Positions 1-56,669 of a stretch of DNA of 56,669 nt are shown here, piece by piece. The stretch comes from a virus. The notes beneath the pieces were generated by a model. That model was given only the letters and a program-made list of their open reading frames with translations. It had not been told where the DNA came from and did not search any database. Made by a program: the position numbers and the translations under genes. Location of the stretch: positions 1 through 56,669 of IMG/VR virus record IMGVR_UViG_3300008113_000379. The stretch is one strand, 5' to 3'. The first letter of the stretch is position 1, and the number at the start of each line of letters is the position of its first letter.

Positions 1-329
1 ACAATGTTCCTCAAGCAGAAATGCCAGGTACAATCGTTATCTTCAGCGATATGCAATTTGATTCTGGGGTGTCTCACGATGACTCCGCAATCGAAATGAT
101 TGCACGTAAGTACGAAGGTGCTGGCTACACAATCCCAAAGGTTGTGTTCTGGAACTTGAACGCCGCATACGGTAACAGTCCAGTTAAGTTTAACAAGGCA
201 GGTGTTGCGCTAGTCTCAGGATTTAGCCCAGCAATTGCACAAAGTATTCTAACTGGCAACTTGGATGACTTCTCACCGGAAGCAATCATGTTGAAGACCG
301 TTATGAAGGCACGATACGATTTAGCATAA
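1..329 (+). CDS. DUF2828/TROVE-like protein, C-terminal part (5' end outside window)
   Basis: The reading frame is open from the window edge (first full codon at 3), so the ATG at 21 is probably internal. The visible ~109 residues contain an I-F-S-D-M-Q-F-D segment followed by V-F-W-N-L-N-A and a G-V-A-L-V-S-G-F-S block. This order is typical of the C-terminal vWA-like half of DUF2828 proteins, related to TROVE RNA-binding proteins. RNA binding is known for TROVE relatives only; here it is inference. A hairpin terminator follows 15 bases after the stop. Confidence 0.7.
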   Translation, partial: NVPQAEMPGTIVIFSDMQFDSGVSHDDSAIEMIARKYEGAGYTIPKVVFWNLNAAYGNSPVKFNKAGVALVSGFSPAIAQSILTGNLDDFSPEAIMLKTVMKARYDLA

Positions 330-344
330 GCTAAATAGTAGTAG

Positions 345-370
345 CAGATGCCTCAGGGCATCTGTTTATA
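345..370 (+). terminator. Intrinsic terminator after DUF2828-like gene
   Basis: An 8-bp stem (CAGATGCC / GGCATCTG) closes a TCAG tetraloop and is followed by a short T-rich run. It separates the DUF2828-like gene from the next transcription unit. Confidence 0.7.
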
Positions 371-540
371 TAAGTATACCATATCAGTACCCTGCCCGAT
401 AAGACAGGCTCTACTAAGCAAAAGAGATATTGTGTGCTTATATAAACGCCCTAGACAAACATCGCATTATATAGAGTTTACACACTCAATCGTTCTTTAA
501 TTAATTAGTTTACATTTAGCGCATCTAGGGCGTTTTTATT
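364..540 (+). ncRNA. Structured intergenic region, candidate small RNA
   Basis: This gene-free stretch contains two long perfect inverted repeats. GTTTATATAAG (364-374) pairs with CTTATATAAAC (437-447). AAACGCCCTAGA (444-455) pairs with TCTAGGGCGTTT (524-535), which ends in a T-rich run. The stems share bases 444-447, so they cannot both form fully. This could be a small RNA ending in a terminator, an attenuator or a long-loop terminator. No coding frame or tRNA fold was recognised. No promoter for it is clear. Confidence 0.35.
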
Positions 541-545
541 TGCGC

Positions 546-574
546 TTGACAATAATCCCAAAATCGTTTATAAT
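546..574 (+). promoter_or_regulatory. Sigma-70 promoter for phosphatase operon
   Basis: Perfect TTGACA (546-551) and TATAAT (569-574) are separated by 17 bases. Transcription would start near 580, just before the AAGGAG at 585-590 and the ATG at 597. Confidence 0.9.
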
Positions 575-596
575 AACTCTAATGAAGGAGAATAAC

Positions 597-1091
597 ATGC
601 CGTGGATTCAAAATGTAGCATTGAGTGATATCAAAAAAGGTAGACACTATGATCCAGGACCCAACAACCTGTTGATTCAGATTGTTGATTGTGGTATGGA
701 GTTCCCCGAACCTCATTACAAGTTTAATACTGTTCACCAATTTCAATTCTTAGATTTGGAACGTGATGATAAATGCATTGAACCAGAAATGAAAATTACT
801 GATGACCAAGCAAAGAGTTTGGTTATACTACTAAAGCAAGCATTGCTTAATCGTAGTAATGTGATTGTGCATTGTGTTGCCGGTGTATGTCGTAGTGGTG
901 CAGTCGTAGAGGTTGGTGTAATGATGGGTTTTGATGATACGGAAGATTATCGTAGTCCCAATTTGTTAGTGAAACATAAAATGATGGATGTGTTGGGTTT
1001 GACGTATGATGAGAATGAACCCCATACTATCAATGGGGTAACATTAGACAGTGGATTGATTGTACCCAAGAATTATAAAGGTGATATTTAA
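597..1091 (+). CDS. Dual-specificity (cysteine-type) protein phosphatase
   Basis: The protein is 164 aa. The start at 597 is chosen because AAGGAG lies 6 bases upstream and the promoter's start point lies beyond the earlier TTG at 540. Near residue 100 it carries the H-C-x5-R-S signature of cysteine phosphatases (HCVAGVCRSG), with the catalytic Cys and the phosphate-binding Arg both present. The family dephosphorylates Tyr or Ser/Thr phosphoproteins, and some members act on RNA or nucleotides. It is first in an operon with a small unknown gene, a P-loop kinase and a metallophosphatase, so it may act on nucleic-acid ends or on host signalling. The substrate is unknown. Confidence 0.85.
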   Translation: MPWIQNVALSDIKKGRHYDPGPNNLLIQIVDCGMEFPEPHYKFNTVHQFQFLDLERDDKCIEPEMKITDDQAKSLVILLKQALLNRSNVIVHCVAGVCRSGAVVEVGVMMGFDDTEDYRSPNLLVKHKMMDVLGLTYDENEPHTINGVTLDSGLIVPKNYKGDI

Positions 1092-1319
1092 TTGTTTGTT
1101 GTAGAATGTAATGAGATTGAAAAAGAATTTGCTACACTTGATTTGGCAATGGACTATGCCAAGACATTAGATTCATTTGTTGTAATCAAGGGTAGTGGAT
1201 TTGAAGTCGCAGGTAAGTTTGGTGTTGATAGCGTTGAAAACGGAAAGACACCAGATGGTATCGCATACACATGGAACAAAGCAAGCCGTATTGGTAGAGT
1301 GAAGAGGGAACGGTTATGA
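1092..1319 (+). CDS. Hypothetical protein, TTG start
   Basis: A 75-aa protein not recognised as any family. It starts with TTG directly after the phosphatase stop; an AAAGG-type ribosome site lies inside the end of the upstream gene. It overlaps the following kinase start by four bases (ATGA), so translation is probably coupled. The sequence is soluble, with no membrane segment. Confidence 0.7.
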   Translation: MFVVECNEIEKEFATLDLAMDYAKTLDSFVVIKGSGFEVAGKFGVDSVENGKTPDGIAYTWNKASRIGRVKRERL

Positions 1320-1783
1320 ACAAGTGCTATCAATTAATTGGCGTACCGGGTGCAGGTAAGAGTACTTGGATTTGGAAGCAAAACTGGCTTGCTGGTATGG
1401 AATATGTTTCCACTGACCATCATGTAGAAGCATACGCCAAAGAACAAGGTAAGACTTATGAAGAAGTGTTTAAGGATTACATGCCCACAGCAGTGTACCT
1501 AATGGCTAAGGAAGTTGTTGCCGCAAGGGAAGCAGGTCGTGATGTAATCTGGGATCAAACTAGTACTACTATTGCTAGTCGTTCTAAAAAGTTTTATATG
1601 TTACCTGACTATTGGCATGTTGCAGTTGTATTTTCAACTCCTACAGTAGCAGTATTGAAGGAACGTTTGGCTAGTAGAGAATCTAGTGGAAAAATAGTCC
1701 CTTGGGATGTTGTGCAAAGAATGATTGATAATTGGGAAGAGCCTACCCTAGAAGAAGGTTTTAAAGAAATTTGGAGAATTTAA
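1316..1783 (+). CDS. P-loop kinase, polynucleotide-kinase-like
   Basis: A 155-aa AAA_33-type P-loop protein. Walker A is GVPGAGKST near residues 8-16. A DQTST segment near residue 82 and a conserved Arg-rich lid (ERLASRE) follow. The C-terminal EEPTLEEGFKEI resembles the end of the 5'-kinase domain of T4 PseT. The family transfers a phosphate from ATP to 5'-OH ends of RNA or DNA. There is no 3'-phosphatase domain, unlike T4 Pnkp. The overlap with its neighbours and the metallophosphatase that follows suggest nucleic-acid end repair, but a small-molecule kinase is possible. Confidence 0.8.
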   Translation: MNKCYQLIGVPGAGKSTWIWKQNWLAGMEYVSTDHHVEAYAKEQGKTYEEVFKDYMPTAVYLMAKEVVAAREAGRDVIWDQTSTTIASRSKKFYMLPDYWHVAVVFSTPTVAVLKERLASRESSGKIVPWDVVQRMIDNWEEPTLEEGFKEIWRI

Positions 1784-1784
1784 T

Positions 1785-2387
1785 ATGCCTAGTGTATTTT
1801 TAGTTAGTGACACACACTTTGGACACATGGGTGTATGTAAATTCACACGCAATGATGGTGTAACCAAGTTACGTCCATGGGATAGTCCTGAGGAAATGGA
1901 TGAAGAAATGGTCAAGCGTTGGAACGAAACTGTTCGCCCGAACGATAAAGTTTATCACTTGGGTGATGTTGTTATTAACCGCAAGGCATTAAAGACATTA
2001 CATCGTTTGAACGGTGACAAGGTATTGATTCGTGGTAACCATGATATATTCCGTGACACTGAATACAATGAATATTTTCGTGAATTGCGAGCCTATCATG
2101 TTATGAACGGTATGATATTGAGTCATATCCCGGTACATGAAGAAAGTTTGGGTCGTTTTGGGGTCAACATTCATGGTCATTTGCACGCCAATCGTGTTAA
2201 AAAGCCCCGTGGATATGATGTTAAGACTAGCACTATGTTGTACAGTGATGAAATTGATCCAAGATATCATTGTGTATGCGTAGAACAAACAGACTTTCGT
2301 CCTATATTGTTTGAAGATGTTATAAAACGCATCAAAGACGAAGGTGGGGAAGTAGGATTCAAATCAGGAAACGGTCCTACAATGTAA
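1785..2387 (+). CDS. Calcineurin-like metallophosphoesterase
   Basis: A 200-aa protein with all metal-binding motifs of the family in order: S-D-T-H near residue 8, L-G-D-V near 59, G-N-H-D near 84, a histidine near 113, and G-H-L-H near 129. Phage members of this compact type cleave phosphodiesters or phosphomonoesters; the substrate cannot be read from the sequence. It ends the phosphatase-kinase operon, directly before a strong terminator. The C-terminal ~35 residues are variable and probably not catalytic. Confidence 0.9.
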   Translation: MPSVFLVSDTHFGHMGVCKFTRNDGVTKLRPWDSPEEMDEEMVKRWNETVRPNDKVYHLGDVVINRKALKTLHRLNGDKVLIRGNHDIFRDTEYNEYFRELRAYHVMNGMILSHIPVHEESLGRFGVNIHGHLHANRVKKPRGYDVKTSTMLYSDEIDPRYHCVCVEQTDFRPILFEDVIKRIKDEGGEVGFKSGNGPTM

Positions 2388-2415
2388 ATAGACCCTTCGG
2401 GGTCTATTTTTTTGG
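2387..2415 (+). terminator. Strong intrinsic terminator
   Basis: A 9-bp stem (AATAGACCC / GGGTCTATT) with a stable TTCG loop is followed by an uninterrupted T run. It ends the operon starting at 546. Confidence 0.95.
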
Positions 2416-2422
2416 CTAAATA
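2415..2422 (+). promoter_or_regulatory. Late-type promoter box (GCTAAATA)
   Basis: A TAAATA-centred box ends four bases before the ATG at 2427. The spacing predicts a transcript beginning at or next to the start codon. Confidence 0.5.
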
Positions 2423-2426
2423 CTAT

Positions 2427-2543
2427 ATGAACTATATTGAGTGGATAGAAAATACTTGGTTATATTTATTGCTTATGCTATGGTTCTCCGTCGTAGGATT
2501 CAGTTTAGGCCTATTTATAGGGTTTGCGGTTATCCTATTATAG
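2427..2543 (+). CDS. Small single-span membrane protein
   Basis: A 38-aa ORF begins M-N-Y-I-E-W and is mostly one hydrophobic helix (residues ~11-38) rich in Leu, Phe and Val. No ribosome-binding site is present, but a late-type box sits just upstream. It lies in the gap between a terminator and the peptidase gene. No family was recognised. Confidence 0.45.
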   Translation: MNYIEWIENTWLYLLLMLWFSVVGFSLGLFIGFAVILL

Positions 2544-2568
2544 TGTTATTCTGATAGCATCCTGCTAC

Positions 2569-2576
2569 AATAAATA
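2569..2576 (+). promoter_or_regulatory. Late-type promoter box (AATAAATA)
   Basis: The box ends four bases before the peptidase ATG at 2581, which has no Shine-Dalgarno sequence. This fits the leaderless late pattern seen elsewhere in the window. Confidence 0.55.
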
Positions 2577-2580
2577 TTCT

Positions 2581-3393
2581 ATGCGTAAAATTTTAATATC
2601 TTTATTATTCCTACCTTTAGTCTGTTTTGCACATCCTAATAGCGTAGTGTACAATGTAACAAATGATACCGTATTACATGGATCTTTGTACTGTGAAGAA
2701 GTTAGCATTGCTAGTATAAGCAAGTTAATGACTGTATACACAGTATTACAATATAATCAAAACATGGATGAGAAACTTACTGTCACTGGTAACAAGGTTG
2801 TAAATACTAAGTTACGCAAAGGAATGATCCTTGCTCGACAAGAATTGATTAATTTGGCGTTGGTCAGTAGTGACAACTTAGCCGCAATAACTCTGGCAGA
2901 AAATTTTCCAGGGGGAATGAATCATTTCATATATCATATGAATAACAATTCAAAAACTTTAGGTATGCATCAAACTGGATTTGTTGAACCGACTGGACTT
3001 AGCCCAATGAATCATAGCACAGTGGGTGATATAATAAAACTAACCAAAGCAGTAAGCGAATACACTATAGTACAGCACGCCGCACAAACACAACGTGTAG
3101 TATCACCAGTTGAACTATCAAAAAATAACAAAAAAACTAAAAAGAAAAAGAAAAGAAAAGCAGTCAAAGAACCTAAGGCACAAGTTGTTGCTGGTAATTC
3201 CACTAGTCGTTACTTTGGTCATGAAGGATTGATAACTATAAAGACTGGCTTTACAAATGCCGCAGGGTTTTGTATAACTATGCTATTGTATTCTAATAAT
3301 CAATTGTATAACATAACTGTATTAGGTGCACGAACAAAACAAGAACGTGAAAAATTAGTTAAACAAAGTTTAGCTAAAATTTATAACACATAA
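2581..3393 (+). CDS. Secreted D-alanyl-D-alanine carboxy-/endopeptidase (peptidase S11 type)
   Basis: A 270-aa penicillin-binding-protein-type peptidase. The start at 2581 gives a clean signal peptide (residues 1-17, hydrophobic core ending C-F-A), so the longer frame from 2524 is rejected. All three active-site motifs are present: S-I-S-K (residues 45-48), S-S-D-N near 97-100 and K-T-G-F near 224. The family trims or cleaves peptidoglycan peptides in the periplasm. An odd lysine-rich insertion (~20 residues, ~180-205) sits before the KTG strand. A role in wall remodelling or lysis is inferred. Confidence 0.88.
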   Translation: MRKILISLLFLPLVCFAHPNSVVYNVTNDTVLHGSLYCEEVSIASISKLMTVYTVLQYNQNMDEKLTVTGNKVVNTKLRKGMILARQELINLALVSSDNLAAITLAENFPGGMNHFIYHMNNNSKTLGMHQTGFVEPTGLSPMNHSTVGDIIKLTKAVSEYTIVQHAAQTQRVVSPVELSKNNKKTKKKKKRKAVKEPKAQVVAGNSTSRYFGHEGLITIKTGFTNAAGFCITMLLYSNNQLYNITVLGARTKQEREKLVKQSLAKIYNT

Positions 3394-3415
3394 TATTAGC
3401 ATTTTATGTGTAATG

Positions 3416-3423
3416 TATAAATA
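3416..3423 (+). promoter_or_regulatory. Late promoter box (TATAAATA)
   Basis: This is an exact match to the T4 late consensus. It ends five bases before the ATG at 3429 and is flanked by an inverted repeat (TATGTGTA 3405-3412 / TACACATA 3422-3429). Confidence 0.75.
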
Positions 3424-3428
3424 CACAT

Positions 3429-3893
3429 ATGCTACATTTTATCAAAGACCTAACAGACAAACTACTAGAGTTCATCAAGGATGACCCTGTACGTCCTGAA
3501 ATACCAACTGACTTTAGAGTAAGTGACGGTAGAATGGTAGCCGCATTGGTTGATGAAGAAAAACCAGATGCAATGGTTTGTGTTAGTTTCCATGATTTTG
3601 TTCCTGAAAATACAAACGATTTAAAGACTACCGCAGTAGTACCTACAACCGCAGTGTTCTACACAATTTGGAGCTACAAGAGTGGCAAAGGACAACAGTT
3701 ATTGATTGAGGCAGTAAAGGGAATCCAGCGTGATTATCCTAGTGTTACTAGATTTGTTACATTAAGCCCTAAGACAGAAGTGGCCAGACGTTTTCATTTG
3801 CGTAATGGTGCAATAGTTTTTCGTGAAAATCTGGACACTATAAATTATGAGTATGTAAAGCCAGAGCAAGAAAATATCGATCCCACTAAATAA
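3429..3893 (+). CDS. GNAT-fold protein resembling malonyl-CoA decarboxylase C-terminus
   Basis: A 154-aa protein. Residues ~75-130 read V-F-Y-T-I-W, then S-G-K-G-Q-Q-L-L-I, then R-F-V-T-L-S-P. This resembles the GNAT-fold catalytic half of malonyl-CoA decarboxylases (Y-S-I ... G-x-x-L-I ... F-x-T-L-S-P). The glycine-containing loop would bind CoA. The decarboxylase identity is not claimed; a small acyltransferase is equally likely. It has no ribosome site and is probably read from the late box just upstream. A GTG-initiated metallopeptidase gene follows after three bases. Confidence 0.6.
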   Translation: MLHFIKDLTDKLLEFIKDDPVRPEIPTDFRVSDGRMVAALVDEEKPDAMVCVSFHDFVPENTNDLKTTAVVPTTAVFYTIWSYKSGKGQQLLIEAVKGIQRDYPSVTRFVTLSPKTEVARRFHLRNGAIVFRENLDTINYEYVKPEQENIDPTK

Positions 3894-3896
3894 AGT

Positions 3897-4337
3897 GTGG
3901 ACATTAGATACTTTTATCAAACAAATCAACATAGTTACAACCGCGAAGCTATCATAGATTCGTTTGCCAAAGCCATATCAAAAGCAATTGAGTTGCCGGA
4001 AATACTAGAAGTCTGTTTATATGACTTAGGTGAGAGTGTTTACGGTGGTATAGATTTGTATCGCATCAATAGGATTGGCCTACACTATAACATACCTCTC
4101 GACTCACTACCAAAAATATTAGCGCATGAATTAGTACATGTACATCAAAAACACAAAGGTTATTTGAAGATAACACGTGACCACAAATGCTATTGGCATG
4201 GAATTTTCGTAACAAAAAAATTACCGGATGAAATGACGTATGAGGAGTATATGAATTTACCTTGGGAATATGATGCATATACCAGACAAACAAAAGTACT
4301 ACAACAGGCAATGGATATACTAGAACAAGGTATTTGA
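3897..4337 (+). CDS. HExxH zinc metallopeptidase-like protein
   Basis: A 146-aa protein starting with GTG three bases after the previous stop. Residues ~77-85 form an A-H-E-L-V-H zinc-protease motif, followed by H-V-H-Q-K-H. A second cluster with C-Y-W-H-G lies about 20 residues later and could hold the third zinc ligand, as in SprT/WLM-type proteins. Such proteins cleave DNA-bound or damaged proteins, but the target here is unknown. It differs from the second HExxH protein of the window (minus strand, 43994-44488). Confidence 0.65.
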   Translation: MDIRYFYQTNQHSYNREAIIDSFAKAISKAIELPEILEVCLYDLGESVYGGIDLYRINRIGLHYNIPLDSLPKILAHELVHVHQKHKGYLKITRDHKCYWHGIFVTKKLPDEMTYEEYMNLPWEYDAYTRQTKVLQQAMDILEQGI

Positions 4338-4358
4338 CAATAAATCGGTTTTCCTAAC

Positions 4359-4387
4359 TTGACTAATAATCAGTTTGGGTTTATAAT
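4359..4387 (+). promoter_or_regulatory. Sigma-70 promoter of the repeated cassette type, leaderless spacing
   Basis: TTGACT (4359-4364), 17 bases and TATAAT (4382-4387). The ATG of the next gene is seven bases after the -10 box, so the transcript should start at the start codon. A second TTGACAATAAATC at 4334 lacks a matching -10 box. Confidence 0.8.
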
Positions 4388-4394
4388 TGTGGTT

Positions 4395-4916
4395 ATGAAA
4401 ACAGTAACAGAACACCTCAAAGAACGTCACCTTAATGTTGACTTACATCTTCCAATGGTCGATGAAGTTGAACGTGTTGCTACTTTTTATTTATACAACC
4501 TTAGCGGTCAATTGGTTGGATATCAACAATACAGACCTGAGGGTGACAAGAAGCCCAACAACAATCCTAAGCTAGGAAAATACTACACATACCGCAAGCA
4601 ACCTACACTAGCGGTTTGGGGTGTGGAAAGTTTGTTTTTAAGCCCCAATGTCGTGTTTGTGTGTGAGGGTCTATTTGATGCGGCCAGACTTACTGAGCGT
4701 GGTTTTAGTGCGTTAGCAGTGCTATCAAACAACCCTAGTCCCGACTTACGCAACTGGCTTACTTGTCTTAATAGAAAAGTAGTAGCCGTTTGTGACAATG
4801 ATGTTGCCGGTCGTAAGTTAGCAAAATTCGGTGATGTAGTACTTTTTACTGAAGAAAAGGATCTTGGTGATAGCAGTGATGAATATGTTACAAAAGTATT
4901 ACAAATGCACTGTTGA
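4395..4916 (+). CDS. Toprim-domain protein (DnaG/OLD-like)
   Basis: A 173-aa protein. The ATG at 4395 is chosen because the promoter's -10 box lies only seven bases upstream. The central-to-C-terminal half is a Toprim fold: a conserved glutamate in V-C-E-G-L-F-D-A (residues ~96-103) and the acidic D-N-D-V-A-G motif (~137-142). These coordinate Mg2+ in primases, topoisomerases and nucleases. No zinc finger or helicase domain is fused, so it resembles stand-alone phage Toprim proteins acting on DNA. Primase activity is only one possibility. Confidence 0.8.
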   Translation: MKTVTEHLKERHLNVDLHLPMVDEVERVATFYLYNLSGQLVGYQQYRPEGDKKPNNNPKLGKYYTYRKQPTLAVWGVESLFLSPNVVFVCEGLFDAARLTERGFSALAVLSNNPSPDLRNWLTCLNRKVVAVCDNDVAGRKLAKFGDVVLFTEEKDLGDSSDEYVTKVLQMHC

Positions 4917-4941
4917 CAATAAATCAAATTGGGTATACAAT
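4913..4941 (+). promoter_or_regulatory. Sigma-70 promoter, repeated cassette
   Basis: TTGACA (4913-4918), 17 bases and TACAAT (4936-4941), sharing the AATAAATC...TTGGGTAT spacer with other copies. It overlaps the stop of the Toprim gene. Confidence 0.88.
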
Positions 4942-4970
4942 AGCATCTTATTCACTTGAAAGGGCCAATT

Positions 4971-5189
4971 ATGTCTTACGATATTGATATGTTTGTGAAC
5001 ACTAACAAAGCGTACATCACTTTTGAGGACCAGTCTGATGAAGATGAATCTCAATCTCAATTTGAGAAACTTGTTAACTTTGATAAAGTTAATACAGAAG
5101 CATACCCTGTGCTTGTCTACGAAATGAATACTAAAGCAGTAGCTTGGTATGACATAGAAATGTTCATGGGATTTGCAAAAGTAGACTAA
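4971..5189 (+). CDS. Hypothetical acidic protein
   Basis: A 72-aa acidic protein, not recognised. The start at 4971 has GAAAGGG upstream; the TTG at 4956 would overlap that site. It is flanked by its own promoter and by the promoter of the next gene, so it is a single-gene early unit. Confidence 0.75.
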   Translation: MSYDIDMFVNTNKAYITFEDQSDEDESQSQFEKLVNFDKVNTEAYPVLVYEMNTKAVAWYDIEMFMGFAKVD

Positions 5190-5208
5190 AAGTGTTATAT
5201 ACCCAATC

Positions 5209-5237
5209 TTGACAATAAATCAGATTGGGTATATAAT
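5209..5237 (+). promoter_or_regulatory. Sigma-70 promoter, repeated cassette
   Basis: TTGACA (5209-5214), 17 bases and TATAAT (5232-5237). The leader carries AAAGGAG before the ATG at 5268. Confidence 0.92.
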
Positions 5238-5267
5238 GCATTTATCAATTCACTAAAGGAGCAATTC

Positions 5268-5591
5268 ATGTTTGAAAAAGAAACTGAACACAAATCTGCT
5301 GGTAAATTTGCTTGGTTCGCTGAACGTGATGCACGTATGCGTAGTGCAGTAAATAGTTCTCTTTTTTCTGATAGTCAAAAACTTAGGGCCGAGCAAGTCA
5401 AATTGGGCCTCGAACTTGTCTACAATGCTGATAAATTTTATATTGAATTTCGTAAGAAATTTATTAGTGTTAAAGTACAAAAGCCTAGGGTCAAAGATAG
5501 AAAGACATTGGACCTACTTGAACAAGATTACAAGAGTGAAGGTTACACAAAAGTATTAACCAAACAGGGTTTTACATACAGAATTTCTTAA
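5268..5591 (+). CDS. Hypothetical protein
   Basis: A 107-aa basic protein with a good ribosome site (AAAGGAG). It is mostly helical and Lys/Arg-rich, with no membrane segment or known motif. It is the only gene of its unit and is followed by a palindrome and a structured spacer. Confidence 0.75.
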   Translation: MFEKETEHKSAGKFAWFAERDARMRSAVNSSLFSDSQKLRAEQVKLGLELVYNADKFYIEFRKKFISVKVQKPRVKDRKTLDLLEQDYKSEGYTKVLTKQGFTYRIS

Positions 5592-5594
5592 TAA

Positions 5595-5673
5595 AAATGA
5601 ATACTTAAGTATTCATTTGTGTGTCAGGTGCTCTAGGACCAATTCTATCGTTGGCCTCAAACTCTGACACACA
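5595..5673 (+). other. Palindrome plus nested hairpin in intergenic DNA
   Basis: A perfect 24-bp palindrome (5595-5618, AAATGAATACTT and its complement) abuts a second fold. In that fold TGTGTGTCAG (5618-5627) pairs with CTGACACACA (5664-5673), and an inner stem forms from CCAA (5638-5641) with TTGG (5651-5654). The first element could be a bidirectional terminator. The second looks like a structured RNA or protein-binding site just before the next promoter. Confidence 0.5.
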
Positions 5674-5692
5674 CTCAAAGAAAACAAAAAGG

Positions 5693-5721
5693 TTGACGAT
5701 AAATCACTTTGGGTATATAAT
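5693..5721 (+). promoter_or_regulatory. Sigma-70 promoter, leaderless spacing
   Basis: TTGACG (5693-5698), 17 bases and TATAAT (5716-5721). The start codon at 5728 is only six bases downstream, predicting a leaderless mRNA. Confidence 0.88.
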
Positions 5722-5727
5722 ACTTAC

Positions 5728-6066
5728 ATGAACTCAAAAATCAACCGCAAACGTAGAACAGACCGCAATCAAGTCATCTACTACATTCAAGACACTGTAA
5801 CACTTGAGTACTACATTGGTTTGACTGCTGTTTGTTTTGCAGGTAATGTTCGTAAGACACTTACCCGTCGTATGCAAAAGCATATGCAACGTGCTATGAC
5901 TGAGAACAAAGATTGGGGTTTGTCACGTGCTTTGCGTGAACGAGGTGCAGAGCGTTTTGTATTCGGTGTTGTTGAGGTAGTGAGAGGCAAGCGTCCTGCT
6001 CATAGCCGCGAGACTGAATTGATTAACACATTGCAACCAGCATTAAACACATTTGGAGTAAAATGA
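5728..6066 (+). CDS. GIY-YIG-type nuclease domain protein
   Basis: A 112-aa protein matching the small GIY-YIG endonuclease fold. It has V-I-Y-Y-I-Q near residue 16 and Y-Y-I-G-L-T near 28 in place of GIY and YIG, a conserved Arg-Arg-Met-x-x-His helix (~47-52), a Glu in R-E-T-E-L-I (~97) and a terminal Asn in A-L-N-T-F. Such phage proteins can be homing or repair nucleases that nick DNA. No DNA-binding domain is fused. It overlaps the next start by ATGA. Confidence 0.75.
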   Translation: MNSKINRKRRTDRNQVIYYIQDTVTLEYYIGLTAVCFAGNVRKTLTRRMQKHMQRAMTENKDWGLSRALRERGAERFVFGVVEVVRGKRPAHSRETELINTLQPALNTFGVK

Positions 6067-6290
6067 AATTAAACGATATCCTACAATGGGCCGGCGCAGT
6101 ATTCATTATCGCAGGACACGTGTGCAATGCAATTGGCCCTAGTGTTTATCCCTACAACATTGTAGCATTCACATTAGGTACAATCATGTTTATGACATGG
6201 ACCATTCGTGTTAAGAATCGTCCGCAGTTGGTAGTAAACATTGTGGCAATTGTCACTTGTTTGTTGGGCTTGTTTAACGCATGGAAATAA
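6063..6290 (+). CDS. Small membrane protein, three predicted helices
   Basis: A 75-aa protein with hydrophobic segments at about residues 8-26, 30-48 and 55-73, ending N-A-W-K. It overlaps the GIY-YIG gene stop. No family assigned; likely in the inner membrane. Confidence 0.75.
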   Translation: MKLNDILQWAGAVFIIAGHVCNAIGPSVYPYNIVAFTLGTIMFMTWTIRVKNRPQLVVNIVAIVTCLLGLFNAWK

Positions 6291-6302
6291 AAGGAGAATA
6301 TT

Positions 6303-6695
6303 ATGCCCTGCAGAAGTTATGAGGATGATTATCGTTCAGGCGAGCCAACTGATAGTTGGCAATATAAAGAACTTAAAGCAAACAACGACAAACTTGCCCG
6401 CATTGCCTGTAAGGCAATGACTGAGTTGGTCAAAAGCGGCTATGCTGATTTTTTGGTTCTTAAAGATGATGAGGTTCGTGATTGGTGGGAAAAACATCAG
6501 GAAGCGGATCGCAAGGCACGTGAGAAAGAGGAACGCAAAAAACAAGTAGCCAAAACTAGGCGTGAGGCTTTGAAGAAATTGTCCGATGAAGAAAAGATTG
6601 CTTTAGGTCTAACAAAGTTATCCAAAAAAGAACAAACAGAAATGTTAGAAGATGCATTGGAAGAGGTAGCAAAGACTTTAGGAGTTAAAAAATGA
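6303..6695 (+). CDS. Hypothetical coiled-coil protein
   Basis: A 130-aa protein with AAAAGGAG upstream. Residues ~60-125 are a highly charged Lys/Glu-rich coiled coil. The N-terminal MPCRSYEDDY resembles the opening of a small phage family of unknown function. It overlaps the next gene by four bases. Confidence 0.75.
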   Translation: MPCRSYEDDYRSGEPTDSWQYKELKANNDKLARIACKAMTELVKSGYADFLVLKDDEVRDWWEKHQEADRKAREKEERKKQVAKTRREALKKLSDEEKIALGLTKLSKKEQTEMLEDALEEVAKTLGVKK

Positions 6696-6982
6696 TGCAA
6701 GATTTTTATTTTGAACAGACCAGAGAATCATTGATTGACGAATGGTCACAAGGTCCTACACTGCCAGAAATAGAACAACGTTTAAATATTGTGCGGGTCA
6801 GTTTTAGAGTATATTATTCTAAAGATAACCTTACTCGCCGACTGTTTGTATTTCGTGCCCACTGTACTCCTATTGAAATTGAAACAATGTTGGATATGGG
6901 CTTTGTGTTTGCACAAGATGGCGATACAGAAAATATTCCTGATAAACCCGTAGCTGATAAACCCGTAGAGGAAGAAGTATGA
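6692..6982 (+). CDS. Hypothetical protein
   Basis: A 96-aa protein starting at overlapping ATGATG. The C-terminus has an imperfect repeat D-K-P-V-A-D-K-P-V before an acidic end. No known domain. It is part of the tightly overlapped run 5728-7260. Confidence 0.7.
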   Translation: MMQDFYFEQTRESLIDEWSQGPTLPEIEQRLNIVRVSFRVYYSKDNLTRRLFVFRAHCTPIEIETMLDMGFVFAQDGDTENIPDKPVADKPVEEEV

Positions 6983-7260
6983 ACTATGAATATATTGGAT
7001 GGTGTAAACAAGAAAACCATGATAAAGTCTGGGGCATTATTCGTTTAGATGGACACAAGTGTGTATCATTCTGGGGACGCCGCGGCGCCAAGTTACAGAC
7101 AAAGATGCTTAGTGCATCAATTTGGGACGCAGAAGATATGTTTCGTAAAAAAGAAAATAAAGGGTATATGAATATTCCTAAATATAGATTGGATGAGGTA
7201 TACCCAGAGTTTGAAACTGATTTGGAAAAAACAGCAATGTGGGCAATGTTGAAACTATGA
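6979..7260 (+). CDS. WGR-like domain protein
   Basis: A 93-aa protein. The segment K-V-W-G-I-I-R-L-D-G ... S-F-W-G-R-R-G-A-K-L (residues ~13-38) resembles the WGR domain of PARP-type and bacterial proteins, which contacts nucleic acid. The domain makes up most of the protein. A role in DNA-end or nick binding is inferred only. Confidence 0.6.
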   Translation: MNYEYIGWCKQENHDKVWGIIRLDGHKCVSFWGRRGAKLQTKMLSASIWDAEDMFRKKENKGYMNIPKYRLDEVYPEFETDLEKTAMWAMLKL

Positions 7261-7314
7261 TGTACTTTACCAAAAATACTAGGACTTATTTGAGTTATAC
7301 TGTACAATAGTAAC

Positions 7315-7599
7315 ATGATAAATTTTAAATTTTCAATTGAATACCCTTTCACTAGGTTAGCATTCAATCATAGTTTCAATCGTTCTTGGGAAACATTTTT
7401 CAAAAACAAATACTTTGAATTTGAAGTGTTGCGGGATTGTGAATATCTAATTAATTTTAATTTTAATTGGACAACTAGATGCGACCATGCAGGTGTTAGA
7501 CTTGAATTGGGTTTGTTTGGATATGCGCTAATATTTCACTTTTATGATAATAGACATTGGGACTATAAAACAAACGATTGGATGACACATGAGTGTTAG
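7315..7599 (+). CDS. Hypothetical aromatic-rich protein
   Basis: A 94-aa protein rich in Phe, Tyr and Trp, with no membrane span or known motif. A TACAAT-like -10 is seen at 7304-7309, nine bases... upstream region lacks a clear -35 box, so its promoter is uncertain. The stop overlaps the next start. Confidence 0.65.
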   Translation: MINFKFSIEYPFTRLAFNHSFNRSWETFFKNKYFEFEVLRDCEYLINFNFNWTTRCDHAGVRLELGLFGYALIFHFYDNRHWDYKTNDWMTHEC

Positions 7600-7903
7600 T
7601 ATAAACTCTACAGTAAGTACACCCACCCCATTGTTGGATTATACCTTACGGCATAGACATGAACTTGAATTGCGAAAAGAAGAATTGCGAAAAGAAGTTT
7701 TCAATAAACATTATGACAGGGTAGATGAATATTATGATTGGAAAAGAATCAAGTACACTGAACAAAATAGATTAGAAGAAGAACGTGAATTACGTAAAAA
7801 TTTAGAAGAAATGCACCAATACGAAAATTTAAAAAATCGCACAGACTACAACAATTATAGATATCAATTTTACATTGGTACATTAGTGGATTGCTATATA
7901 TGA
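7589..7903 (+). CDS. Hypothetical charged coiled-coil protein
   Basis: A 104-aa protein overlapping the previous gene by 11 bases. Residues ~22-80 are a charged helix with a short repeat (R-K-E-E-L-R-K-E). No known family. Confidence 0.65.
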   Translation: MSVSINSTVSTPTPLLDYTLRHRHELELRKEELRKEVFNKHYDRVDEYYDWKRIKYTEQNRLEEERELRKNLEEMHQYENLKNRTDYNNYRYQFYIGTLVDCYI

Positions 7904-8130
7904 ACAGATTCCCCGGCCCAAATAGATTGCTAAGTTTGTTATATCCGCTATTTCTGATATCGGGTATAGTTTTTGTGCTTGGGTTAGTATATGGATTCAT
8001 TATGCATGACGAATATGACGAGGATGATGAAGTTACCATCACATTCAATTGTTCTCAAGTTTTAGGATCACAAAATAATTATCCTGAATTCGTTATTAAT
8101 CAATGTAAACAATTGAGGAGAGGTCTATGA
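7900..8130 (+). CDS. Single-span membrane protein with acidic loop
   Basis: A 76-aa protein starting at the ATG that overlaps the previous stop (ATGA); the upstream TTG at 7891 is less likely. One hydrophobic helix (~residues 9-35) is followed by an acidic stretch H-D-E-Y-D-E-D-D-E. Function unknown. Confidence 0.7.
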   Translation: MNRFPGPNRLLSLLYPLFLISGIVFVLGLVYGFIMHDEYDEDDEVTITFNCSQVLGSQNNYPEFVINQCKQLRRGL

Positions 8131-8345
8131 AATTGAAAGAACAAATCATACATGACATGTGTATGACCTATAGACATGATTATGGATTGCGTAAAACAGA
8201 TAATGATCCAACTTGGACAAGTGGCATGACTGAGCAGGATGCCAAAATGCTTTACAAAACAATGGAACAGATATATAATAACGACATTGAACCTATTATT
8301 GAACACTACAAAGGACAAGAAAATGCACTTAAGTCAAGTAAATGA
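8127..8345 (+). CDS. Hypothetical protein
   Basis: A 72-aa soluble protein with a GGAG-type ribosome site and ATGA overlap with the previous gene. It overlaps the next gene's start by 23 bases. No recognised family. Confidence 0.65.
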   Translation: MKLKEQIIHDMCMTYRHDYGLRKTDNDPTWTSGMTEQDAKMLYKTMEQIYNNDIEPIIEHYKGQENALKSSK

Positions 8346-8871
8346 ATTAACAAATCACCGTATTACTGAAGGTAGTGAGTATGGTTGGAGCTGTTATCCT
8401 GATGCACGTATGTTAAATTATGAGAGTAATTTTGCTTATGTGTCGGTCGTATACAGTACTGAGACACAAGAAATCTATGAAGCCGATGTAAGTATTAAAA
8501 TCCATGCATGGGATGAAGACCAAAGACCATATCGCTGGTTAAATCCTGAATTCAAAGATGCAATGATTGCCGAAGCCAAATCACGTAAAGTTAAATGGAA
8601 AAAAGCATGGGATGAAGTTAAGTGGATTGACCTCGAAACTGAGGAAGATTTCTTAGAAAAAGCAGAGGCAATCTTTAATGGCATTGAAGATTTTGACAAG
8701 CGTGTTCAAGTTCCTATTGATTTGGAAGATGATGTAATGTTACAGTTGTGTATGGAAGCACACAAGCGTGATATCACATTGAACAAAATGGTTGAAGAAA
8801 TTTTACAAACTCTTATTGCTGAACGTAAGCATAAAGAGTTTGTAAACGATTACCCACAGGATCTTGGATGA
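8323..8871 (+). CDS. Hypothetical protein with C-terminal ribbon-helix-helix-like region
   Basis: A 182-aa protein. The ATG at 8323 has AAAGGA seven bases upstream; the frame extends upstream to 8239 without a ribosome site. Residues ~131-170 run V-Q-V-P-I-D-L, then an acidic helix, then T-L-N-K-M-V-E-E-I-L. This is a strand-helix-helix pattern like Arc/MetJ-type DNA-binding antitoxins. The N-terminal ~120 residues are unrecognised. A regulator is plausible; no toxin gene is adjacent. Confidence 0.65.
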   Translation: MHLSQVNELTNHRITEGSEYGWSCYPDARMLNYESNFAYVSVVYSTETQEIYEADVSIKIHAWDEDQRPYRWLNPEFKDAMIAEAKSRKVKWKKAWDEVKWIDLETEEDFLEKAEAIFNGIEDFDKRVQVPIDLEDDVMLQLCMEAHKRDITLNKMVEEILQTLIAERKHKEFVNDYPQDLG

Positions 8872-9155
8872 ACAATATATTATATGGAATTTTTGATTGG
8901 ATAAAAAGTGATTACAAAAGTAATAGACTACGTTTTTGTTTTGAGGTTTTGGCTTGGGCTATTTCTATTGGGTGTTCTATCACTATGGCAAGCACCGTAC
9001 CAAACCCCCCATTACTTATTCTCTATCCAATATGGATTTGTGGATGTGCTATATATGCTGGGTGCGCTTATAGTCGGCGTTCCTTTGGTATGCTTGCTAA
9101 TTACATCTTACTTACCACAATCGACACAATCGGACTCATAAGGATGCTAACATGA
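8868..9155 (+). CDS. Conserved phage-type membrane protein
   Basis: A 95-aa protein with three hydrophobic segments (~21-41, 48-67 and 74-90). The pattern L-R-F-C-F-E-V-L-A-W-A-I, P-N-P-P, then S-F-G-M-L-A-N-Y-I-L-L-T-T-I-D matches a family I recall from many phages with unknown function. It overlaps both neighbours by four bases. Confidence 0.75.
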   Translation: MNNILYGIFDWIKSDYKSNRLRFCFEVLAWAISIGCSITMASTVPNPPLLILYPIWICGCAIYAGCAYSRRSFGMLANYILLTTIDTIGLIRMLT

Positions 9156-9601
9156 ACAGAAAAACTTGGACACTAGAAGTCAAAGAGGATCCAGAAAATG
9201 GTGACGCAATACTTGAATTTCCTGATGACCTTATGCTAGAGGCAGGCTGGAAAGAGGGTGATGAACTAGATTGGATTGACAATAAAAACGGTTCTTATAC
9301 TTTGAAAAAGAAAGAACCCACCGAATGGGTGCTTGTTGAATGTGTCAGTACTTTCCGTGAACGATATATGGTTGAAGTACCTAAGGGTAAGGCTGAGTGG
9401 GCATTGGATACAGTTACAATGAATGAAGCCAAAGAGTTTAGCCAAGAACATATTGGTGAGCAAATTATTAGCCATCGTGTTGTGTCTAAAGAAGAGGCAT
9501 TGACATTGTGTGATAAGGATAATGACTATGGTAGTTCTTGGGATGAAGAATTAAAAGTAAAGAATTTTTTCACAACTTGGAAAGAACAGGAAACAAAATG
9601 A
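9152..9601 (+). CDS. AbrB/MazE-like N-terminal domain fused to unknown domain
   Basis: A 149-aa protein. Residues ~4-52 follow the AbrB/SpoVT swapped-hairpin pattern, with F-P-D-D-L-M-L-E-A-G-W-K-E-G-D-E-L then a glycine turn and a Y-T-L-K-K strand. The C-terminal ~95 residues are an unrelated unknown domain. Such N-termini bind DNA or mediate dimer formation. A second AbrB-like protein is encoded at 25838-26017. Confidence 0.65.
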   Translation: MNRKTWTLEVKEDPENGDAILEFPDDLMLEAGWKEGDELDWIDNKNGSYTLKKKEPTEWVLVECVSTFRERYMVEVPKGKAEWALDTVTMNEAKEFSQEHIGEQIISHRVVSKEEALTLCDKDNDYGSSWDEELKVKNFFTTWKEQETK

Positions 9602-9912
9602 ATGTCTCTACTGAATGGACAGATAAAGATTGGAATAAACTTGACAAATGGTTGCGTGGTGTTCTAAAAACAGAAACGGTCACCGTAACCTTTACTAAAA
9701 AGGATGGCACGGAACGTGTAATGAATTGCACAACCAATCCTGCTATTGTACCTAAAGTAGAAGTTAAAGAAGATGCAAAACCACGCAAAGTGTCAGAGAC
9801 TACAATGCGTGTATTTGATACTGATATTAAAGAGTGGCGCAGTTTTACTACTAAATCCATTAAACACTTGAGCGTTACATTTGACTTTGGAGAGGATCAT
9901 GATACGGTATGA
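9598..9912 (+). CDS. DUF2693-like SH3-barrel protein
   Basis: A 104-aa protein. The start at 9598 overlaps the previous stop (ATGA) and has AGGAAAC upstream. It carries V-T-V-T-F-T-K-K-D-G-T-E-R-V-M and, later, V-F-D ... E-W-R-S-F with a following Ser-Ile-Lys. This resembles the SH3-fold DUF2693 family common in phages. Function unknown. Confidence 0.7.
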   Translation: MNVSTEWTDKDWNKLDKWLRGVLKTETVTVTFTKKDGTERVMNCTTNPAIVPKVEVKEDAKPRKVSETTMRVFDTDIKEWRSFTTKSIKHLSVTFDFGEDHDTV

Positions 9913-10129
9913 TGACAAAACAAAAGTCACTTGTGTAGATAATGGACAAACTGTAGATGCAGAGGTATTAGAATTCAAGCCTCAACTATTGCTAAGTGTA
10001 AGCCTTAATAAAAGTATCAAAATGGTACTTAAATATTCGGCAAAGAGTGACGAATACCAAGGTGATTTATACGGTAGAACTTTTATTTCAAAAGGCCCAA
10101 AAGGCACTCACTACAGCACAGGTCGTTAA
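9899..10129 (+). CDS. Hypothetical protein
   Basis: A 76-aa beta-rich protein. The ATG at 9899 follows GGAGAGG and overlaps the end of the previous gene. No known domain. It ends just before the promoter at 10132. Confidence 0.65.
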   Translation: MIRYDDKTKVTCVDNGQTVDAEVLEFKPQLLLSVSLNKSIKMVLKYSAKSDEYQGDLYGRTFISKGPKGTHYSTGR

Positions 10130-10131
10130 GG

Positions 10132-10160
10132 TTGACAATAAATAAGGGTTCTGTTATACT
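10132..10160 (+). promoter_or_regulatory. Sigma-70 promoter, leaderless spacing
   Basis: TTGACA (10132-10137), 17 bases and TATACT (10155-10160). The ATG at 10168 is seven bases downstream. The AATAAAT part of the cassette is kept but the rest of the spacer differs. Confidence 0.82.
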
Positions 10161-10167
10161 AACGGGT

Positions 10168-10320
10168 ATGAAAAAAGAACTCTTATCTTTCAAAATTGAA
10201 CAGCCCAAACACAGGGCTCACCGTGTGTTGTTTCAAAACAACACACCGTTCAAACCCAAAGTCGTGCAAAATAAACTTGCATACCGTCGTAAACCCAAAC
10301 ATAATGTAAGCGAGTACTAA
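10168..10320 (+). CDS. Small basic protein
   Basis: A 50-aa Lys/Arg/His-rich protein. The start is set by the promoter seven bases upstream, so the longer frame from 10132 is excluded. Its charge suggests nucleic-acid or ribosome binding (inference). Likely leaderless. Confidence 0.6.
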   Translation: MKKELLSFKIEQPKHRAHRVLFQNNTPFKPKVVQNKLAYRRKPKHNVSEY

Positions 10321-10321
10321 C

Positions 10322-10585
10322 ATGGAAAAAATCCTTTGTAAGGATTGTAAGAATTCTAAAACTAGTTTTTTTAATAAAATTGTTAAAAATCCGTATGGAT
10401 ATCGGTGCATGTTGCCCGAGGCATTCTATACACCCCCGCCCGACAAGACGCTAGGCCTGGACAGGCCTGGATATTTTGAATCTTGCAATGTAGCAAGAGC
10501 AGACCCCAAAATTTGCGGTCCTCACGCTATAAACTGGGTTCCCCGCGATACTGCAAAAGTATTCACTTTCCTCAAACGAATTTAA
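10322..10585 (+). CDS. Cysteine-rich protein, possible zinc binder
   Basis: An 87-aa protein with C-x2-C near residues 5-8 and further cysteines at ~29, 54 and 64, ending C-G-P-H-A-I-N-W-V-P-R. The spacing suggests one zinc site. The arrangement resembles small phage proteins of unknown function. Confidence 0.65.
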   Translation: MEKILCKDCKNSKTSFFNKIVKNPYGYRCMLPEAFYTPPPDKTLGLDRPGYFESCNVARADPKICGPHAINWVPRDTAKVFTFLKRI

Positions 10586-10594
10586 GGAGTTATT

Positions 10595-10828
10595 ATGACA
10601 AAAGGTATATGTCCTGTTTGTAACGGAACTGGAAAAAGTGAGGACGGTCGTGGATGTAGGAATTGTGGTGGACAAGAAATGTATGGTCGAGGTACGGGTC
10701 AAGTCAATTTAAGACACGACGGTACTCCTTGTAAACATGAATACACAAGTACTACAATTGGTCGTTGCCTAACTAGATACAAATGTACTCATTGTTCTTA
10801 TCAATTTGACATTGATTCAGGTGACTAA
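10595..10828 (+). CDS. Zinc-ribbon protein, DnaJ-type CxxCxGxG motif
   Basis: A 77-aa protein. C-P-V-C-N-G-T-G and C-R-N-C-G-G form a DnaJ-like zinc-finger pair (residues ~6-25). A C-K-H-E-Y and Y-K-C-T-H-C pair forms a second site near the C-terminus, which ends I-D-S-G-D. It has no J-domain, so it is not a DnaJ. Confidence 0.72.
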   Translation: MTKGICPVCNGTGKSEDGRGCRNCGGQEMYGRGTGQVNLRHDGTPCKHEYTSTTIGRCLTRYKCTHCSYQFDIDSGD

Positions 10829-10832
10829 AAGG

Positions 10833-10861
10833 TTGACAATAAATCACTTTGGGTATATAAT
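10833..10861 (+). promoter_or_regulatory. Sigma-70 promoter, repeated cassette
   Basis: TTGACA (10833-10838), 17 bases and TATAAT (10856-10861), with a spacer identical to the copies at 14262 and 40865. Confidence 0.93.
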
Positions 10862-10893
10862 ATATCTTGTTCAGTTGATTAAAGGAGTAAACA

Positions 10894-11196
10894 ATGGAAC
10901 GTCTTTCACAGATTCAACAAGTCAATTCTGCTATCATGTTTGGCAATTTCACTAATGACGAACTGAATAGCATCAACGATGCCGTTAAGTTTGCCCGTGC
11001 TAGTATTGCAAAACAAAACAAACGTGAAATGGGTGTTGGCACTGTTGTCAAATTCAAAAATAGCCGCACCGGTATGACTGTGACTGGTACTGTTAAAAAG
11101 GTAAACAGAAAGTTTATCCTTGTGAATGAGCAAAAAGCAGGTAGCTTGTTTGGTTCAACCTGGAGAGTTCCAGCTAGCATGTTAGAAGTTGCGTAA
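10894..11196 (+). CDS. Hypothetical phage protein with SH3/KOW-like C-terminal half
   Basis: A 100-aa protein with AAAGGAG before the ATG. The N-terminal half is helical. The C-terminal half has a barrel-like pattern (G-T-V-V-K-F-K, T-G-T-V-K-K-V, W-R-V-P-A-S-M-L) that resembles phage proteins of unknown function. Single-gene early unit between two cassette promoters. Confidence 0.72.
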   Translation: MERLSQIQQVNSAIMFGNFTNDELNSINDAVKFARASIAKQNKREMGVGTVVKFKNSRTGMTVTGTVKKVNRKFILVNEQKAGSLFGSTWRVPASMLEVA

Positions 11197-11213
11197 AAAC
11201 AACATACCCAAAC

Positions 11214-11242
11214 TTGACAATAAATCGGTTTGGGTATATAAT
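11214..11242 (+). promoter_or_regulatory. Sigma-70 promoter, repeated cassette
   Basis: TTGACA (11214-11219), 17 bases and TATAAT (11237-11242). Confidence 0.93.
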
Positions 11243-11274
11243 AACATCTTAGACAGTAAAGAAAAGGAAACGAA

Positions 11275-11559
11275 ATGACTACACTGACAATTGATATCTC
11301 TTATGGCATGTTCTCTGACGAAGGTAACATGGCTGTTCACGGTATTGTTATAGCTGCCAAAAGTCAAAATCTGTCATGGGAACAGACTTTTAAGGCGTTG
11401 CGTGAATTGGCTGATTCTAACCCTGACAGTTTTGGTGAGGCAATGGACACAATGGTTCGTGAATGTGTCTACGATGCAATTGGCGCTGAATTTCAATATC
11501 ACCTGCCTGCCGGCGGACCTGCCCGAGTTCATCGAGGTCGCTCAGGAGAGCCTGCGTAA
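11275..11559 (+). CDS. Hypothetical protein with suspect C-terminus
   Basis: A 94-aa protein. The first ~76 residues (to E-F-Q-Y-H) look like a coherent helical phage protein. The last ~18 residues (G-G-P-A-R-V-H-R-G-R) are coded by a GC-rich patch whose other frames look more protein-like, so a frameshift or a foreign insert at the 3' end is possible. AAAAGGAAAC lies before the ATG. Confidence 0.65.
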   Translation: MTTLTIDISYGMFSDEGNMAVHGIVIAAKSQNLSWEQTFKALRELADSNPDSFGEAMDTMVRECVYDAIGAEFQYHLPAGGPARVHRGRSGEPA

Positions 11560-11618
11560 TGGGGTGGGTGGTCTATGATATCGAGCGTGGTGAGTGTTTT
11601 TACATCTAAGGAACAAAC

Positions 11619-11885
11619 ATGACTAAGAAAATCTCCATCAAAATTTTTGCAGATCCTGGTCATGCTTGGGCACGTGTTGCTAAGTCCAAGTTGGTGACAC
11701 TTGGTATTGCCGACAAAATCTCTGCATATAGTTATCAAAAGGGTGAGAATGCTTTCCTGGAAGAGGACTGTGATTTGACAGTACTAGTCAACGCATTACG
11801 TGAGCGTGGCTATGAGGTAAAATTCAACGAAAGCCACACTAACCGTCAAAGCAAAATCCGTAGTTATTCTACATACAAGGCTTGA
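11619..11885 (+). CDS. Hypothetical phage protein
   Basis: An 88-aa protein with GGAAC before the ATG. The pattern H-A-W-A-R-V, L-G-I-A-D-K-I-S, L-E-E-D-C-D and a Ser-Lys-Ile-Arg-Ser-Tyr end resembles a conserved phage family of unknown function. The next promoter overlaps its stop. Confidence 0.72.
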   Translation: MTKKISIKIFADPGHAWARVAKSKLVTLGIADKISAYSYQKGENAFLEEDCDLTVLVNALRERGYEVKFNESHTNRQSKIRSYSTYKA

Positions 11886-11910
11886 CAATAAATCAATTTG
11901 GGTCTATAAT
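11882..11910 (+). promoter_or_regulatory. Sigma-70 promoter, repeated cassette
   Basis: TTGACA (11882-11887), 17 bases and TATAAT (11905-11910). The leader (CTTAAACAGTCGAAACAAGG) matches that of the gene at 14324. Confidence 0.92.
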
Positions 11911-11942
11911 ATAATCTTAAACAGTCGAAACAAGGAAGCAAA

Positions 11943-12209
11943 ATGAAAGCACTTAACGCATACATCACTAAGCAAAACAGTTGGAATGCAATTTTCAAAG
12001 GTCCTCAATTTGAAGTTAAAACTAGTGAGGGTCGCAAACGTGTTGCACAAAATATTGATGCCGCACTGAGCCCTGAGAACTTGACCTGTGACGGTGAACT
12101 ACCCCGTAGTCAAGTGCAAGCCCGTTATCGTGAATTGACTAATGCGGCAAAGGACCTCATCAAACTGGATCCTAGTGTTGCACAATACATGTACGAATTT
12201 TCGGAGTAA
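11943..12209 (+). CDS. Hypothetical phage protein
   Basis: An 88-aa, mostly helical soluble protein with CAAGGAAG upstream. It begins a run of six close or overlapping genes up to the AAA ATPase. No recognised domain. Confidence 0.7.
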   Translation: MKALNAYITKQNSWNAIFKGPQFEVKTSEGRKRVAQNIDAALSPENLTCDGELPRSQVQARYRELTNAAKDLIKLDPSVAQYMYEFSE

Positions 12210-12214
12210 TAATC

Positions 12215-12430
12215 ATGGAAAAAATTGTTGTTATGGTTGGGGCAATTGTCATTGCTATTGCAGGACTATTGTTACTTAGTTTCTTACTAAGTTGGCCGGT
12301 GTACATGCTTTGGAATGGTTGTTTAGTTGGAGCCGTTGCAGGAGTTAGTGAAGTGTCCTGGCTACAGGCTTGGGGCATCACTGTGTTGTTTGGATTTTTG
12401 TTTAAAACTACAGTGAGTAATTCAAAATGA
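12215..12430 (+). CDS. Small membrane protein, two or three helices
   Basis: A 71-aa protein with hydrophobic stretches at ~residues 4-30, 34-45 and 48-64. The stop overlaps the next ATG. No family recognised. Confidence 0.72.
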   Translation: MEKIVVMVGAIVIAIAGLLLLSFLLSWPVYMLWNGCLVGAVAGVSEVSWLQAWGITVLFGFLFKTTVSNSK

Positions 12431-12597
12431 CCAGTGCTGAAAAAATGAAATTGGCCATTGAGAGACTAGAAGAAGCCAAAGAACTAATGATTGAGGCATT
12501 AGGTGAAATGGAATTTGTAATGGACCATGTAGTCAACATAGAAACTATGATTGATGAATTGGAATACTATCGGCAAGAGGAATTAGAAAATGAGTAA
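12427..12597 (+). CDS. Small acidic coiled-coil protein
   Basis: A 56-aa protein, almost wholly an acidic amphipathic helix (L-E-E-A-K-E-L-M-I-E-A-L). It has four-base overlap with the previous gene and eight-base overlap with the next one. Function unknown. Confidence 0.65.
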   Translation: MTSAEKMKLAIERLEEAKELMIEALGEMEFVMDHVVNIETMIDELEYYRQEELENE

Positions 12598-12763
12598 AAT
12601 GTCTGACTTGAGTTTGGAAATTGAATTGATGATTGAACAGGGTACGCATCCGGTGACAATTGCCAAAAGACTTGATATACCATTGAGTTGGGTGTATGAT
12701 ACACTTGAACAGATGGAGCCGAGTGAAGAAGAACTAAGTCCATTTGCAACATTAAATTCCTGA
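12590..12763 (+). CDS. Small helix-turn-helix-like protein
   Basis: A 57-aa protein. I-E-L-M-I-E-Q-G followed by V-T-I-A-K-R-L-D-I-P-L-S-W-V-Y-D fits a helix-turn-helix pattern (residues ~11-38). It could be a small DNA-binding regulator. Overlaps both neighbours. Confidence 0.62.
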   Translation: MSKMSDLSLEIELMIEQGTHPVTIAKRLDIPLSWVYDTLEQMEPSEEELSPFATLNS

Positions 12764-12900
12764 TGATTTTACTTAACATAGTTTTTCTGTTGCTTGCAAT
12801 AAATTGGATTGTAGAATCTGAGAAATATTCCATCCAATGGTTTATTGGTGGAATATGTTTTGTGATGAATTTGTTCCCGATACTGAATTATATTTTTTGA
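12763..12900 (+). CDS. Small membrane protein
   Basis: A 45-aa protein with two hydrophobic segments (residues ~2-16 and ~26-45) separated by a short polar loop. The ATG overlaps the previous TGA. It ends 10 bases before the AAA ATPase start; AGGAAATAAA in that gap is the ATPase ribosome site. Confidence 0.6.
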   Translation: MILLNIVFLLLAINWIVESEKYSIQWFIGGICFVMNLFPILNYIF

Positions 12901-12909
12901 GGAAATAAA

Positions 12910-13977
12910 ATGAGTTATTTTTTGAAGTCAGGCAATACGTATCGTGTTGCAAGCGATGAGGCAATGGACATTCATCGCAAACTTCCTGCAGGTAACTATG
13001 TCATTAAACTAAATGAAATGACAGGTGAATTGTACTTGGAAGGCATTGATGATTTTACTATTCCGAGTAAAATCTATGGCAATTGTCTAAAACACACTGA
13101 CAAGATTATCCGAACCTTTACGGATCGTGATAACGCAACCGGTGTAATGATGACCGGCGAAAAAGGTAGTGGTAAAACATTGCTTACCAAGAATGTTTCT
13201 ATCCAGTTGGCCAAGCAGGGTATCCCTACAATTGTTATTAATGCCCCTTGGAATGGTGATAAGTTTAACACCTTCATTCAGAACATTGAACAGCCGTGTG
13301 CTATTCTGTTTGATGAATTTGAAAAGACCTATAATGAACGTGATGAACAGGAAGCTATTCTAACATTGTTGGATGGTGTGTTCCCGACTAAGAAGTTGTT
13401 CATGTTGACTTGTAATGACAAGTGGCGTATCGACCAGCACATGCGTAATCGGCCCGGTCGTATTTACTATATGTTAGATTTCAAAGGGTTAGATGAAACA
13501 TTTATCCGTGAATACTGTTATGACAATCTTAAGGATGCAAGCCTAAAGAATATTGACAGCATGGTAAATATTGGTAGTTTGTTCGCTGAATTCAATTTTG
13601 ACATGTTGAAGGCAATTGTTGAAGAAATGAATCGCTATAACGAATCTCCGCAAGAGGCACTTGAAATGCTTAACGCTAAACCTGAGTTTGATACTGGTAC
13701 CGAATACAATATCAAGATTGTACACAACGGTAAGGAAATCGAAAAAGCCCGCCAAGACAAATTTTTAGGCAATCCCTTGCAACCAAAAGGTGTTGAAATT
13801 GAATTTGACAGTGATCCTGATGATGAGGATAGCGAGTACATTTGGAAGACTTTCAAACCTGATGCATTGATTCATGTTGATGGTCGTAAGGGTGAGTTCA
13901 CTTTCAAAGACAACGGAACCACTGTTACACTAACAAAAATTGAAAAGAAAACTTACCATCTATACGATGCTTTTTGA
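12910..13977 (+). CDS. Phage AAA+ ATPase
   Basis: A 355-aa protein with a single AAA+ core. Walker A is GEKGSGKT near residues 83-90, Walker B is A-I-L-F-D-E-F-E near 130-137, and a T-C-N-D sensor-1 strand is followed by R-N-R-P-G-R, which supplies arginine-finger candidates (~175-182). The flanks are non-catalytic: an N-terminal ~60 residues and an acidic linker plus beta-rich C-terminal domain from ~270. Similar stand-alone AAA proteins occur in T4-like phages; the target is unknown. A terminator follows. Confidence 0.85.
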   Translation: MSYFLKSGNTYRVASDEAMDIHRKLPAGNYVIKLNEMTGELYLEGIDDFTIPSKIYGNCLKHTDKIIRTFTDRDNATGVMMTGEKGSGKTLLTKNVSIQLAKQGIPTIVINAPWNGDKFNTFIQNIEQPCAILFDEFEKTYNERDEQEAILTLLDGVFPTKKLFMLTCNDKWRIDQHMRNRPGRIYYMLDFKGLDETFIREYCYDNLKDASLKNIDSMVNIGSLFAEFNFDMLKAIVEEMNRYNESPQEALEMLNAKPEFDTGTEYNIKIVHNGKEIEKARQDKFLGNPLQPKGVEIEFDSDPDDEDSEYIWKTFKPDALIHVDGRKGEFTFKDNGTTVTLTKIEKKTYHLYDAF

Positions 13978-13997
13978 AACTAAAAGTATACACTTTT

Positions 13998-14024
13998 AAA
14001 AGAGTACGAAAGTACTCTTTTTTT
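13998..14024 (+). terminator. Intrinsic terminator with GAAA loop
   Basis: A 10-bp stem (AAAAGAGTAC / GTACTCTTTT) with a GAAA loop is followed by a T run. It ends the operon from 11882. Confidence 0.93.
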
Positions 14025-14036
14025 AGGCTAAAAAGG

Positions 14037-14065
14037 TTGACAATAAATGGATTTGGGTATATAAT
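14037..14065 (+). promoter_or_regulatory. Sigma-70 promoter, repeated cassette
   Basis: TTGACA (14037-14042), 17 bases and TATAAT (14060-14065). The leader TGTATTGATTGATTAAAGG recurs before minus-strand genes at 40396 and 40833. Confidence 0.92.
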
Positions 14066-14094
14066 ACATGTATTGATTGATTAAAGGGACAAAC

Positions 14095-14265
14095 ATGCGT
14101 GTTATTACTGTAAACTACAATGAACGAAAAGATGAAACCACTGTAGTACTTACTGATGCGTTTAAGGATTCTTGCGGAGTTATTCAATTGGATGTGTTGC
14201 AAGATGTAATAGGATCACTGACCCGGGAATATGAGGCATTGTTGGCCCCGTTCAATAAAACTTGA
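14095..14265 (+). CDS. Hypothetical small protein
   Basis: A 56-aa protein; AAAGGGAC precedes the ATG at 14095. No recognised motif. The next cassette promoter overlaps its stop codon. Confidence 0.65.
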   Translation: MRVITVNYNERKDETTVVLTDAFKDSCGVIQLDVLQDVIGSLTREYEALLAPFNKT

Positions 14266-14290
14266 CAATAAATCACTTTGGGTATATAAT
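14262..14290 (+). promoter_or_regulatory. Sigma-70 promoter, repeated cassette
   Basis: TTGACA (14262-14267), 17 bases and TATAAT (14285-14290). Confidence 0.93.
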
Positions 14291-14323
14291 AGAATCTTAA
14301 ACAGTCGAAACAAGGAGTTACAA

Positions 14324-14734
14324 ATGGCTTACATGTCTCAGGAAAAGAAAGCAAAAATTGCCCCAGTCGTTAAATCCATTCTTAAGAAGTATGGCATCAA
14401 GGGTTCACTGAGTGTCCGGCATCACTCAAGTTTGGTACTGACTCTCAAGTCAGGCAAGATTGACTTCATCGCCAACAGTAATCGTGTATGTGGTAATGAT
14501 TTTTATCAGGTTGCAAAAGGTTTCAAACCTAACACAAATGGTTACGATTCTATCAACCCTTACTGGTTCAAGGATCACTATGACGGTGATGCTAAGGCAT
14601 TTCTGACCGAAGTGATGACCGCAATGAACGACGGTAATTGGGACAAGAGTGATATCCAATCCGACTACTTCAATGTAGGTTGGTATGTGGATCTGCACAT
14701 CGGTAAATGGAATGCCCCTTATATTGTGGGTTAA
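14324..14734 (+). CDS. Conserved phage hypothetical protein
   Basis: A 136-aa protein; CAAGGAG precedes the ATG at 14324, and the upstream extension to 14231 lies in the promoter. The opening K-K-Y-G-I-K-G-S-L-S-V-R-H-H and a G-K-I-D-F-I strand resemble a widespread phage family of unknown function. It ends near the next promoter. Confidence 0.75.
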   Translation: MAYMSQEKKAKIAPVVKSILKKYGIKGSLSVRHHSSLVLTLKSGKIDFIANSNRVCGNDFYQVAKGFKPNTNGYDSINPYWFKDHYDGDAKAFLTEVMTAMNDGNWDKSDIQSDYFNVGWYVDLHIGKWNAPYIVG

Positions 14735-14761
14735 TCAACAAGATTTTGGTAACACAAGTGG

Positions 14762-14790
14762 TTGACAATAATGACCCTTTGTGTTATCAT
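14762..14790 (+). promoter_or_regulatory. Sigma-70 promoter, divergent cassette
   Basis: TTGACA (14762-14767), 17 bases and TATCAT (14785-14790). The spacer has diverged from the other copies. Confidence 0.75.
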
Positions 14791-14848
14791 TATAACTGTG
14801 CTGAAAAGCATATTTTATCAACTAGCTATATTTTTTAAAGGAATCAAA

Positions 14849-15226
14849 ATGGCTAATCAAACTTTCAAAGTCGCAGGTATCACTGTTCACAATGGTAACC
14901 CTAAAGTTCGTTTCACTGATGACATGGTCCGTCGTGTTAAGCAGTTCAGTAAAGGTGGTGCCTCTCGCATTGACCTCGTTGAATTGCCTAGCGAGATGAC
15001 TAAGTTGGAAGCACTTGCATATTTGCAAGCACATACAGACTTCCAAAGTGCTGAGGATCAGGCAACTATTAGTGATGCTATTATCGACCGTGCTAAGGTT
15101 AAAAGCGAAGTTACAGTTCGCACAAGCAAAAAGTCTAAGCCAAGTATTGCTAATATCAAAGCACGTGCGAAAAAGCAAGTTACTGCCGAGCAAGTATTGG
15201 CAGAAGTCGGTGTCGCAACCGTTTAA
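14849..15226 (+). CDS. Hypothetical basic protein
   Basis: A 125-aa protein. The ATG at 14849 follows AAAGGAATC; the earlier frame from 14762 overlaps the promoter. The C-terminal third is Lys/Arg/Ala-rich (K-K-S-K-P-S, K-A-R-A-K-K-Q), so nucleic-acid binding is possible. Unknown family. Confidence 0.72.
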   Translation: MANQTFKVAGITVHNGNPKVRFTDDMVRRVKQFSKGGASRIDLVELPSEMTKLEALAYLQAHTDFQSAEDQATISDAIIDRAKVKSEVTVRTSKKSKPSIANIKARAKKQVTAEQVLAEVGVATV

Positions 15227-15231
15227 TTATC

Positions 15232-15251
15232 ATAGGCGCCGAGGCGCCTAT
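15232..15251 (+). terminator. GC-rich hairpin, possible terminator
   Basis: An 8-bp stem (ATAGGCGC / GCGCCTAT) with a CGAG loop. The following T run is weak, so it may attenuate rather than stop transcription into the next two genes, which have no promoter of their own. Confidence 0.6.
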
Positions 15252-15274
15252 ATCCATTTATAAAAAGGAAATGT

Positions 15275-15463
15275 ATGAAGTTATCTGATAAACTAGTAAA
15301 ATGTAATGACAGTCTGACTGTTAATATGTACGACAATGGTTTCATGGTTGAAGTTGGTGGTCGTGATAGTAATGATGATTGGAAAAACGCAAAAGTAATG
15401 TGCAATACATTAGAAGAAGTTTTTTCTGTTATCACCGAAGCTAGCAACATGGAACGTGATTAA
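15275..15463 (+). CDS. Hypothetical small protein
   Basis: A 62-aa protein with AAAAAGGAAATGT before the ATG. The stop overlaps the next start by one base. No motif recognised. Confidence 0.65.
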   Translation: MKLSDKLVKCNDSLTVNMYDNGFMVEVGGRDSNDDWKNAKVMCNTLEEVFSVITEASNMERD

Positions 15464-15684
15464 TGAATCTTCAAACCTGGTCATTGTTGAATGACTATGC
15501 TAACAGGCGTAGAAGATTTGATCCGAACAATCGTGAGGATTTAAAAGAGTTAGGGTATTTTAGAAAACACGGAAGTTGGAAATCTAGTTGTCCGTTCTAT
15601 TTAGAATGGCCCTACAAAGACATTGTGTCTATGTGCCAAGCCAAGTATACAGATTTCATGCTAATGAAATTAGCTAAGAAATAA
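15463..15684 (+). CDS. Hypothetical phage protein
   Basis: A 73-aa basic protein with W-K-S-S-C-P-F-Y-L-E-W-P-Y in the middle, a pattern I recall from small phage proteins without known function. It is the last plus-strand gene of the early block. Confidence 0.7.
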   Translation: MNLQTWSLLNDYANRRRRFDPNNREDLKELGYFRKHGSWKSSCPFYLEWPYKDIVSMCQAKYTDFMLMKLAKK

Positions 15685-15709
15685 AAAAGCCCCTTAAGTG
15701 GGGCTTTTT
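15684..15709. terminator. Bidirectional terminator between convergent blocks
   Basis: GCCCC / GGGGC stem flanked by A5 and T5 runs, with a TTAAGT loop. It can stop transcription from both strands where the early block meets the tail-fibre block. Confidence 0.92.
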
Positions 15710-15730
15710 AATGGATACTCATAATTTATT

Positions 15731-16474
15731 TTAGAATGGTACAGTAGAAGTTTGCGCTACTGAGTTGTTGTTTGTGACAGTTTGCGTACCTGATGTATCT
15801 GTAGTTACAGCCGCACCCAGCATCAAATACTGAGTGTTAGCCAGACTAGTTAATGGTGCTGAAGGTGCTATGACTGTGCTACTGGTACTGTTATACACAG
15901 CCGACCCAACAGTGATTCTAAGGTTAGTTATAAAGCCAGGCCAATATCCTCCATAAAATCTTCCTATCCAGTTACAAGGACCTGAGTAATCAAGATTGTT
16001 AACCTGTGTTCCACCACTGACACTAGAACCGCCTGCGGCACTGGTAGCACGATTACAAGTCACATAAGCACTGGTATTGACAAAAGTGCCTACCCACATT
16101 GTTTCTACTTGGGTACCGGCATTACGATTTAGTATGATATACTGCCACTGGTTGACTTGCAAGGTGTTACTAGGAAAAGTATAAGTTCTAGCACCGCCGC
16201 CACCGTATCTGTCTAGGGTAAATGACTGTGCATCATTGTTGAATAAACTTAGAGCATTAAACTGGTCTGTGGCAACCAATCCTCTTTGAGCAGTATAATC
16301 CACGTTGTTATAGAACCAACCTTCTATGGTATAAGCACTGGTACCTAATGTAGTGCCCGGACTTAAACTGAGATATCTTGCACCGGCTGGATCAAACTGT
16401 AGGCTACCGGCAAGAGGTGTATAAACAACACTACTTGCCACATTATTCATCATAGCCATCATTGCGCCAGCCAT
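15731..16474 (-). CDS. LamG/concanavalin-like tail adhesin
   Basis: A 247-aa protein. The core (residues ~25-220) has the strand pattern of a LamG-like jelly roll: Y-T-I-E-G-W-F, Q-W-Q-Y-I-I-L-N-R, G-F-I-T-N-L-R-I-T-V-G-S-A-V-Y. Such domains bind glycans or proteins, so receptor binding is the likely role. It ends in V-P-F, as does the 1542-aa adhesin at 29842, whose C-terminus is the same kind of domain. It overlaps the end of the fibre gene upstream by one base. Confidence 0.8.
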   Translation of the reverse strand: MAGAMMAMMNNVASSVVYTPLAGSLQFDPAGARYLSLSPGTTLGTSAYTIEGWFYNNVDYTAQRGLVATDQFNALSLFNNDAQSFTLDRYGGGGARTYTFPSNTLQVNQWQYIILNRNAGTQVETMWVGTFVNTSAYVTCNRATSAAGGSSVSGGTQVNNLDYSGPCNWIGRFYGGYWPGFITNLRITVGSAVYNSTSSTVIAPSAPLTSLANTQYLMLGAAVTTDTSGTQTVTNNNSVAQTSTVPF

Positions 16475-18690
16475 TACGATACTCCTGTACCGTTAATGAA
16501 CCAAGTATCACTTGCTACTTTCATTAGTGTTGCCATACCATAAGTACCAACTACACGATTAGCCGCTGATGAGTTACCTCCCATGTACAGTGTTACACCG
16601 CTAGCCGCATTGACTAAAATGTTACCTGCTGCCTGAACCACGATACTAATTGCTGTACCGGTAGCAAATGCCACGTTAGCGTTATCAGGAATTATTAATG
16701 TTAGGTTGCCCGCAGTAGTTGAGTAGTAATGCTTACCTGCATCAGTTAGTGCGAGTGTAGCATTAGCCGCCGAAACTTGTGGAATGTTCAAGTAACCGAT
16801 TGCAAAACCGTTTGTGTTGCCACTGATATTACCTGCAGTTGAAATGTTGCCGCCAGTAATATTACCAGGACTTGTGAATGAGCCGTCTTGTGCAAATGTC
16901 CAAGTATTAGCAGTAGTACCACCTGTACCAACTTGCACGGTAACGTTACCAGCACGATTCTGTACCAAATCAGTCTGAGCAGTGCCCAATACAAGTTGTG
17001 AACCATCTAAATCGCCACCATAAATTGTTTTGGCACCACTTAATCTTACTTGGCCGCCTGGTAAAAATTGTGTAGCATTACCGCCTGTGTTTGCTTCAAT
17101 AATACCTGCCGCACTATTTAATGAAATTCTAGTATCATATGTACTAGCGTTCTGAACAATATTCGGAGAGAACACAATATTTGCAAATGCGTTACCAAAA
17201 TAACGTGCGGTGTTACCTAAATCCATTGTTGCATTAGCACTAGGTACTAATGCATTGTTAGCATGTGCATAGCGGAACTTTTCATTTGCTGTTAAGAACC
17301 CACCTGTAGCAAATACAATATCACGATATCCAGTTTTACCTACATTACCGGTTGCTATGACTAGATTACCACCTATGAATCCTGTGTTGTCTTGACCACC
17401 CTGAACAAATAAATATCCATCATTTTTATCAGTTATTGTATAGTTGGCATCGTTAAATCCACCACTGGTGAATCCTAAGTCTGCCCATGCCTCAGATTCA
17501 GTACCATTGTCACCATATGCTACATAGTCACTACTACCTGTATTAGAACTGTTAATTAAAGCTATTTGAAGATATTGATTACCAATATTTTTGCCTACTA
17601 TAACAGGATTAGTTAAACTGGTATTTGCCGCACCGTTGCCTGCAAAAAGTATTGATTGTGCATACATATTACCTGTAGAATGAAATCCTTTAGCATGTAC
17701 ATTGGAATTACTACCAATGCCACCTTCAACTCTTATTGCACCTGATGTGGGGTTAGTACTATCTGTTGTGTTACCTACAACAAGTTGACTGTTGAGATTC
17801 ATGGTGATACCACCATTAGATGTAATTGTACCAGTAACAGTTAAACTACTTAATGTACCAACACTTGTAATATTAGCTTGACTTGCACCAGTAACTGTAG
17901 TTGCATAGTTAGCTAGGTTTGATGTACCTACTGCACCTGTTACGTTGCCACCACTTACACTATATGCGGTACCTGAATAAGTAGCATAGTTTGCATTTGC
18001 TACAGTACCAGAAATATTGGCTGCATTTAAGTTATTAAGATTAGCGCCTGATCCAAGAAACAATGATGCAGAAATGTTACCGCTAGATTCTAAACTTACT
18101 AGATTACCAACACTTGTTATGTTTGGTTGCGCGGCATTGATAACATTACCTGCAGTAGTTGCAGTACCTGCACTTGTTGCATATGTTGCATTTGCTACCG
18201 TACCAGTTACGTTAGCACCGGGCACTGCTGTGACTCCAGCCGCGTTACCAAACAAACGTGTACCAGTTATATTGTTACCTGTTATATTTCCAGTAAATGT
18301 AGGCAGATAATTTGCTACGTTGCTGTTACTGTACGTACCTGGAAAGACCCACGGCGATCCGTTAGAATATTTTAAATTGTCTGTCTTTACGTTTCCTACG
18401 ATAGCATTACCTGTTATAACATTGCCGTCAACTGTTAAAGTATCTGTTGCTAAGTCATAAGTAAATCCTATGTCTCCAACTAGTCTATCACCTATGTTGA
18501 ATTGAACTTCTGTGCTATCTCCACCGGCAACATCTTGATTAATGATGTTGGTAGTAAATTCTGTTTTGTTGGTTATGTATATGCTTGCATTACCTACTAA
18601 TGGTATCTGTTGTGCATTTTCTGGATAAATGGTTGCCAACGATGAATCGGCTCCAGTATTAATAAGTGTTTGGGCTGGCGTCTGCGGCAT
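16474..18690 (-). CDS. Large tail-fibre protein, repetitive
   Basis: A 738-aa protein of low-complexity Gly/Asn/Thr/Ala repeats (A-T-Y-A-T-S-A-G-T-A-like units at ~165-260) with V-T-V-D-G-N-V type beta-prism strands. This is typical of trimeric phage tail fibres. The N-terminal ~90 residues are non-repetitive and probably attach to the tail. Near 700-735 is a G-K-H-Y ... L-T-L-I-I-P-D segment often seen near fibre ends. A late box and AGAGGAG lie upstream. The LamG protein downstream may be its tip. Confidence 0.82.
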   Translation of the reverse strand: MPQTPAQTLINTGADSSLATIYPENAQQIPLVGNASIYITNKTEFTTNIINQDVAGGDSTEVQFNIGDRLVGDIGFTYDLATDTLTVDGNVITGNAIVGNVKTDNLKYSNGSPWVFPGTYSNSNVANYLPTFTGNITGNNITGTRLFGNAAGVTAVPGANVTGTVANATYATSAGTATTAGNVINAAQPNITSVGNLVSLESSGNISASLFLGSGANLNNLNAANISGTVANANYATYSGTAYSVSGGNVTGAVGTSNLANYATTVTGASQANITSVGTLSSLTVTGTITSNGGITMNLNSQLVVGNTTDSTNPTSGAIRVEGGIGSNSNVHAKGFHSTGNMYAQSILFAGNGAANTSLTNPVIVGKNIGNQYLQIALINSSNTGSSDYVAYGDNGTESEAWADLGFTSGGFNDANYTITDKNDGYLFVQGGQDNTGFIGGNLVIATGNVGKTGYRDIVFATGGFLTANEKFRYAHANNALVPSANATMDLGNTARYFGNAFANIVFSPNIVQNASTYDTRISLNSAAGIIEANTGGNATQFLPGGQVRLSGAKTIYGGDLDGSQLVLGTAQTDLVQNRAGNVTVQVGTGGTTANTWTFAQDGSFTSPGNITGGNISTAGNISGNTNGFAIGYLNIPQVSAANATLALTDAGKHYYSTTAGNLTLIIPDNANVAFATGTAISIVVQAAGNILVNAASGVTLYMGGNSSAANRVVGTYGMATLMKVASDTWFINGTGVS

Positions 18691-18709
18691 TTTTTACTCC
18701 TCTATAGAG

Positions 18710-18717
18710 TATTTATC
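18710..18717 (-). promoter_or_regulatory. Late promoter box (GATAAATA)
   Basis: The box is 19 bases before the ATG at 18690, leaving room for AGAGGAG. It is a late promoter with a normal leader. Confidence 0.7.
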
Positions 18718-18735
18718 AAAAATACCGTTAATTTA

Positions 18736-19482
18736 TTATGGCCAAGTAGCTATGCCAACACGTGTCCAAGTATTGGCAGCAATACATACGTAAAGATAAC
18801 TGCTATCAAATGCTATCTGACCAGCCTGACCAGTAGCACTATTAGATGCGGGAGCACTACTACTTACTGTAGTAGCCCATTGCATATTACCTGCGCCGTC
18901 ACTAGTTATGAATTGTCCTACATTTCCACCTGTATTAGGTAATGCCCATGCTAGATATGTTGTAGGATTTGCAATATTAGCAGGTGCCGCTAAAGCTACA
19001 AATTTATTAGCATTATCTGTAGTTAACATTATGTTGAATGCACCTTGTGTTAACGTTACTGAATTGGCAGCAAAAACATCATTGACGTTTGCATCACCTG
19101 TACCAAGTGACAATGAATTTCCAGTAATAACATTTAGTGTAGTAGTGCCGGTGATAGTAGCATTACCTGTCAATGACAGATTGGCAGTAGAATAATTAAA
19201 GGTTAAATTAGCATTAGAACCAAATGAACTAGCATTATTAAATTGTATTTCTCTATTGCTTCCGCCAGGTGTACTAGCGTCATTAGTCCAACTTAATACT
19301 CCAGATCCGTTAGTTTTTAATATCTGCCCGTTTGTTCCGCCGGTGATGGTAATGTTACCTACTGCGCCTAAGTTAGCAGTATTTGAGACACTTAGGTTAT
19401 CAATTACTACAGTGTCTGATGATGAAATTTCTTCTATAACTAAACTTGTTGAATTAGCTACTAATGGGTATCTATTTGCCAT
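18736..19482 (-). CDS. Tail-fibre protein
   Basis: A 248-aa repetitive fibre with N-I-T-I-T-G-G-T, G-Q-I-L-K-T-N-G-S-G and N-R-E-I-Q-F-N-N segments. The last ~60 residues (G-Q-I-A-F-D-S-S-Y-L-Y-V-C-I-A-A-N-T-W) are a common fibre C-terminal pattern. It has its own late box upstream. The neighbours on both sides are also fibres. Confidence 0.8.
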   Translation of the reverse strand: MANRYPLVANSTSLVIEEISSSDTVVIDNLSVSNTANLGAVGNITITGGTNGQILKTNGSGVLSWTNDASTPGGSNREIQFNNASSFGSNANLTFNYSTANLSLTGNATITGTTTLNVITGNSLSLGTGDANVNDVFAANSVTLTQGAFNIMLTTDNANKFVALAAPANIANPTTYLAWALPNTGGNVGQFITSDGAGNMQWATTVSSSAPASNSATGQAGQIAFDSSYLYVCIAANTWTRVGIATWP

Positions 19483-19499
19483 TTCTTAATCCTTTACTA

Positions 19500-19507
19500 T
19501 ATTTATC
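19500..19507 (-). promoter_or_regulatory. Late promoter box (GATAAATA)
   Basis: The box lies 17 bases before the fibre ATG at 19482; AAAGGATT sits between them. Confidence 0.7.
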
Positions 19508-20723
19508 AAGATAGGTTTAGATTTAAAATTCCGGTTCTAGTATTCAACGGGAAGGATCTAAGCACTGGGTAAAAAGGAGCTTCAAAACTCCCGCTTGGTC
19601 TTAAATTTACTGTTACATATTGAACTGGTATTGTTTTCCAACCTAAAGTTTGTGGTGTTCCGGAAGCTGTTATTCCTAAAACTTGATGCACCGTTCCACT
19701 TGCTTCCGGTACATAATATGAACTATCTGTTATACTGCTAGGTGTCACAAATGATACCGTATTTCCAGAAGTATTCATGAAGGTGATAGTAGTATCATCT
19801 CCATCTAGTGTTACAGTATTAGCAGTAATAGTGTCAGCGGTAACCACGTTTGCAGTAATTTCACCAGTAGATGTTAAATCTAGTGTATCTACTGTTGTAT
19901 TTGCTACCAATGTATCTGCTGTAATCGTACCAGATACAGAGAATGTACTAGGAATATCTACTGTTATGTTTCCGGTAGTTGTTACTGGACCGCCAGTAAC
20001 AGTTAATGTTGTACTGGTAATGTCGATTAAAGTGACAGTACCTTGATTTAAATTAATAGATGAAATTGTAATTTCACCTGTCGTACCACTCAAATCAATA
20101 CCAGTACCAGCATTCAATCTTGTGACACCAGTGTTTGTTATTTCTATGATACCGCTACTCGTTACGGGACTGTTGCTTACTAATAATCCGTCACCTACTG
20201 CTTGTATACCTACGCTAGTGACAGTACCTACACTAACTCCGTTTGCAATTGCAGTCACTCTGCCATAATTATCAACTGTCATTGTAGGAGCAATATATTC
20301 TCCTGCCGCATAGTTTCCACTTACCATTAATGGTAAGTCTACATTGATATTTCCTGCACTAACGATAGGTGTATTTGTTATTGATAATGTACTATTAGCA
20401 GATGATAACCCTACGCTAGTAACTCCTAAGTTACCGTTTCCAGATGCAGAAATTGTAATGTTTCCTGAAGTAGCAGATAGTGTAATCCCTGTACCAGCTG
20501 CCAAATTTAGCACACCTGTGTTGGTTATAGTAACTGCACCTGATGTACTATTTCCATAAGCACTAATCCCTACGCCTGAAGTGAATGTATTGTATGGACT
20601 GGAAAGACTGAACAATTGTGTGAAATTGTTCTGAACCTTGTTGAAAGCATCATACAGGCTATCACTCCCGGCCTGTTGATTCTGTGCCCCGATATTTATT
20701 GTCTGTTGTCCTGCTATAGCCAT
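19506..20723 (-). CDS. Tail-fibre protein
   Basis: A 405-aa fibre. The N-terminus (M-A-I-A-G-Q-Q-T-I-N-I-G, then Y-D-A-F-N-K-V-Q-N-N-F-T-Q-L-F) matches the attachment end of T4-like fibre proteins I recall. The middle is repeated G-T-G-I-T-L-S and V-T-S-V-G strands, a YadA-like or prism-like shaft. It has a late box and AGGAAAT upstream. It is the first structural gene after the Fe-S operon and could be reached by read-through. Confidence 0.82.
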   Translation of the reverse strand: MAIAGQQTINIGAQNQQAGSDSLYDAFNKVQNNFTQLFSLSSPYNTFTSGVGISAYGNSTSGAVTITNTGVLNLAAGTGITLSATSGNITISASGNGNLGVTSVGLSSANSTLSITNTPIVSAGNINVDLPLMVSGNYAAGEYIAPTMTVDNYGRVTAIANGVSVGTVTSVGIQAVGDGLLVSNSPVTSSGIIEITNTGVTRLNAGTGIDLSGTTGEITISSINLNQGTVTLIDITSTTLTVTGGPVTTTGNITVDIPSTFSVSGTITADTLVANTTVDTLDLTSTGEITANVVTADTITANTVTLDGDDTTITFMNTSGNTVSFVTPSSITDSSYYVPEASGTVHQVLGITASGTPQTLGWKTIPVQYVTVNLRPSGSFEAPFYPVLRSFPLNTRTGILNLNLS

Positions 20724-20740
20724 TATTATTTCCTATTATG

Positions 20741-20748
20741 TATTTATC
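20741..20748 (-). promoter_or_regulatory. Late promoter box (GATAAATA)
   Basis: It lies directly after the stop codon of the ErpA-type gene and 17 bases before the fibre ATG at 20723. Confidence 0.7.
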
Positions 20749-21039
20749 TCAAACAGCAAACGAACTCCCGCACCCGCAGGTACTAGTTGCTGAGGGGTTC
20801 TTTATTTTGAATTCTGCCCCCTGTAGATATTGAGCCGACATTGCGTCAACCAGGACACTTGCGGCACCTGCATCAAATTCAAAATCGTCCTCGTTTTTCA
20901 TCTCGTCTAATGTGAATCCATAGCTGAATCCTGAGCATCCGCCACCTTGAACAAACATACGTAATTTCATGTTGGGGTTGTTCTCTTCCGCTATAATATC
21001 TGCTATTTTGACACTTGCTGATTCTGTAATAGTTATCAT
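20749..21039 (-). CDS. erpA: ErpA-type A-type Fe-S carrier
   Basis: A 96-aa A-type carrier that accepts a [4Fe-4S] or [2Fe-2S] cluster from IscU and hands it to apo-enzymes. The three ligand cysteines are present: C35 in [13 protein letters not shown] and C88/C90 in T-C-G-C-G-S-S-F. The G-G-G-C-S-G-F-x-Y-G-F block and the A-T-S-T-C-G-C-G end follow ErpA rather than IscA. It is shorter than E. coli ErpA (114 aa), mainly at the N-terminus. It overlaps the end of iscA by four bases, so the two are co-translated. Confidence 0.9.
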
Positions 21040-21359
21040 ACTCTAAAACTTTCTCCGCATCCACAGCGGTCACGTTCATTCGGGTTACCAAATTCAAACC
21101 CTTCATTCAGTCCATTACGGACATAATCTACTGTCATTCCCTTTAAATATATATCATGTTTCTTATCCACTAATACACAAAAGTTAGGTTGAGCATAGTT
21201 AATAGTGGAAAAATCTGAGGTATACTCTTTGACGTATTCTAAAACATAAGCTAGTCCACTACACCCTGTAGTTTTTACCCCTATCTTTATACCAACATGA
21301 CTGGTAGAGTTCAACAGTTTTTCTATCTTCTCTGTGGCTTTGTTAGTGAATGTTATCAT
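21036..21359 (-). CDS. iscA: IscA, A-type Fe-S carrier
   Basis: A 107-aa, full-length IscA. C33 sits in [10 protein letters not shown] and C99/C101 in R-C-G-C-G-E-S-F, matching E. coli C35, C99 and C101. The [13 protein letters not shown] segment is typical of IscA. IscA binds iron or a cluster and supplies [4Fe-4S] targets. Its start lies 17 bases inside the iscU gene. Together with ErpA-type and IscU genes it forms a nearly complete scaffold-carrier set lacking the cysteine desulfurase IscS. Confidence 0.93.
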
Positions 21360-21726
21360 GTTTCTTTTTATAGTCAGCTACCGCGGCCTTGATGGCGTCT
21401 TCGGCGAGGATGGAACAATGAATTTTGACTGGTGGGAGAGCAAGTTCTTCAGCAATTTTGCTATTTCGTATGGATCCTGCTTCTTCAAGTGTTCTACCTT
21501 TGATCCATTCCGTAATGAGGCTAGAACTTGCGATTGCTGATCCACAGCCGTATGTTTTGAATTTTGCATCTATGATTACTCCATCCTCAACTTTAATTTG
21601 TAATTTCATTACATCACCGCATGCCGGTGCACCCACCATTCCTGTACCAATAGTATCGTCTATTTCAAATTTACCTACATTGCGTGGATTTTCATAATGG
21701 TCTATAACTTTATCTGAATATGCCAT
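21343..21726 (-). CDS. iscU: IscU, Fe-S cluster scaffold
   Basis: A 127-aa IscU with every functional residue visible: C36, D38, C61 and C104 (E. coli C37, D39, C63, C106), and the L-P-P-V-K chaperone-recognition motif at 97-101. IscU receives sulfur from the cysteine desulfurase IscS and iron to build [2Fe-2S] clusters; the HscA chaperone binds LPPVK to release them. The phage protein should therefore work with host IscS and host or phage Hsp70 (a DnaK gene lies at 46443). It is preceded by SOD and GNAT genes in the same direction with overlaps or 3-4-base gaps. Confidence 0.95.
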   Translation of the reverse strand: MAYSDKVIDHYENPRNVGKFEIDDTIGTGMVGAPACGDVMKLQIKVEDGVIIDAKFKTYGCGSAIASSSLITEWIKGRTLEEAGSIRNSKIAEELALPPVKIHCSILAEDAIKAAVADYKKKHDNIH

Positions 21727-21729
21727 ATA

Positions 21730-22074
21730 TTAACTCTCTTCCCAAACACGAACATCTTCACCGCGATGTTTATTCCAGAAGCCTGCACCTGCATCAGTTT
21801 GGTCCCAGCTTCTAACAATAGTATAGCCAAGTTTTTTGACGTAATCGTACATGACCTTAGCAATACCTTGCCTTTGATATTTCTCATTGACCCATAAATC
21901 TTGTGGGTCTAGTTCCTTGTCATCCCCTATATAGAATGTAACGTGACCTAGTACGTTATTTCCCCAGTCATCAAGGGCATCAACCATTAACTCATAGTTG
22001 TTTTTGCTTACTTTTAAAGTTAGACCCTGATAATCAACGGTCTTGGCTTCAATGATAAATTCGCTAGCCCTCAT
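21730..22074 (-). CDS. GNAT acetyltransferase with capsid-targeting-like N-terminus
   Basis: A 114-aa GNAT-fold protein. D-L-W-V-N-E-K-Y-Q-R-Q-G-I-A-K-V-M (residues ~63-79) includes the acetyl-CoA pyrophosphate loop Q-R-Q-G-I-A. The substrate is unknown. The N-terminus M-R-A-S-E-F-I-I-E-A resembles T4 internal-protein targeting peptides, cut after I-x-E. That would make it a virion-packaged enzyme (inference). It overlaps the 59-aa gene by ATGA and is three bases from iscU. Confidence 0.8.
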   Translation of the reverse strand: MRASEFIIEAKTVDYQGLTLKVSKNNYELMVDALDDWGNNVLGHVTFYIGDDKELDPQDLWVNEKYQRQGIAKVMYDYVKKLGYTIVRSWDQTDAGAGFWNKHRGEDVRVWEES

Positions 22075-22250
22075 GATTTTGATTTTTCAACTGATTGCAC
22101 ATTATCTTTGCCAAACATTTTCCCCAATAACATTTTTGCATGACTTGGAGAATCAGCATGAATTATTGTTTTTACTGTTGAACCCTCAACTTTTACAGTG
22201 GCGTTATATTTGTTAAGAGAAGATTCTGTTATAAATTCTCCGGCTCTCAT
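22071..22250 (-). CDS. Small protein with capsid-targeting-like N-terminus
   Basis: A 59-aa protein beginning M-R-A-G-E-F-I-T-E-S, nearly the same start as the GNAT enzyme that follows. The rest is one alpha/beta unit (V-K-T-I-I-H-A-D-S-P-S-H-A-K-M-L-L) ending in a charged tail. It overlaps SOD and GNAT by ATGA at both ends, so it is translated as part of that operon. Function unknown; packaging into the head is a possibility. Confidence 0.75.
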   Translation of the reverse strand: MRAGEFITESSLNKYNATVKVEGSTVKTIIHADSPSHAKMLLGKMFGKDNVQSVEKSKS

Positions 22251-22798
22251 AGATTCTTCCCCCAGCGTGTGTTAATATGACCCCAGTTCATTATCTTCCA
22301 AATATTTTCTAGGTATTGTTTCTTGTTTGCTTGATAGTCTAATGCCCAAGCATGTTCCCACCAGTCAATTAATATCAATATATCATCACGAACCTCGTGG
22401 TTCACGATAGTTTTAATTTCCCCGTTGTATGACATGTAAACCCAACCACTACCTTGTATCTTCATGGCTTCTAGTTTGAATTGTTCTTTAAAATCTTTCC
22501 ACCACCCATATCTACGTTTGATTAAATTTAGTACAGGGCCGTTGGGTGTGTTATTATCTCTAGGTTCACGGAACTGACTGAAATATATGTTATGCAGTAT
22601 TGCCCCTGCATAATTAAAATCTGTATCACCTTCATCGTTATTGTATCGTCTAGCATAACCATGGGCTAAATCACCATAGTGATACTCCATAGTCGCTTTG
22701 CTTAATACTGGATTGAGGTTGGAAAGGTCATAGGATAGTTTATCTATCTCTATGTTCCTAGTATTTGCTTCGGTAATTCTCTCTATAATATCATACAT
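22247..22798 (-). CDS. Fe/Mn superoxide dismutase with N-terminal extension
   Basis: A 183-aa SOD of the Fe/Mn family, converting superoxide to H2O2 and O2. The metal ligands can be placed: H40 (E-Y-H-Y-G), H69 (I-L-H-N-I-Y-F), D145 and H149 (D-W-W-E-H-A-W). D-Y-Q-A-N-K-K-Q-Y-L follows as in true SODs. The first ~18 residues (M-Y-D-I-I-E-R-I-T-E-A) precede the normal SOD start and look like a T4-type targeting peptide with an I-T-E|A cut site. A late box ends seven bases before the ATG and there is no ribosome site. It heads the operon running to the ErpA-type gene. Confidence 0.88.
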   Translation of the reverse strand: MYDIIERITEANTRNIEIDKLSYDLSNLNPVLSKATMEYHYGDLAHGYARRYNNDEGDTDFNYAGAILHNIYFSQFREPRDNNTPNGPVLNLIKRRYGWWKDFKEQFKLEAMKIQGSGWVYMSYNGEIKTIVNHEVRDDILILIDWWEHAWALDYQANKKQYLENIWKIMNWGHINTRWGKNL

Positions 22799-22805
22799 TA
22801 TAGAG

Positions 22806-22813
22806 TATTTATC
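22806..22813 (-). promoter_or_regulatory. Late promoter box (GATAAATA) heading the SOD/Fe-S operon
   Basis: Seven bases separate the box from the SOD ATG at 22798. The next five genes overlap or nearly touch, so this box probably drives SOD through the ErpA-type gene. Confidence 0.75.
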
Positions 22814-22823
22814 GTAATGTAAG

Positions 22824-23543
22824 TTAGCTCCAATACTTAGATGAATCTAAACTATCCCAGTATTGTTTATTGTTGCGATTAACAAAGTTTTTAACAAGAT
22901 ATGTAGCCATCCCAAAGTATCCCATCTTTTTGAATCTGCGACTATCTTGACCAAAGTAATGTTTTATAATTCTAAACTTTCTGGGGCTATACTTTCTGGA
23001 TAGGAAGTAGTCTTCGGAAGTTGACATTTTTTCAGGGAATCCGCCAAATTCTTCAAATCTATCTCTGCGTGTTAACATGAAGGCCCCAACAGCAAATGGA
23101 CTAAAGTGTTTAAGAATGCGATTGATACCATTAAATACGGCGAATCCAACAGTAGCCCTCTTGTCATTGTCATAACATTTAATGTTTAATCCTATTAAAT
23201 CTAAGTTCTTTGATTCAATTTCATTAACTGCATCACGGATAACTGTATCTTTAAAGAAACGAACATCTGCATCAATGAATAATATGTAGGGAGTAGTGAC
23301 TAATCTTGCTCCGTTATTCTTAGCAATACTCACAGGACCGCCATCAATGATTTCTACATTCAACTTGCCTTTTGTTGCTTGAATAACTTCACGGGTATTG
23401 TCAGTAGAACAATCTGCAATAATGATTCTAGTACTACCTATCAGTTGATTACGTAGGTGCATTAATAGATATGCTATGTAATTTTCTTCATTCTTGCATG
23501 GCACAACGATTGTAATTTTCTCACTTAATATTGTTTCTGACAT
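22824..23543 (-). CDS. Family 2 glycosyltransferase
   Basis: A 239-aa GT-A-fold enzyme. I-V-V-P-C-K-N-E-E-N-Y (residues ~12-22), I-I-A-D-C-S-T-D-N-T and the metal-binding D-A-D near 93-95 are visible. F-G-G-F-P-E-K and E-D-Y near 172-182 supply the catalytic-base region. It transfers sugar from a nucleotide sugar, to an unknown acceptor; phage GT2 enzymes modify DNA, surface glycans or virion proteins. GAAGGAAA precedes the ATG. It follows the LpxH-like gene. Confidence 0.88.
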   Translation of the reverse strand: MSETILSEKITIVVPCKNEENYIAYLLMHLRNQLIGSTRIIIADCSTDNTREVIQATKGKLNVEIIDGGPVSIAKNNGARLVTTPYILFIDADVRFFKDTVIRDAVNEIESKNLDLIGLNIKCYDNDKRATVGFAVFNGINRILKHFSPFAVGAFMLTRRDRFEEFGGFPEKMSTSEDYFLSRKYSPRKFRIIKHYFGQDSRRFKKMGYFGMATYLVKNFVNRNNKQYWDSLDSSKYWS

Positions 23544-23576
23544 TTTCCTTCTACCTTGAAATTTTTAAATTTTAAT

Positions 23577-24410
23577 TCATACTTCATTGTTGACAACGCT
23601 TGTTCGCAACTCTTTTGGTCGTTGAACGTCAGTTCTATTCTTCCTGGTTGATCCTGCGGGTTGTTCATGTGTACCGCTATCAATATCATTATCCACATTG
23701 TCACTCTCCTTAATCCAAGTAACTATTTCCCAACGTCCATTGTGATGTTCTACTAGTGCTGTGCATGATTCAACCCAGTCGCCATCATTCTGTATGTGTC
23801 CACAAATGATACCATCAAAGCCACGCTTTTTACAATAGTTGGCTAAATTTTCTTCAAACTTAAAAATAAAATCTACTGCTTTTTTAACTCTGTGCTTAAG
23901 ATACTTGCTAAGGCTAAAGTACCCAAAACCCATACGGCGACGAATCCAATTAAATTTATTGTTGAGGCTAAGTATGAAATCATATGCTTTATCTCCTAAA
24001 AATGATAACCAGGGTGCTAATCTTGTAATGCCATCAAACATGTCACCATGTACAACTAGATAGTGTTTACCATCAGCACCTATATGCTCTGTTTGATTGT
24101 GTATTTCTATTAGACCAAAACTGAAACCATATGGTATCATTGGTCTTAAGAATTCATCGTGATTGCCTGCAATGAATATTACTTTAGTGCCACGCTTGGC
24201 ATGACCTAACACTCTGCGTACTACGTTAGTGTGCGATTGTTTCCAACGCCATTTGTTTTGTTGTATTTTCCATGCATCAATTATATCGCCGACTAGATAT
24301 AATGTATCGCATGAATTGTGCTTGAGGAAGTTGTTTAACTTCTCTGCCTGACAATCTTTTGTACCTAAGTGTACATCACTAATGAAAATACTGCGGTAAG
24401 TTTTTTGCAT
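23577..24410 (-). CDS. LpxH-type metallophosphatase with altered metal motif
   Basis: A 277-aa protein resembling the LpxH2/UDP-2,3-diacylglucosamine-diphosphatase-like group, which acts in lipid A synthesis. It has S-D-V-H-L-G, V-G-D-I-I-D, G-N-H-D and V-H-G-D-M-F-D in order. The last motif is abnormal: C-G-H-I-Q-N-D-G-D-W-V-E-S-C (residues ~207-220) where relatives have G-H-x-H, a ~12-residue loop, then G-D-W-V-E-S-C. So one metal His is replaced and the loop is gone. Activity may be lost or changed. The ~30-residue C-tail is low-complexity. A late box lies seven bases before the ATG. Confidence 0.8.
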   Translation of the reverse strand: MQKTYRSIFISDVHLGTKDCQAEKLNNFLKHNSCDTLYLVGDIIDAWKIQQNKWRWKQSHTNVVRRVLGHAKRGTKVIFIAGNHDEFLRPMIPYGFSFGLIEIHNQTEHIGADGKHYLVVHGDMFDGITRLAPWLSFLGDKAYDFILSLNNKFNWIRRRMGFGYFSLSKYLKHRVKKAVDFIFKFEENLANYCKKRGFDGIICGHIQNDGDWVESCTALVEHHNGRWEIVTWIKESDNVDNDIDSGTHEQPAGSTRKNRTDVQRPKELRTSVVNNEV

Positions 24411-24417
24411 ATACCCG

Positions 24418-24425
24418 TATTTATT
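24418..24425 (-). promoter_or_regulatory. Late promoter box (AATAAATA)
   Basis: Seven bases before the ATG at 24410, with no ribosome site between; predicted leaderless start. Confidence 0.6.
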
Positions 24426-24453
24426 GGGATATATGTGACAATACTGTTACAAC

Positions 24454-24669
24454 TTATCGTCTGCGGGTGATTCTACCTTTAGTTAGGTCATAGGGGCTGA
24501 ATTCTACTTCAACAGTATCGCCCAATAAAATTTTAATATCATGTTTACGCATACGGCCTGATATATAGCCTATAACAGTTGGACCTGCTTGCATTGCTAC
24601 TTTAAACATAGCATTGGGTAATACGTCTATTACCTTACCGTCCATCTTTATACCTTCTTCTTTTGCCAT
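24454..24669 (-). CDS. infA: Translation initiation factor IF-1
   Basis: A 71-aa S1-fold protein that is clearly IF-1: [21 protein letters not shown] and [13 protein letters not shown] all match the bacterial family. IF-1 binds the 30S A site and tunes start-codon selection with IF-2 and IF-3. The length equals the host form (72 aa). AAAGGAG precedes the ATG. It ends a three-gene unit driven from the promoter at 25384-25412. It may change which messages the host ribosome prefers (inference). Confidence 0.96.
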
Positions 24670-24687
24670 TTTAGTTTCACTACTCCT

Positions 24688-24972
24688 TTAATTATAGTGT
24701 GCCAATGTTTTGGCTTTTAACTTAGCCCACATAAATTTCTTCATTTCTTCCTCATTTTTAGTGATGTATCCGTATACACCAACTACATTTTCTCTGTCTT
24801 TAATTATCTTTACACCGCCTCGGGAACCTTGTACCCATACTCTGTCGCTATATGAGATACACCTTTTGATTTTTGTCATATATTCATGTTTATATGGTAT
24901 AGCAATTACGCCTTTGGGAAATTCTGGAGTAAAGTTTCCGCGGACTTGGCAGTAATATGTAGGTCTACCCAC
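24688..24972 (-). CDS. Hypothetical protein, GTG start
   Basis: A 94-aa beta-rich protein starting with GTG that overlaps the previous stop. It has R-G-G-V-K-I-I-K-D and a charged helical C-terminus. No recognised family. It sits between an unknown phage gene and infA. Confidence 0.7.
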   Translation of the reverse strand: MGRPTYYCQVRGNFTPEFPKGVIAIPYKHEYMTKIKRCISYSDRVWVQGSRGGVKIIKDRENVVGVYGYITKNEEEMKKFMWAKLKAKTLAHYN

Positions 24973-25354
24973 GGCGCATCCTAGAAATATCTACTGCTTG
25001 TTCCTCGCTAAATACCGGAACAGCGTTGGATTTATGCATCGTTGCAATGCCTATGATTTTATCACCTGTGTATACTTTATGAATTGGGGCAGTGGAGCCA
25101 CCTTCAGTTACTCGGCTGGGTATATGTTTGGTTGAACGACCGGGAGGTGAAGATAACGAATATGTTAGTGTAGGAGCCTTTAAGGCTCTGTTGCGTTTCT
25201 TTTCTTCCGCCTCAACACCCCACTTTTTCTGCAACTCTTTCCAAGATGCATCAAGTTCACGGGCTTTGCGAGCCTCGTCGGCATTTTTGAATTTAACTTT
25301 ACCTTTACGTTTGCCGCCCATTGTTAGAGCAGGATGTGCGAGGTGCATAGTCAT
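24965..25354 (-). CDS. Conserved phage hypothetical protein
   Basis: A 129-aa protein. The ATG at 25354 is chosen because the transcript should begin near 25377; 25348 is an alternative. H-P-A-L-T-M-G-G-K-R-K-G-K, then A-R-K-A-R-E-L-D-A-S-W-K-E-L-Q-K-K-W and a later H-K-S-N-A-V-P-V-F match a phage family I recall with no known function. No clear ribosome site. Confidence 0.75.
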   Translation of the reverse strand: MTMHLAHPALTMGGKRKGKVKFKNADEARKARELDASWKELQKKWGVEAEEKKRNRALKAPTLTYSLSSPPGRSTKHIPSRVTEGGSTAPIHKVYTGDKIIGIATMHKSNAVPVFSEEQAVDISRMRRG

Positions 25355-25373
25355 AGTACTTGATTCATAGTTG

Positions 25374-25412
25374 ATTATAGTCAATTATAGTCGATTATAG
25401 AGTTTTTGTCAA
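25374..25412 (-). promoter_or_regulatory. Sigma-70 promoter with three tandem -10 boxes
   Basis: TTGACA (25407-25412 on the minus strand) is 17 bases from TATAAT at 25384-25389. The same CTATAATCGA-like 10-bp unit occurs three times (25371-25400), giving TATAAT at 25394-25399, 25384-25389 and 25374-25379. Only the middle one has ideal spacing. Confidence 0.78.
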
Positions 25413-25415
25413 GTA

Positions 25416-25841
25416 CTACTTTTTTAGTACATCCCACATCTTTTCTTTCTCTATGATTTCGGCTTCAAGTTCCATGTACATCTTACGCAAGCCTCGTAAG
25501 TTTTCCCACTTTTCTTCTAATTCTTCATTCGGGCGTAATATAGCCAACCGTTCTTCAATGGCTAATAGTGACTCTTTGATTGATTTACCTTTAATAGCAA
25601 TATCACCTTGAAAAGTAACATCACCCTCAAAATCCGCATTACCTTTAACATGTAATGTATTACCTTTAAGGTTGGGGTCAGTTGTAAGAGTATAACCGGA
25701 ACCATTAGTGATTCCCCAATTTATGTTACCGGTATTTGGGGTGTTAACAATCCAAGGATTACTAATTCCATTAGTTGTGTATATATTAGGAGTAGTAACT
25801 GTAGTAACTGCGGGGCCTTTAGGATTAACAATGTATGTCAT
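25416..25841 (-). CDS. T4-like tail-associated hypothetical protein
   Basis: A 141-aa protein. L-H-V-K-G-N-A-D-F-E-G-D-V (residues ~64-76) is a beta-prism repeat as in baseplate or fibre proteins. A charged helix follows (I-L-R-P-N-E-E-L-E-E-K-W-E-N-L). This two-part design recurs in T4-like phages. A structural role is inferred. It overlaps the AbrB-like gene upstream by four bases. Confidence 0.7.
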   Translation of the reverse strand: MTYIVNPKGPAVTTVTTPNIYTTNGISNPWIVNTPNTGNINWGITNGSGYTLTTDPNLKGNTLHVKGNADFEGDVTFQGDIAIKGKSIKESLLAIEERLAILRPNEELEEKWENLRGLRKMYMELEAEIIEKEKMWDVLKK

Positions 25842-26017
25842 TTTGTAGACTTTCTAAGAACATAGTTCCCCTTATCATCAAGATTGATATCTATCTCATC
25901 TCCCTCTTTCCAATCCAATGCTTTTAACAACATGGGTGGAATAGGAATCAATAAATCTTCATCCTCTTTTTGAGTTATAACCTCATATGATGTATAACTT
26001 GAACTATGTTTTTTCAT
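25838..26017 (-). CDS. Small AbrB/MazE-like protein
   Basis: A 59-aa protein of one AbrB/SpoVT-like unit: L-L-I-P-I-P-P-M-L-L-K-A-L-D-W-K-E-G-D-E then I-D-I-N-L-D-D-K-G-N-Y-V-L-R-K. It looks like the antitoxin MazE DNA-binding domain or a virion protein that kept the fold. No toxin is adjacent. Overlaps the next gene by ATGA. Confidence 0.72.
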   Translation of the reverse strand: MKKHSSSYTSYEVITQKEDEDLLIPIPPMLLKALDWKEGDEIDINLDDKGNYVLRKSTK

Positions 26018-26047
26018 TGTAATACTTTTTTATTAGTCTGTCAATAC

Positions 26048-26596
26048 TTATTTGCCCAAATAGGGTTCATAAATTTTTGTCAATTGTTTGATAGTGTGGT
26101 CTGTGCTTGCATCACTATGCTTGACCGCTATACCACCTGCTTCTGCCCAACTGTTCAAATAGTAATTATAATCATCTACCAACACATTGGCTTTACCGTT
26201 AATAGTAGCATATTTAAACTTGCGTTTAGTAAAGATAGCATCGTTGCTAGTACCTGGATTGTACTGGTCTAACCAATCACGTTTACCTTGTTTGCTGGCT
26301 TCCTGCTCATTACGTAGTGGGGCACTAAGTACAGTGAATGGTATCTTATTGTCATGCAACCATTTGATAATAATTTGTCCACCGGGTAGTGGATTAAGAT
26401 TACGAAACAGGTCGTAAACAGAATCATATCCTTTTAAACTTAGTCTAGTTATAGCTTCATCTTGATTCGGGATATTGTCCCAGTGTTCTACATTTTCTAA
26501 TTCTGCTACCCTATGAAACAGGTCTGCTTGTACTCCGTCCATATCTAAGTATAGGTGTGGCATTGGATTATTTATATCCATCTCTTTAATTTTCAT
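26048..26596 (-). CDS. HAD-family 5'-nucleotidase-like phosphatase
   Basis: A 182-aa protein. The start at 26596 lies five bases after a late box. L-Y-L-D-M-D-G-V-Q-A-D (residues ~14-24) is HAD motif I with both aspartates. V-L-S-A-P supplies the Thr/Ser motif, K-R-K the lysine and L-V-D-D-Y-N-Y-Y the acidic motif IV. The arrangement resembles 5'(3')-deoxyribonucleotidases, which dephosphorylate nucleotides. In a phage this could adjust dNTP pools. The exact substrate is uncertain. Confidence 0.78.
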   Translation of the reverse strand: MKIKEMDINNPMPHLYLDMDGVQADLFHRVAELENVEHWDNIPNQDEAITRLSLKGYDSVYDLFRNLNPLPGGQIIIKWLHDNKIPFTVLSAPLRNEQEASKQGKRDWLDQYNPGTSNDAIFTKRKFKYATINGKANVLVDDYNYYLNSWAEAGGIAVKHSDASTDHTIKQLTKIYEPYLGK

Positions 26597-26601
26597 ATTA
26601 A

Positions 26602-26609
26602 TATTTATC
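26602..26609 (-). promoter_or_regulatory. Late promoter box (GATAAATA)
   Basis: Five bases before the ATG at 26596; the gap TTAAT is the same as that of the gene at 29348. Confidence 0.7.
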
Positions 26610-26677
26610 AACTCGTAGTCATTGCGATATGATTTTAAATAAATATGAGTATAATTACAACTATAAAGGAGTTAGAC

Positions 26678-27229
26678 ATGGCAGAAGTAAAAGCAGAGGC
26701 AAAACCTCTATCTCGCTCAGAACGAGAGGCACTTATCAAGGATAAGGCTGGTTGGGTAATCGTTGTATTTGCGGCCCTACTAGCAATCAACACATATATG
26801 GGCGGTAGCAACAGTAGTAAAGTATTAAACAATACCATTGAAGCTAATAACACCTGGAGCTTCTATCAAGCTAAAAGTATCAAAGGTACACTAGCAGAGA
26901 TGGCACGTGATGATGCCTCCGCAAAAGGCGACAGAGAAAAAGTTGCAAGACTACAGGCTAAAATTGACCGCTATGAATCTGATCCAGCATCAGGTGAAGG
27001 TAAGAAAGAGTTAATGGCTAAAGCACGTAAATTAGAAGATGACCGTGCAGTTGCTAAACAACGTAGTCCGTGGTATACATTTGGTGGCAGTTTATTCCAA
27101 ATTGCAATTGTATTATTATCAGCAAGTATCTTAGCAGTTAATAACTCACTATATAAAGGAAGTCTTTATGTAGGTGGTTTAGCTATCATACTTATGAGCC
27201 AAGCAATTTGGCTTTGGTTACCTATCTAA
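26678..27229 (+). CDS. DUF4337-like membrane protein
   Basis: A 183-aa protein. The ATG at 26678 has AAAGGAG. Hydrophobic segments lie at about residues 26-42, 135-155 and 160-180, separated by a long coiled coil. N-N-T-W-S-F-Y-Q-A-K-S-I-K (residues ~56-68) is the signature of DUF4337 membrane proteins. It heads a plus-strand run of four membrane/coiled-coil proteins. Function unknown. Confidence 0.75.
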   Translation: MAEVKAEAKPLSRSEREALIKDKAGWVIVVFAALLAINTYMGGSNSSKVLNNTIEANNTWSFYQAKSIKGTLAEMARDDASAKGDREKVARLQAKIDRYESDPASGEGKKELMAKARKLEDDRAVAKQRSPWYTFGGSLFQIAIVLLSASILAVNNSLYKGSLYVGGLAIILMSQAIWLWLPI

Positions 27230-27230
27230 T

Positions 27231-27253
27231 GTGATACGGCTATGCCGTATCAC
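27231..27253 (+). other. Perfect 10-bp intercistronic hairpin
   Basis: GTGATACGGC, a TAT loop, and GCCGTATCAC, with no T run after it. It lies between the DUF4337-like stop and the next gene's AAAGGAG. It is more likely an mRNA-stability or processing element than a terminator. Confidence 0.6.
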
Positions 27254-27267
27254 CCAAAGGAGTTAGT

Positions 27268-27888
27268 GTGGATCCGATAACCATTGGTCTGGCATTTGCG
27301 GCCGCACAGTCTGCGGTTGGGCATATAAAACAAGCCATATCCTTAGGTAAAGATATCAGCAGCCTCTATGGACAATTCAATAAATTTTTTGAATCTTCAG
27401 ATGCGATACATCGTGAACGAAGTAAAATAAAAGTCAAGGGTAGTCGTTTAGGAAAAACCGATGCAGAGTTAGGTCGTGAAGCTCTACAAATTGCCATGCA
27501 TAGTGATGCTTTGAGACAAGCAGAGCGTGACCTTAAAGATATGATTCTTTGGCAATTAGGAAAACCTGAATTGTGGGAACACATGATTAAGGAACGAACT
27601 AGACTGTTTAAGGAACGTGCAGAAGCCGAACGTGAAGAAGAAAAACGACAATTAGCACATAAAAAAAAGATGGCTAATGTGTTTATGACTGCTATGTATT
27701 TTCTAGCAGGGTCTGTCGTGGTGTTTGCACTTGCTATGGTTGGCATTGGCGTTTATGGCCAAATGGAAGAGAAAAGAATATATGAAGAAAAGGTTGCCAA
27801 GAGACTTCTAGTTATGCAACGCCAAGCCAAAGAACGTGCAGACAAAGAACAGAAAGAAAGAGAAACTTATGCTAAAGGATCTAATTAA
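27268..27888 (+). CDS. Coiled-coil membrane protein, paralogue of the gene at 28032
   Basis: A 206-aa protein starting with GTG after AAAGGAG. M-D-P-I-T-I-G-L-A-F-A-A-A-Q-S-A-V, then a central coiled coil, one membrane segment (~residues 134-158) and a charged C-tail. The start and layout match the 285-aa protein at 28032, so the two look like paralogues. Unknown function; likely an inner-membrane or tail-linked protein. Confidence 0.75.
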   Translation: MDPITIGLAFAAAQSAVGHIKQAISLGKDISSLYGQFNKFFESSDAIHRERSKIKVKGSRLGKTDAELGREALQIAMHSDALRQAERDLKDMILWQLGKPELWEHMIKERTRLFKERAEAEREEEKRQLAHKKKMANVFMTAMYFLAGSVVVFALAMVGIGVYGQMEEKRIYEEKVAKRLLVMQRQAKERADKEQKERETYAKGSN

Positions 27889-28059
27889 ATGTTTGAATGG
27901 ATTATAGCATTAACTCTTGCTCAAGAACCTGCTAAAAAGTCACCTGAACGGGAATGTGTTCGATGGTCATGGACAGGAGATGTATATAATCGTAAAGTCG
28001 TTTGTATACAGTGGAGAAAGAAGGAGAACAAATGGATCCGTTCACCCTCTTTGCCTTAG
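27889..28059 (+). CDS. Small phage protein
   Basis: A 56-aa protein that starts directly after the previous stop. M-F-E-W-I-I-A-L-T-L-A begins it, then C-V-R-W-S-W-T-G-D-V-Y-N-R-K-V-V-C, a motif I recall from small T4-like phage proteins. The N-terminus is hydrophobic and may be a short signal or anchor. It overlaps the next gene by 28 bases. Confidence 0.68.
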   Translation: MFEWIIALTLAQEPAKKSPERECVRWSWTGDVYNRKVVCIQWRKKENKWIRSPSLP

Positions 28060-28889
28060 CTAACGGCGCGGTTGCAGCCGTAAAAAAGGGTTGCCAACTT
28101 TATAAGGATATCAAAAGTGCTGCCGGCGATGTAAAGGGAGTACTTAAAGACCTTGACGAACAATTTAGTAAGCTACACCCACCTGATAAACCTGCAACAG
28201 CAGAACAAAGAAATAACTTTGTTAAGAAAAAGAATGAAGTAATTGAATTAAACAAGAAGGCTAACTCAGGTGAGCATACAGGTGTATACCAAGAGATAGG
28301 AGAATTTTTAGGACAGTACTATGATAACTTTTATAAATGCATGGCTCTTTTTGATGAGGAAGAAAAACGTGCAAAAACAGAAGTATACACAGGTGATGCA
28401 AGTATAGGAAAACGTGCGTTACAACGTGTGTTAATGCGTAAGCAATTACAACAAATGGAAGTTGAGTTGCGTGAATTAATGGTGTATCAAAGTCCACCGG
28501 AATTAGGAGCACTCTACACCGAAGTAGAGGAGATGATGAAAGAAATAGGCAAAGAACAAAAAGTTCTTATTGCCAAAAAAGCAGAACAAGATGCTATCAA
28601 AGCATCCTATCGTAAAAAGAGAATGCAGAAATACTACTTTGAAATTGTATTCGGAATAAGTGTAGTTTTGTTAATATTAGTATTTAGTGGATTAATGATG
28701 TGGGTTGCACATGATGCACAAAAAAGATGGGGAGATTATCTCAATAGACCAAATAATTTTAGAGAACAATTAGAAGCTAAACGTAAACAAGAATGGTTTG
28801 AAAGACAGAAAAAATTAAAAGACTATGAAGATTTCTTAGAGGACAGGAGATTAAAGAAAGAAGCAGAAAAAAATGAATCCAGTAACTAA
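28032..28889 (+). CDS. Coiled-coil membrane protein
   Basis: A 285-aa protein; AAGGAG precedes the ATG at 28032. M-D-P-F-T-L-F-A-L-A-N-G-A-V is followed by long coiled coils (~residues 40-200), one membrane span (~211-235) and a highly charged tail. It resembles the 27268 protein and contains an extra ~80 residues in the middle. No enzymatic motif. The stop overlaps the next gene by 17 bases. Confidence 0.75.
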   Translation: MDPFTLFALANGAVAAVKKGCQLYKDIKSAAGDVKGVLKDLDEQFSKLHPPDKPATAEQRNNFVKKKNEVIELNKKANSGEHTGVYQEIGEFLGQYYDNFYKCMALFDEEEKRAKTEVYTGDASIGKRALQRVLMRKQLQQMEVELRELMVYQSPPELGALYTEVEEMMKEIGKEQKVLIAKKAEQDAIKASYRKKRMQKYYFEIVFGISVVLLILVFSGLMMWVAHDAQKRWGDYLNRPNNFREQLEAKRKQEWFERQKKLKDYEDFLEDRRLKKEAEKNESSN

Positions 28890-29208
28890 AACAATATTGA
28901 TAGTGGTTGGGTCTATGACTGGATTATTTTTATTTCCTATAATATTAGTATTGTTACATGATTATATTTACGCTATGATTGCGGTAACAACATCTGTCCT
29001 GTGTGTTTTGTTATTTGGTTATTATGCTTATAAAGACCTTCTTGTAGTAGTTATACGAAATAAACTAGAAGAAGATGAAATTGTGGCTCGTTTTAACGGT
29101 GATCCGGAAAAGATACGTTTTTACAAGGCATTTAAAAAATATTTTGATGGGGATGTAGATTTAGAAGGTTTAAAAAGATGGTTAATGAATCATCCAGTAA
29201 AACATTAA
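28873..29208 (+). CDS. Two-span membrane protein
   Basis: A 111-aa protein with hydrophobic segments at ~7-30 and ~33-52 and a charged cytoplasmic C-terminal half. It is the last gene of the plus-strand membrane cluster. Its stop overlaps the tail of a minus-strand gene by four bases. Confidence 0.72.
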   Translation: MNPVTKTILIVVGSMTGLFLFPIILVLLHDYIYAMIAVTTSVLCVLLFGYYAYKDLLVVVIRNKLEEDEIVARFNGDPEKIRFYKAFKKYFDGDVDLEGLKRWLMNHPVKH

Positions 29209-29348
29209 TGTCGTGTATATAAATACACCCCGTATAATGTACCACCTGCAATTACACCTATGAATAACAATAATACTAGGATGAATAGCCATACATTTTC
29301 AATGTCTTCCAATTGCTCTCTTAACTCATCAAGTATATGTCTGGGCAT
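29205..29348 (-). CDS. Small single-span membrane protein
   Basis: A 47-aa protein on the minus strand inside an otherwise plus-strand region. It has a charged N-terminal helix (I-L-D-E-L-R-E-Q-L-E-D-I-E), then one hydrophobic span (W-L-F-I-L-V-L-L-L-F-I-G). A TCTAAATA box ends five bases before the ATG, so it probably has its own late leaderless transcript. Confidence 0.65.
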   Translation of the reverse strand: MPRHILDELREQLEDIENVWLFILVLLLFIGVIAGGTLYGVYLYTRH

Positions 29349-29353
29349 ATTAA

Positions 29354-29361
29354 TATTTAGA
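29354..29361 (-). promoter_or_regulatory. Late promoter box (TCTAAATA)
   Basis: Five bases (TTAAT) separate it from the ATG at 29348. Confidence 0.55.
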
Positions 29362-29410
29362 ATAAATACTATAGCCAATATAACATCATAAATATTATGT
29401 AGGAGATTAT

Positions 29411-29614
29411 ATGAGTACAGTAATAAACAATATCATTGATAGAATGAAAAATTTGAGAGAATTTGAAATTGAAGTTGAGATTCCAGAAGGCAAATCATTA
29501 CGTGGAGTAGTACCATTTGATACTACTATTAACAAGAATAAAGGTAAATTTAAAGTGTATGCTATCAGTAAAGAAGAGGCTGAGCAGAAAGTTAAAGAAT
29601 TTTTAGAGAGATAA
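29411..29614 (+). CDS. Hypothetical small protein
   Basis: A 67-aa soluble alpha/beta protein with AGGAGAT upstream. E-I-E-V-E-I-P and a Lys-rich C-terminal helix. No family recognised. A strong terminator follows. Confidence 0.7.
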   Translation: MSTVINNIIDRMKNLREFEIEVEIPEGKSLRGVVPFDTTINKNKGKFKVYAISKEEAEQKVKEFLER

Positions 29615-29618
29615 CATT

Positions 29619-29641
29619 AGCCCCGAAAGGGGCTTTTTTTT
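29619..29641 (+). terminator. Intrinsic terminator with GAAA loop
   Basis: AGCCCC-GAAA-GGGGCT stem-loop followed by an eight-base T run, five bases after the previous stop. Confidence 0.93.
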
Positions 29642-29652
29642 AGGAGAATAAT

Positions 29653-29832
29653 ATGAGTTGGTTTAAACACAGTCCCCCAAAATATCCCCCATCACAAAAA
29701 CATCTACCACATCATAGGCATAGTGCGGCCTCAGACAAATTCATGGAAGAAGCAAAAGAAGTGAGTAGACCTATAGGTTATAAAAAATCAAAGATTAAGG
29801 ACAAATTGCAACCAAAAACGCCCGGCACATAA
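29653..29832 (+). CDS. Small His/Pro-rich phage protein
   Basis: A 59-aa protein; AGGAGAA precedes the ATG. M-S-W-F-K-H-S-P-P-K-Y-P-P starts it, a histidine-rich stretch follows, then a basic C-terminus. It resembles small proteins seen next to tail genes in T4-like phages; function unknown. Its stop overlaps the late box of the adhesin gene. Confidence 0.68.
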   Translation: MSWFKHSPPKYPPSQKHLPHHRHSAASDKFMEEAKEVSRPIGYKKSKIKDKLQPKTPGT

Positions 29833-29835
29833 ATA
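29828..29835 (+). promoter_or_regulatory. Late promoter box (CATAAATA)
   Basis: Six bases before the ATG of the 1542-aa adhesin at 29842; no ribosome site is present. Confidence 0.65.
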
Positions 29836-29841
29836 ACATAT

Positions 29842-32800
29842 ATGCCAAATCAATTAGAGTTTGATAACGTCAGTTTCGGTCGCGGCCTGGAGATACGAAT
29901 AACCAAAGTTCCTGACCCTCCTACAATTGGCGTGGCCACAAAGGATAATCGCAAGGCTACTATAGCGTTTACTGCGCCTGCAAGTGACGGCGGAGAAGTA
30001 ATAACAAGTTATACTGCTGTTTCAACACCGGGTAGTATAACATCAACAATAACTCAATCTGGGTCTGGATCAATAACACTTGTTGGGTTAACTAACGGAA
30101 CAGAATATACATTTCAAGTTTATGCAACTAATATTAACGGTAATAGTGAACTAAGTGATGCTAGTAATGCTGTAACTCCTAGCACAGTACCAAATCCACC
30201 TATTATAGGTAGTGTAACAAAAATAAGTAGTACAAGTGCTGTCGTAGCATTTACCGCACCGGCAGACAATGGTGGAAATACAATCGTATCTTATTCAGCA
30301 TTTAGTGCGCCACCTAGCACAGTTACCACAGTAAGTCAATCAGGTTCCGGTACTATTACAGTCACCGGATTAACTGGTGGACTTAGACAGTATCAAGTAT
30401 ATGCAACTAATAGTAATGGTAATAGTGGACCTAGTGATTTATCACAAGCAATAGTACCCGGTGATGCACCTGGCGCCCCAACTATAGGAGCCGCAACAGC
30501 AACTAGCGGAACTACTGCAACGGTTGCGTTTACTGCTCCTGCTAGTAGTGGTGGACAACCTATTACTAGTTATACAGCAACATCTTCACCTGAAGGTAAA
30601 ACAGGTACTTTAAGTCAAGCAGGATCAGGTACTATTACAGTAACAGGCTTAACTCCCGGCTCAGCCTATACTTTTACTGTGTCCGCTACATCATTAGCAG
30701 GTACAGGTACTAGTAGTTCAGCAAGCAATTCAGTTACGATGCCGGTAGGTCCCGGTGCACCTACAATTGGTACTGCAACTTTTGTAGTTGGGAGTAGAGC
30801 TACTGTCTCATACACTGCTCCTGCCAGTGACGGCGGATCTGCAATCACTAGTTATACTGCTGTATCAACACCGGGTAATATTACAGGAACAGTAAGCCAA
30901 ATAGGTTCAGGTACAATTACAGTTAATGGATTGGTACCGGGCACCACATATACCTTTGTAGTATACGCAACCAGTATTGCCGGTAATGGAGCCGTTAGTG
31001 AATCAAGTAATAGCATATTCATATTAGGCCCGCCGTCTCAACAAGATTTCCTTACTTCCGGAACATATACATGGGTATGTCCTGCAGGTGTTGATACTAT
31101 CTCAGTAGTAGCGATAGGAGGTGGTCAAACTGGAGAGGGAGGATCTTCTAATGGTGCTTTTGGTGGTGCAGGTGGTGCCTTAGCGTATAGAAACAATTAT
31201 GGAGTAACATCCGGATATTCATATACTGTTATAGTGGGTGCAGGAGGTATTGGTAGTGCAACCCTAGCTAGGCAATCTGGTAGTAATACTTCGATATCAC
31301 TTAGCGGAACTACAATTTGTCTAGCATCCGGCGGCGGCCAAACTAGTCCAGCAATAGCAGAACAAGTTTTCTATGCAGGTGGTGTAACAGGAACTAAGGG
31401 TTCAGGTGTTACTACAAACAATCCTGGTGGCGGCGGCGCTGGCGGATATGCAGGCGCCGGTGGCAACGGTGGCTATCTTGGAAGTGCCGCACAAAATGGC
31501 ACAGGTGGCAGTGGTGCAGGTGGACCTATAGGAACAAATTTTGGTGGCGCCGGCGGTGGCGGTGTTGGGGTTTTAGGACAGGGGTCAAATGGTGTCGCAC
31601 CATCAGGGGGAGGCAGCGGAGGTACTAGTGGTACTAATTCTTCTGTTAATTCGTATACAGGAGGTAGTGGTGGCAACTATGGCGCTGGTGGCGGTGGCGG
31701 TGGTTATAATCAATCTACATCTACACCAGGCAACAGTGGTAGTGGAGGAAACGGGGCATTACGTATAATATGGCCAGGATCTACTAGAACGTTTCCTAGT
31801 ACTGGTACAACGACTTTTACTGTACCAGGAGCTCCTACTATAGGGTCTGCTACATCTACTGGTACGACTACTGCTACAGTGGCATTTACACAACCTGCTA
31901 GTAACGGCGGGTCTACTATAGTTAGTTATACTGCTGTGTCTACACCTGGAAGTATAACAAGTACTTTAAGTCAAGCAGGATCAGGTACTATTACAGTAAC
32001 AGGATTAAGTCCAGGTACATCATATACATTTGTAGTATATGCTAGTAGTGCAGTGGGAGACGGTAGTAATAGTGCAGCCAGTAATAGTATAACTACTACT
32101 GCATTGATACCTAATGCACCAACAATTGGAAGTGCAGTAGCAACAGGAGCTACAACAGCATATGTTACATATACTGCACCTACATATAATGGTGGTGCAA
32201 CTATCACTAGTTATACCGCTGTGTCTACGCCCGGAAGTATAACAGGTACTTTAAGTCAAGCAGGCAGTGGATCTATAAATATAACCGGATTATCAAATAA
32301 CACTTCTTATACATTTGTAGTTTATGCTACTAATAGTGCAGGTAATAGTAGTAATAGTTCTGCAAGTAATAGTATAACTACTAATTTGCCTAATCCACCT
32401 ACTATAGGTTTAGCAACTCAAACAGGAGCTACAACTGCAACAGTAACATTTACTGCACCTATTCTTAATGGTGGCTCTACTATAATTAGTTATACTGCTG
32501 TATCAACACCAGGTAATATAACAGCCACATTAGTTCAAGCAGGTTCAGGTACTATTTCAGTAACTGGATTAACTAGTGCTACTGCTTATACATTTGTAGT
32601 GTATGCTACTAATGCAAATGGTAATAGTGTGAACAGTAGTGCAAGTAATTCTGTCACACCAACTACAACTCTCGGGCAACTAATAGCCTCCGGAGAATGG
32701 AATACATATGTAATTGATTATTTAGGTGTTATATATGGATGGGGGTTAAATAACCAAGGTGCAGGTGACCAATGGGGAGCAGTCGGAGACGGAACAACTA

Positions 32801-34470
32801 TTACTCGTTCAACACCCACACTAGTCGGTGGAAGTTTTACAACTATGTCTGGGGGTAATCAATTCGCACATGCTATTAAAACTGACGGTACACTATGGGG
32901 TTGGGGACAAAATAATTCAGGACAATTAGGTGACGGGACAACATCAAGGCGTAGTAGTCCAGTACAGATAGGTGCTAATAGTAACTGGGTTAGACTTGCA
33001 AATAGTGCAATATATATAGCAACTATGGGTGGCGCTATTAATAACTTAAGTCAATTGTTTGTTTGGGGATATACTGACTATGGAACATTTGGTAATAATG
33101 TCAATGTTCAGGCAAGAAGTAGTCCAGTTCAAGTACCAGGAAGTTGGACTCAAGCAATTTTGGGTTATGATATAGCTATAGGACTTAAGACTGATGGCAC
33201 AGTGTGGACCTGGGGCGCCGGCGGCGCAGGCCAGTTGGGTGACAATACAACAATTAACCGTAGTAGTCCTGTACAAATTATGTCAGGATCAAGTTTTACT
33301 GCGGTTGCAGCCAGAGGAGCCGGCTATGGTGCTATGGCCATTAGAACAGATGGAACTCTTTGGTCGTGGGGTTCTGGTACAGGTGGCAGTGTTGGCGATG
33401 GTACAACTATAAGTCGCAGTCAACCAGTACAAGTTGCAGGTAGTTGGACTACAATAGCCGCCGGCCAAGGCCTTAGTTTTGGAATTAAAACTGATGGTAC
33501 ATTGTGGGGATGGGGATTTAACAGTGGATATGGTATGTTAGGTGATGGAACAACAATTAATCGTAGTGCTCCTGTACAAATTGGATCTAACACTAATTGG
33601 CAATATGTCTCTGTTGCTAACAGTAACGGTGCCGCGGCAAGGACCAGTACTGGATTATTATATGTTTGGGGTAGAAGTGATGCTGGAACATACAATAGTT
33701 ATAGAATAGGTGACGGAGCCGGTGTTGCAAGAAGTAGCCCTGTACAAATTGGTTCTAGTTGGAATTCACCAGTGGTCAGTGTTTGGTCTGCTGATTTTAC
33801 TTCCCTAACCGGAAGTATATCCGTTGGTAGTAATGCGGCGCTGGCATTGACTTCAACATCTACGATTGAATTTTGGATTAGAATAGTTCCTGGAGCACAT
33901 GCTAACATCTATTCAGTATTAAGTGCTGGTAATGCATTTAATCCCTTTCAGTTTATATCAATATTAACCAATAATGCAATAGGGGTTGGCCCAGGATTTA
34001 CTCCAGTTGGTAGCGGCCTTACTTGTCAGACTACTTCCACATTGGTTGCAGATACATGGTATCATGTTGCATGTGTAATCAATGGTGGCACACTATCAAT
34101 TTATAGAAATGGTGTAGCACAAGGCTTAAGCGGAACAACTACTGGGTGGCAGGCTTCGCCAGTAACAACATCCATGAGTATAGGCAATTACGTAGGTGGT
34201 GGAAGTTTCCGTGTAAATGGTTATATAAGTAATTTACGAATCTTAAGCGGCACTGCATTGTATACAGGAACCTTTACTCCTAGCACTACTACATTGACAA
34301 TTTCTACCCCAGGATCAACTGGGGCTGGTGTAACAGGGACAGTCAGTAGTAGCACCGTAAAATTATTAGCCTTCACAACAAATACCGTAACAACTGATGG
34401 TTCTACTAATAGTTTAACCCTAACAACTGCAGGCACAGTTACTGCTACAAGTAGTGTAGTTCCTTTCTAA
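29842..34470 (+). CDS. Giant multidomain tail adhesin (FN3 - Gly-rich - FN3 - RCC1 - LamG)
   Basis: A 1542-aa protein. Residues ~25-395 hold four fibronectin-type-III repeats (P-x-I-G-x-A ... Y-T-F-x-V-Y-A-x). Residues ~400-650 are a glycine-rich region (G-G-A-G-G-x repeats). Three more FN3 units follow to ~950. Residues ~955-1310 are RCC1-type propeller repeats (D-G-T-L-W-G-W-G, G-Q-L-G-D-G-T, R-S-S-P-V-Q). The last ~230 residues are a LamG-like jelly roll. The order fits a stalk, a propeller and a receptor-binding tip. RCC1 repeats are unusual in phage adhesins. Confidence 0.88.
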   Translation: MPNQLEFDNVSFGRGLEIRITKVPDPPTIGVATKDNRKATIAFTAPASDGGEVITSYTAVSTPGSITSTITQSGSGSITLVGLTNGTEYTFQVYATNINGNSELSDASNAVTPSTVPNPPIIGSVTKISSTSAVVAFTAPADNGGNTIVSYSAFSAPPSTVTTVSQSGSGTITVTGLTGGLRQYQVYATNSNGNSGPSDLSQAIVPGDAPGAPTIGAATATSGTTATVAFTAPASSGGQPITSYTATSSPEGKTGTLSQAGSGTITVTGLTPGSAYTFTVSATSLAGTGTSSSASNSVTMPVGPGAPTIGTATFVVGSRATVSYTAPASDGGSAITSYTAVSTPGNITGTVSQIGSGTITVNGLVPGTTYTFVVYATSIAGNGAVSESSNSIFILGPPSQQDFLTSGTYTWVCPAGVDTISVVAIGGGQTGEGGSSNGAFGGAGGALAYRNNYGVTSGYSYTVIVGAGGIGSATLARQSGSNTSISLSGTTICLASGGGQTSPAIAEQVFYAGGVTGTKGSGVTTNNPGGGGAGGYAGAGGNGGYLGSAAQNGTGGSGAGGPIGTNFGGAGGGGVGVLGQGSNGVAPSGGGSGGTSGTNSSVNSYTGGSGGNYGAGGGGGGYNQSTSTPGNSGSGGNGALRIIWPGSTRTFPSTGTTTFTVPGAPTIGSATSTGTTTATVAFTQPASNGGSTIVSYTAVSTPGSITSTLSQAGSGTITVTGLSPGTSYTFVVYASSAVGDGSNSAASNSITTTALIPNAPTIGSAVATGATTAYVTYTAPTYNGGATITSYTAVSTPGSITGTLSQAGSGSINITGLSNNTSYTFVVYATNSAGNSSNSSASNSITTNLPNPPTIGLATQTGATTATVTFTAPILNGGSTIISYTAVSTPGNITATLVQAGSGTISVTGLTSATAYTFVVYATNANGNSVNSSASNSVTPTTTLGQLIASGEWNTYVIDYLGVIYGWGLNNQGAGDQWGAVGDGTTITRSTPTLVGGSFTTMSGGNQFAHAIKTDGTLWGWGQNNSGQLGDGTTSRRSSPVQIGANSNWVRLANSAIYIATMGGAINNLSQLFVWGYTDYGTFGNNVNVQARSSPVQVPGSWTQAILGYDIAIGLKTDGTVWTWGAGGAGQLGDNTTINRSSPVQIMSGSSFTAVAARGAGYGAMAIRTDGTLWSWGSGTGGSVGDGTTISRSQPVQVAGSWTTIAAGQGLSFGIKTDGTLWGWGFNSGYGMLGDGTTINRSAPVQIGSNTNWQYVSVANSNGAAARTSTGLLYVWGRSDAGTYNSYRIGDGAGVARSSPVQIGSSWNSPVVSVWSADFTSLTGSISVGSNAALALTSTSTIEFWIRIVPGAHANIYSVLSAGNAFNPFQFISILTNNAIGVGPGFTPVGSGLTCQTTSTLVADTWYHVACVINGGTLSIYRNGVAQGLSGTTTGWQASPVTTSMSIGNYVGGGSFRVNGYISNLRILSGTALYTGTFTPSTTTLTISTPGSTGAGVTGTVSSSTVKLLAFTTNTVTTDGSTNSLTLTTAGTVTATSSVVPF

Positions 34471-34473
34471 TGG

Positions 34474-34481
34474 ATTAAATA
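34474..34481 (+). promoter_or_regulatory. Late promoter box (ATTAAATA)
   Basis: Seven bases before the ATG at 34489, directly after the adhesin stop. Confidence 0.5.
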
Positions 34482-34488
34482 TTATACT

Positions 34489-34791
34489 ATGAATAATTAC
34501 CTATATATCTTGGTTTTAATACCAACATTAGCTTTTGCTGATCCACAAATTCTTACTTTTGATAGTTACTGTGATAAAACTGAAAACATTTTTAAAGCAT
34601 TGAGAGAGAGATTTAATGAAATGCCATATGTAACTGGCACAGCGGAAGACATGGCAAATAGTACCATGAGTATGTGGGTCAACCCAACAACCGGTACTTG
34701 GTCTATATTATCTACAAAAAATGCATTAACTTGTGTTATAGGAACAGGTGGAAAATTTAAACTGTTCCCTTATGATAAGTCTAACACTTAA
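34489..34791 (+). CDS. Secreted small protein
   Basis: A 100-aa protein with a signal peptide (residues 1-17, L-Y-I-L-V-L-I-P-T-L-A-F-A). The mature part has two cysteines (C-D-K and T-C-V-I-G) that could form a disulfide. It resembles a small phage periplasmic family; function unknown. It converges with the minus-strand gene at 34788 with a four-base overlap. Confidence 0.7.
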   Translation: MNNYLYILVLIPTLAFADPQILTFDSYCDKTENIFKALRERFNEMPYVTGTAEDMANSTMSMWVNPTTGTWSILSTKNALTCVIGTGGKFKLFPYDKSNT

Positions 34792-35045
34792 CTTATTATT
34801 TTTCTACCCTTTGGTGTATAGTCAACGTCAATGACTGGAGAATAGTCATTACATATTTCATTACGCATTTCATCACCGTACTTTAGTGTGATGTAACTAG
34901 CAATTTTATCGACAAGATTTTCTTGTATGCCAATTCTTAGATAGTTGCCCCAAGAAACATGTTCATCAATAAATTTTTTAAGATTAATATCTTTTAAGAT
35001 ATCATCGAATTTGTTTGATTCACGGTAAAAAGTATAGTATTTCAT
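34788..35045 (-). CDS. Hypothetical protein
   Basis: An 85-aa protein. The ATG at 35045 overlaps the previous stop (ATGA); the TTG at 35054 is less likely. No known motif; mixed alpha/beta. Confidence 0.68.
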   Translation of the reverse strand: MKYYTFYRESNKFDDILKDINLKKFIDEHVSWGNYLRIGIQENLVDKIASYITLKYGDEMRNEICNDYSPVIDVDYTPKGRKIIS

Positions 35046-35242
35046 TTTTTCCAAAGTATAAAGTTGATATAGTCTTTTTCTGATTCAAAGTAAAACGTAT
35101 ATTTGCCTGGATGAAATCCTGCCATATCTTTTAAATCATAACCCCAATCAGCAACACATTGAGTTTGACACCAATGCATGATGGGTGCAAGCTGGCCAAA
35201 CTTAATATCAATTTCAGTTTTGTACTGTGTATTGGGTGACAT
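35042..35242 (-). CDS. Hypothetical protein
   Basis: A 66-aa protein; GTGGAG is upstream of the ATG at 35242, or GTG at 35251 could be used. It overlaps the end of the dCMP deaminase gene by 29 bases. Sequence with W-C-Q-T-Q-C and Y-T-F-Y-F-E-S-E-K-D; unknown. Confidence 0.65.
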   Translation of the reverse strand: MSPNTQYKTEIDIKFGQLAPIMHWCQTQCVADWGYDLKDMAGFHPGKYTFYFESEKDYINFILWKK

Positions 35243-35732
35243 TGACTCCACTCTTGTTTAAGAAATTTATACCATTATCGCTACGATAAGTGTTACGGTA
35301 TAGAACGTTGTTAATACCACTTTGGTATATAAGTTTGGCACAATCCAAACATGGAGCATGGGTAATAAACAAAGTAGCACCCACACCAGACTCGTTAGAC
35401 TTAGCAAGTTTCGCAATCGCATTTGTTTCAGCATGTAACACCTCTGGTTTAGTTTTTAACCCGTAACGGACGTTACGGTCTGCTTCTTTGTGCCACGATT
35501 CATAAGGATACATAGCATTAAATTCTTCGGGGTCTAGCCAGCCGCCTGCACCGGGATCCCAAACTCTATCTTCACAACTGTTATCCCAACCACTGGGCAT
35601 ACCATTGTATCCTATACTCATGATCCTGTCATCCTTTACAATGATAGCACCCACTTTCAATCGTATAGCATAACTTAATTGACTTGTGCGTTCAGCTACA
35701 TCCATGAAGTAATCAATAAATTTCTGTTTCAT
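35214..35732 (-). CDS. dCMP deaminase
   Basis: A 172-aa zinc-dependent deaminase converting dCMP to dUMP, which feeds dTTP synthesis. The zinc motifs are complete: H-A-E-T-N-A-I (residues ~100-106) with the catalytic Glu and P-C-L-D-C-A-K (~126-132). G-Y-N-G-M-P-S-G near 42 is the substrate loop. It belongs to a minus-strand nucleotide-metabolism cluster with the MazG-like gene. The sequence resembles phage dCMP deaminases more than tRNA or ComE types. Confidence 0.93.
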   Translation of the reverse strand: MKQKFIDYFMDVAERTSQLSYAIRLKVGAIIVKDDRIMSIGYNGMPSGWDNSCEDRVWDPGAGGWLDPEEFNAMYPYESWHKEADRNVRYGLKTKPEVLHAETNAIAKLAKSNESGVGATLFITHAPCLDCAKLIYQSGINNVLYRNTYRSDNGINFLNKSGVNVTQYTVQN

Positions 35733-35974
35733 TTAACGTATTTACAATATTCAATGTGTGTCATACAAACTGATTGTTCACTAAACATACTTAGTACTCT
35801 ATCTTTTATACCAAATCTTTTTTGAAAAGCCACTCCAAAACTTACACCTTTTAACTTTTCAAAAATGTACTCTTTACAGAATATCTCATATTCATCTTTA
35901 CTGATGTGTGTAAAATTATTATCTTTAAACGCATCGCTAGATAACGTAGTCACCATATGTCCAAATGCATTCAT
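35729..35974 (-). CDS. Hypothetical phage protein
   Basis: An 81-aa protein. The ATG at 35974 comes directly after the previous stop; the longer frame to 36091 would lie inside that gene. S-S-D-A-F-K-D-N-N-F-T-H-I and F-G-V-A-F-Q-K-R-F resemble a small phage family of unknown function. Overlaps the deaminase start by ATGA. Confidence 0.7.
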   Translation of the reverse strand: MNAFGHMVTTLSSDAFKDNNFTHISKDEYEIFCKEYIFEKLKGVSFGVAFQKRFGIKDRVLSMFSEQSVCMTHIEYCKYVK

Positions 35975-35975
35975 A

Positions 35976-36515
35976 TCAATCCCAAAGATTACGAAAATAT
36001 TTACCAAACAAATCAAGACCTTCTTGGATACGTTCTTCGTGCAATTTATGACCAACATGGTCATACCAATGTTCATCTGGATTCTTGTCAACCATTTGAT
36101 ATGTTGCTTCTACCTTGCCTGTAATTGGATTTGGAAATGTTTTATCAGTCTTGACCCAATCATATTCACCTCTACCGTGATGATATTTTTCATCATAATC
36201 ACCTTTGGCAACTTGTTCAAAACTCCAAATCATTTTATCAAGTATTTCGTCCCAGCGTTCTGCACCCTTTTTCCATGCATCATCGTGTGTTTCTTTGTAA
36301 AAGTCAAAACTACCCTGCTGTGCATAGTCCTCGCCACCCACGTCATTTACTAAATCGCCGGGTACTCCGTGTTTTGTTGCTTTTAGTTGCACTAAACATG
36401 GATATATAATTTGTGCAAGGGTATTGTCTAAGTTCCAGCTATCCCATGGATCAATTTGTATATTGATTTTTCTACGATAACCTTTCTTAGGCCAGTTTTT
36501 TATATTTACTTTCAT
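35976..36515 (-). CDS. Conserved phage hypothetical protein
   Basis: A 179-aa soluble protein rich in Trp, Asp and His (D-P-W-D-S-W-N-L-D, G-V-P-G-D-L-V). The pattern is one I recall from T4-like phages with no assigned role. It overlaps the upstream membrane gene by four bases. Confidence 0.72.
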   Translation of the reverse strand: MKVNIKNWPKKGYRRKINIQIDPWDSWNLDNTLAQIIYPCLVQLKATKHGVPGDLVNDVGGEDYAQQGSFDFYKETHDDAWKKGAERWDEILDKMIWSFEQVAKGDYDEKYHHGRGEYDWVKTDKTFPNPITGKVEATYQMVDKNPDEHWYDHVGHKLHEERIQEGLDLFGKYFRNLWD

Positions 36516-36880
36516 GCCAAGACTTCTTTAATCTTCCCATCAATTATCATAAAAACTTTTTTATCGTGTATTACAGCCGCAAACTGTATGTTTGTTTCTT
36601 TTTGAAATTTCTCTACCAGTTCATCAAGTGTATTACCTTGACATATAAATTTTTTGGTCTCATGTTCATACATAAACAATGAATTATCAATTGATTCTAT
36701 ATGTAACTTAGTTATATGATTGCTAATTTCTTTAGCTTTTAAATTGACAATTTCTTTCTCTAAATCAATCTCATGTGATTCTGCTAATTTTTGCAATAGT
36801 TTGGACACTCTGAAGATGGCAAATATCTCGCCTAGAAACCAACCAAAACCAAAGACTAAAATTAAAATTACAATTTCCAT
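36512..36880 (-). CDS. N-terminally anchored membrane protein
   Basis: A 122-aa protein with one membrane span (residues ~3-20) followed by a coiled coil and a small C-terminal domain. Unknown family. An AATAAATA box lies close upstream (36886-36893). Confidence 0.68.
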   Translation of the reverse strand: MEIVILILVFGFGWFLGEIFAIFRVSKLLQKLAESHEIDLEKEIVNLKAKEISNHITKLHIESIDNSLFMYEHETKKFICQGNTLDELVEKFQKETNIQFAAVIHDKKVFMIIDGKIKEVLA

Positions 36881-36884
36881 AGTT

Positions 36885-37166
36885 TTATTTATTAATAGTT
36901 AACGCAGACCAGACCTTGAGTTTTTCAAATTTATTCTTTTTTGCTTCGGCGATGCCCTCAGGAGTAACTCCAACATTCAAATCAGTAAGTAATTCCACCA
37001 TAGCAAACAAGTCACCAATTTCTTCTTCAAGCATATTGATATTAGTTCTTTCTTTACCCGGTTTCATTTGGTCAGGACCAAATCTAAAGCATTTACTAAC
37101 CGCTTGTGTAACTTCTGCACACTCCTCTTGTAGGATTAAAAGTACTTCTCTTGTATCATCATTCAT
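36885..37166 (-). CDS. MazG-like nucleotide pyrophosphohydrolase
   Basis: A 93-aa all-alpha NTP-PPase. The metal-binding pattern is E-E-C-A-E-V near residues 14-19 and E-E-E-I-G-D-L near 47-53 with a following Asp. Such enzymes hydrolyse (d)NTPs to monophosphates, or lower ppGpp in the host, as proposed for phage MazG. A single domain of the short type. It shares the operon with the cupin protein and the dCMP deaminase. Confidence 0.85.
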   Translation of the reverse strand: MNDDTREVLLILQEECAEVTQAVSKCFRFGPDQMKPGKERTNINMLEEEIGDLFAMVELLTDLNVGVTPEGIAEAKKNKFEKLKVWSALTINK

Positions 37167-37167
37167 A

Positions 37168-37692
37168 TTAATCTTTCTTTTTATTCATTGCAATTTTAGG
37201 TTCAATATATCTCTTATGATAGTCTTTATAATTATCTAAGTAATATTGATGTTGTATCCAACGTTGTTTTGTACTAGTACGTTCTACTAAGAATCCCCAA
37301 TCACGTAACTGAGGTCCCATAAAGAACAATGTAGTAGCAGGACCTTTTTCTTCGTCAAGTTCAAGCCAATGAAATTCTTTTGCACTACGAATAATTATAC
37401 TACCGGGCCCACGCCATACTTGAAATTCTGCAAATTTATTTCCATCGTTGTCAAAGACTGGTGTATGTTCCCAGTAACCACCTTTCAACACAATAGTCAT
37501 GTAGGGCCAGGGATGGTCGTGAAAGATTGGGTCATCGCTCTTTACAATTTTATGTAGTGTGACATTGAAGGGAAACCATTTGCGGTCTTTGAGAAATAGA
37601 TAGTAGCGGTGCATATAATCTTCACCGGTACGTCTGTCAGGTATTAAACGATAACGACCTAGCTTATCCATTATCTTGTGAAACAAACCCAT
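37168..37692 (-). CDS. Cupin-like protein
   Basis: A 174-aa protein; AAGGAG precedes the ATG at 37692. H-D-H-P-W-P-Y (residues ~61-67), G-G-Y-W-E, P-G-S-I-I-I-R and F-H-W-L-E-L form the two metal-binding cupin motifs. L-F-F-M-G-P-Q-L-R-D-W-G-F near 130-142 recurs in phage members of this group. The substrate is unknown; it may be a dioxygenase or a sugar-modifying enzyme. It is the first gene of the operon from the promoter at 37711. Confidence 0.78.
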   Translation of the reverse strand: MGLFHKIMDKLGRYRLIPDRRTGEDYMHRYYLFLKDRKWFPFNVTLHKIVKSDDPIFHDHPWPYMTIVLKGGYWEHTPVFDNDGNKFAEFQVWRGPGSIIIRSAKEFHWLELDEEKGPATTLFFMGPQLRDWGFLVERTSTKQRWIQHQYYLDNYKDYHKRYIEPKIAMNKKKD

Positions 37693-37710
37693 TGAATACT
37701 CCTTTTGTGT

Positions 37711-37739
37711 ATTATAGCACAAAATTTATTAATTGTAAA
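37711..37739 (-). promoter_or_regulatory. Sigma-70 promoter for cupin/MazG/dCMP deaminase operon
   Basis: TTTACA (37734-37739), 17 bases and TATAAT (37711-37716). The spacer is not of the repeated-cassette kind. Confidence 0.85.
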
Positions 37740-37742
37740 CTA

Positions 37743-37768
37743 AAAAAGGGTGACGAATCACCCTTTTT
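37743..37768. terminator. Bidirectional intrinsic terminator
   Basis: An 11-bp stem (AAAAAGGGTGA / TCACCCTTTTT) with a CGAA loop, after the gene at 37786 on the minus strand. Confidence 0.93.
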
Positions 37769-37785
37769 GTACTAGCTAAATTTAA

Positions 37786-38040
37786 TTAGGCTAGTGACTG
37801 CAATGCACGATAGCCTGCGGCAACTACTGCACGGCTAGGTGTACCCAAACGATACTTAGTGTAAGTACCACCGAGTTTGTTTGTACGCTTGTTAGCGTAG
37901 ATTGCCAAACCAGCACGTAGGCGCAAATCGCTTACAGTAGCAGTTGGGTTAGCAAAACCAAAACGTTGGGTAATTTGCTTTGCAGTTAGTTCTGCGCCTT
38001 TTTCAAATGCCTCAATAAGGCGTTCACTTTTTCTCATCAT
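37786..38040 (-). CDS. Winged-helix-like DNA-binding protein
   Basis: An 84-aa protein starting at ATGATG with GAAGGAAAT upstream. L-T-A-K-Q-I-T-Q-R-F-G-F-A-N-P-T-A-T-V-S-D-L-R (residues ~18-40) is a helix-turn-helix, followed by a wing (Y-A-N-K-R-T-N-K-L-G-G-T-Y). This layout resembles small phage regulators. It forms a single-gene unit between a promoter and a terminator. Confidence 0.72.
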   Translation of the reverse strand: MMRKSERLIEAFEKGAELTAKQITQRFGFANPTATVSDLRLRAGLAIYANKRTNKLGGTYTKYRLGTPSRAVVAAGYRALQSLA

Positions 38041-38064
38041 TTTTAGATTTCCTTCTAGTTAAAT

Positions 38065-38080
38065 CGTTGTTCTCACAACG
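38065..38080 (-). other. Small hairpin in the leader of the winged-helix gene
   Basis: CGTTGT-GAGA-ACAACG in the transcribed leader, between the promoter and the ribosome site. It could modulate translation; no other evidence. Confidence 0.4.
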
Positions 38081-38087
38081 TATATAG

Positions 38088-38116
38088 ATTGTATATGAAC
38101 CTCGTCTGATAAGCAA
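38088..38116 (-). promoter_or_regulatory. Sigma-70 promoter for winged-helix gene
   Basis: TTGCTT (38111-38116), 17 bases and TACAAT (38088-38093). Weak -35 box. Confidence 0.6.
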
Positions 38117-38151
38117 GATATAAGGGCACTTAGGTACCCAAAACATCTTGC

Positions 38152-38994
38152 TCATATTTCCAAATACTTCAACTGAAATACATCAGCATTTTCATCGTGA
38201 CCGGCATAACCACGAGGGTTACACACAATCCGTGTAGTGCCAATCATATAGTCAAAAGGTTCATGTGTGTGACCATGAGTCCAAAGCACAATCTCCGGGT
38301 GATCCAAAATGAATTCGCTCAAATCAGTGTGATAACCACCATTCATCAAATGGTCACCTCTATATCTGTCATGGATACTTTGATGACTTGGTGTATGATG
38401 ACCGACAAACACTACCTTTTTGTCCTTCATATCAGGCAATACAGCCTTTAAGTATGACATAGTTTGATGGTGACGATACATTGAATGTGCAGGACGTAAC
38501 TTAGTAAATCCTTTATCATCATTGCGAATGATACGATAATCATTCATCATATCAGTTAGTGCATGTAATGTTAATGGATCACCCTTATTACAATCAGTCC
38601 ACAATGTGGCACCAATAAAGGACACTTCATTGATAACCTTAATATCGTTTTCCAAAAAGTAAACATTGGGAAACCTAGCACATTCATCACGCAGGTGTTG
38701 TAAACTAGCTACCCAACGACCATGATAAAATTCATGGTTACCTGCAATGTAAATTACATGCGGGAATTGAAAACTACAACGACTAAGAAAGTCACGGAAT
38801 CGTAGTGCAGTCTCTTGTCTGCGCCCTAAGTTAGGGATGTTAACTGGATCATTTGGATGCACAGGCGGATGATTATGTAGATCCTCTGCAATCATAATAT
38901 CACCGCTGAGGATCAGGACCTCTGCACCCTCTTCATTCTTGAGGATGATGTCCTGAAACTCTAAATGCAAATCACTGCATAGTGCTATTTTCAT
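38152..38994 (-). CDS. Calcineurin-like metallophosphoesterase
   Basis: A 280-aa protein with an intact active site: S-D-L-H-L-E-F (residues ~7-13), L-S-G-D-I, G-N-H-E-F-Y near 87, V-G-H-H-T-P-S near 200 and H-G-H-T-H near 240. It is larger than the 1785-2387 enzyme and belongs to the C-terminal-extended phage type. Substrate unknown. It is the third of four such folds in the window and closes a run of small overlapping minus-strand genes. Confidence 0.9.
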   Translation of the reverse strand: MKIALCSDLHLEFQDIILKNEEGAEVLILSGDIMIAEDLHNHPPVHPNDPVNIPNLGRRQETALRFRDFLSRCSFQFPHVIYIAGNHEFYHGRWVASLQHLRDECARFPNVYFLENDIKVINEVSFIGATLWTDCNKGDPLTLHALTDMMNDYRIIRNDDKGFTKLRPAHSMYRHHQTMSYLKAVLPDMKDKKVVFVGHHTPSHQSIHDRYRGDHLMNGGYHTDLSEFILDHPEIVLWTHGHTHEPFDYMIGTTRIVCNPRGYAGHDENADVFQLKYLEI

Positions 38995-38996
38995 AT

Positions 38997-39134
38997 TTAT
39001 CCAAACAATTTATGTGCTAGTATCATACCCAAATAAATGAATGTAACTGCAAAGGGTAGCCCAGTCACAACTAGTGCCGCTACTACCATCGGGAATGTTA
39101 CCCAATCATATTTATTAAGTTTAAATTTACTCAT
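38997..39134 (-). CDS. Small two-span membrane protein
   Basis: A 45-aa protein (M-S-K-F-K-L-N-K-Y-D-W) with a hydrophobic stretch from ~13 to 43. Its ATG overlaps the original stop of the SWIM gene (see 39131-39500), so it was once translationally coupled to that gene. Stop lies two bases before the metallophosphatase ATG. Confidence 0.7.
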   Translation of the reverse strand: MSKFKLNKYDWVTFPMVVAALVVTGLPFAVTFIYLGMILAHKLFG

Positions 39135-39500
39135 ACTAACTCCGTTATGTGTTTACAAGAACCGCGATACATATAGCCTGGGCACGTACATGTTTTATCT
39201 TGTGTGTCAATACTATATATATTACCTTTGCTACCAGTGACTTTAATCACAGTAGATTTTTCTTTAACCTTTTTGAATGGGTTAACTTTCAACGACTGAT
39301 TCTTTAACCTTTTTGAATGGGTTAACTTTCAACGACTGAAATTTACGGCCACGCTTATCGATAGTGATTGGGTTTTTGAAGTAGAATGGAGTAGTAGAAC
39401 CAACCTTGATGTACGCAAGCATTTTGGTACCGTCAAGAAGGTATGTATGATTAGCATTGTTGCTATCACTCCACACTGTTGTTTCTACTACTGCTTCCAT
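39131..39500 (-). pseudogene. SWIM zinc-finger gene broken by a 40-bp tandem duplication
   Basis: The current frame ends at 39282 after 72 residues. A 40-bp tandem repeat (39261-39340) shifts the frame. Removing one copy restores a frame to the TGA at 39131-39133. The restored C-terminus contains C-T-C-P-G-Y-M-Y-R-G-S-C-K-H-I, a textbook SWIM zinc finger (C-x-C-x9-C-x-H), typical of DNA- or protein-binding domains. The restored stop overlaps the next ATG, showing the old gene was in operon with it. It could be a recent mutation, a phase-variable state or an assembly error. Confidence 0.8.
39261..39340. repeat. 40-bp tandem direct repeat (two copies, 39 of 40 identical)
   Basis: Unit one is 39261-39300 and unit two is 39301-39340; only the last base differs. 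The unit is not a multiple of three, so it changes the reading frame of the SWIM gene. A slippage or duplication event is the simplest cause. Confidence 0.95.
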
Positions 39501-39931
39501 TAAACTTCCTCAGTTACTTTAGCCAATTCTTCTGACAACAAACGCAATTCAGTATTGCTTTGGTCAAACATATACCAAACACCGTCTTTCATTATGTAGC
39601 AAAACTCACACCAAGAATCATTGAATGATTCAACTAGTGATTTTTTGCTGGTGTATGTTTTAAACTCTTGACCTTTTTCTTCACGGTCACGACCATAGAA
39701 GGTGCACATGTTTCCGTATTGATTACTGTATTCATCACTGGTCATTGTGCATTCAAACTGACTGAAGGGATGCTTTTCACCGAGTTCAGGCCTAAGACTA
39801 GAAAGATTGCCTAATGCAACAAGATGGTTAGCTTTTGCACTATCATAGTGTTCTTGCAAAATACGACCATTGTGTGACAGATAGCCATCCCAATGACAAT
39901 ACACTGCTTTACAGTTATCACCATGCATCAT
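39500..39931 (-). CDS. Phage hypothetical protein (CHWDGY family) with short N-terminus
   Basis: A 143-aa protein with [14 protein letters not shown] (residues ~9-22) and a L-G-N-L-S-S-L segment, features I recall from a phage family of unknown function. Family members usually begin about ten residues earlier. Here TTGACAATAA is fused directly to the ATG and a stop codon sits just upstream, so the normal start may have been lost. The last residue overlaps the SWIM gene start. Confidence 0.72.
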
Positions 39932-39945
39932 TTATTGTCAACCTT

Positions 39946-40113
39946 TTACTCAAAAGTATTTGTAACACTTTCTTTAATAACCTTAAAGGCTTCTATTGTC
40001 TTTTGGGGCTGTGCTAACGGATTTTTTGCAATGAATTGCATCATTGCAAAGGGAGTCAATCCTAAAAATTTACCTTCTTTTTCAATTACATTGATAGCGG
40101 TTTCTAATTTCAT
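39946..40113 (-). CDS. Hypothetical small protein
   Basis: A 55-aa protein; GAGGAGAC precedes the ATG at 40113, so the longer frame to 40218 is not used. Helical, no known motif. Confidence 0.65.
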   Translation of the reverse strand: MKLETAINVIEKEGKFLGLTPFAMMQFIAKNPLAQPQKTIEAFKVIKESVTNTFE

Positions 40114-40123
40114 TTTTGTCTCC

Positions 40124-40396
40124 TCAGACCAAATCAACTTGAATTTGCTTGTTACGAATTGTAGTACCGAGACCGGTGGGGATAGGCTTGCGAGTTGCCT
40201 CTGCCATACGGCGCTCATAAGACAACTGAATCAATGCCTCCCAACACAATACTCGGGCATTGACTGTAGCAAATTGTTCGGTCATTTGCTTGATGGTCAT
40301 ATACATACCGATATCGTTTTCAGAGCCATCGCCCTTAAAAATCACACGGAATTTTTGTGAATTTTTTAGACCTTCGATAACTGTTTTTGTACGCAT
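40124..40396 (-). CDS. Hypothetical phage protein
   Basis: A 90-aa protein with AAAGGAGC before the ATG. Mixed alpha/beta with no recognised motif. It heads a unit driven from the cassette promoter at 40428. Confidence 0.7.
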   Translation of the reverse strand: MRTKTVIEGLKNSQKFRVIFKGDGSENDIGMYMTIKQMTEQFATVNARVLCWEALIQLSYERRMAEATRKPIPTGLGTTIRNKQIQVDLV

Positions 40397-40427
40397 TTTT
40401 TAGCTCCTTTAATCAATCAATACAAGT

Positions 40428-40456
40428 ATTATATACCCAAACCGATTTATTGTCAA
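40428..40456 (-). promoter_or_regulatory. Sigma-70 promoter, repeated cassette (minus strand)
   Basis: TTGACA (40451-40456), 17 bases and TATAAT (40428-40433). Leader TGTATTGATTGATTAAAGGA as at 14065 and 40865. Confidence 0.93.
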
Positions 40457-40458
40457 CC

Positions 40459-40833
40459 TTAGGCCGCTTTCCTAAAATAACTATAGGGCAAACCCTGAGT
40501 AAAACAAAAGTACTCAAAATCGCCGTTAGCACCTTCAGCGTCCATCAACCACGCAATCACACGCTCACGGTTAGTTCCGGTGTGCATCAGGTTTGTAACA
40601 CAATCTTCAAACTTGGCAATAGCCTGAGCCTCAGCAGTCTTGCGTTGGATTTCAGCCTGCTCAATAGCCTCACCAAGTGAAGCAAACTCTGCTTCAAACT
40701 GTTCCAGGGTCCACTTAGTGGTGTCAATAAAGCGAGGGCGAACACCATACGCATCCTTGTACATATCCCAATATGTACATTGGGCCTGCTCTAACTCTGA
40801 CATTTCTTCCCAAGATTTGAATTCGTTTGACAT
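40459..40833 (-). CDS. Conserved phage hypothetical protein
   Basis: A 124-aa soluble protein; C-T-Y-W-D-M-Y-K-D-A-Y-G-V-R-P-R (residues ~19-34) matches a phage family I recall with unknown function. AAAGGAGC is upstream. Single-gene unit between two cassette promoters. Confidence 0.75.
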   Translation of the reverse strand: MSNEFKSWEEMSELEQAQCTYWDMYKDAYGVRPRFIDTTKWTLEQFEAEFASLGEAIEQAEIQRKTAEAQAIAKFEDCVTNLMHTGTNRERVIAWLMDAEGANGDFEYFCFTQGLPYSYFRKAA

Positions 40834-40864
40834 TTACAAGCTCCTTTAATCAATCAATACAAGT

Positions 40865-40893
40865 ATTATATACCCAAAGTGATTTATTGTCAA
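40865..40893 (-). promoter_or_regulatory. Sigma-70 promoter, repeated cassette (minus strand)
   Basis: TTGACA (40888-40893), 17 bases and TATAAT (40865-40870); spacer identical to 10833 and 14262. Confidence 0.93.
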
Positions 40894-40917
40894 CCTTTGG
40901 GTATGTAACATAAAGTA

Positions 40918-41163
40918 TTACTTTTTATCACAGTATTCAAAGAGGATCCACTTAGCACGATTCAGTGCTTGGCGAACATCTTCAATGACCATGAAATCGT
41001 AAGAACCGCCGTTGTCGTAAGCAATCATTTCCTGACAATCACTCATAAGACTAGCTGCCATCATAGCAGGACCACTATGACGAAACGTAAGACTTTGTTC
41101 TACAGCCTCACGCATTTGTGCTTCGGTGCAACCATACATACGGATTTCACGTTTTTGTTGCAT
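40918..41163 (-). CDS. Hypothetical phage protein, unclear start
   Basis: An 81-aa protein from the first ATG. The frame stays open for 14 more codons (to 41205) and those read V-D-F-D-I-R-V-A-V-G-K-D, which looks like true coding sequence. No ATG, GTG or TTG lies in that stretch. The usual start may have mutated, or a rare ATC/ATT start may be used. The body resembles a phage family with L-M-S-D-C-Q-E and A-L-N-R-A-K-W-I-L. Confidence 0.65.
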   Translation of the reverse strand: MQQKREIRMYGCTEAQMREAVEQSLTFRHSGPAMMAASLMSDCQEMIAYDNGGSYDFMVIEDVRQALNRAKWILFEYCDKK

Positions 41164-41195
41164 ATCTTTGCCGACTGCTACACGAATGTCAAAAT

Positions 41196-41930
41196 CTACG
41201 ATCCTTCAGGCATGCTTGTTTGCATATCCAACTCATTGTCCATCATTTCGGCTTCTTCATTGGTAACTAACACGATAGCCAAATTATTTTTAATCATTTG
41301 TGCAACCTCTGTAATGCTACACTTTTCCATAGTCATGGTAACTGCTTGATTGAAAATCAATATACAAGGAACAATGTGTTCTCGGTATGTATTTTCTTTA
41401 GTGCGATTTACTGACTCACCAATTGTAATCAAATGGTCAATGCTATCACCTTCAAGCAATGCCCGTGTATTTTCTAAACCAAACCCATCTTCACTTTCAA
41501 TAAAATATTTGAATCGTTTGGCAATCTTCTCAAAAATATTACGTTCGCTTACTTCACGTGGAATCGGCTTAATTGCTTGCCCACGGGTTTTTCTTACAAT
41601 AGTCTCAATTGATTCAATAATGCCAACAAGTATCCAAAAGTTTTCAAGTGTGTCACCATCAAAATGGATATTGATAAAGTCTTTGGCATCTTTGCGTTTT
41701 TCAGCACGTTTGCCTTTTTTCTCCTCAAAACCTTGCTCAAGGAATTTTTGTCGCATTACTGCAACATCTTCTGGCTTTGCTAACCAGCCTATTGTATAGT
41801 GGTTCTTCTTAATTTCGCACTTGATACCGTTGTTAGAATACAACACGAATACATTGCGGTCCTCAAATATACGTTCCGTGTAGCCACGCTCATTACAAGA
41901 TTCTTTGAAGGCGGAGAAGGATATAGACAT
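41196..41930 (-). CDS. Hypothetical protein
   Basis: A 244-aa soluble, charged protein. The N-terminal ~70 residues end in a Lys-rich stretch; the C-terminal two-thirds is helical. No known domain. It follows the 41932 gene by one base and shares its promoter at 42162. Confidence 0.72.
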   Translation of the reverse strand: MSISFSAFKESCNERGYTERIFEDRNVFVLYSNNGIKCEIKKNHYTIGWLAKPEDVAVMRQKFLEQGFEEKKGKRAEKRKDAKDFINIHFDGDTLENFWILVGIIESIETIVRKTRGQAIKPIPREVSERNIFEKIAKRFKYFIESEDGFGLENTRALLEGDSIDHLITIGESVNRTKENTYREHIVPCILIFNQAVTMTMEKCSITEVAQMIKNNLAIVLVTNEEAEMMDNELDMQTSMPEGS

Positions 41931-41931
41931 A

Positions 41932-42132
41932 TTATTTTTTCAAGACCTCAAAGATGGAATTTTGCAGAAGGGCGACCTCGTCACGGTCAACATAAAAGTC
42001 GGTACGAGGATCGTAGTACTCACCTTGTTTAGGATCGTAATACAGAACCTGACCGTTAGGATAGTGAAACGGACCCTCAAGACCTTTGCGAGGACCATAT
42101 TCTTTGTTGTGCTTGAAAACGATGTAAGACAT
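41932..42132 (-). CDS. Hypothetical small protein
   Basis: A 66-aa protein; AAAGGAGTC precedes the ATG. Repeated Y-Y-D-P motifs (Y-Y-D-P-K, Y-Y-D-P-R). Unknown family. Confidence 0.7.
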   Translation of the reverse strand: MSYIVFKHNKEYGPRKGLEGPFHYPNGQVLYYDPKQGEYYDPRTDFYVDRDEVALLQNSIFEVLKK

Positions 42133-42161
42133 AAAGACTCCTTTTCACTAGAGAAGTCTCT

Positions 42162-42190
42162 ATTATATACCCAAAACTATTTATTGTCAA
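42162..42190 (-). promoter_or_regulatory. Sigma-70 promoter, repeated cassette (minus strand)
   Basis: TTGACA (42185-42190), 17 bases and TATAAT (42162-42167). It overlaps the last codons of clpP. Confidence 0.92.
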
Positions 42191-42774
42191 CCGCGTTTTG
42201 TAACTATTTCGTCTACAAGGCCATAGTCAAGTGCTTGTTGGGCACTCATAAAATTGTCACGTTCCATGTCGGCCTGTAGTACATCAAAAGTTTTACCTTT
42301 TGAATTGTGCTTGACATAGATTTCTGTGAGGTTTTTCTTCATAGCCATGATTTCGTTGACCTGAATAAGCATATCAGTTGCTTGACCTCTTGCACCACCT
42401 GAGGGCTGATGAATCATGTGGCGTGCGTTTGGTAGCATAAAACGCTTACCGGGCGCACCTGCTTGTGCTAATAGACTACCCATGCTACATGCCTGTCCCA
42501 TAACAATCGTATGAATATCTGGCTTTACAAACTGCATACAATCATAGATTGCCATACCAGCAGTTACACTACCACCGGGGCTATTGATATAAATGCTGAT
42601 ATCCTTATCAGCCTCAGATTCTAAAAACAATAATTGTGCTACAATCAAGTTTGCCATGCTATCATGGACTTCTCCCTCAAGCAAAATCACGCGGTCCCTA
42701 AGCAAACGACTATAAATATCATAGCTACGCTCACCCTTCGCTGTTTGCTCTAAAACAATTGGCACTAAACTCAT
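42187..42774 (-). CDS. clpP: ClpP serine protease subunit
   Basis: A 195-aa ClpP. The start at 42774 follows TAAGGA by six bases. The catalytic residues are present: S97 in G-Q-A-C-S-M-G-S, H122 in M-I-H-Q-P-S and the Asp in E-R-D near 173. It begins M-S-L-V-P-I-V, which is where mature host ClpP begins, so no propeptide needs removal. ClpP forms the barrel that degrades proteins unfolded by ClpX or ClpA. With ClpX (48644) and ClpS (45563) it completes a phage-encoded protease system. Confidence 0.96.
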
Positions 42775-42797
42775 ATACATCCTTATAATAAATTTGC

Positions 42798-42805
42798 GAT
42801 AAATA
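42798..42805 (+). promoter_or_regulatory. Late promoter box (GATAAATA)
   Basis: It lies 49 bases before the ATG at 42855, in the divergent region with clpP. Confidence 0.6.
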
Positions 42806-42854
42806 CTTAATGGTGATACAATTATCACTTCATTAACTCTTTGAGATATTTTAC

Positions 42855-43997
42855 ATGAGATACACTGAATTTGCAAGACCTTTGGAAGAAGATGGGGAAA
42901 CTCCCATTTCTAGGGATGATGTCGTTTCTGCATTGCAGGACTTGGGCCACGAGGATCCTAAAATCAATGGTAACAAAATCAATATTTTGGTACAGATTCC
43001 GGACGGTGAAAAGAAGAATGACTTTAGAAAGCAAGTTCTTAACGATGTTCTTATTGCACTAAAAAGAAAACTACCAAAAGTAGGTGCAACATATACCCCT
43101 GATAAAAGTATAAGCAGTTTGGGTGGAATCATATTCAACAATAGTCCAGTTTCAGTTGCAGTAAAAGATTCTGGAAGTCAAGGAGAAAATAGTGCTGGTG
43201 TAGCAAACGAAATTGAACTAGCAAGTATTATCCAAAGTGTCGTAGAAAAATACGGGTCAGCAAATGTAACATTTGTAGATCCTAGAGGTAAAAAATTAAC
43301 TATTAAAAACTGCATCTCAGTTGATGTTGCAGGACGTGATACTACAGAACGTAAAAAGGCTGATGTTGTATTACGTAGTGAACGTGGGAATTTACCTATC
43401 AGTATTAAAGAACTTAATGCTGATATGTGGGAAAGTGCTGATAGTTTGTTTGGTGAGAAGGCTAAACAAATAATTAAAAAACTAATAGATGACGGAACTA
43501 TAGAATTAGAGACTATCGGCGAAAAGAGAAACAAACGTACAGGAGAATCTATTCCTGTCTATAAACTAAGCAAAGAAATTGTAGTAGAACCTACGCCGGA
43601 AGAAGCATTAAATGCAATATTCGGTAGTGACATTAGTCCTAAAGGTGGTGTAGTTATACAAACATTCAAGCCGCAACATTTCACACAAGATGGTGATAAT
43701 ATCAAAGTCGATGCACATGCTATTATTGCCAAGAAGGAAGATATCCCGGAGAGCCATTTAATGGTTTGGTTGATTCGTAATGATAGCACTAGAAATAATC
43801 CATTACCCGGTTTACGTACACTTGGTGTAACGTTAACACGCGGTATAGGCAAGAAGGGTAACAAGGATGTTATTCTCGTTGATGTGAATGGTAATGTAAT
43901 TGACAATCCTAACAAATCAGTTGCTAAATCTCCTAAGAAAGAGAAAAAACCTGAATTAGAACCGGGTAGTGAAGAAGCTACACGCACTAAGCGTTAA
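42855..43997 (+). CDS. Predicted PD-(D/E)XK-type nuclease with targeting-like N-terminus
   Basis: A 380-aa protein. N-E-I-E-L-A near residue 116, K-K-A-D-V-V-L near 166 and I-S-I-K-E-L near 180 follow the order of a restriction-enzyme-like active site (E ... D ... x-x-K); W-E-S-A-D follows. It would cleave DNA. The C-terminal ~40 residues are Lys/Pro/Glu-rich. The N-terminus [12 protein letters not shown] is like the targeting starts of the SOD operon genes. The function remains inference; the flanking domains are unknown. Confidence 0.55.
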
Positions 43998-44488
43998 CAC
44001 TTACTAAAATTTTGATGTTTAAACCAACGGCGCTGTCCATGCGCCGTTTTTAATGAGATATTGAATTCTGCTAATTTATCTCTGAATCTAAAAAATGTAG
44101 GGCCATGACTCATTAAGCAATCTTGTCCGTTATCATTGCGTAATGGACCGTCTATATCCCATTGATGTTGATGGCACATTTCATGTGCTAGTGTAGTTAC
44201 AAACCACTGTGGACAAAACCATTTATCCATTAGTTGTATCTCACAGTAACTTCCCGTACGAAACATTGTGGTTTCTCCCATACACATTCCCCAATATTTC
44301 CTACATCTAGCTGCCAAATATATATTTGGCATTTTGAGTTCATTATTAAACACATTACAGTTCAATAACTCATACACATGTCTAGCTTCATTTTTGGATG
44401 GTCTGTACACTAACCGTTTTTGCTCAGTTATCGTGGGAAGAGGAATTTCCATCATTTCCTCAAGTGAATAGATAGACACTAAACTCAT
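43994..44488 (-). CDS. SprT-like zinc metalloprotease
   Basis: A 164-aa protein. T-L-A-H-E-M-C-H-Q-H-Q-W (residues ~98-109) is an HExxH zinc site, with a third His in the later S-H-G-P-T-F (~126-131), as in the SprT/Spartan group. Such proteases cut DNA-protein crosslinks. The ATG at 44488 follows a GATAAATA box by five bases; no ribosome site. Its stop converges with the nuclease gene by four bases. Confidence 0.82.
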   Translation of the reverse strand: MSLVSIYSLEEMMEIPLPTITEQKRLVYRPSKNEARHVYELLNCNVFNNELKMPNIYLAARCRKYWGMCMGETTMFRTGSYCEIQLMDKWFCPQWFVTTLAHEMCHQHQWDIDGPLRNDNGQDCLMSHGPTFFRFRDKLAEFNISLKTAHGQRRWFKHQNFSKC

Positions 44489-44493
44489 ACATA

Positions 44494-44501
44494 TATTTAT
44501 C
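44494..44501 (-). promoter_or_regulatory. Late promoter box (GATAAATA)
   Basis: Five bases before the ATG at 44488. Confidence 0.65.
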
Positions 44502-44555
44502 AGAAAAATATCCATTTGGTGATTCCAATCTAAATAAATCGTTAAGGAGAAAAAC

Positions 44556-44837
44556 ATGTTAAACTTTTTGAAAAAATTATTCTCGGTAAGTAAACCTGAA
44601 GATAAGCCCCATCCCCTAGATGGTGCAACTCGTAAGGCCCAAGAAATAGCACAGCCAGTAGAGGTTGTAAAACCCGTAGCTGAACCAGTCGCTATTAAGC
44701 CCGAAGTAGAACCCGTTGTAGTTGCTAAGCCGAAACGTACTGCTAGACCAAAAGTAGCCGCAAACGCACCAGCAAAGCCAAAAACTACAGCTACAACTGC
44801 ACCTAAGAAGCCTAGGGCTAAAAAGCCAGCCCAATAA
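44556..44837 (+). CDS. Lys/Ala/Pro-rich histone-H1-like protein
   Basis: A 93-aa protein; AAGGAG precedes the ATG. The N-terminal helix (M-L-N-F-L-K-K-L-F) is followed by a Pro/Val repeat (E-V-V-K-P-V-A-E-P-V) and a C-tail of K-P-K-T, P-K-K-P-R-A-K-K-P-A units typical of H1-like and internal virion proteins. It could bind DNA in the head or bridge proteins (inference). A TAAATA box lies at 44531. A strong terminator follows. Confidence 0.7.
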   Translation: MLNFLKKLFSVSKPEDKPHPLDGATRKAQEIAQPVEVVKPVAEPVAIKPEVEPVVVAKPKRTARPKVAANAPAKPKTTATTAPKKPRAKKPAQ

Positions 44838-44861
44838 GAATAGGGCGAAAGCCCTATTCTT
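44837..44861 (+). terminator. Intrinsic terminator with GAAA loop
   Basis: AAGAATAGGGC-GAAA-GCCCTATTCTT; an 11-bp stem directly after the stop codon. Confidence 0.9.
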
Positions 44862-44870
44862 ATACTTTAT

Positions 44871-45566
44871 ATGATATTTGCATTTGACGTTATTAGTGAC
44901 TTGTATTTAGGTCCGGACGATGAATTTGATTGGACCGGAAAACCAACAAGTTTATTTTGTATAGTCGCCGGTAATATATCTAGCGACATACATGTATTAA
45001 GTAGGGTTATGAAAAATCTAAGCGGCCTATATCAGGGCGTATTTTTCATAGACGGATCACTAGAAAACAATGATGTAAATATTAGACAAGATAGAATTAG
45101 AGATATACACAAAATATGCTCTAATTTCAGAAATGTTATATACTTACATAATCACGTAGTAGTAGTTGACGGGATTGCAGTTGTGGGTATTAACGGTTGG
45201 TACAAGAATTATCAAAACAATGATATTATTGATGATTTCCAAGCAAAGTGTTTTAGATATGAAGATATCAGTTATTTAGAAAACACTATAGAAAAACTAC
45301 AATTACACAATGACGTAAAACTTATCATTTTAGTTAGCAATTGTGTACCCTTTAAAGACTTGTATTTTGGGGAATGTGATACTATGGATGATGACATTTA
45401 TCCAGGTTATGTACTATACAAAGACACCGAACATAAAATCAAAAAATGGATTTACGGGACTTATGATAAAATAGTTGACACCAACATTAATGGAATCAAC
45501 TATATTAACAATGCTAAGTTTGACAAAGATCCTTATTATGCAAAACGCATAGAAATACTACGTTAA
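44871..45566 (+). CDS. Degenerate metallophosphatase-fold protein (probably inactive)
   Basis: A 231-aa protein that keeps the layout of the calcineurin-like fold but has lost catalytic residues: S-D-L-Y-L for S-D-x-H, V-A-G-N-I for G-D-I, I-D-G-S-L-E for G-N-H-E, V-S-N-C-V-P for G-H-H-x-P, and Y-G-T-Y-D for G-H-T-H. It looks like a pseudoenzyme derived from a homologue of the 38152-38994 gene. It may have a binding or scaffold role. Starts ten bases after a terminator, without a ribosome site. Confidence 0.72.
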   Translation: MIFAFDVISDLYLGPDDEFDWTGKPTSLFCIVAGNISSDIHVLSRVMKNLSGLYQGVFFIDGSLENNDVNIRQDRIRDIHKICSNFRNVIYLHNHVVVVDGIAVVGINGWYKNYQNNDIIDDFQAKCFRYEDISYLENTIEKLQLHNDVKLIILVSNCVPFKDLYFGECDTMDDDIYPGYVLYKDTEHKIKKWIYGTYDKIVDTNINGINYINNAKFDKDPYYAKRIEILR

Positions 45567-45871
45567 CCCTCAGCTTCAATTTTAACTTGCAATGGGAAGC
45601 CCTCATTTCTAGCTTCCAAAGTTACTTCGATTCCTTTTTGTTCAGCAATCTCAAATGGTAGCACTGCTACTACTGCACTTCCGGCTTCGTGTATTCCGGT
45701 AGTAATTACTTCTGCGGTATCAACCGTGTAGCTAAAATGGTCTATAAGACTTCTAACTACGAATTGCATGGATGTGTGATTATCATTCATATAGATAACT
45801 TTGAACATCGGGGGTTCAGGCAATTTAAAGTCTGGTTTAATTTTTGTTCTGGAATCAGTTTTTGTTGACAT
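45563..45871 (-). CDS. clpS: ClpS adaptor (N-end rule)
   Basis: A 102-aa ClpS. F-K-V-I-Y-M-N-D-N-H-T-S-M-Q-F-V (residues ~23-38) carries the Asn-Asp pair and Met of the N-degron pocket, and G-I-H-E-A-G (~59-64) the conserved His. ClpS delivers proteins with bulky N-terminal residues to ClpAP. No ClpA gene is in the window, so it would act with host ClpA or a gene elsewhere. AAAAAGG lies upstream; a terminator separates it from hsp20. Confidence 0.92.
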   Translation of the reverse strand: MSTKTDSRTKIKPDFKLPEPPMFKVIYMNDNHTSMQFVVRSLIDHFSYTVDTAEVITTGIHEAGSAVVAVLPFEIAEQKGIEVTLEARNEGFPLQVKIEAEG

Positions 45872-45885
45872 GGTTTTTACCTTTT

Positions 45886-45915
45886 TATAAAAGTGTGCAG
45901 AGGATTCTGCACACT
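45886..45915 (-). terminator. Intrinsic terminator after hsp20
   Basis: AGTGTGCAGA / TCTGCACACT, a 10-bp stem with an ATCC loop, then TTTTAT. It ends the dnaK-hsp20 transcription unit. Confidence 0.88.
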
Positions 45916-45931
45916 CGTTAGCTATATTATA

Positions 45932-46375
45932 TTATTTATTGTATTTTATATCAATCTTCTTGGGTAGTTTATCCTCAGGGATTTTTCTCTCTAAAAAGAC
46001 TGTTAGAATACCGTTTTTAATATTTGCTTCAATTACCTTAACATGTTCGTTAAGAGAAAACTTTTGTGTAAAGTTTCTACGGCTTAAACCTCGATGGTAG
46101 TATTCATAGTTAACAGGATCAGACTTTTCTTGTATTCCAGAAATGACTAATATTTGATTCTCTACAGTAACACTAATTTCACCTTCATCAAAGCCGGCTA
46201 CTGCTACCTCAATAGTAACAGTATTATCACCGGTCTTGATTACATTATGAGGGGGATAGTTCCCGTGTTGGCTTGCACTCAAGCGCATGATTTCATCAAA
46301 CATATTTTCAAACCCTATACCAAATTTATGTATGGTGGGTATGTCTATTGAACGTAATGTAATTTCTCTTGTCAT
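45932..46375 (-). CDS. Small heat-shock protein (Hsp20/IbpA family)
   Basis: A 147-aa alpha-crystallin-domain protein. P-P-H-N-V-I-K-T-G-D-N-T-V-T-I-E-V-A-V-A-G-F (residues ~41-62), L-V-I-S-G and G-I-L-T-V-F-L-E form the domain; the N-terminal F-D-E-I-M-R-L is as in IbpA. The C-terminal I-x-I motif is present as I-D-I. It holds unfolded proteins for refolding by DnaK. It follows dnaK; its leader has a ROSE-like element. Confidence 0.92.
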   Translation of the reverse strand: MTREITLRSIDIPTIHKFGIGFENMFDEIMRLSASQHGNYPPHNVIKTGDNTVTIEVAVAGFDEGEISVTVENQILVISGIQEKSDPVNYEYYHRGLSRRNFTQKFSLNEHVKVIEANIKNGILTVFLERKIPEDKLPKKIDIKYNK

Positions 46376-46436
46376 TTTATATCTCCTTTAATAAGCAAGA
46401 TTCTTAAATCGGGCCCGCCCCATGCGGCACCCGATT
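46376..46436 (-). promoter_or_regulatory. Candidate ROSE-like RNA thermometer of hsp20
   Basis: The leader has a GC-rich hairpin (AATCGGG...CCCGATT, 46407-46436), then TCTTGCTTATTAAAGGAGAT. TTGCT can pair with AGGA of the ribosome site, including the G-G opposition typical of ROSE elements that control small heat-shock genes. The dnaK leader has the same 19-nt segment with one change. Confidence 0.5.
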
Positions 46437-46442
46437 GTGAAG

Positions 46443-48320
46443 TTAGGCTGTTTCTTTAACTTCGGCATCAACCACAGTATCATCTTTGTTCTGTGATTTC
46501 TGTTCTTCTTCAAGTTTAACTTTAGTAATAGGACCTATCACATCGTATAGTTCCTTAACACCAGTTTCAATCTTTTCTTTATCGTCACCTACGATAGCGG
46601 TATCAAGATTTGTGATAGCGGCTTCAATCTTTTCTTTTTCTTCGTCAGTGATTTTGTCACTATACTTGGTAAAGTCATTGCGGAACCCGTTAAGAGTGGA
46701 TTCTGCCACATTACGTGTTTGAATCAATTCAACTATTTTCTTATCTGCCTCAGCATTTTCTTCTGCCTCACTAACCATCTTTTGAATTTCTGCTTCTGTC
46801 AATCCACTATCTGATTTGATGGTAATCTTATTCTCTTTTCCAGTACCTTTGTCTTTAGCACTGATATGCATAATACCATTTGCGTCAATATCAAATGTAA
46901 CTTCAACTTGAGGCATACCTCTTGGCGCTGGTGCAATACCTTCTAAGTTAAACTCGCCTAAATGTTTATTGTGTGTAAACAACTCACGCTCACCTTGACC
47001 AACTTTAATAGTAACTGCCGGTTGATTGTCTTGTGCAGTACTAAATGTTTGACTAGCCTTAGTTGGAATAGTTGTATTCTTTTGGATAACTTTAGTGAAT
47101 ACACCACCTAGTGTTTCAATACCTAAACTTAATGGTGTAACATCAAGTAACAATACATCTGTTCTATCACCTGCTAACACAGCACCTTGTACTGCGGCAC
47201 CAACTGCAACTGCTTCATCTGGATTTACATCCTTACGAGGTGCTTTACCAAACAATTTTTCAACTGCTTCTTGTACTTTAGGCATGCGTGTCATGCCACC
47301 AACTAGAATAACTTCGTCAATATCACTACTTGTAACTCCAGCATCACGCATGGCGATTTCGCAAGGTTTAATACTGCGCTGGATTAGTTCATCAACTAGG
47401 CTTTCTAGCTTGGCACGACTCAGTTTGATGTTCATGTGCTTAGGACCATTTGCATCTGCTGTAATATAAGGCAAATTAACATCGGTCTGGCTACTACTAC
47501 TCAATTCTATTTTAGCTTTTTCACTAGATTCTTTTAATCGTTGTAATGCTAATACATCTTTGGTTAAATCAACACCAGTATCCTTTTTGAATTCTTCTAC
47601 TAAGAAATCCATGATTCGTTGGTCAAAATCTTCACCACCTAGGAATGTATCACCATTTGTAGATAATACTTCGATTTGCTTATCACCATCAACGTCTGCT
47701 AACTCAATGATTGATACGTCAAACGTACCACCGCCTAGGTCATATACAGCAATTTTACGGTCACGCTTTTCCTGTTTATCTACACCATACGCCAGTGCGG
47801 CTGCTGTAGGTTCGTTAATGATACGCAACACTTCTAGTCCAGCGATACGGCCGGCATCTTTGGTCGCCTGTCTTTGACTATCATTAAAATAAGCGGGAAC
47901 AGTAATAACTGCTTGTGTAACTTCATGACCTAGATAATCTTCCGCAGTCTTTTTCATTTTGCGTAAGACTTCTGCTGACACTTGCGGTGGTGCCAATTTT
48001 TTATCTTGTGCTTGAATCCAAGCATCACCATTTTCATTTTCAATGATACTATATGGCATCAAATCAATATCTTTTTGCACAGCCTGTTCATTGAACTTAC
48101 GTCCAATTAAACGTTTGCTTGCATAAATTGTGTTCTTTGGATTTGTAACTGCTTGGCGTTTGGCGCTTGCACCAACCAAGATTTCATCGTTTGCGTAGGC
48201 AACGATTGAGGGTGTTGTTCTAGCACCTTCTGAATTTTCAATTACTTTGGGATTGCCATTCTCAATAATGGCTACGCATGAATTTGTGGTACCCAAGTCG
48301 ATACCTATGACTTTGCTCAT
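46443..48320 (-). CDS. dnaK: DnaK (Hsp70 chaperone)
   Basis: A 625-aa full-length Hsp70. [12 protein letters not shown] starts the ATPase domain; [23 protein letters not shown] and V-G-G-M-T-R-M-P mark its later motifs. The linker [13 protein letters not shown] precedes the substrate domain, and the tail ends V-D-A-E-V-K-E-T-A. It is DnaK rather than HscA. DnaJ and GrpE would come from the host; neither is in the window. It has its own promoter at 48377-48405. Confidence 0.97.
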
Positions 48321-48375
48321 TTTGTTTCTCCTTTAAAAAGCAAGACTTAACTGTAGACCTTTACAGCATCTACAT
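48321..48375 (-). promoter_or_regulatory. Candidate ROSE-like RNA thermometer of dnaK
   Basis: GTCTTGCTTTTTAAAGGAG lies directly before the start codon, nearly the same as in the hsp20 leader. TTGCT is positioned to pair with AGGA. A further hairpin (TGTAGA/TCTACA, 48352-48374) lies upstream. Confidence 0.48.
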
Positions 48376-48376
48376 G

Positions 48377-48405
48377 TATATATCTATTTTAGATGATTGC
48401 GTAAA
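48377..48405 (-). promoter_or_regulatory. Sigma-70 promoter of dnaK
   Basis: TTTACG (48400-48405), 17 bases and TATATA (48377-48382). No sigma-32-type sequence (CTTGAA...CCCCAT) was seen. Confidence 0.65.
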
Positions 48406-48425
48406 ATATTTGTATATTATTCGGG

Positions 48426-48647
48426 TTAATACATTTTTGGGGGAAGTTGCTGGTCACGCAAATACTTTTTCCAACGGCGCTTAGCCTGACCATGGGCTAA
48501 TTTTCTTTTTACTGTGGGTTTTACAAATTCTTGACGGTCACGGACCTCTTGAAGAAGGCCAGTCTCACTTACCTTTTTCTTTAGTTTACGCAATGCTTTT
48601 TCAACGTTTCCGTCATGCACTTGAATTTTTCTTCCTTTTGGCATCAT
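48426..48647 (-). CDS. rpsU: Ribosomal protein bS21
   Basis: A 73-aa bS21: V-E-K-A-L-R-K-L-K-K-K-V-S-E-T-G, then R-K-L-A-H-G-Q-A-K-R-R-W-K-K. bS21 sits on the 30S platform beside the anti-Shine-Dalgarno and helps initiation. Phage bS21 genes are known from metagenomic phages and probably exchange with the host copy. It overlaps the clpX stop by four bases, an arrangement suggesting joint expression of both. Confidence 0.95.
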   Translation of the reverse strand: MMPKGRKIQVHDGNVEKALRKLKKKVSETGLLQEVRDRQEFVKPTVKRKLAHGQAKRRWKKYLRDQQLPPKMY

Positions 48648-49843
48648 ATGATAGGTTTAGGGTTAATTACTTGTTCCCTATCTATATTTAGTAGTTTCAC
48701 CTTGTTCTTGCGGTATTTTTTAGTATGATACATATGACACATCAATACACGTTCAATCTCAGTGTGTAATCCACGTGCGCCTGTTTTTAACGTTAATGTG
48801 TTCTCAGCAATTTGATCCAGTGCTTCTGTAGTGAATGTTAGTTCAATTTCGTCTAATTTTAACAAATATTTGTACTGACTGACGTAATTGTTCTTAACGT
48901 CTGTTAAAATTTTGATTAGTTGTTCTTTGTTTAATTCTTGGATACTGACTGTAGTAGTAAATCTACCTATAAATTCAGGAATCATTCCATATTTGGTCAG
49001 GTCATCTGGACTTACTTTAGTTAAATCACCTTCAACTTTGTTATCCTTGATATCGGCACCGAATCCAATGCTGGTTCCATTAGTACGTTTTGCGATAACA
49101 TCTTTGAGACCCACGAATGCACCACCGGCAATGAATAGAATGTTTTTTGTATCAATTTCATTCATGTCATTACCAGGATGTTTTCTTCCGCCCTGACTAG
49201 AAATTCTACATATAGTACCTTCAACTAACTTGAGTAACGCTTGTTGTACACCTTCACCTGATACATCACGTGTGATACTGGTGCTCTCACCTTTACGTGC
49301 AATTTTATCAATTTCATCAATAAAAATTATTCCACGTTCCGCAAGTTGTTTGTCACCATTGGCAGCATTTACTAGCATATTAATCATTGATTCAACGTCA
49401 TCACCAACATACCCTGCCTCAGTTAAACTTGTGGCATCAGCAACAATAAAGGGCACTTTGAGATACTTAGCCGCAGTCTTAGCAAGCAATGTTTTACCAC
49501 TACCTGTGGGGCCTACAATAAGTACGTTGCCCTTTTGAATCTCTAAGTCTTTGGGAGGATTGTTGATCCTTTTATAGTGATTGGCAATCGCCACACTAAG
49601 AACCATTTTAGCATCATCTTGACCAATTACATGCTGGTCAAGATAATCTTTAATTGATTCAGGATCAAACTCGGGTTGAATGTCATCATTATGTTCTGAT
49701 ATTTCATCAATAATTAAGTCTTGGCATAACTCTACGCAATCACTGCATATAGCTACTGTTCCTCCTACGACTAATTTTTTGACGCCATCTTTGTGTGCCC
49801 CACAAAAACTGCAATGATTGATTTGTTTAGTTTCTTCGGTCAT
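48644..49843 (-). CDS. clpX: ClpX unfoldase
   Basis: A 399-aa ClpX. An N-terminal zinc-binding domain (C-S-F-C-G-A-H ... C-S-D-C-V, residues ~9-37) precedes an AAA+ core with Walker A G-P-T-G-S-G-K-T near 110, pore loop G-Y-V-G-D-D near 148, Walker B I-I-F-I-D-E-I-D and Q-G-G-R-K-H. The I-G-F docking tripeptide for ClpP is present (T-S-I-G-F-G-A-D-I). It can thus unfold substrates into ClpP. Slightly shorter than E. coli ClpX (424 aa). It has no ribosome site and is read from the promoter at 49878. Confidence 0.97.
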
Positions 49844-49868
49844 TAATATACTTATTCTTGTTCGTAGT

Positions 49869-50873
49869 TTAGCTAAAATTATAGCACGAACCTGTAGTAT
49901 ATGTCAACTCGACTTTTCTTGCTTTTCCTAGTTTGGTATAATTAGGATTAGTGGGATGAACTTTTATCATAACTTGACCCTCAAAACCCTCGTTACCTCG
50001 GATGATAAGCGGATCTACTTTGTTGAGAGGCATCATATATAATGGTTCTGAACATGAACTAAACAACATTTTACCGTTATCGTCATACACACTGGACATG
50101 ATATAGATTGAACCTCTGATTTTGCTCTTAATCAAGTCTGCACGTATACCATCATTGAAATAGTATCTATCAGTTTGACCTATGAGCCATGCCTTAGGAT
50201 CTTTACTTTGAATGAATACTCTTTCTTGGTAGATAGAGTTTGACTTTGAATCTTCTAATTTCTTGAGAATTTCATTCAATGCAACAAGATAGTTATAGTT
50301 CCAAAAGATACTATAGTCAGCCATGATAATAGCATTTCTATCCTTGTCAGTTAAAAACTTTACATCACCTTTTGTAAGTGTAAAACCTTTACTAGACAGG
50401 TCATTCAATACACTAGCCAAAACATTGTCACCACTTTCTCTTTCCTTATTATAGGTCTGAAATTGTGCTGTCATCTTAGAACCATTTAATGGTTCTTGGT
50501 CTTTGAATTTACCTAATACACGTTCATGTATCTTACTGCTTTTGACATTAATGTCCATTACCAGTGATACACCAAAGTCTGTAGTAGCATTGCTGATAAT
50601 TTTATAATCATCAATATAACCTGCACTATGCTTTGCAATCTCGTCACGAATAAGTTGATTACTTTTTACTTCGGCATCACTGATAACAATCGAACCTACA
50701 ATAATTTCAATTGCAGTACGAAAACCATTTGTTTTTGCATCTTCAAAATTTTTACCTGTACCGATTACACGAACATATCCTGGCTCAGTTAAGCCAGAAA
50801 AACTCTTACCGGTAGGCTTATCAGATGCACATGCTGATAATGCCAGCATGAGCATAGGTAATAAGTATCTCAT
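49869..50873 (-). CDS. Lipoprotein with FlgT/LPP20-like N-terminal region
   Basis: A 334-aa protein with a lipoprotein signal ending L-S-A-C-A-S (lipobox Cys ~15). G-Y-V-R-V-I-G-T-G-K-N-F-E-D-A-K-T-N-G-F-R-T-A (residues ~32-54) resembles the LPP20/FlgT N-terminal domain. The rest is beta-rich with no known motif. It would be anchored in the host outer or inner membrane. It pairs with a second lipoprotein upstream, with which it overlaps by four bases. Role unknown; superinfection or lysis control are possibilities. Confidence 0.78.
   Translation of the reverse strand: MRYLLPMLMLALSACASDKPTGKSFSGLTEPGYVRVIGTGKNFEDAKTNGFRTAIEIIVGSIVISDAEVKSNQLIRDEIAKHSAGYIDDYKIISNATTDFGVSLVMDINVKSSKIHERVLGKFKDQEPLNGSKMTAQFQTYNKERESGDNVLASVLNDLSSKGFTLTKGDVKFLTDKDRNAIIMADYSIFWNYNYLVALNEILKKLEDSKSNSIYQERVFIQSKDPKAWLIGQTDRYYFNDGIRADLIKSKIRGSIYIMSSVYDDNGKMLFSSCSEPLYMMPLNKVDPLIIRGNEGFEGQVMIKVHPTNPNYTKLGKARKVELTYTTGSCYNFS
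49878..49907 (-). promoter_or_regulatory. Sigma-70 promoter of clpX-rpsU
   Basis: TTGACA (49902-49907), 18 bases and TATAAT (49878-49883), inside the last codons of the lipoprotein gene upstream. Confidence 0.8.
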
Positions 50874-51496
50874 TTCATTTTTCTAGCAAGTTGATTACGT
50901 GCATCTTCGCTGTCTAAATCCCAGCGAATAGTTACCGCAACTTCTTGCACACCAACTACTTCTTCTTTCACTTTAATAAATCCTTTAAGAATGGATCGTG
51001 AAGATGTTTGAATAGATTCGGTCAATTGAACAACCGTATCGTTGGTGTTTTCTCTGAGACTAACTTTGCTAGCCTCTTTATCAGTCATTTCAACTGCCTT
51101 GTCATCAGCCTTACCTGCATTAACTTTGTCAGTGGCTTTCTCAATGTTTTTAGCAATAGTGTTATTCACACGATTGGTAGTAATTTCTTTGTTTAAGAAT
51201 TCACTTATATTAGCGTTGGCTCGCATTTCGGCTCTAGTCAATGCATTACGCATGTTATTAGTAGTGTTACCAAAACTTGGTGCTGTGCCAGTAGCTTCAA
51301 TTGCAACAATTTTGCAATCACGACTAAAACTGAACCAAGCACATTTAGTTTCAATCTTAATATTCTCACTTACAAAAGAAGTGGAAAGTTTTTGATTAGC
51401 AATTGGCTCGTTACTATTAGTACCGTTGCCCATTTTCATACTAGAACATGCGCCTAGTGTGAATGCTACTGCTAGAAAAGTGAGTGTGTGTTTCAT
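50870..51496 (-). CDS. Lipoprotein, LPP20-like
   Basis: A 208-aa protein with signal and lipobox L-G-A-C-S-S (Cys ~17). E-A-T-G-T-A-P-S-F, then N-A-L-T-R-A-E-M-R-A-N-A-N-I (residues ~68-100) is an LPP20-type helix. The C-terminus has a V-T-I-R-W strand. It is the first gene of the lipoprotein pair and probably works with the second one. Confidence 0.78.
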   Translation of the reverse strand: MKHTLTFLAVAFTLGACSSMKMGNGTNSNEPIANQKLSTSFVSENIKIETKCAWFSFSRDCKIVAIEATGTAPSFGNTTNNMRNALTRAEMRANANISEFLNKEITTNRVNNTIAKNIEKATDKVNAGKADDKAVEMTDKEASKVSLRENTNDTVVQLTESIQTSSRSILKGFIKVKEEVVGVQEVAVTIRWDLDSEDARNQLARKMK

Positions 51497-51528
51497 AAGT
51501 TTCCCTATAAGTTGTTGAACAATGAAGA

Positions 51529-51558
51529 TAGTATAACAGAATATGGATTATTCTGCAA
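51529..51558 (-). promoter_or_regulatory. Probable sigma-70 promoter of lipoprotein pair
   Basis: TTGCAG (51553-51558), 18 bases and TATACT (51529-51534), 33 bases before the first lipoprotein ATG. Confidence 0.55.
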
Positions 51559-51567
51559 TTATTTTGG

Positions 51568-53136
51568 TTAACTATTTTGAGATTTTATGAATTTTTCCAC
51601 TGCATCTTGCTCATTTATAGTAAGCAATTCCGGGTCATATTCGCCCGTAGCGATTCGGTCAACTAAAAATTGTAAGTATTCTGAATTTAAATGGGTGTCC
51701 GTAATTTCTTTATTGGTTTTTATCCATCTTGCCCCATTATGCTTATACACTTGATTTGGAATCACATCCACCCTCACAAAGGTGTCACCTACGTGAGGAT
51801 TAGAAGGAAATTCTGTTCCAAAATTGGTTCTATTTTTTCTAATACTATCTTCTTCAAGAAAGAATTCTGGGTGTATGTCTCTTAGTACACGAATATGCAT
51901 ACTCTTACCCTCAAACTCTACATAGTCCCCGTCTCCCTTTTTATAAGGTAATTTTTTTGATTTTTGGTTTGGTTCTTCTGCAAACTCAGGACCCGTTTGT
52001 AGCCATGTGCCGTCTGCAAGTTTGATTCCTTCAAAATTAGGCGAATCTCCCTTCACTGGTTCTGGATCTACTGTATCTGCCATTTGTTCTTCAATTGTGG
52101 GCTGAGACTTCTTTTCTAATTCTTTAAAGACTTCTTCCTCTTCTTTAGTAACTTCAACAACTTCTACTGGTTTTATATCGCTAAACTTATTGGCTACGTA
52201 AGGCTCAAATTCTTCCGGTGGTTTAGCAGAAGGGAAGGGCCAGGATGCAATAGGTTCACTATCTAATGCTTGTATTTCTTCTTCGGTGAATGGTCTTGTA
52301 TCTTCTTCTTTAGGTGGGATGATAGCCATAGCATTTTTATCATCTTCAATTGGTTGTTCTTTATCCCAATCTTTACTTTGGTTAGCCGCAATTACTAGCA
52401 TAATAGCAAGTGGATCAAAAACAATAACAAGTAATATAATTACCCAACGTACTGCACGTTCTAATAAATTAGCATCCGGATCATCACCGTAGATGAATGC
52501 CGCAATGTATTTAATAGGTCCTACTTCGGCTTCCACCTTGCGTAATTCACTAGCAATAGGCGCTCGTTCTTCATTTAATTTAGCAATAATATTTTGTGCT
52601 TTGGCTATATCATTTTGTAATGCAGTTCGTTCTTTTTGTTGTTGTCTGCGGATTTGAACAGCACGTTCTGCACCCCTATCACTATCAGTACGACCCAACA
52701 TTTGGTCTACTTGTGCATCCATTTGTGTTAGTGCTTTTCTACTTGTCTCTATATTATCTCGCTCAGTCTTTATCTTCTCGTCAAGTAAAGCAACTTTAGC
52801 CGCAACATCACCAGTAGGTACACCTTGATCCAAATGAGCCTTACTTAAGAATCCAAAGATACCCATACTTGTTAGTAGTGCAAGTGCAACAACTGCAGGT
52901 ACTAGGTACATTTTCATTATCCAACCACACCGATCCCAGTACTTGCGTAACCAAACTGTAGTTGTAATTTTTGCTAACTCCAATGCACCGCCCATAATGA
53001 TAATGGGGATAACCGCTCCTGCAAAGATAGCGGTTAGACCAATGATACTATACCAAGCGGCTATTGAACTTAGGGTTAATGCTACTAGTAATGTAGCATT
53101 GCTAAATGTGAATATTGATAAAAATCGTGAGAACAT
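51568..53136 (-). CDS. Large phage membrane protein, four-span with coiled coil
   Basis: A 522-aa protein. Hydrophobic spans lie near residues 14-34, 38-58, 78-100 and 234-256, and a coiled coil (~120-210) separates the third and fourth. The C-terminal half is acidic and low in hydrophobic residues; residues ~430-520 look globular. The N-terminal G-G-A-L-E-L-A-K-I-T-T-T-V-W-L-R-K-Y-W is a segment I recall from T4-like phages. No function is known. A TAAATA box lies five bases before the ATG. Confidence 0.78.
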   Translation of the reverse strand: MFSRFLSIFTFSNATLLVALTLSSIAAWYSIIGLTAIFAGAVIPIIIMGGALELAKITTTVWLRKYWDRCGWIMKMYLVPAVVALALLTSMGIFGFLSKAHLDQGVPTGDVAAKVALLDEKIKTERDNIETSRKALTQMDAQVDQMLGRTDSDRGAERAVQIRRQQQKERTALQNDIAKAQNIIAKLNEERAPIASELRKVEAEVGPIKYIAAFIYGDDPDANLLERAVRWVIILLVIVFDPLAIMLVIAANQSKDWDKEQPIEDDKNAMAIIPPKEEDTRPFTEEEIQALDSEPIASWPFPSAKPPEEFEPYVANKFSDIKPVEVVEVTKEEEEVFKELEKKSQPTIEEQMADTVDPEPVKGDSPNFEGIKLADGTWLQTGPEFAEEPNQKSKKLPYKKGDGDYVEFEGKSMHIRVLRDIHPEFFLEEDSIRKNRTNFGTEFPSNPHVGDTFVRVDVIPNQVYKHNGARWIKTNKEITDTHLNSEYLQFLVDRIATGEYDPELLTINEQDAVEKFIKSQNS

Positions 53137-53141
53137 TTGAA

Positions 53142-53149
53142 TATTTAGT
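53142..53149 (-). promoter_or_regulatory. Late promoter box (ACTAAATA)
   Basis: Five bases (TTCAA) before the ATG at 53136; no ribosome site. Confidence 0.55.
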
Positions 53150-53169
53150 GTGGTTACGTGGTCAATGTA

Positions 53170-53394
53170 TTATAACACTTTACCTAAACCACACCAAATT
53201 AATTGGTCTAATTCATATTGATAGTCTTTGCCCATTCGGCGCCTTTCATAAATGGCTTCAAGTATTTCTTTAGTGTCTCCATAATCACCTATAGTCTCAC
53301 CGCGCCTTGCTAATTCGTCAAGCAAATCATCAGTATCAAAATCATCAATGTCAACATCAACTTCAACCTCTTTATAAATTGTTTTATAAGGCAT
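53170..53394 (-). CDS. Hypothetical acidic protein
   Basis: A 74-aa protein with V-E-V-D-V-D-I-D-D-F-D-T-D-D-L-L near the start, and a charged helical rest. Overlaps the upstream gene. Unknown family. Confidence 0.7.
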   Translation of the reverse strand: MPYKTIYKEVEVDVDIDDFDTDDLLDELARRGETIGDYGDTKEILEAIYERRRMGKDYQYELDQLIWCGLGKVL

Positions 53395-53605
53395 TATCTT
53401 CTCCTTCTTCGAATAAATGTCCGTATGTATCTCTGAATTCTTGCTCTCGCATTACTAACTTACGAGGTAAACTATTACCATTACTAACAGTAAATGTAAC
53501 AAATGGCTCTACTGACTCGTCATAGTCTCTATTTTTTATTTGTATAACTTGAATAACACTACCGTCATCAAATACAAATTTTCTACCTACTAAATCATTA
53601 TTCAT
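53384..53605 (-). CDS. Hypothetical protein
   Basis: A 73-aa protein. The ATG at 53605 overlaps the previous stop; no known motif. It is part of an overlapping chain from 55479 down to 53170. Confidence 0.68.
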   Translation of the reverse strand: MNNDLVGRKFVFDDGSVIQVIQIKNRDYDESVEPFVTFTVSNGNSLPRKLVMREQEFRDTYGHLFEEGEDNAL

Positions 53606-54350
53606 TGGCTCTCTCAATTTCTTCTACAGGTGCGGCACACCTTGGACACACATCTTCTTCATCATCATTGTTAGCAGTTTCAGTCCAATCGCCAATCCAA
53701 TCACACTCGGTGCATTTCATAGGAACTACGTCACTGGTTGCTGACAGTTTATCAAACTCACGTTTCAATTCTTCTAATGCCTTTTCCAACTCTGCTTGTG
53801 TTGCGGCATCATCTTCTTCAACTTCATCATTTTCCCCATCATCCTTTAAATGACTCAGTGCATTAGTCTTTCGCTCTAGTTCTTTTTGTTCTTCTTGGAC
53901 ACCAATTTCAGTTAGTTCGGTGTCACTTTCACACATTGGACAAACTTTTTTGGCTTCACGCTCACCAGTTTCATCATCTTCTGGCCATATCCAATCAGTA
54001 TCAAACTTAGAACCTTCCCACTTACACTTAGTACACTTGTGTGTTACAGGAGATACATAATCTTCACGCACTTCCCAATCTTCAACACTATATGTGATAT
54101 CATACCCACCTTTACGGTCAGTCCACCAATCATCATCGTTGAGATAGTCCCAATCTAAGTCAACATCATTTTCCCAAGCATCATTAATAACTTCGTCAAT
54201 ATCTTCGTCACCGGATTCTAATCCATTTAATTTTGCTTGGATTTCATCTTCATCTAGGTCAGGATAAATCTCACTAAGGGTATCAGCATCTATTTCAATG
54301 CCATATCGTTTTTCAACCTGATGCCACTCACTCTTTACTACTGTTACCAT
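53598..54350 (-). CDS. Acidic protein with two zinc ribbons
   Basis: A 250-aa very acidic protein. Two C-x2-C pairs form each zinc ribbon: C-T-K-C with C-P-M-C (residues ~104-140) and C-T-E-C with C-P-R-C (~212-238). The second ribbon repeats the first (K-C-T-x-C-x-W-x-G). No enzyme domain. It may bind DNA or the host polymerase; that is inference. Confidence 0.72.
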   Translation of the reverse strand: MVTVVKSEWHQVEKRYGIEIDADTLSEIYPDLDEDEIQAKLNGLESGDEDIDEVINDAWENDVDLDWDYLNDDDWWTDRKGGYDITYSVEDWEVREDYVSPVTHKCTKCKWEGSKFDTDWIWPEDDETGEREAKKVCPMCESDTELTEIGVQEEQKELERKTNALSHLKDDGENDEVEEDDAATQAELEKALEELKREFDKLSATSDVVPMKCTECDWIGDWTETANNDDEEDVCPRCAAPVEEIERANE

Positions 54351-54525
54351 TTTTCATCCCTTCACTAGTTAGTTGTTCCATGTAATATATATACTGTGGA
54401 TATTGTTTTGCCAATTGAGAAATCACAGAGTGCATATCACGTTTTATAATTTCTATATCATCTGTTCTTCCAACAAATTCAGCTAATTTTTTATTGAGTA
54501 AAATTTTAAAATTAGACTTATTCAT
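54328..54525 (-). CDS. Hypothetical small protein
   Basis: A 65-aa basic helical protein overlapping the next gene start by 23 bases. No known motif. Confidence 0.62.
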   Translation of the reverse strand: MNKSNFKILLNKKLAEFVGRTDDIEIIKRDMHSVISQLAKQYPQYIYYMEQLTSEGMKNGNSSKE

Positions 54526-54770
54526 TTTATTTCTTTAAGAGGCTTAACGTCTTTGTGTTTTACAATTATAAAGTGTTTATACTCTTTGTCAATCTTAATT
54601 GGTAAATCTAGATGTATAGTAATCTCCGGGCCGATAATTTCACTTATCAACCTATCATTACCCACCGTACCCATAAATGGAATTTTATTGTACTTACCAA
54701 ATACTCTATCACCGATAAAGTATTTTGGCTTATAACCTTTTTCTTGGAAATAATCTGTTTGTGTTCCCAT
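54522..54770 (-). CDS. Hypothetical small beta-rich protein
   Basis: An 82-aa protein with Y-F-I-G-D-R-V-F-G-K-Y and G-P-E-I-T-I-H-L-D strands, consistent with a small barrel (SH3-like). It starts on the last base of the nuclease gene. Function unknown. Confidence 0.62.
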   Translation of the reverse strand: MGTQTDYFQEKGYKPKYFIGDRVFGKYNKIPFMGTVGNDRLISEIIGPEITIHLDLPIKIDKEYKHFIIVKHKDVKPLKEIK

Positions 54771-55303
54771 TATAATTTCTCCAATACTAGAATAGGTTTA
54801 CCTTGTCTTTTGCCTTTAGATTCTACACCCCAACTACCACATAACACAGTATGTGGTCTTGCATGTAATAGTTCTTCGGTAAAGAAAGGAGCATAATATT
54901 GTGTTTTTTGTATCACCCAATCATTCTTTGTAAGATGAGTAATAGCTACAAAAAATTCAGTTGATTCTCTATTACGTGCAAACAAAAGATAATCACTAGA
55001 CCTATTTGATAATCCACCACCACGCCATCGACAGCCTTTCCCGCCCATTGCGACCTTCACTTCTAATGGTATATCACCTGTAGGAAATTTAAATAAACAA
55101 TCAGGGTCAACATCATGATTTCCCGGTATGACCGGGATGTTTAGTTTGGAGGTAAAATGATTTGCTGTTATTTTTTCAACTAACTTAGAACATAACTCAG
55201 AAATTACTTTCTGCCCTACATCATATTTGTTTGATGGTAGATTGTAACGCATTTCGGTGAGAATTGAATGTATATCAGATTGTGCTATGATGAGTTCTAA
55301 CAT
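54770..55303 (-). CDS. Predicted PD-(D/E)XK nuclease
   Basis: A 177-aa protein. D-V-D-P-D-C-L-F (residues ~64-71) followed by I-P-L-E-V-K-V-A (~78-85) gives the D ... E-x-K catalytic triad of restriction-type nucleases. W-R-G-G-G-L-S-N-R-S-S-D-Y-L-L (~93-107) recurs in type II enzymes of that kind. A host-DNA or defence role is possible. It has no methylase partner in the window. Confidence 0.7.
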   Translation of the reverse strand: MLELIIAQSDIHSILTEMRYNLPSNKYDVGQKVISELCSKLVEKITANHFTSKLNIPVIPGNHDVDPDCLFKFPTGDIPLEVKVAMGGKGCRWRGGGLSNRSSDYLLFARNRESTEFFVAITHLTKNDWVIQKTQYYAPFFTEELLHARPHTVLCGSWGVESKGKRQGKPILVLEKL

Positions 55304-55479
55304 TACACATCTCCGAAAATATAAGCTGCCATTTTGCGCTTAGTAGTTTCTTCATCCTTCATAGCACAGTCAAAACAAACTTCTTCGTTATTAGGACCAT
55401 AAGGACGACATTCATCAATCACCCCGCACATTTGACATGCTTGGGGTAATTCTTCCTGTATGATACCTAAGCCACTCAT
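55303..55479 (-). CDS. Small zinc-binding protein
   Basis: A 58-aa protein: C-Q-M-C and C-F-D-C form a four-Cys zinc site. M-S-G-L-G-I-I-Q-E-E-L-P-Q-A starts it. The sequence resembles a small conserved phage family of unknown function. Start and stop overlap its neighbours. Confidence 0.75.
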   Translation of the reverse strand: MSGLGIIQEELPQACQMCGVIDECRPYGPNNEEVCFDCAMKDEETTKRKMAAYIFGDV

Positions 55480-56270
55480 TTAGGCATCATTAATGCATTG
55501 AAGTTGCTAGGAACAACAATGGTCTGCACTTGACCGTTCTTGATACCTTCACTGATGTTCAACATAGCCTGTGCCTGCATGAACGCAATACTTGCACCTG
55601 AGTTATTAGCCAATGCTGCCATTCTGCGACTTTCTGCTTCGGCAGTCTTAACTTCAACTTCCTTTTGCTTTAATTCGTTTTTACTGCGAACCAGTGCATT
55701 AGCTGATTCAACAACTGAGTCAGCTGGAACAACATTACGGATCAACACTTGGCTAATCATAATAGTACCGTCCAGTTTTTCTTCAGCCAAGTTACGAACG
55801 ATTTCGTCCTGAATAAACTTTTCCATTTCACCTCGATTGTCTGCCATGTCCAATGCTTCATACTTACGTGCTGCCTTGTAGATAGCATTACGAGCATTTT
55901 GAACAATGTAGTTGTACATCACATAAGTGTCACCCTTAAAGTCAGCGTGGAAAGCCTTGTTCTTTGTAGCGTACAGTTCTGACACTTGTTGTGGGTTGAT
56001 GTTGTAAACAACCACAGCATCCAAGTCTTTCATGGTGCTATTGTCTTTAGCTACAGGAGTCATATTCTCCAAAACCACATTAACATCTTTGATAGGGAAT
56101 GTCAAAACATCACCAATTAGGACCTGATTGAACGAGCCCGGAAGCAATTCACCAGGTTGTACTTGTTTGTCAAAGCCAACACGAACACCAACTTCACCAG
56201 TTTCGATACGGGTACAACCTGTAGCAAGAACTGCGGCGGCAAGAATAGAGAGGGTAAAAATACGTTTCAT
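55476..56270 (-). CDS. SPFH/prohibitin-family lipoprotein
   Basis: A 264-aa protein with lipobox L-A-T-G-C-T (Cys ~19). The SPFH domain runs from ~25 to ~195 (G-E-V-G-V-R-V-G-F, V-V-V-Y-N-I-N-P near 85). A coiled coil (~195-235) and the end N-F-N-A-L-M-M-P-K follow. Members scaffold membrane complexes and often guard proteases such as FtsH. In the phage it may alter host envelope or proteolysis. AAAAGGTATT lies upstream. Confidence 0.85.
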   Translation of the reverse strand: MKRIFTLSILAAAVLATGCTRIETGEVGVRVGFDKQVQPGELLPGSFNQVLIGDVLTFPIKDVNVVLENMTPVAKDNSTMKDLDAVVVYNINPQQVSELYATKNKAFHADFKGDTYVMYNYIVQNARNAIYKAARKYEALDMADNRGEMEKFIQDEIVRNLAEEKLDGTIMISQVLIRNVVPADSVVESANALVRSKNELKQKEVEVKTAEAESRRMAALANNSGASIAFMQAQAMLNISEGIKNGQVQTIVVPSNFNALMMPK

Positions 56271-56271
56271 T

Positions 56272-56358
56272 TTAGATAATACCTTTTACAAAAAGAAAGA
56301 AACAAAATACAAAGCCCAAAACAAAATACAGTGGGCGGAGCCAAAAGTCATTAATCAT
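56272..56358 (-). CDS. Possible 28-aa membrane microprotein
   Basis: M-I-N-D-F-W-L-R-P-L-Y-F-V-L-G-F-V starts a 28-residue ORF that is one hydrophobic helix; AAGGAATC lies five bases upstream. It fits between the SPFH gene and the next membrane protein. No family known. Confidence 0.5.
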   Translation of the reverse strand: MINDFWLRPLYFVLGFVFCFFLFVKGII

Positions 56359-56366
56359 ATGATTCC

Positions 56367-56543
56367 TTAAAATAAAATGACAATCAACATCAACAGCACT
56401 ATTGCTGTTAATGCACATAGTATACTATAACCTAGTAATTTTGTCAATGACCATTTGTCCTTTCCTGACAAATCTCTGTACCCTTTAATCCCAAAATAAC
56501 ATATACTGAATACAAACAAAAATGCCAATATAATTTTAATCAT
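56367..56543 (-). CDS. Conserved phage two-span membrane protein
   Basis: A 58-aa protein with hydrophobic segments at ~residues 2-19 and 37-58. K-W-S-L-T-K-L-L-G-Y-S near 30-40 is a pattern I recall from a small phage family. Function unknown. Confidence 0.7.
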   Translation of the reverse strand: MIKIILAFLFVFSICYFGIKGYRDLSGKDKWSLTKLLGYSILCALTAIVLLMLIVILF

Positions 56544-56546
56544 TCT

Positions 56547-56669
56547 TCAACTCCGAAAATGTTCTTTAATCATTTCTTTAGCATCAAACATACCGTCTTC
56601 CCAACCCACTTGATAATCAGTGCTTTTGTCCCGACGCAATTCCTGAGTGTTAAGAACGGTATATCTCAA
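56547..56669 (-). CDS. Hypothetical phage protein, 5' end at window edge
   Basis: At least 40 residues: V-L-N-T-Q-E-L-R-R-D-K-S-T-D-Y then W-E-D-G-M-F-D-A-K-E-M-I. The frame runs to the window edge (first codon TTG at 56669), so the start may lie outside. The pattern resembles a small phage family with no known role. Confidence 0.6.
   Translation of the reverse strand: MRYTVLNTQELRRDKSTDYQVGWEDGMFDAKEMIKEHFRS

Follow-up and report, generated by a model that had tools for sequence, protein, structure and literature searches.

A late gene block of an uncultured T4-like phage joining candidate head cargo with Fe-S assembly proteins

Superoxide dismutase (SOD), a 59-aa protein (p59), a GNAT acetyltransferase domain protein and three Fe-S assembly proteins are encoded side by side in an uncultured phage, which raises the question of whether the six genes serve one purpose. 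The DNA, IMG/VR record IMGVR_UViG_3300008113_000379, positions 1 to 56,669, was analysed as a whole and is here called the window. The original prediction regarded the block as a single Fe-S repair set. This was not supported, as SOD, p59 and GNAT share an N-terminal tag that the Isc genes are without, and 39 of 46 viral SOD loci (some cut by contig ends) have no IscU within 5 kb. Both observations point to head cargo on the one hand and a separate Fe-S supply on the other. Based on sequence, it is reasonably likely that SOD, p59 and GNAT are carried in the head and ejected with the DNA, while IscU, IscA and ErpA work in the infected cell; the block would then be an accessory operon that a T4-like phage transcribes late and whose products are of two kinds.

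Layout and viral origin of the block

The six ORFs occupy 20749-22798 of the window on the minus strand (Table 1). They overlap or nearly touch, as was originally described, with overlaps of 4, 4, 17 and 4 nt and a 3-nt gap between GNAT and IscU, and the T4-type late box expected before them is present. In the window the 9-mer GATAAATAC is found in 4 copies against 0.95 expected (at least 4 in 2 of 100 shuffles). ATAAATA overall is not enriched there (29 against 25.99 expected; 31 of 100 shuffles), and 11 of the 112 called starts have it 3-25 nt upstream, where 0.66 would be expected. The gene calls in the relatives and those behind the motif counts and locus surveys came from a simple script.

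Table 1. Features of the six-gene block in the window
Feature	Position	Strand	Basis or remark
T4-type late promoter box GATAAATAC	22805..22813	-	ATAAATA core 7 nt before SOD start
SOD, Fe/Mn superoxide dismutase, 183 aa, N-terminal extension	22247..22798	-	Pfam, fold model
SOD residues 1-10 MYDIIERITE, capsid-targeting-like propeptide, predicted cut after Glu10	22769..22798	-
p59, 59-aa protein	22071..22250	-	Body related to part of a 340-aa protein, contig G001
p59 residues 1-9 MRAGEFITE, capsid-targeting-like propeptide	22224..22250	-
GNAT acetyltransferase domain protein, 114 aa	21730..22074	-	Pfam
GNAT residues 1-9 MRASEFIIE, capsid-targeting-like propeptide	22048..22074	-
IscU scaffold, 127 aa, ordinary N-terminus	21343..21726	-	Pfam, TIGR01999, residues
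IscA-type A-type carrier, 107 aa	21036..21359	-	Pfam, TIGR00049
ErpA-type A-type carrier, 96 aa, 11-residue in-frame deletion	20749..21039	-	PRK13623, alignments
Next late box GATAAATAC, before tail-like gene 19506-20723	20740..20748	-

IscU is 79-86% identical to its 80 best bacterial matches, which would agree with bacterial contamination or a chimeric assembly, an outcome that was to overturn the original prediction. Such an origin is very unlikely, since the GT2-SOD and ErpA-tail borders and the gene order are seen again in other viral contigs; in addition, viral and bacterial IscUs are separated by 4 label changes in the tree, against 50 in shuffles. Recent transfer of IscU from host to phage is likewise not supported by the label changes, but the tree is weak (few columns). 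The viral group of the window, with 50 rows, has support of 89/88 and carries no star. The nearest gene blocks (L040, L091) have IscUs that are placed on the bacterial side of the tree, within a small viral clade, and on the viral side there are four bacterial rows; repeated exchange of IscU is therefore probable.

Fe-S assembly proteins and their distribution

IscU scores over the cut-off of Pfam NifU_N (175.8 bits) and passes TIGR01999 (210.9 against a cut-off of 192.4), and the three Cys, the Asp and the LPPVK motif noted at the outset were all confirmed. Both A-type carriers are over the Fe-S_biosyn cut-off of Pfam (62.3 and 42.1 bits). The prediction of two different carriers stood for the ErpA-type gene, which passes PRK13623 (119.3 against 117), and partly for the IscA-type gene, which reaches the subfamily TIGR00049 (96.8 against 58.8) but stays below the IscA equivalog TIGR02011 (111.5 against 150.6). 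Of the cysteines noted in both carriers, those of the ErpA-type protein are kept, but this protein is not a complete fold, being without 11 residues found in HI1723 and nearly all viral relatives. To judge from the alignments, this copy may be impaired or defective.

An IscS-type aminotransferase (PF00266) was found in none of 15 records, the window included, as had been predicted for the latter, and in all 14 control genomes (14/14). The Hsp70 of the window passes DnaK models and not HscA models, and the phage DnaK was therefore rejected as an HscA. These results support the view that a scaffold and carrier without cysteine desulfurase are a common phage arrangement, which must draw on host sulfur. 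In phages, iscU is commonly found together with A-type carriers, and such genes, like other Fe-S assembly genes of phages, are already published (PMC5332604, PMC9038755). In the available portions of Nishimura 2017 and of work on HMO-2011-type phages, T4-like environmental genomes, among others, are described as having IscU and A-type carriers but no IscS; unlike in the window, no SOD is named there, 'superoxide' having 0 occurrences in PMC5332604. As in the bacterial isc operon, IscU is followed by IscA in the window, but no IscS lies beside it, and ErpA, SOD, GNAT and p59 are found where the bacterial operon has HscB, HscA and Fdx. The contig named 'Acinetobacter phage MD-2021a' was rejected as a phage IscU neighbourhood because it holds a complete bacterial isc operon.

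The combination with SOD was thought to be unusual, and the proposed search of viral sequences for iscU beside carriers and SOD agreed. Among the best 80 viral IscU loci of at least 600 stretches, two A-type carriers were found in 7 and SOD within 5 kb in 2, and these shares are thus not those of all phages; in the IscU and SOD locus counts alike, loci cut by contig ends were scored as lacking. SOD with IscU and two carriers is also present in L088-L093. The full combination is rare here, occurring in the window and two other lineages.

N-terminal peptides of SOD, p59 and GNAT

SOD scores over the cut-offs of Pfam Sod_Fe_C (72.9 bits) and Sod_Fe_N (32.8 bits) and has the fold of this family. 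Its model (pLDDT 89.2) is disordered at residues 1-12 and confident elsewhere, and the best PDB match begins at residue 17. H40, H69, D145 and H149, the three His and one Asp that we take to be the metal ligands, are invariant in 22 aligned viral SODs. Homology alone does not give the metal of a SOD, according to the accessible part of PMC10172142. GNAT is over the cut-off of Pfam Acetyltransf_1 (28.7 bits), and its relatives form the N-terminal part of proteins of 704-846 aa. No Pfam family was found for p59, and in PHROGs none of SOD, p59 and GNAT matched a family.

The three proteins start with 9-10 residues of one kind: MYDIIERITE before A in SOD (I8-x-E10-A11), MRAGEFITE before S in p59 and MRASEFIIE before A in GNAT. 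A propeptide of 10-20 residues ending in L/I-x-E had been looked for; it has 10 residues in SOD and 9 in p59 and GNAT. IscU and the IscA-type and ErpA-type proteins are without a capsid-targeting-like N-terminus. The first 9 residues of p59 and GNAT agree at 7 positions although 3 codons differ synonymously, as would be expected if selection acts on the protein. [I/L]-x-E precedes the fold in 42 of 49 viral SOD loci, many of them near-copies of one another; the SODs of L124-L129 have no extension, and L122 (IMEK), which is ambiguous, was counted as without the site. E10 is the sole invariant residue before L21 in the 22 aligned SODs, which were picked from extension-bearing loci, 27 of the 49 being left out (L085, L086, L089, L090, L092, L093, L097, L101, L103, L106, L107, L110, L111, L114, L116-L118 and L120-L129). 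Twelve close relatives have I/L at residue 8, a variable residue 9, E at 10 and A/S at 11, but Y2, D3, E6 and E17 are invariant as well, which counts against a packaging signal.

Among 2895 proteins of related phages, 14 have [ED]F[IL]xE[AS] at positions 3-10 against 0.37 expected (38-fold), a motif that was written after the proteins of the window were seen, which lessens its weight in favour of packaging. Two of the 14 are the window's own, three are SODs and three are GNAT homologues, one of these from the window. In the bacterial control (793 proteins) this strict motif is absent both at N-termini and inside, so the control informs for two looser motifs only, which are found there 2 times against 6.39 expected and 14 times against 15.57 expected. 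The peptide is also found on proteins with LysM and chitinase-like domains.

In T4, IPII and IPIII start MKTYQEFIAEA, the capsid-targeting sequence being MKTYQEFIAE before A, and residues 4 and 7 (Y, F) matter most for targeting. The SOD of the window is without this Y4 and F7 of IPIII and has I4 and R7, again a point against packaging. The EFI-x-E-A core of IPII and IPIII is common to p59 and GNAT, whose E-F-I-x-E lies one residue earlier than in IPIII. Like SOD, p59 and GNAT, the T4 proteins IPI, IPII, IPIII and Alt have a short N-terminal peptide with [I/L]-x-E before A/S. As far as the available text of a review goes, a 10-residue stretch of IPIII is sufficient, its residues 8 and 10 determine processing, and the gp21 cleavage site follows the Glu of L/I-x-E (PMC9026906). 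Unlike the T4 internal proteins, the cargo here would be SOD, GNAT and a 59-aa protein, and its packaging is predicted.

The likeness to the T4 head system extends to the late-type boxes of the window and to gp21 in a related record. Of 23 records searched for gp21 and gp23, 2 pass (G002, G020), and neither gene was found in the window or its nearest relatives; these are fragments, and the cause is probably missing sequence. G002, a related record with the same SOD type (SOD MYNFIKTIAEG), carries both; LIES is found at residues 39-42 of its capsid protein, and the neighbour of the capsid gene, probably a scaffold protein, starts MDAFKQLVES. The first 90 residues of the G020 capsid protein contain no [I/L]-x-E-[ASG], which counts against packaging.

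Competing explanations and SODs of other viruses

We infer packaging, cleavage, ejection, SOD activity and Fe-S clients as follows. SOD, p59 and GNAT would be loaded into the prohead core through their 9-10-residue propeptides, which a gp21-type protease would then remove by cutting behind Glu9 or Glu10. Once ejected into the next cell along with the DNA, SOD would remove superoxide as infection starts, and GNAT and p59 would act on targets of the host. IscU and the two A-type carriers would be produced late in the infected cell and would build and pass on Fe-S clusters using host IscS and HscBA, the clients being phage enzymes such as radical SAM proteins, or host enzymes. The Fe-S half of this explanation is weakened by the ErpA deletion. 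Whether a whole group of uncultured T4-like phages packs and injects SOD, GNAT and others by a T4-type tag, with Fe-S proteins made late, seems evenly balanced. Alternatively, all six proteins could act in the producing cell, SOD limiting superoxide and IscU, IscA and ErpA rebuilding Fe-S clusters late. One tight block with a single late box, the invariant presumed metal ligands of SOD, the retained cluster residues of IscU and the SOD-IscU-carrier loci of L088-L093 are consistent with such joint action, but the extra N-terminal signal found on SOD, p59 and GNAT and on none of the Isc genes, the prevalence of SOD loci without IscU and the shortened ErpA make it unlikely.

The peptide might also be a shared tag with a different function, for instance binding to the core with no ejection, ClpXP recognition or a translation-level signal. 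This we consider improbable: the phage does encode ClpX and ClpP, and the LysM and chitinase-like proteins bearing the peptide might be lysis enzymes, but [I/L]-x-E-[A/S] matches the gp21 site and the synonymous codon differences between p59 and GNAT argue for selection on the protein. The Isc proteins may chiefly mature phage Fe-S enzymes rather than repair those of the host, which is compatible with packaging of the other three products and only slightly doubtful. Radical SAM proteins over cut-off were found in 7 of 10 IscU-bearing records and 1 of 5 without IscU, which is suggestive only, as the records differ in length and some (G006, G013, G014) are near-copies. The available parts of Nishimura 2017 describe phages that have ATC/IscU and many radical SAM genes (PMC5332604). 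No radical SAM protein was found in the window.

If SOD is indeed head cargo, phages bring an antioxidant enzyme into the cell together with the genome, as the PBCV-1 particle carries SOD. The first minutes of infection would then run under phage-supplied antioxidant protection, and viral SOD genes would represent injected protection, not infected-cell metabolism. In uncultured T4-like phages, a simple test on sequence could also pick out the proteins that the virion delivers, and by the MRAxEFIxE[A/S] tag much of their injected proteome would be readable from sequence alone.

The SOD of Vibrio phage 2.275.O has no N-terminal extension, contrary to what head cargo would suggest. That of Pseudomonas phage PA5oct (EST35_0261), of the Fe/Mn family and 43.4% identical to the SOD of the window, starts MNDSIKKYISIAEA and has an extension with I-A-E-A. 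Unlike the T4-like phage of the window, PA5oct is a jumbo phage of the Arenbergviridae, and none of 12 annotated features around its SOD is an Fe-S assembly gene. The SOD record bears an MS-detection note, as do 28 of 74 features in one 50-kb stretch (17 structural or baseplate proteins; 9 enzymes, proteases or MazG; 2 hypothetical proteins, one being the SOD). This note was downgraded as proof of SOD packaging because it also marks non-structural enzymes, RNR, thymidylate synthase, ligase and ClpP among the proteins so marked. The Cu/Zn SOD of the algal chlorovirus PBCV-1 is unrelated to the Fe/Mn enzyme of the window and, in the accessible text of PMC7019647, is described with no capsid-targeting peptide, but as a late gene whose product is packaged in the virion.

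SOD block and N-terminal extensions

The original prediction placed six genes at 20749-22798 behind a late box and read them as a possible virus-encoded Fe-S repair set. The ORFs are found there on the minus strand, with neighbours overlapping or 3 nt apart, and Pfam, NCBIfam and PDB comparisons confirm superoxide dismutase (SOD), GNAT, IscU and two A-type carriers; the 59-aa protein (p59) has no family match in Pfam, NCBIfam or PHROGs. The box, GATAAATAC, lies immediately upstream of the SOD start within this 56,669-base IMG/VR virus record. ATAAATA has no overall enrichment across the window. At 3-25 nt upstream of called starts, however, it is found for 11/112 starts in the window (0.66 expected), 30/278 in the related contig G001 (1.1), 13/169 in the viral record G006 (0.75) and 16/190 in the viral record G002 (0.28), and this excess supports T4-type late transcription.

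SOD starts with MYDIIERITEANT, p59 with MRAGEFITESS and GNAT with MRASEFIIEAK; T4 IPII and IPIII start with MKTYQEFIAEA. Seven of the first nine residues of p59 and GNAT are identical, with three synonymous codon differences. According to the relevant part of a T4 head review, the first 10 residues of IPIII are enough for targeting, its processing hinges on residues 8 and 10, and the prohead protease gp21 cleaves after the Glu of L/I-x-E (PMC9026906). Within the SOD family the extension comes ahead of the enzyme fold: alignment with the best PDB match begins at residue 17, and AlphaFold models residues 1-12 as disordered and the remainder with confidence. E10 is the sole invariant residue before L21 in 22 chosen viral SODs; among the 12 distinct close relatives, position 8 is I/L, 9 variable, 10 E and 11 A/S, and Y2, D3, E6 and E17 are likewise invariant. 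An [I/L]-x-E precedes the fold in 42 of the 49 SOD loci, window counted; it is absent from the SODs of six loci (L124-L129) and ambiguous in L122. The SOD of the Pseudomonas jumbo phage PA5oct contains ISIAEA, and no extension site was found in that of Vibrio phage 2.275.O. IscU, IscA and ErpA have no extension and start at the usual place for their families.

Capsid-targeting-like starts in other viral proteins

The viral loci, the window and three long contigs together gave 2895 non-redundant called proteins. In 14 of these [ED]F[IL]xE[AS] begins at one of positions 3-10, versus 0.37 expected (38-fold), and it occurs farther inside seven times. Looser N-terminal motifs show 2.5- and 2.2-fold enrichment in this set, and none in 793 bacterial proteins. 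Unlike bodies follow the motif, including SOD, p59, GNAT, a 428-aa protein (L085) and a 559-aa protein (L095). LysM and chitinase-class domains score above cut-off in two long relatives of the window GNAT and not in a third. Judged by their N-termini, the tagged proteins of L085, L095, L097 and L146 are candidates for injected head proteins.

Features in the window and in viral loci carrying IscU or SOD (L-handles)
Feature	Location	Strand
ErpA-type gene with 11 codons deleted in frame, flanked by short direct repeats	window 20749-21039	-
Second GATAAATAC, ahead of the tail-like gene next after the block	window 20740-20748	
DnaK, full-length (PRK00290, 975.7 bits)	window 46443-48320	-
ClpX	window 48644-49843	-
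ClpP	window 42187-42780	-
Translation initiation factor IF-1	window 24454-24669	-
SPFH/Band 7 protein	window 55476-56270	-
D-alanyl-D-alanine carboxypeptidase-type S11 peptidase and three calcineurin-like phosphoesterases	window 2524-3393, 1785-2387, 23577-24410, 38152-38994	+, +, -, -
743-aa protein, capsid-targeting-like start, GNAT-like, LysM and GH19 domains	L087:8549-10780	
846-aa protein, capsid-targeting-like start, GNAT-like domain	L091:8549-11089	
704-aa protein, capsid-targeting-like start, GNAT-like, LysM and GH19 domains	L094:8549-10663	
Unknown/DUF-type proteins, MRAxEFIxE- or related N-termini	L085:4263-5549, L095:4861-6540, L097:4788-6545, L146:15001-16849	

Among 23 records searched, gp21 and the capsid protein gp23 score above cut-off in G002 and G020 and in none of the other 21, the window included. 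In G002 (200,604 bases, carrying L113) the neighbour of gp23, which is probably the scaffold protein, opens with MDAFKQLVES; LIES is present at 39-42 of the capsid protein. In G020, gp21 has LSES at 7-10, and the capsid protein has no such cleavage-type site within its first 90 residues. G001 (170,986 bases, carrying L094) shares ordered blocks of many genes with G002, including a 1193-aa protein taken for the tail sheath (our own label); judged from matched genes, it has no counterpart of the gp21-gp23 region.

Occurrence and descent of the Fe-S genes

IscU with carriers is already known in phages: Nishimura et al. (2017; PMC5332604) report iscU together with A-type carriers in phages, and HMO-2011-type phages are reported to have iscU and erpA (PMC9038755). 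Within 5 kb of the best 80 viral IscU loci, from at least 600 stretches, an A-type carrier lies in 75, two carriers in seven and SOD in two. Conversely, IscU lies within 5 kb in 7 of 46 viral SOD loci, and six of the 46 have IscU plus two carriers. Their identities and spacing coincide in a way that suggests two lineages, L088-L090 and L091-L093, or three with the window. The former have SOD directly followed by IscU, IscA and ErpA; in the latter, SOD is followed by a protein of 846 aa that begins like a GNAT, and IscU comes farther along. Open-access full texts yielded no paper on SOD, IscU and auxiliary metabolic genes in phage genomes. The predicted lack of IscS holds, PF00266 (IscS type) being found in 0/15 records. 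One candidate was rejected: L002 bears the name Acinetobacter phage MD-2021a (CAKLQF020000009.1) but is a bacterial contig with a complete isc operon and housekeeping genes. The IscU match at G019:C1:138800-139171 (record of L029) contains one in-frame TGA.

Two A-type carriers are present as predicted, but that both are intact is in doubt. The ErpA-type protein (96 aa) lacks, in alignment with HI1723, 11 residues ahead of its C-terminal part. Another 28 distinct ErpA-type sequences from viruses were compared, and 27 keep this segment; in the exception, L102, the match stops there. The 33 nt absent from the window lie between two short GC-rich repeats visible in L091; slippage may really have deleted them, or they may have been lost in the assembly. 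The shortened carrier may be unable to fold.

On a tree built from 150 IscUs, 4 changes account for the viral label, whereas shuffled labels need 50.4; most viral IscUs thus appear to form groups of their own. The window IscU falls inside an all-viral 50-row group (support 89/88, not starred). Two things speak against a single viral lineage: L025, L040, L091 and L075 are placed on the bacterial side, and L207 and three IscUs from Photobacterium on the viral side. The best 80 bacterial IscUs are mainly from Burkholderiales and other betaproteobacteria, with exceptions including three Photobacterium; this bias hints at the host and is no proof.

Predicted head cargo and Fe-S clients

We lean moderately towards a division of labour in which SOD, p59 and GNAT would be loaded into the phage head as cargo, cut after Glu and ejected together with the DNA, and IscU and the carriers would act in the infected cell on sulfur from the host. 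The nearest functional parallel is chlorovirus PBCV-1, in which SOD is a late gene and its product is packed into the virus particle (PMC7019647). The PA5oct SOD carries an MS note that is not specific for virion proteins. Public phage records with SOD include those of Pseudomonas jumbo phages and one Vibrio phage; 27 phage-named records match, some being bacterial contigs under phage names. In open-access full texts, superoxide dismutase and capsid targeting sequence were not found together, and among the matches listed for a wider search of these texts superoxide dismutase appeared only in a chlorovirus review. The loading principle is known; new would be an SOD-type cargo for it.

Radical SAM proteins score above cut-off in 7/10 IscU-bearing records versus 1/5 without IscU (raw counts, unequal lengths, near-copies included), which makes them plausible clients of IscU and the carriers. 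In bacterial IscU, the LPPVK motif binds an Hsp70. The window DnaK scores under all three HscA cut-offs and is rejected as HscA. Hsp70 is found in 9/15 related records, and Hsp70 and IscU are both phage-encoded in the same genomes.

Follow-up and report, generated by a model that had tools for sequence, protein, structure and literature searches.

In bacteriophage T4, ten leader residues suffice to package foreign proteins into the head and the protease gp21 cuts after L/I-X-E (PMC9026906); the ADP-ribosyltransferase Alt is one of the packaged T4 proteins (PMC9026906, PMC5512222). Multidomain phage proteins that are injected into the host are known as polyvalent proteins (PMC5512222). The chlorovirus PBCV-1 expresses a superoxide dismutase (SOD) late and packages it into the virion, and cells infected with this virus contain less superoxide than cells infected with a SOD-lacking virus (PMC7019647). 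Here, we analyzed a 56,669-base IMG/VR virus record (the window), which is a fragment and in which an Fe/Mn SOD, a 59-aa protein and a GNAT acetyltransferase are encoded side by side. Judged by their N-terminal sequences, these three proteins very probably carry T4-type capsid-targeting propeptides; they would be made late and packed in the prohead, where its protease would cut them, and would be delivered on infection.

The three genes are located on the minus strand in the order SOD, 59-aa protein and GNAT (Table 1). They overlap successively by 4 nt (ATGA) in what was originally noted as one late operon, and the three N-termini described in the original prediction match the reading frames exactly: MYDIIERITEANTRN... 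for SOD, MRAGEFITESSLNKY... for the 59-aa protein and MRASEFIIEAKTVDY... for GNAT. The corresponding I-x-E sites, with the predicted cut marked by a slash, are ITE/A in SOD, IIE/A in GNAT and ITE/S in the 59-aa protein, for which no Pfam family was found. A NifU/IscU-type gene starts 3 nt after the end of the GNAT gene and, being untagged, serves as an internal negative control within the SOD operon.

Table 1. Positions of the SOD operon features and of a further candidate gene in the window
Feature	Position	Strand	Basis
T4-late-promoter-like octamer GATAAATA	22806..22813	-	7 nt before SOD start; recurs before SOD in relatives
Fe/Mn superoxide dismutase, 183 aa, about 16 extra N-terminal residues	22247..22798	-	Pfam Sod_Fe_N and Sod_Fe_C, metal ligands, AlphaFold model, PDB Fe-SOD matches
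Predicted capsid-targeting peptide of SOD, MYDIIERITE/A	22769..22798	-	cut-site conservation in relatives; pLDDT <50 at residues 1-12
59-aa protein, one small module	22071..22250	-	homologues in L067, L357-L359
Predicted capsid-targeting peptide of the 59-aa protein, MRAGEFITE/S	22224..22250	-	sequence
GNAT acetyltransferase, 114 aa	21730..22074	-	Pfam Acetyltransf_1 E 1.7e-6; homology to polyprotein modules
Predicted capsid-targeting peptide of GNAT, MRASEFIIE/A	22048..22074	-	sequence
NifU/IscU-type scaffold gene, same operon, no tag	21343..21726	-	Pfam NifU_N
Possible fourth tagged protein, 380 aa	42855..43997	+	beside ClpP-like reading frame; PHROG 12709

Downstream of the tagged genes, the SOD operon continues with the NifU/IscU-type gene and two IscA-like Fe-S assembly genes (20749-21726). 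No tag was found on the NifU and IscA-like proteins of this operon; ITE/S in one IscA-like start is presumably the ErpA/IscA family's own sequence. The genes beyond the IscA-like pair appear tail-fibre-like, judged by their repetitive sequence. A gene for a phage translation initiation factor IF-1 (Pfam eIF-1a, E 5e-22) is located near the operon at 24454-24669 and adjoins SOD in many relatives, and DnaK-like and ClpX-like proteins are encoded at 46443-49843.

Since the octamer GATAAATA ends just 7 nt before the SOD ATG, its transcript would be an almost leaderless mRNA. Upstream of tagged genes in general such octamers were not enriched (11/145 versus 125/1097), which rules them out as a marker of tagged genes, and the octamer was retained as a pre-SOD feature only.

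Both Fe/Mn SOD domains were recovered in the Pfam search. Residues H40, H69, D145 and H149, the equivalents of the four metal ligands of E. coli SodB, were invariant in 29 aligned phage SODs, and by sequence the window protein is an Fe/Mn SOD with intact fold and metal ligands, a predicted enzyme. The alignment to the best-matching solved Fe-SOD in the PDB begins at residue 17, and the first 16 residues fall ahead of any homology. In the AlphaFold model (pLDDT 90.6, 27 sequences) residues 1-12 are the only part with pLDDT <50, with a low-confidence helix at residues 3-11; in this model a short predicted propeptide precedes the folded SOD, whose core starts at about residue 17.

The leader was compared across 46 related loci, from which 11 non-redundant leaders were obtained after removal of near-identical ones. 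Among the sequences found were MYDIVEKISES, MYDVVEKLEES, MFEFLSES, MYNFIRQITEG, MYNFIKTIAEG, MTQNFIKDFILQES and others. An [ILVMF]xE[AGS] site, with the Glu at residue 6-16, was present in 10 of the 11, while after shuffling a mean of 0.56 leaders had such a site, with a maximum of 5 in 20,000 trials. The SOD leader diverges freely yet keeps a putative cleavage site, a hydrophobic residue, any residue and Glu followed by a small residue. The SODs that belong to a more distant lineage (L040, L042-L044, L046, L047) have no leader and start at the SOD core. The SOD of Vibrio phage 2.275.O (L049 4968-5537) has no N-terminal leader either; it is extended at the C-terminus by a stretch with KMLDE/SVNIRHLINFISK, a possible prohead-protease site analogous to the C-terminal one of T4 Alt.

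A search of the rest of the genome for more MRAxEFI starts had also been suggested. In the window, a possible fourth tagged protein was found, the 380-aa protein of Table 1, and its slot is occupied by other tagged proteins in relatives. With 3 matches at ≤3 mismatches versus 1.25 expected by shuffling, the window-only motif scan is too weak to serve as evidence. Relatives were searched with a degenerate DNA pattern for M-[RK]-x-x-E-F-x-x-E, using the reversed pattern as control. In 16 records chosen for SOD the pattern gave 14 matches and the control 0; among 16 records selected for a tag or linker, the counts were 52 and 0. The 14 versus 0 matches, together with the SOD site in 10/11 leaders against a shuffle mean of 0.56, make the relatives decisive over chance.

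A scan of IMG/VR for MRAxEFIxE returned at least 146 matches; among the matches listed, 141 stood at the start of ORFs of at least 45 aa, and the tag codons varied synonymously. Within the window, too, the two MRA tags show several synonymous codon differences, and thus the peptide is conserved, not the DNA. The MRA tag conserves F6-I7, displaced by one position relative to T4 (IPIII targeting residues 4 and 7), and its residue 4 is mostly R/K. The relative with the GNAT nearest to that of the window (89% identity), the 367-kb record G038, carries SOD followed by three overlapping tagged genes (MRASEFITE/A, MRASEFITE/A and MRATEFITE/A). In G038, and likewise in G001, tags are found on unrelated genes located far apart within one genome. 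Overlapping genes and the slot downstream of SOD, which is hypervariable among relatives, would suit similar starts that arose as a functionless by-product of duplication or recombination in one operon. We consider such an origin highly improbable, since the tag codons vary freely, the tags within G001 and within G038 recur on unrelated genes far from each other and the SOD leader retains its site while the remainder diverges.

The tagged proteins are mutually unrelated and include GNAT, a GH19 wall hydrolase, an ADP-ribosyltransferase and ParB-like, GDSL-like, DUF6267 and DUF6321 proteins. Homologues of the 59-aa protein in relatives either stand alone or form the N-terminal module of a 340-aa protein; those of L357 and L358 keep MRLNEF and the Glu is absent. 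No isolate relatives of GNAT or of a common 130-aa tagged family were found among GenBank phages. That the tag might be constant across marine T4-like phages was ruled out by DUF6267 homologues: the one of HTVC008M starts with MYNDLLVEDK, a short leader ending in E, and in that of P-HM1 no leader was seen.

It is unlikely, in our view, that the leaders instead target another assembly or compartment (baseplate, inner membrane, chaperone or replication focus), with the Glu as part of a short amphipathic helix and no cut. Such a role would be consistent with the low-confidence helix at the SOD N-terminus, with 59-aa homologues that have MRLNEF without the Glu and with the cell-wall hydrolases, often tail parts, borne by several tagged proteins. 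The conserved feature, however, is [ILVMF]xE plus a small residue, which is the known gp21 rule, and the T4 IPI leader, MKTFKEFTSTTTPVSTITE/A in the T4 record, has the same form. A wall hydrolase inside the head also has a precedent in T7, where gp16 is kept there.

Two further observations were made on the tagged genes of relatives. An untagged Dps-like gene (MLADNLKVLLASTETFSLKARNFHWN..., recognized by eye) adjoins tagged genes and 59-aa homologues (L357 1451-1891, L358 1553-1993, L067 18836-19339, L381 6739-7182), a second possible link to oxidative stress. In the major capsid protein and in several small tagged proteins, a Glu close to where the mature protein presumably starts is followed by a stretch like [NTS]-A-S-A-G-A-T-[ST]-x-G-[NSG]-[IV]-A (L376 8962-10158, L170 11638-11838, L180 7400-7597, PA5oct 127321-128817).

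Capsid targeting of the T4 type calls for a gp21-like protease, for which a search had been suggested. A gp23 search found no head genes in the window, which is a fragment, and the protease was found in the large relative instead: elsewhere in G038, portal, gp67-like, gp21 (S77), gp22 and gp23 genes follow each other in T4 order, gp67 and gp22 being assigned by position. S77 protease and gp23 also occur together in the SOD-bearing G002 (200 kb), in PA5oct and in Vibrio phage 2.275.O, and S77 was present in 7/7 of the tag-scan records of at least 151 kb that were checked. Five tag- or linker-bearing records of at least 170 kb, all possibly incomplete, gave no S77 match.

PA5oct, a Pseudomonas jumbo phage, encodes a homologue of the window SOD (EST35_0261, 43% identity over 96% of the query) that starts with MNDSIKKYISIAE/AASSVKK. 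This protein is annotated as hypothetical and its record carries the note ESI-MS/MS, which is supportive of capsid targeting. The ESI-MS/MS list also includes RNR, thymidylate synthase and DNA ligase, and thus detection is no proof of head location. N-terminal sites were modestly enriched in the ESI-MS/MS set (12/93 versus 7/157, p = 0.016), and with an enrichment of this size the set was put aside as a test of the cut-site rule.

In relatives, the slot after SOD is often occupied by tagged proteins of 428 to 846 aa. Several of these polyproteins begin with a GNAT module to which the window GNAT is homologous, followed by ParB-like, LysM and GH19 modules, with KQGVAEG or KQGVVES as the linker between modules. 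Each of the three window proteins consists of one module; multidomain forms were seen in relatives only. KQGVAEG was also scanned for separately, irrespective of tags. Of the 64 linker ORFs obtained, 26 had a T4-like site at the N-terminus, compared with 100/928 other ORFs of the same loci (p = 5e-9) and 33/253 size-matched ORFs (p = 2e-6). Of the edges of alignments between different polyproteins, 26% lay no more than 12 aa from a linker versus 10% expected, an excess to which the similarity of the linker itself contributes. We infer that the linkers, read as KQGVAE/G, would be further prohead-protease sites. By sequence, we give roughly even chances to a cargo code shared by environmental T4-like giant phages, consisting of the N-terminal tag and KQGVAE/G sites, by which the prohead protease would split packaged polyproteins into effectors (acetyltransferases, ParB-like, wall-cutting and ADP-ribosylating proteins) that are injected together with SOD.

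Altogether, the comparison with relatives strengthens the original prediction of T4-type capsid targeting through the cut site kept in a drifting leader, the tag on unrelated proteins, the untagged SOD lineage, the gp21-type protease and head module of G038 and the ESI-MS/MS note of PA5oct. We infer the following course of packaging, cleavage, ejection and action in the host. The tagged proteins would be synthesized late, alongside the structural proteins, and their leaders would bind the prohead core. The gp21-type (S77) prohead protease would then cut after the Glu of I/L/V-x-E and free the mature enzymes in the head, from which they would be ejected with the DNA into the host. There, in the first minutes and before phage gene expression, SOD would serve to remove superoxide and GNAT to modify host proteins. 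The GNAT and ADP-ribosyltransferase cargo probably modifies host proteins in general, by analogy with Alt and the GNATs of polyvalent proteins. The window phage, a giant environmental bacteriophage, and its relatives probably carry ready-made enzymes and inject them into their host bacteria.

For the role of SOD only, the main rival explanation is that the packaged enzyme serves the virion itself, whose DNA and capsid proteins it would keep from being oxidized outside the cell. The Dps-like genes beside tagged genes in relatives suggest an oxidative-stress theme that might suit such a putative role. We hold it to be possible and rather doubtful, given that GNAT and ADP-ribosyltransferase cargo make sense only inside the host and that the packaged late SOD of PBCV-1 lowers superoxide in infected cells (PMC7019647); because of this precedent, SOD action in the newly infected cell is favoured. 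If capsid targeting is true, a short sequence rule would allow the head-loaded, injected proteins of uncultured giant phages to be read from DNA alone. SOD would then count among the proteins that bacteriophages package, and the question arises whether superoxide is limiting in the first minutes after infection. The T4 prohead protease system may also have become a general processing line for cargo polyproteins.

Like the polyvalent proteins of phages and conjugative elements (PMC5512222), the tagged proteins of relatives combine GNAT, ParB-like, LysM and GH19 modules and are predicted to be packaged in the head. They differ from them in the T4-type leader and the repeated KQGVAE/G, which suggest cutting by the prohead protease, and the window's three proteins are single modules, whereas polyvalent proteins have several domains. 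With the Cu/Zn SOD of PBCV-1 the window protein shares a late, packaged, virus-encoded SOD, packaging being predicted from sequence in the present case; PBCV-1, however, is a eukaryotic virus and its SOD belongs to an unrelated family. We know of no comparable leader on the PBCV-1 SOD. EST35_0261 of PA5oct is a homologous SOD with a leader ending in ISIAE/A, although the rest of this leader differs and the gene is not in a tagged-gene operon. IPI, IPII, IPIII and Alt of T4, whose capsid-targeting sequences are cut by gp21, resemble the tagged proteins in that each starts with a short leader containing hydrophobic residues and has an I/L-x-E site at residue 9-19. The kind of protease and the order of head genes are the same in the nearest large relative (G038), and an ADP-ribosyltransferase and small proteins are among the tagged cargo here as in T4. 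Unlike in T4, the leader is M-R-A-x-E-F-I-x-E instead of M-K-T-x-x-E-F, there are many tagged genes per genome and the cargo includes Fe/Mn SOD and GNATs. We judge from the sequences that this locus encodes a predicted variant of T4 capsid targeting, whose cargo is unexpected.
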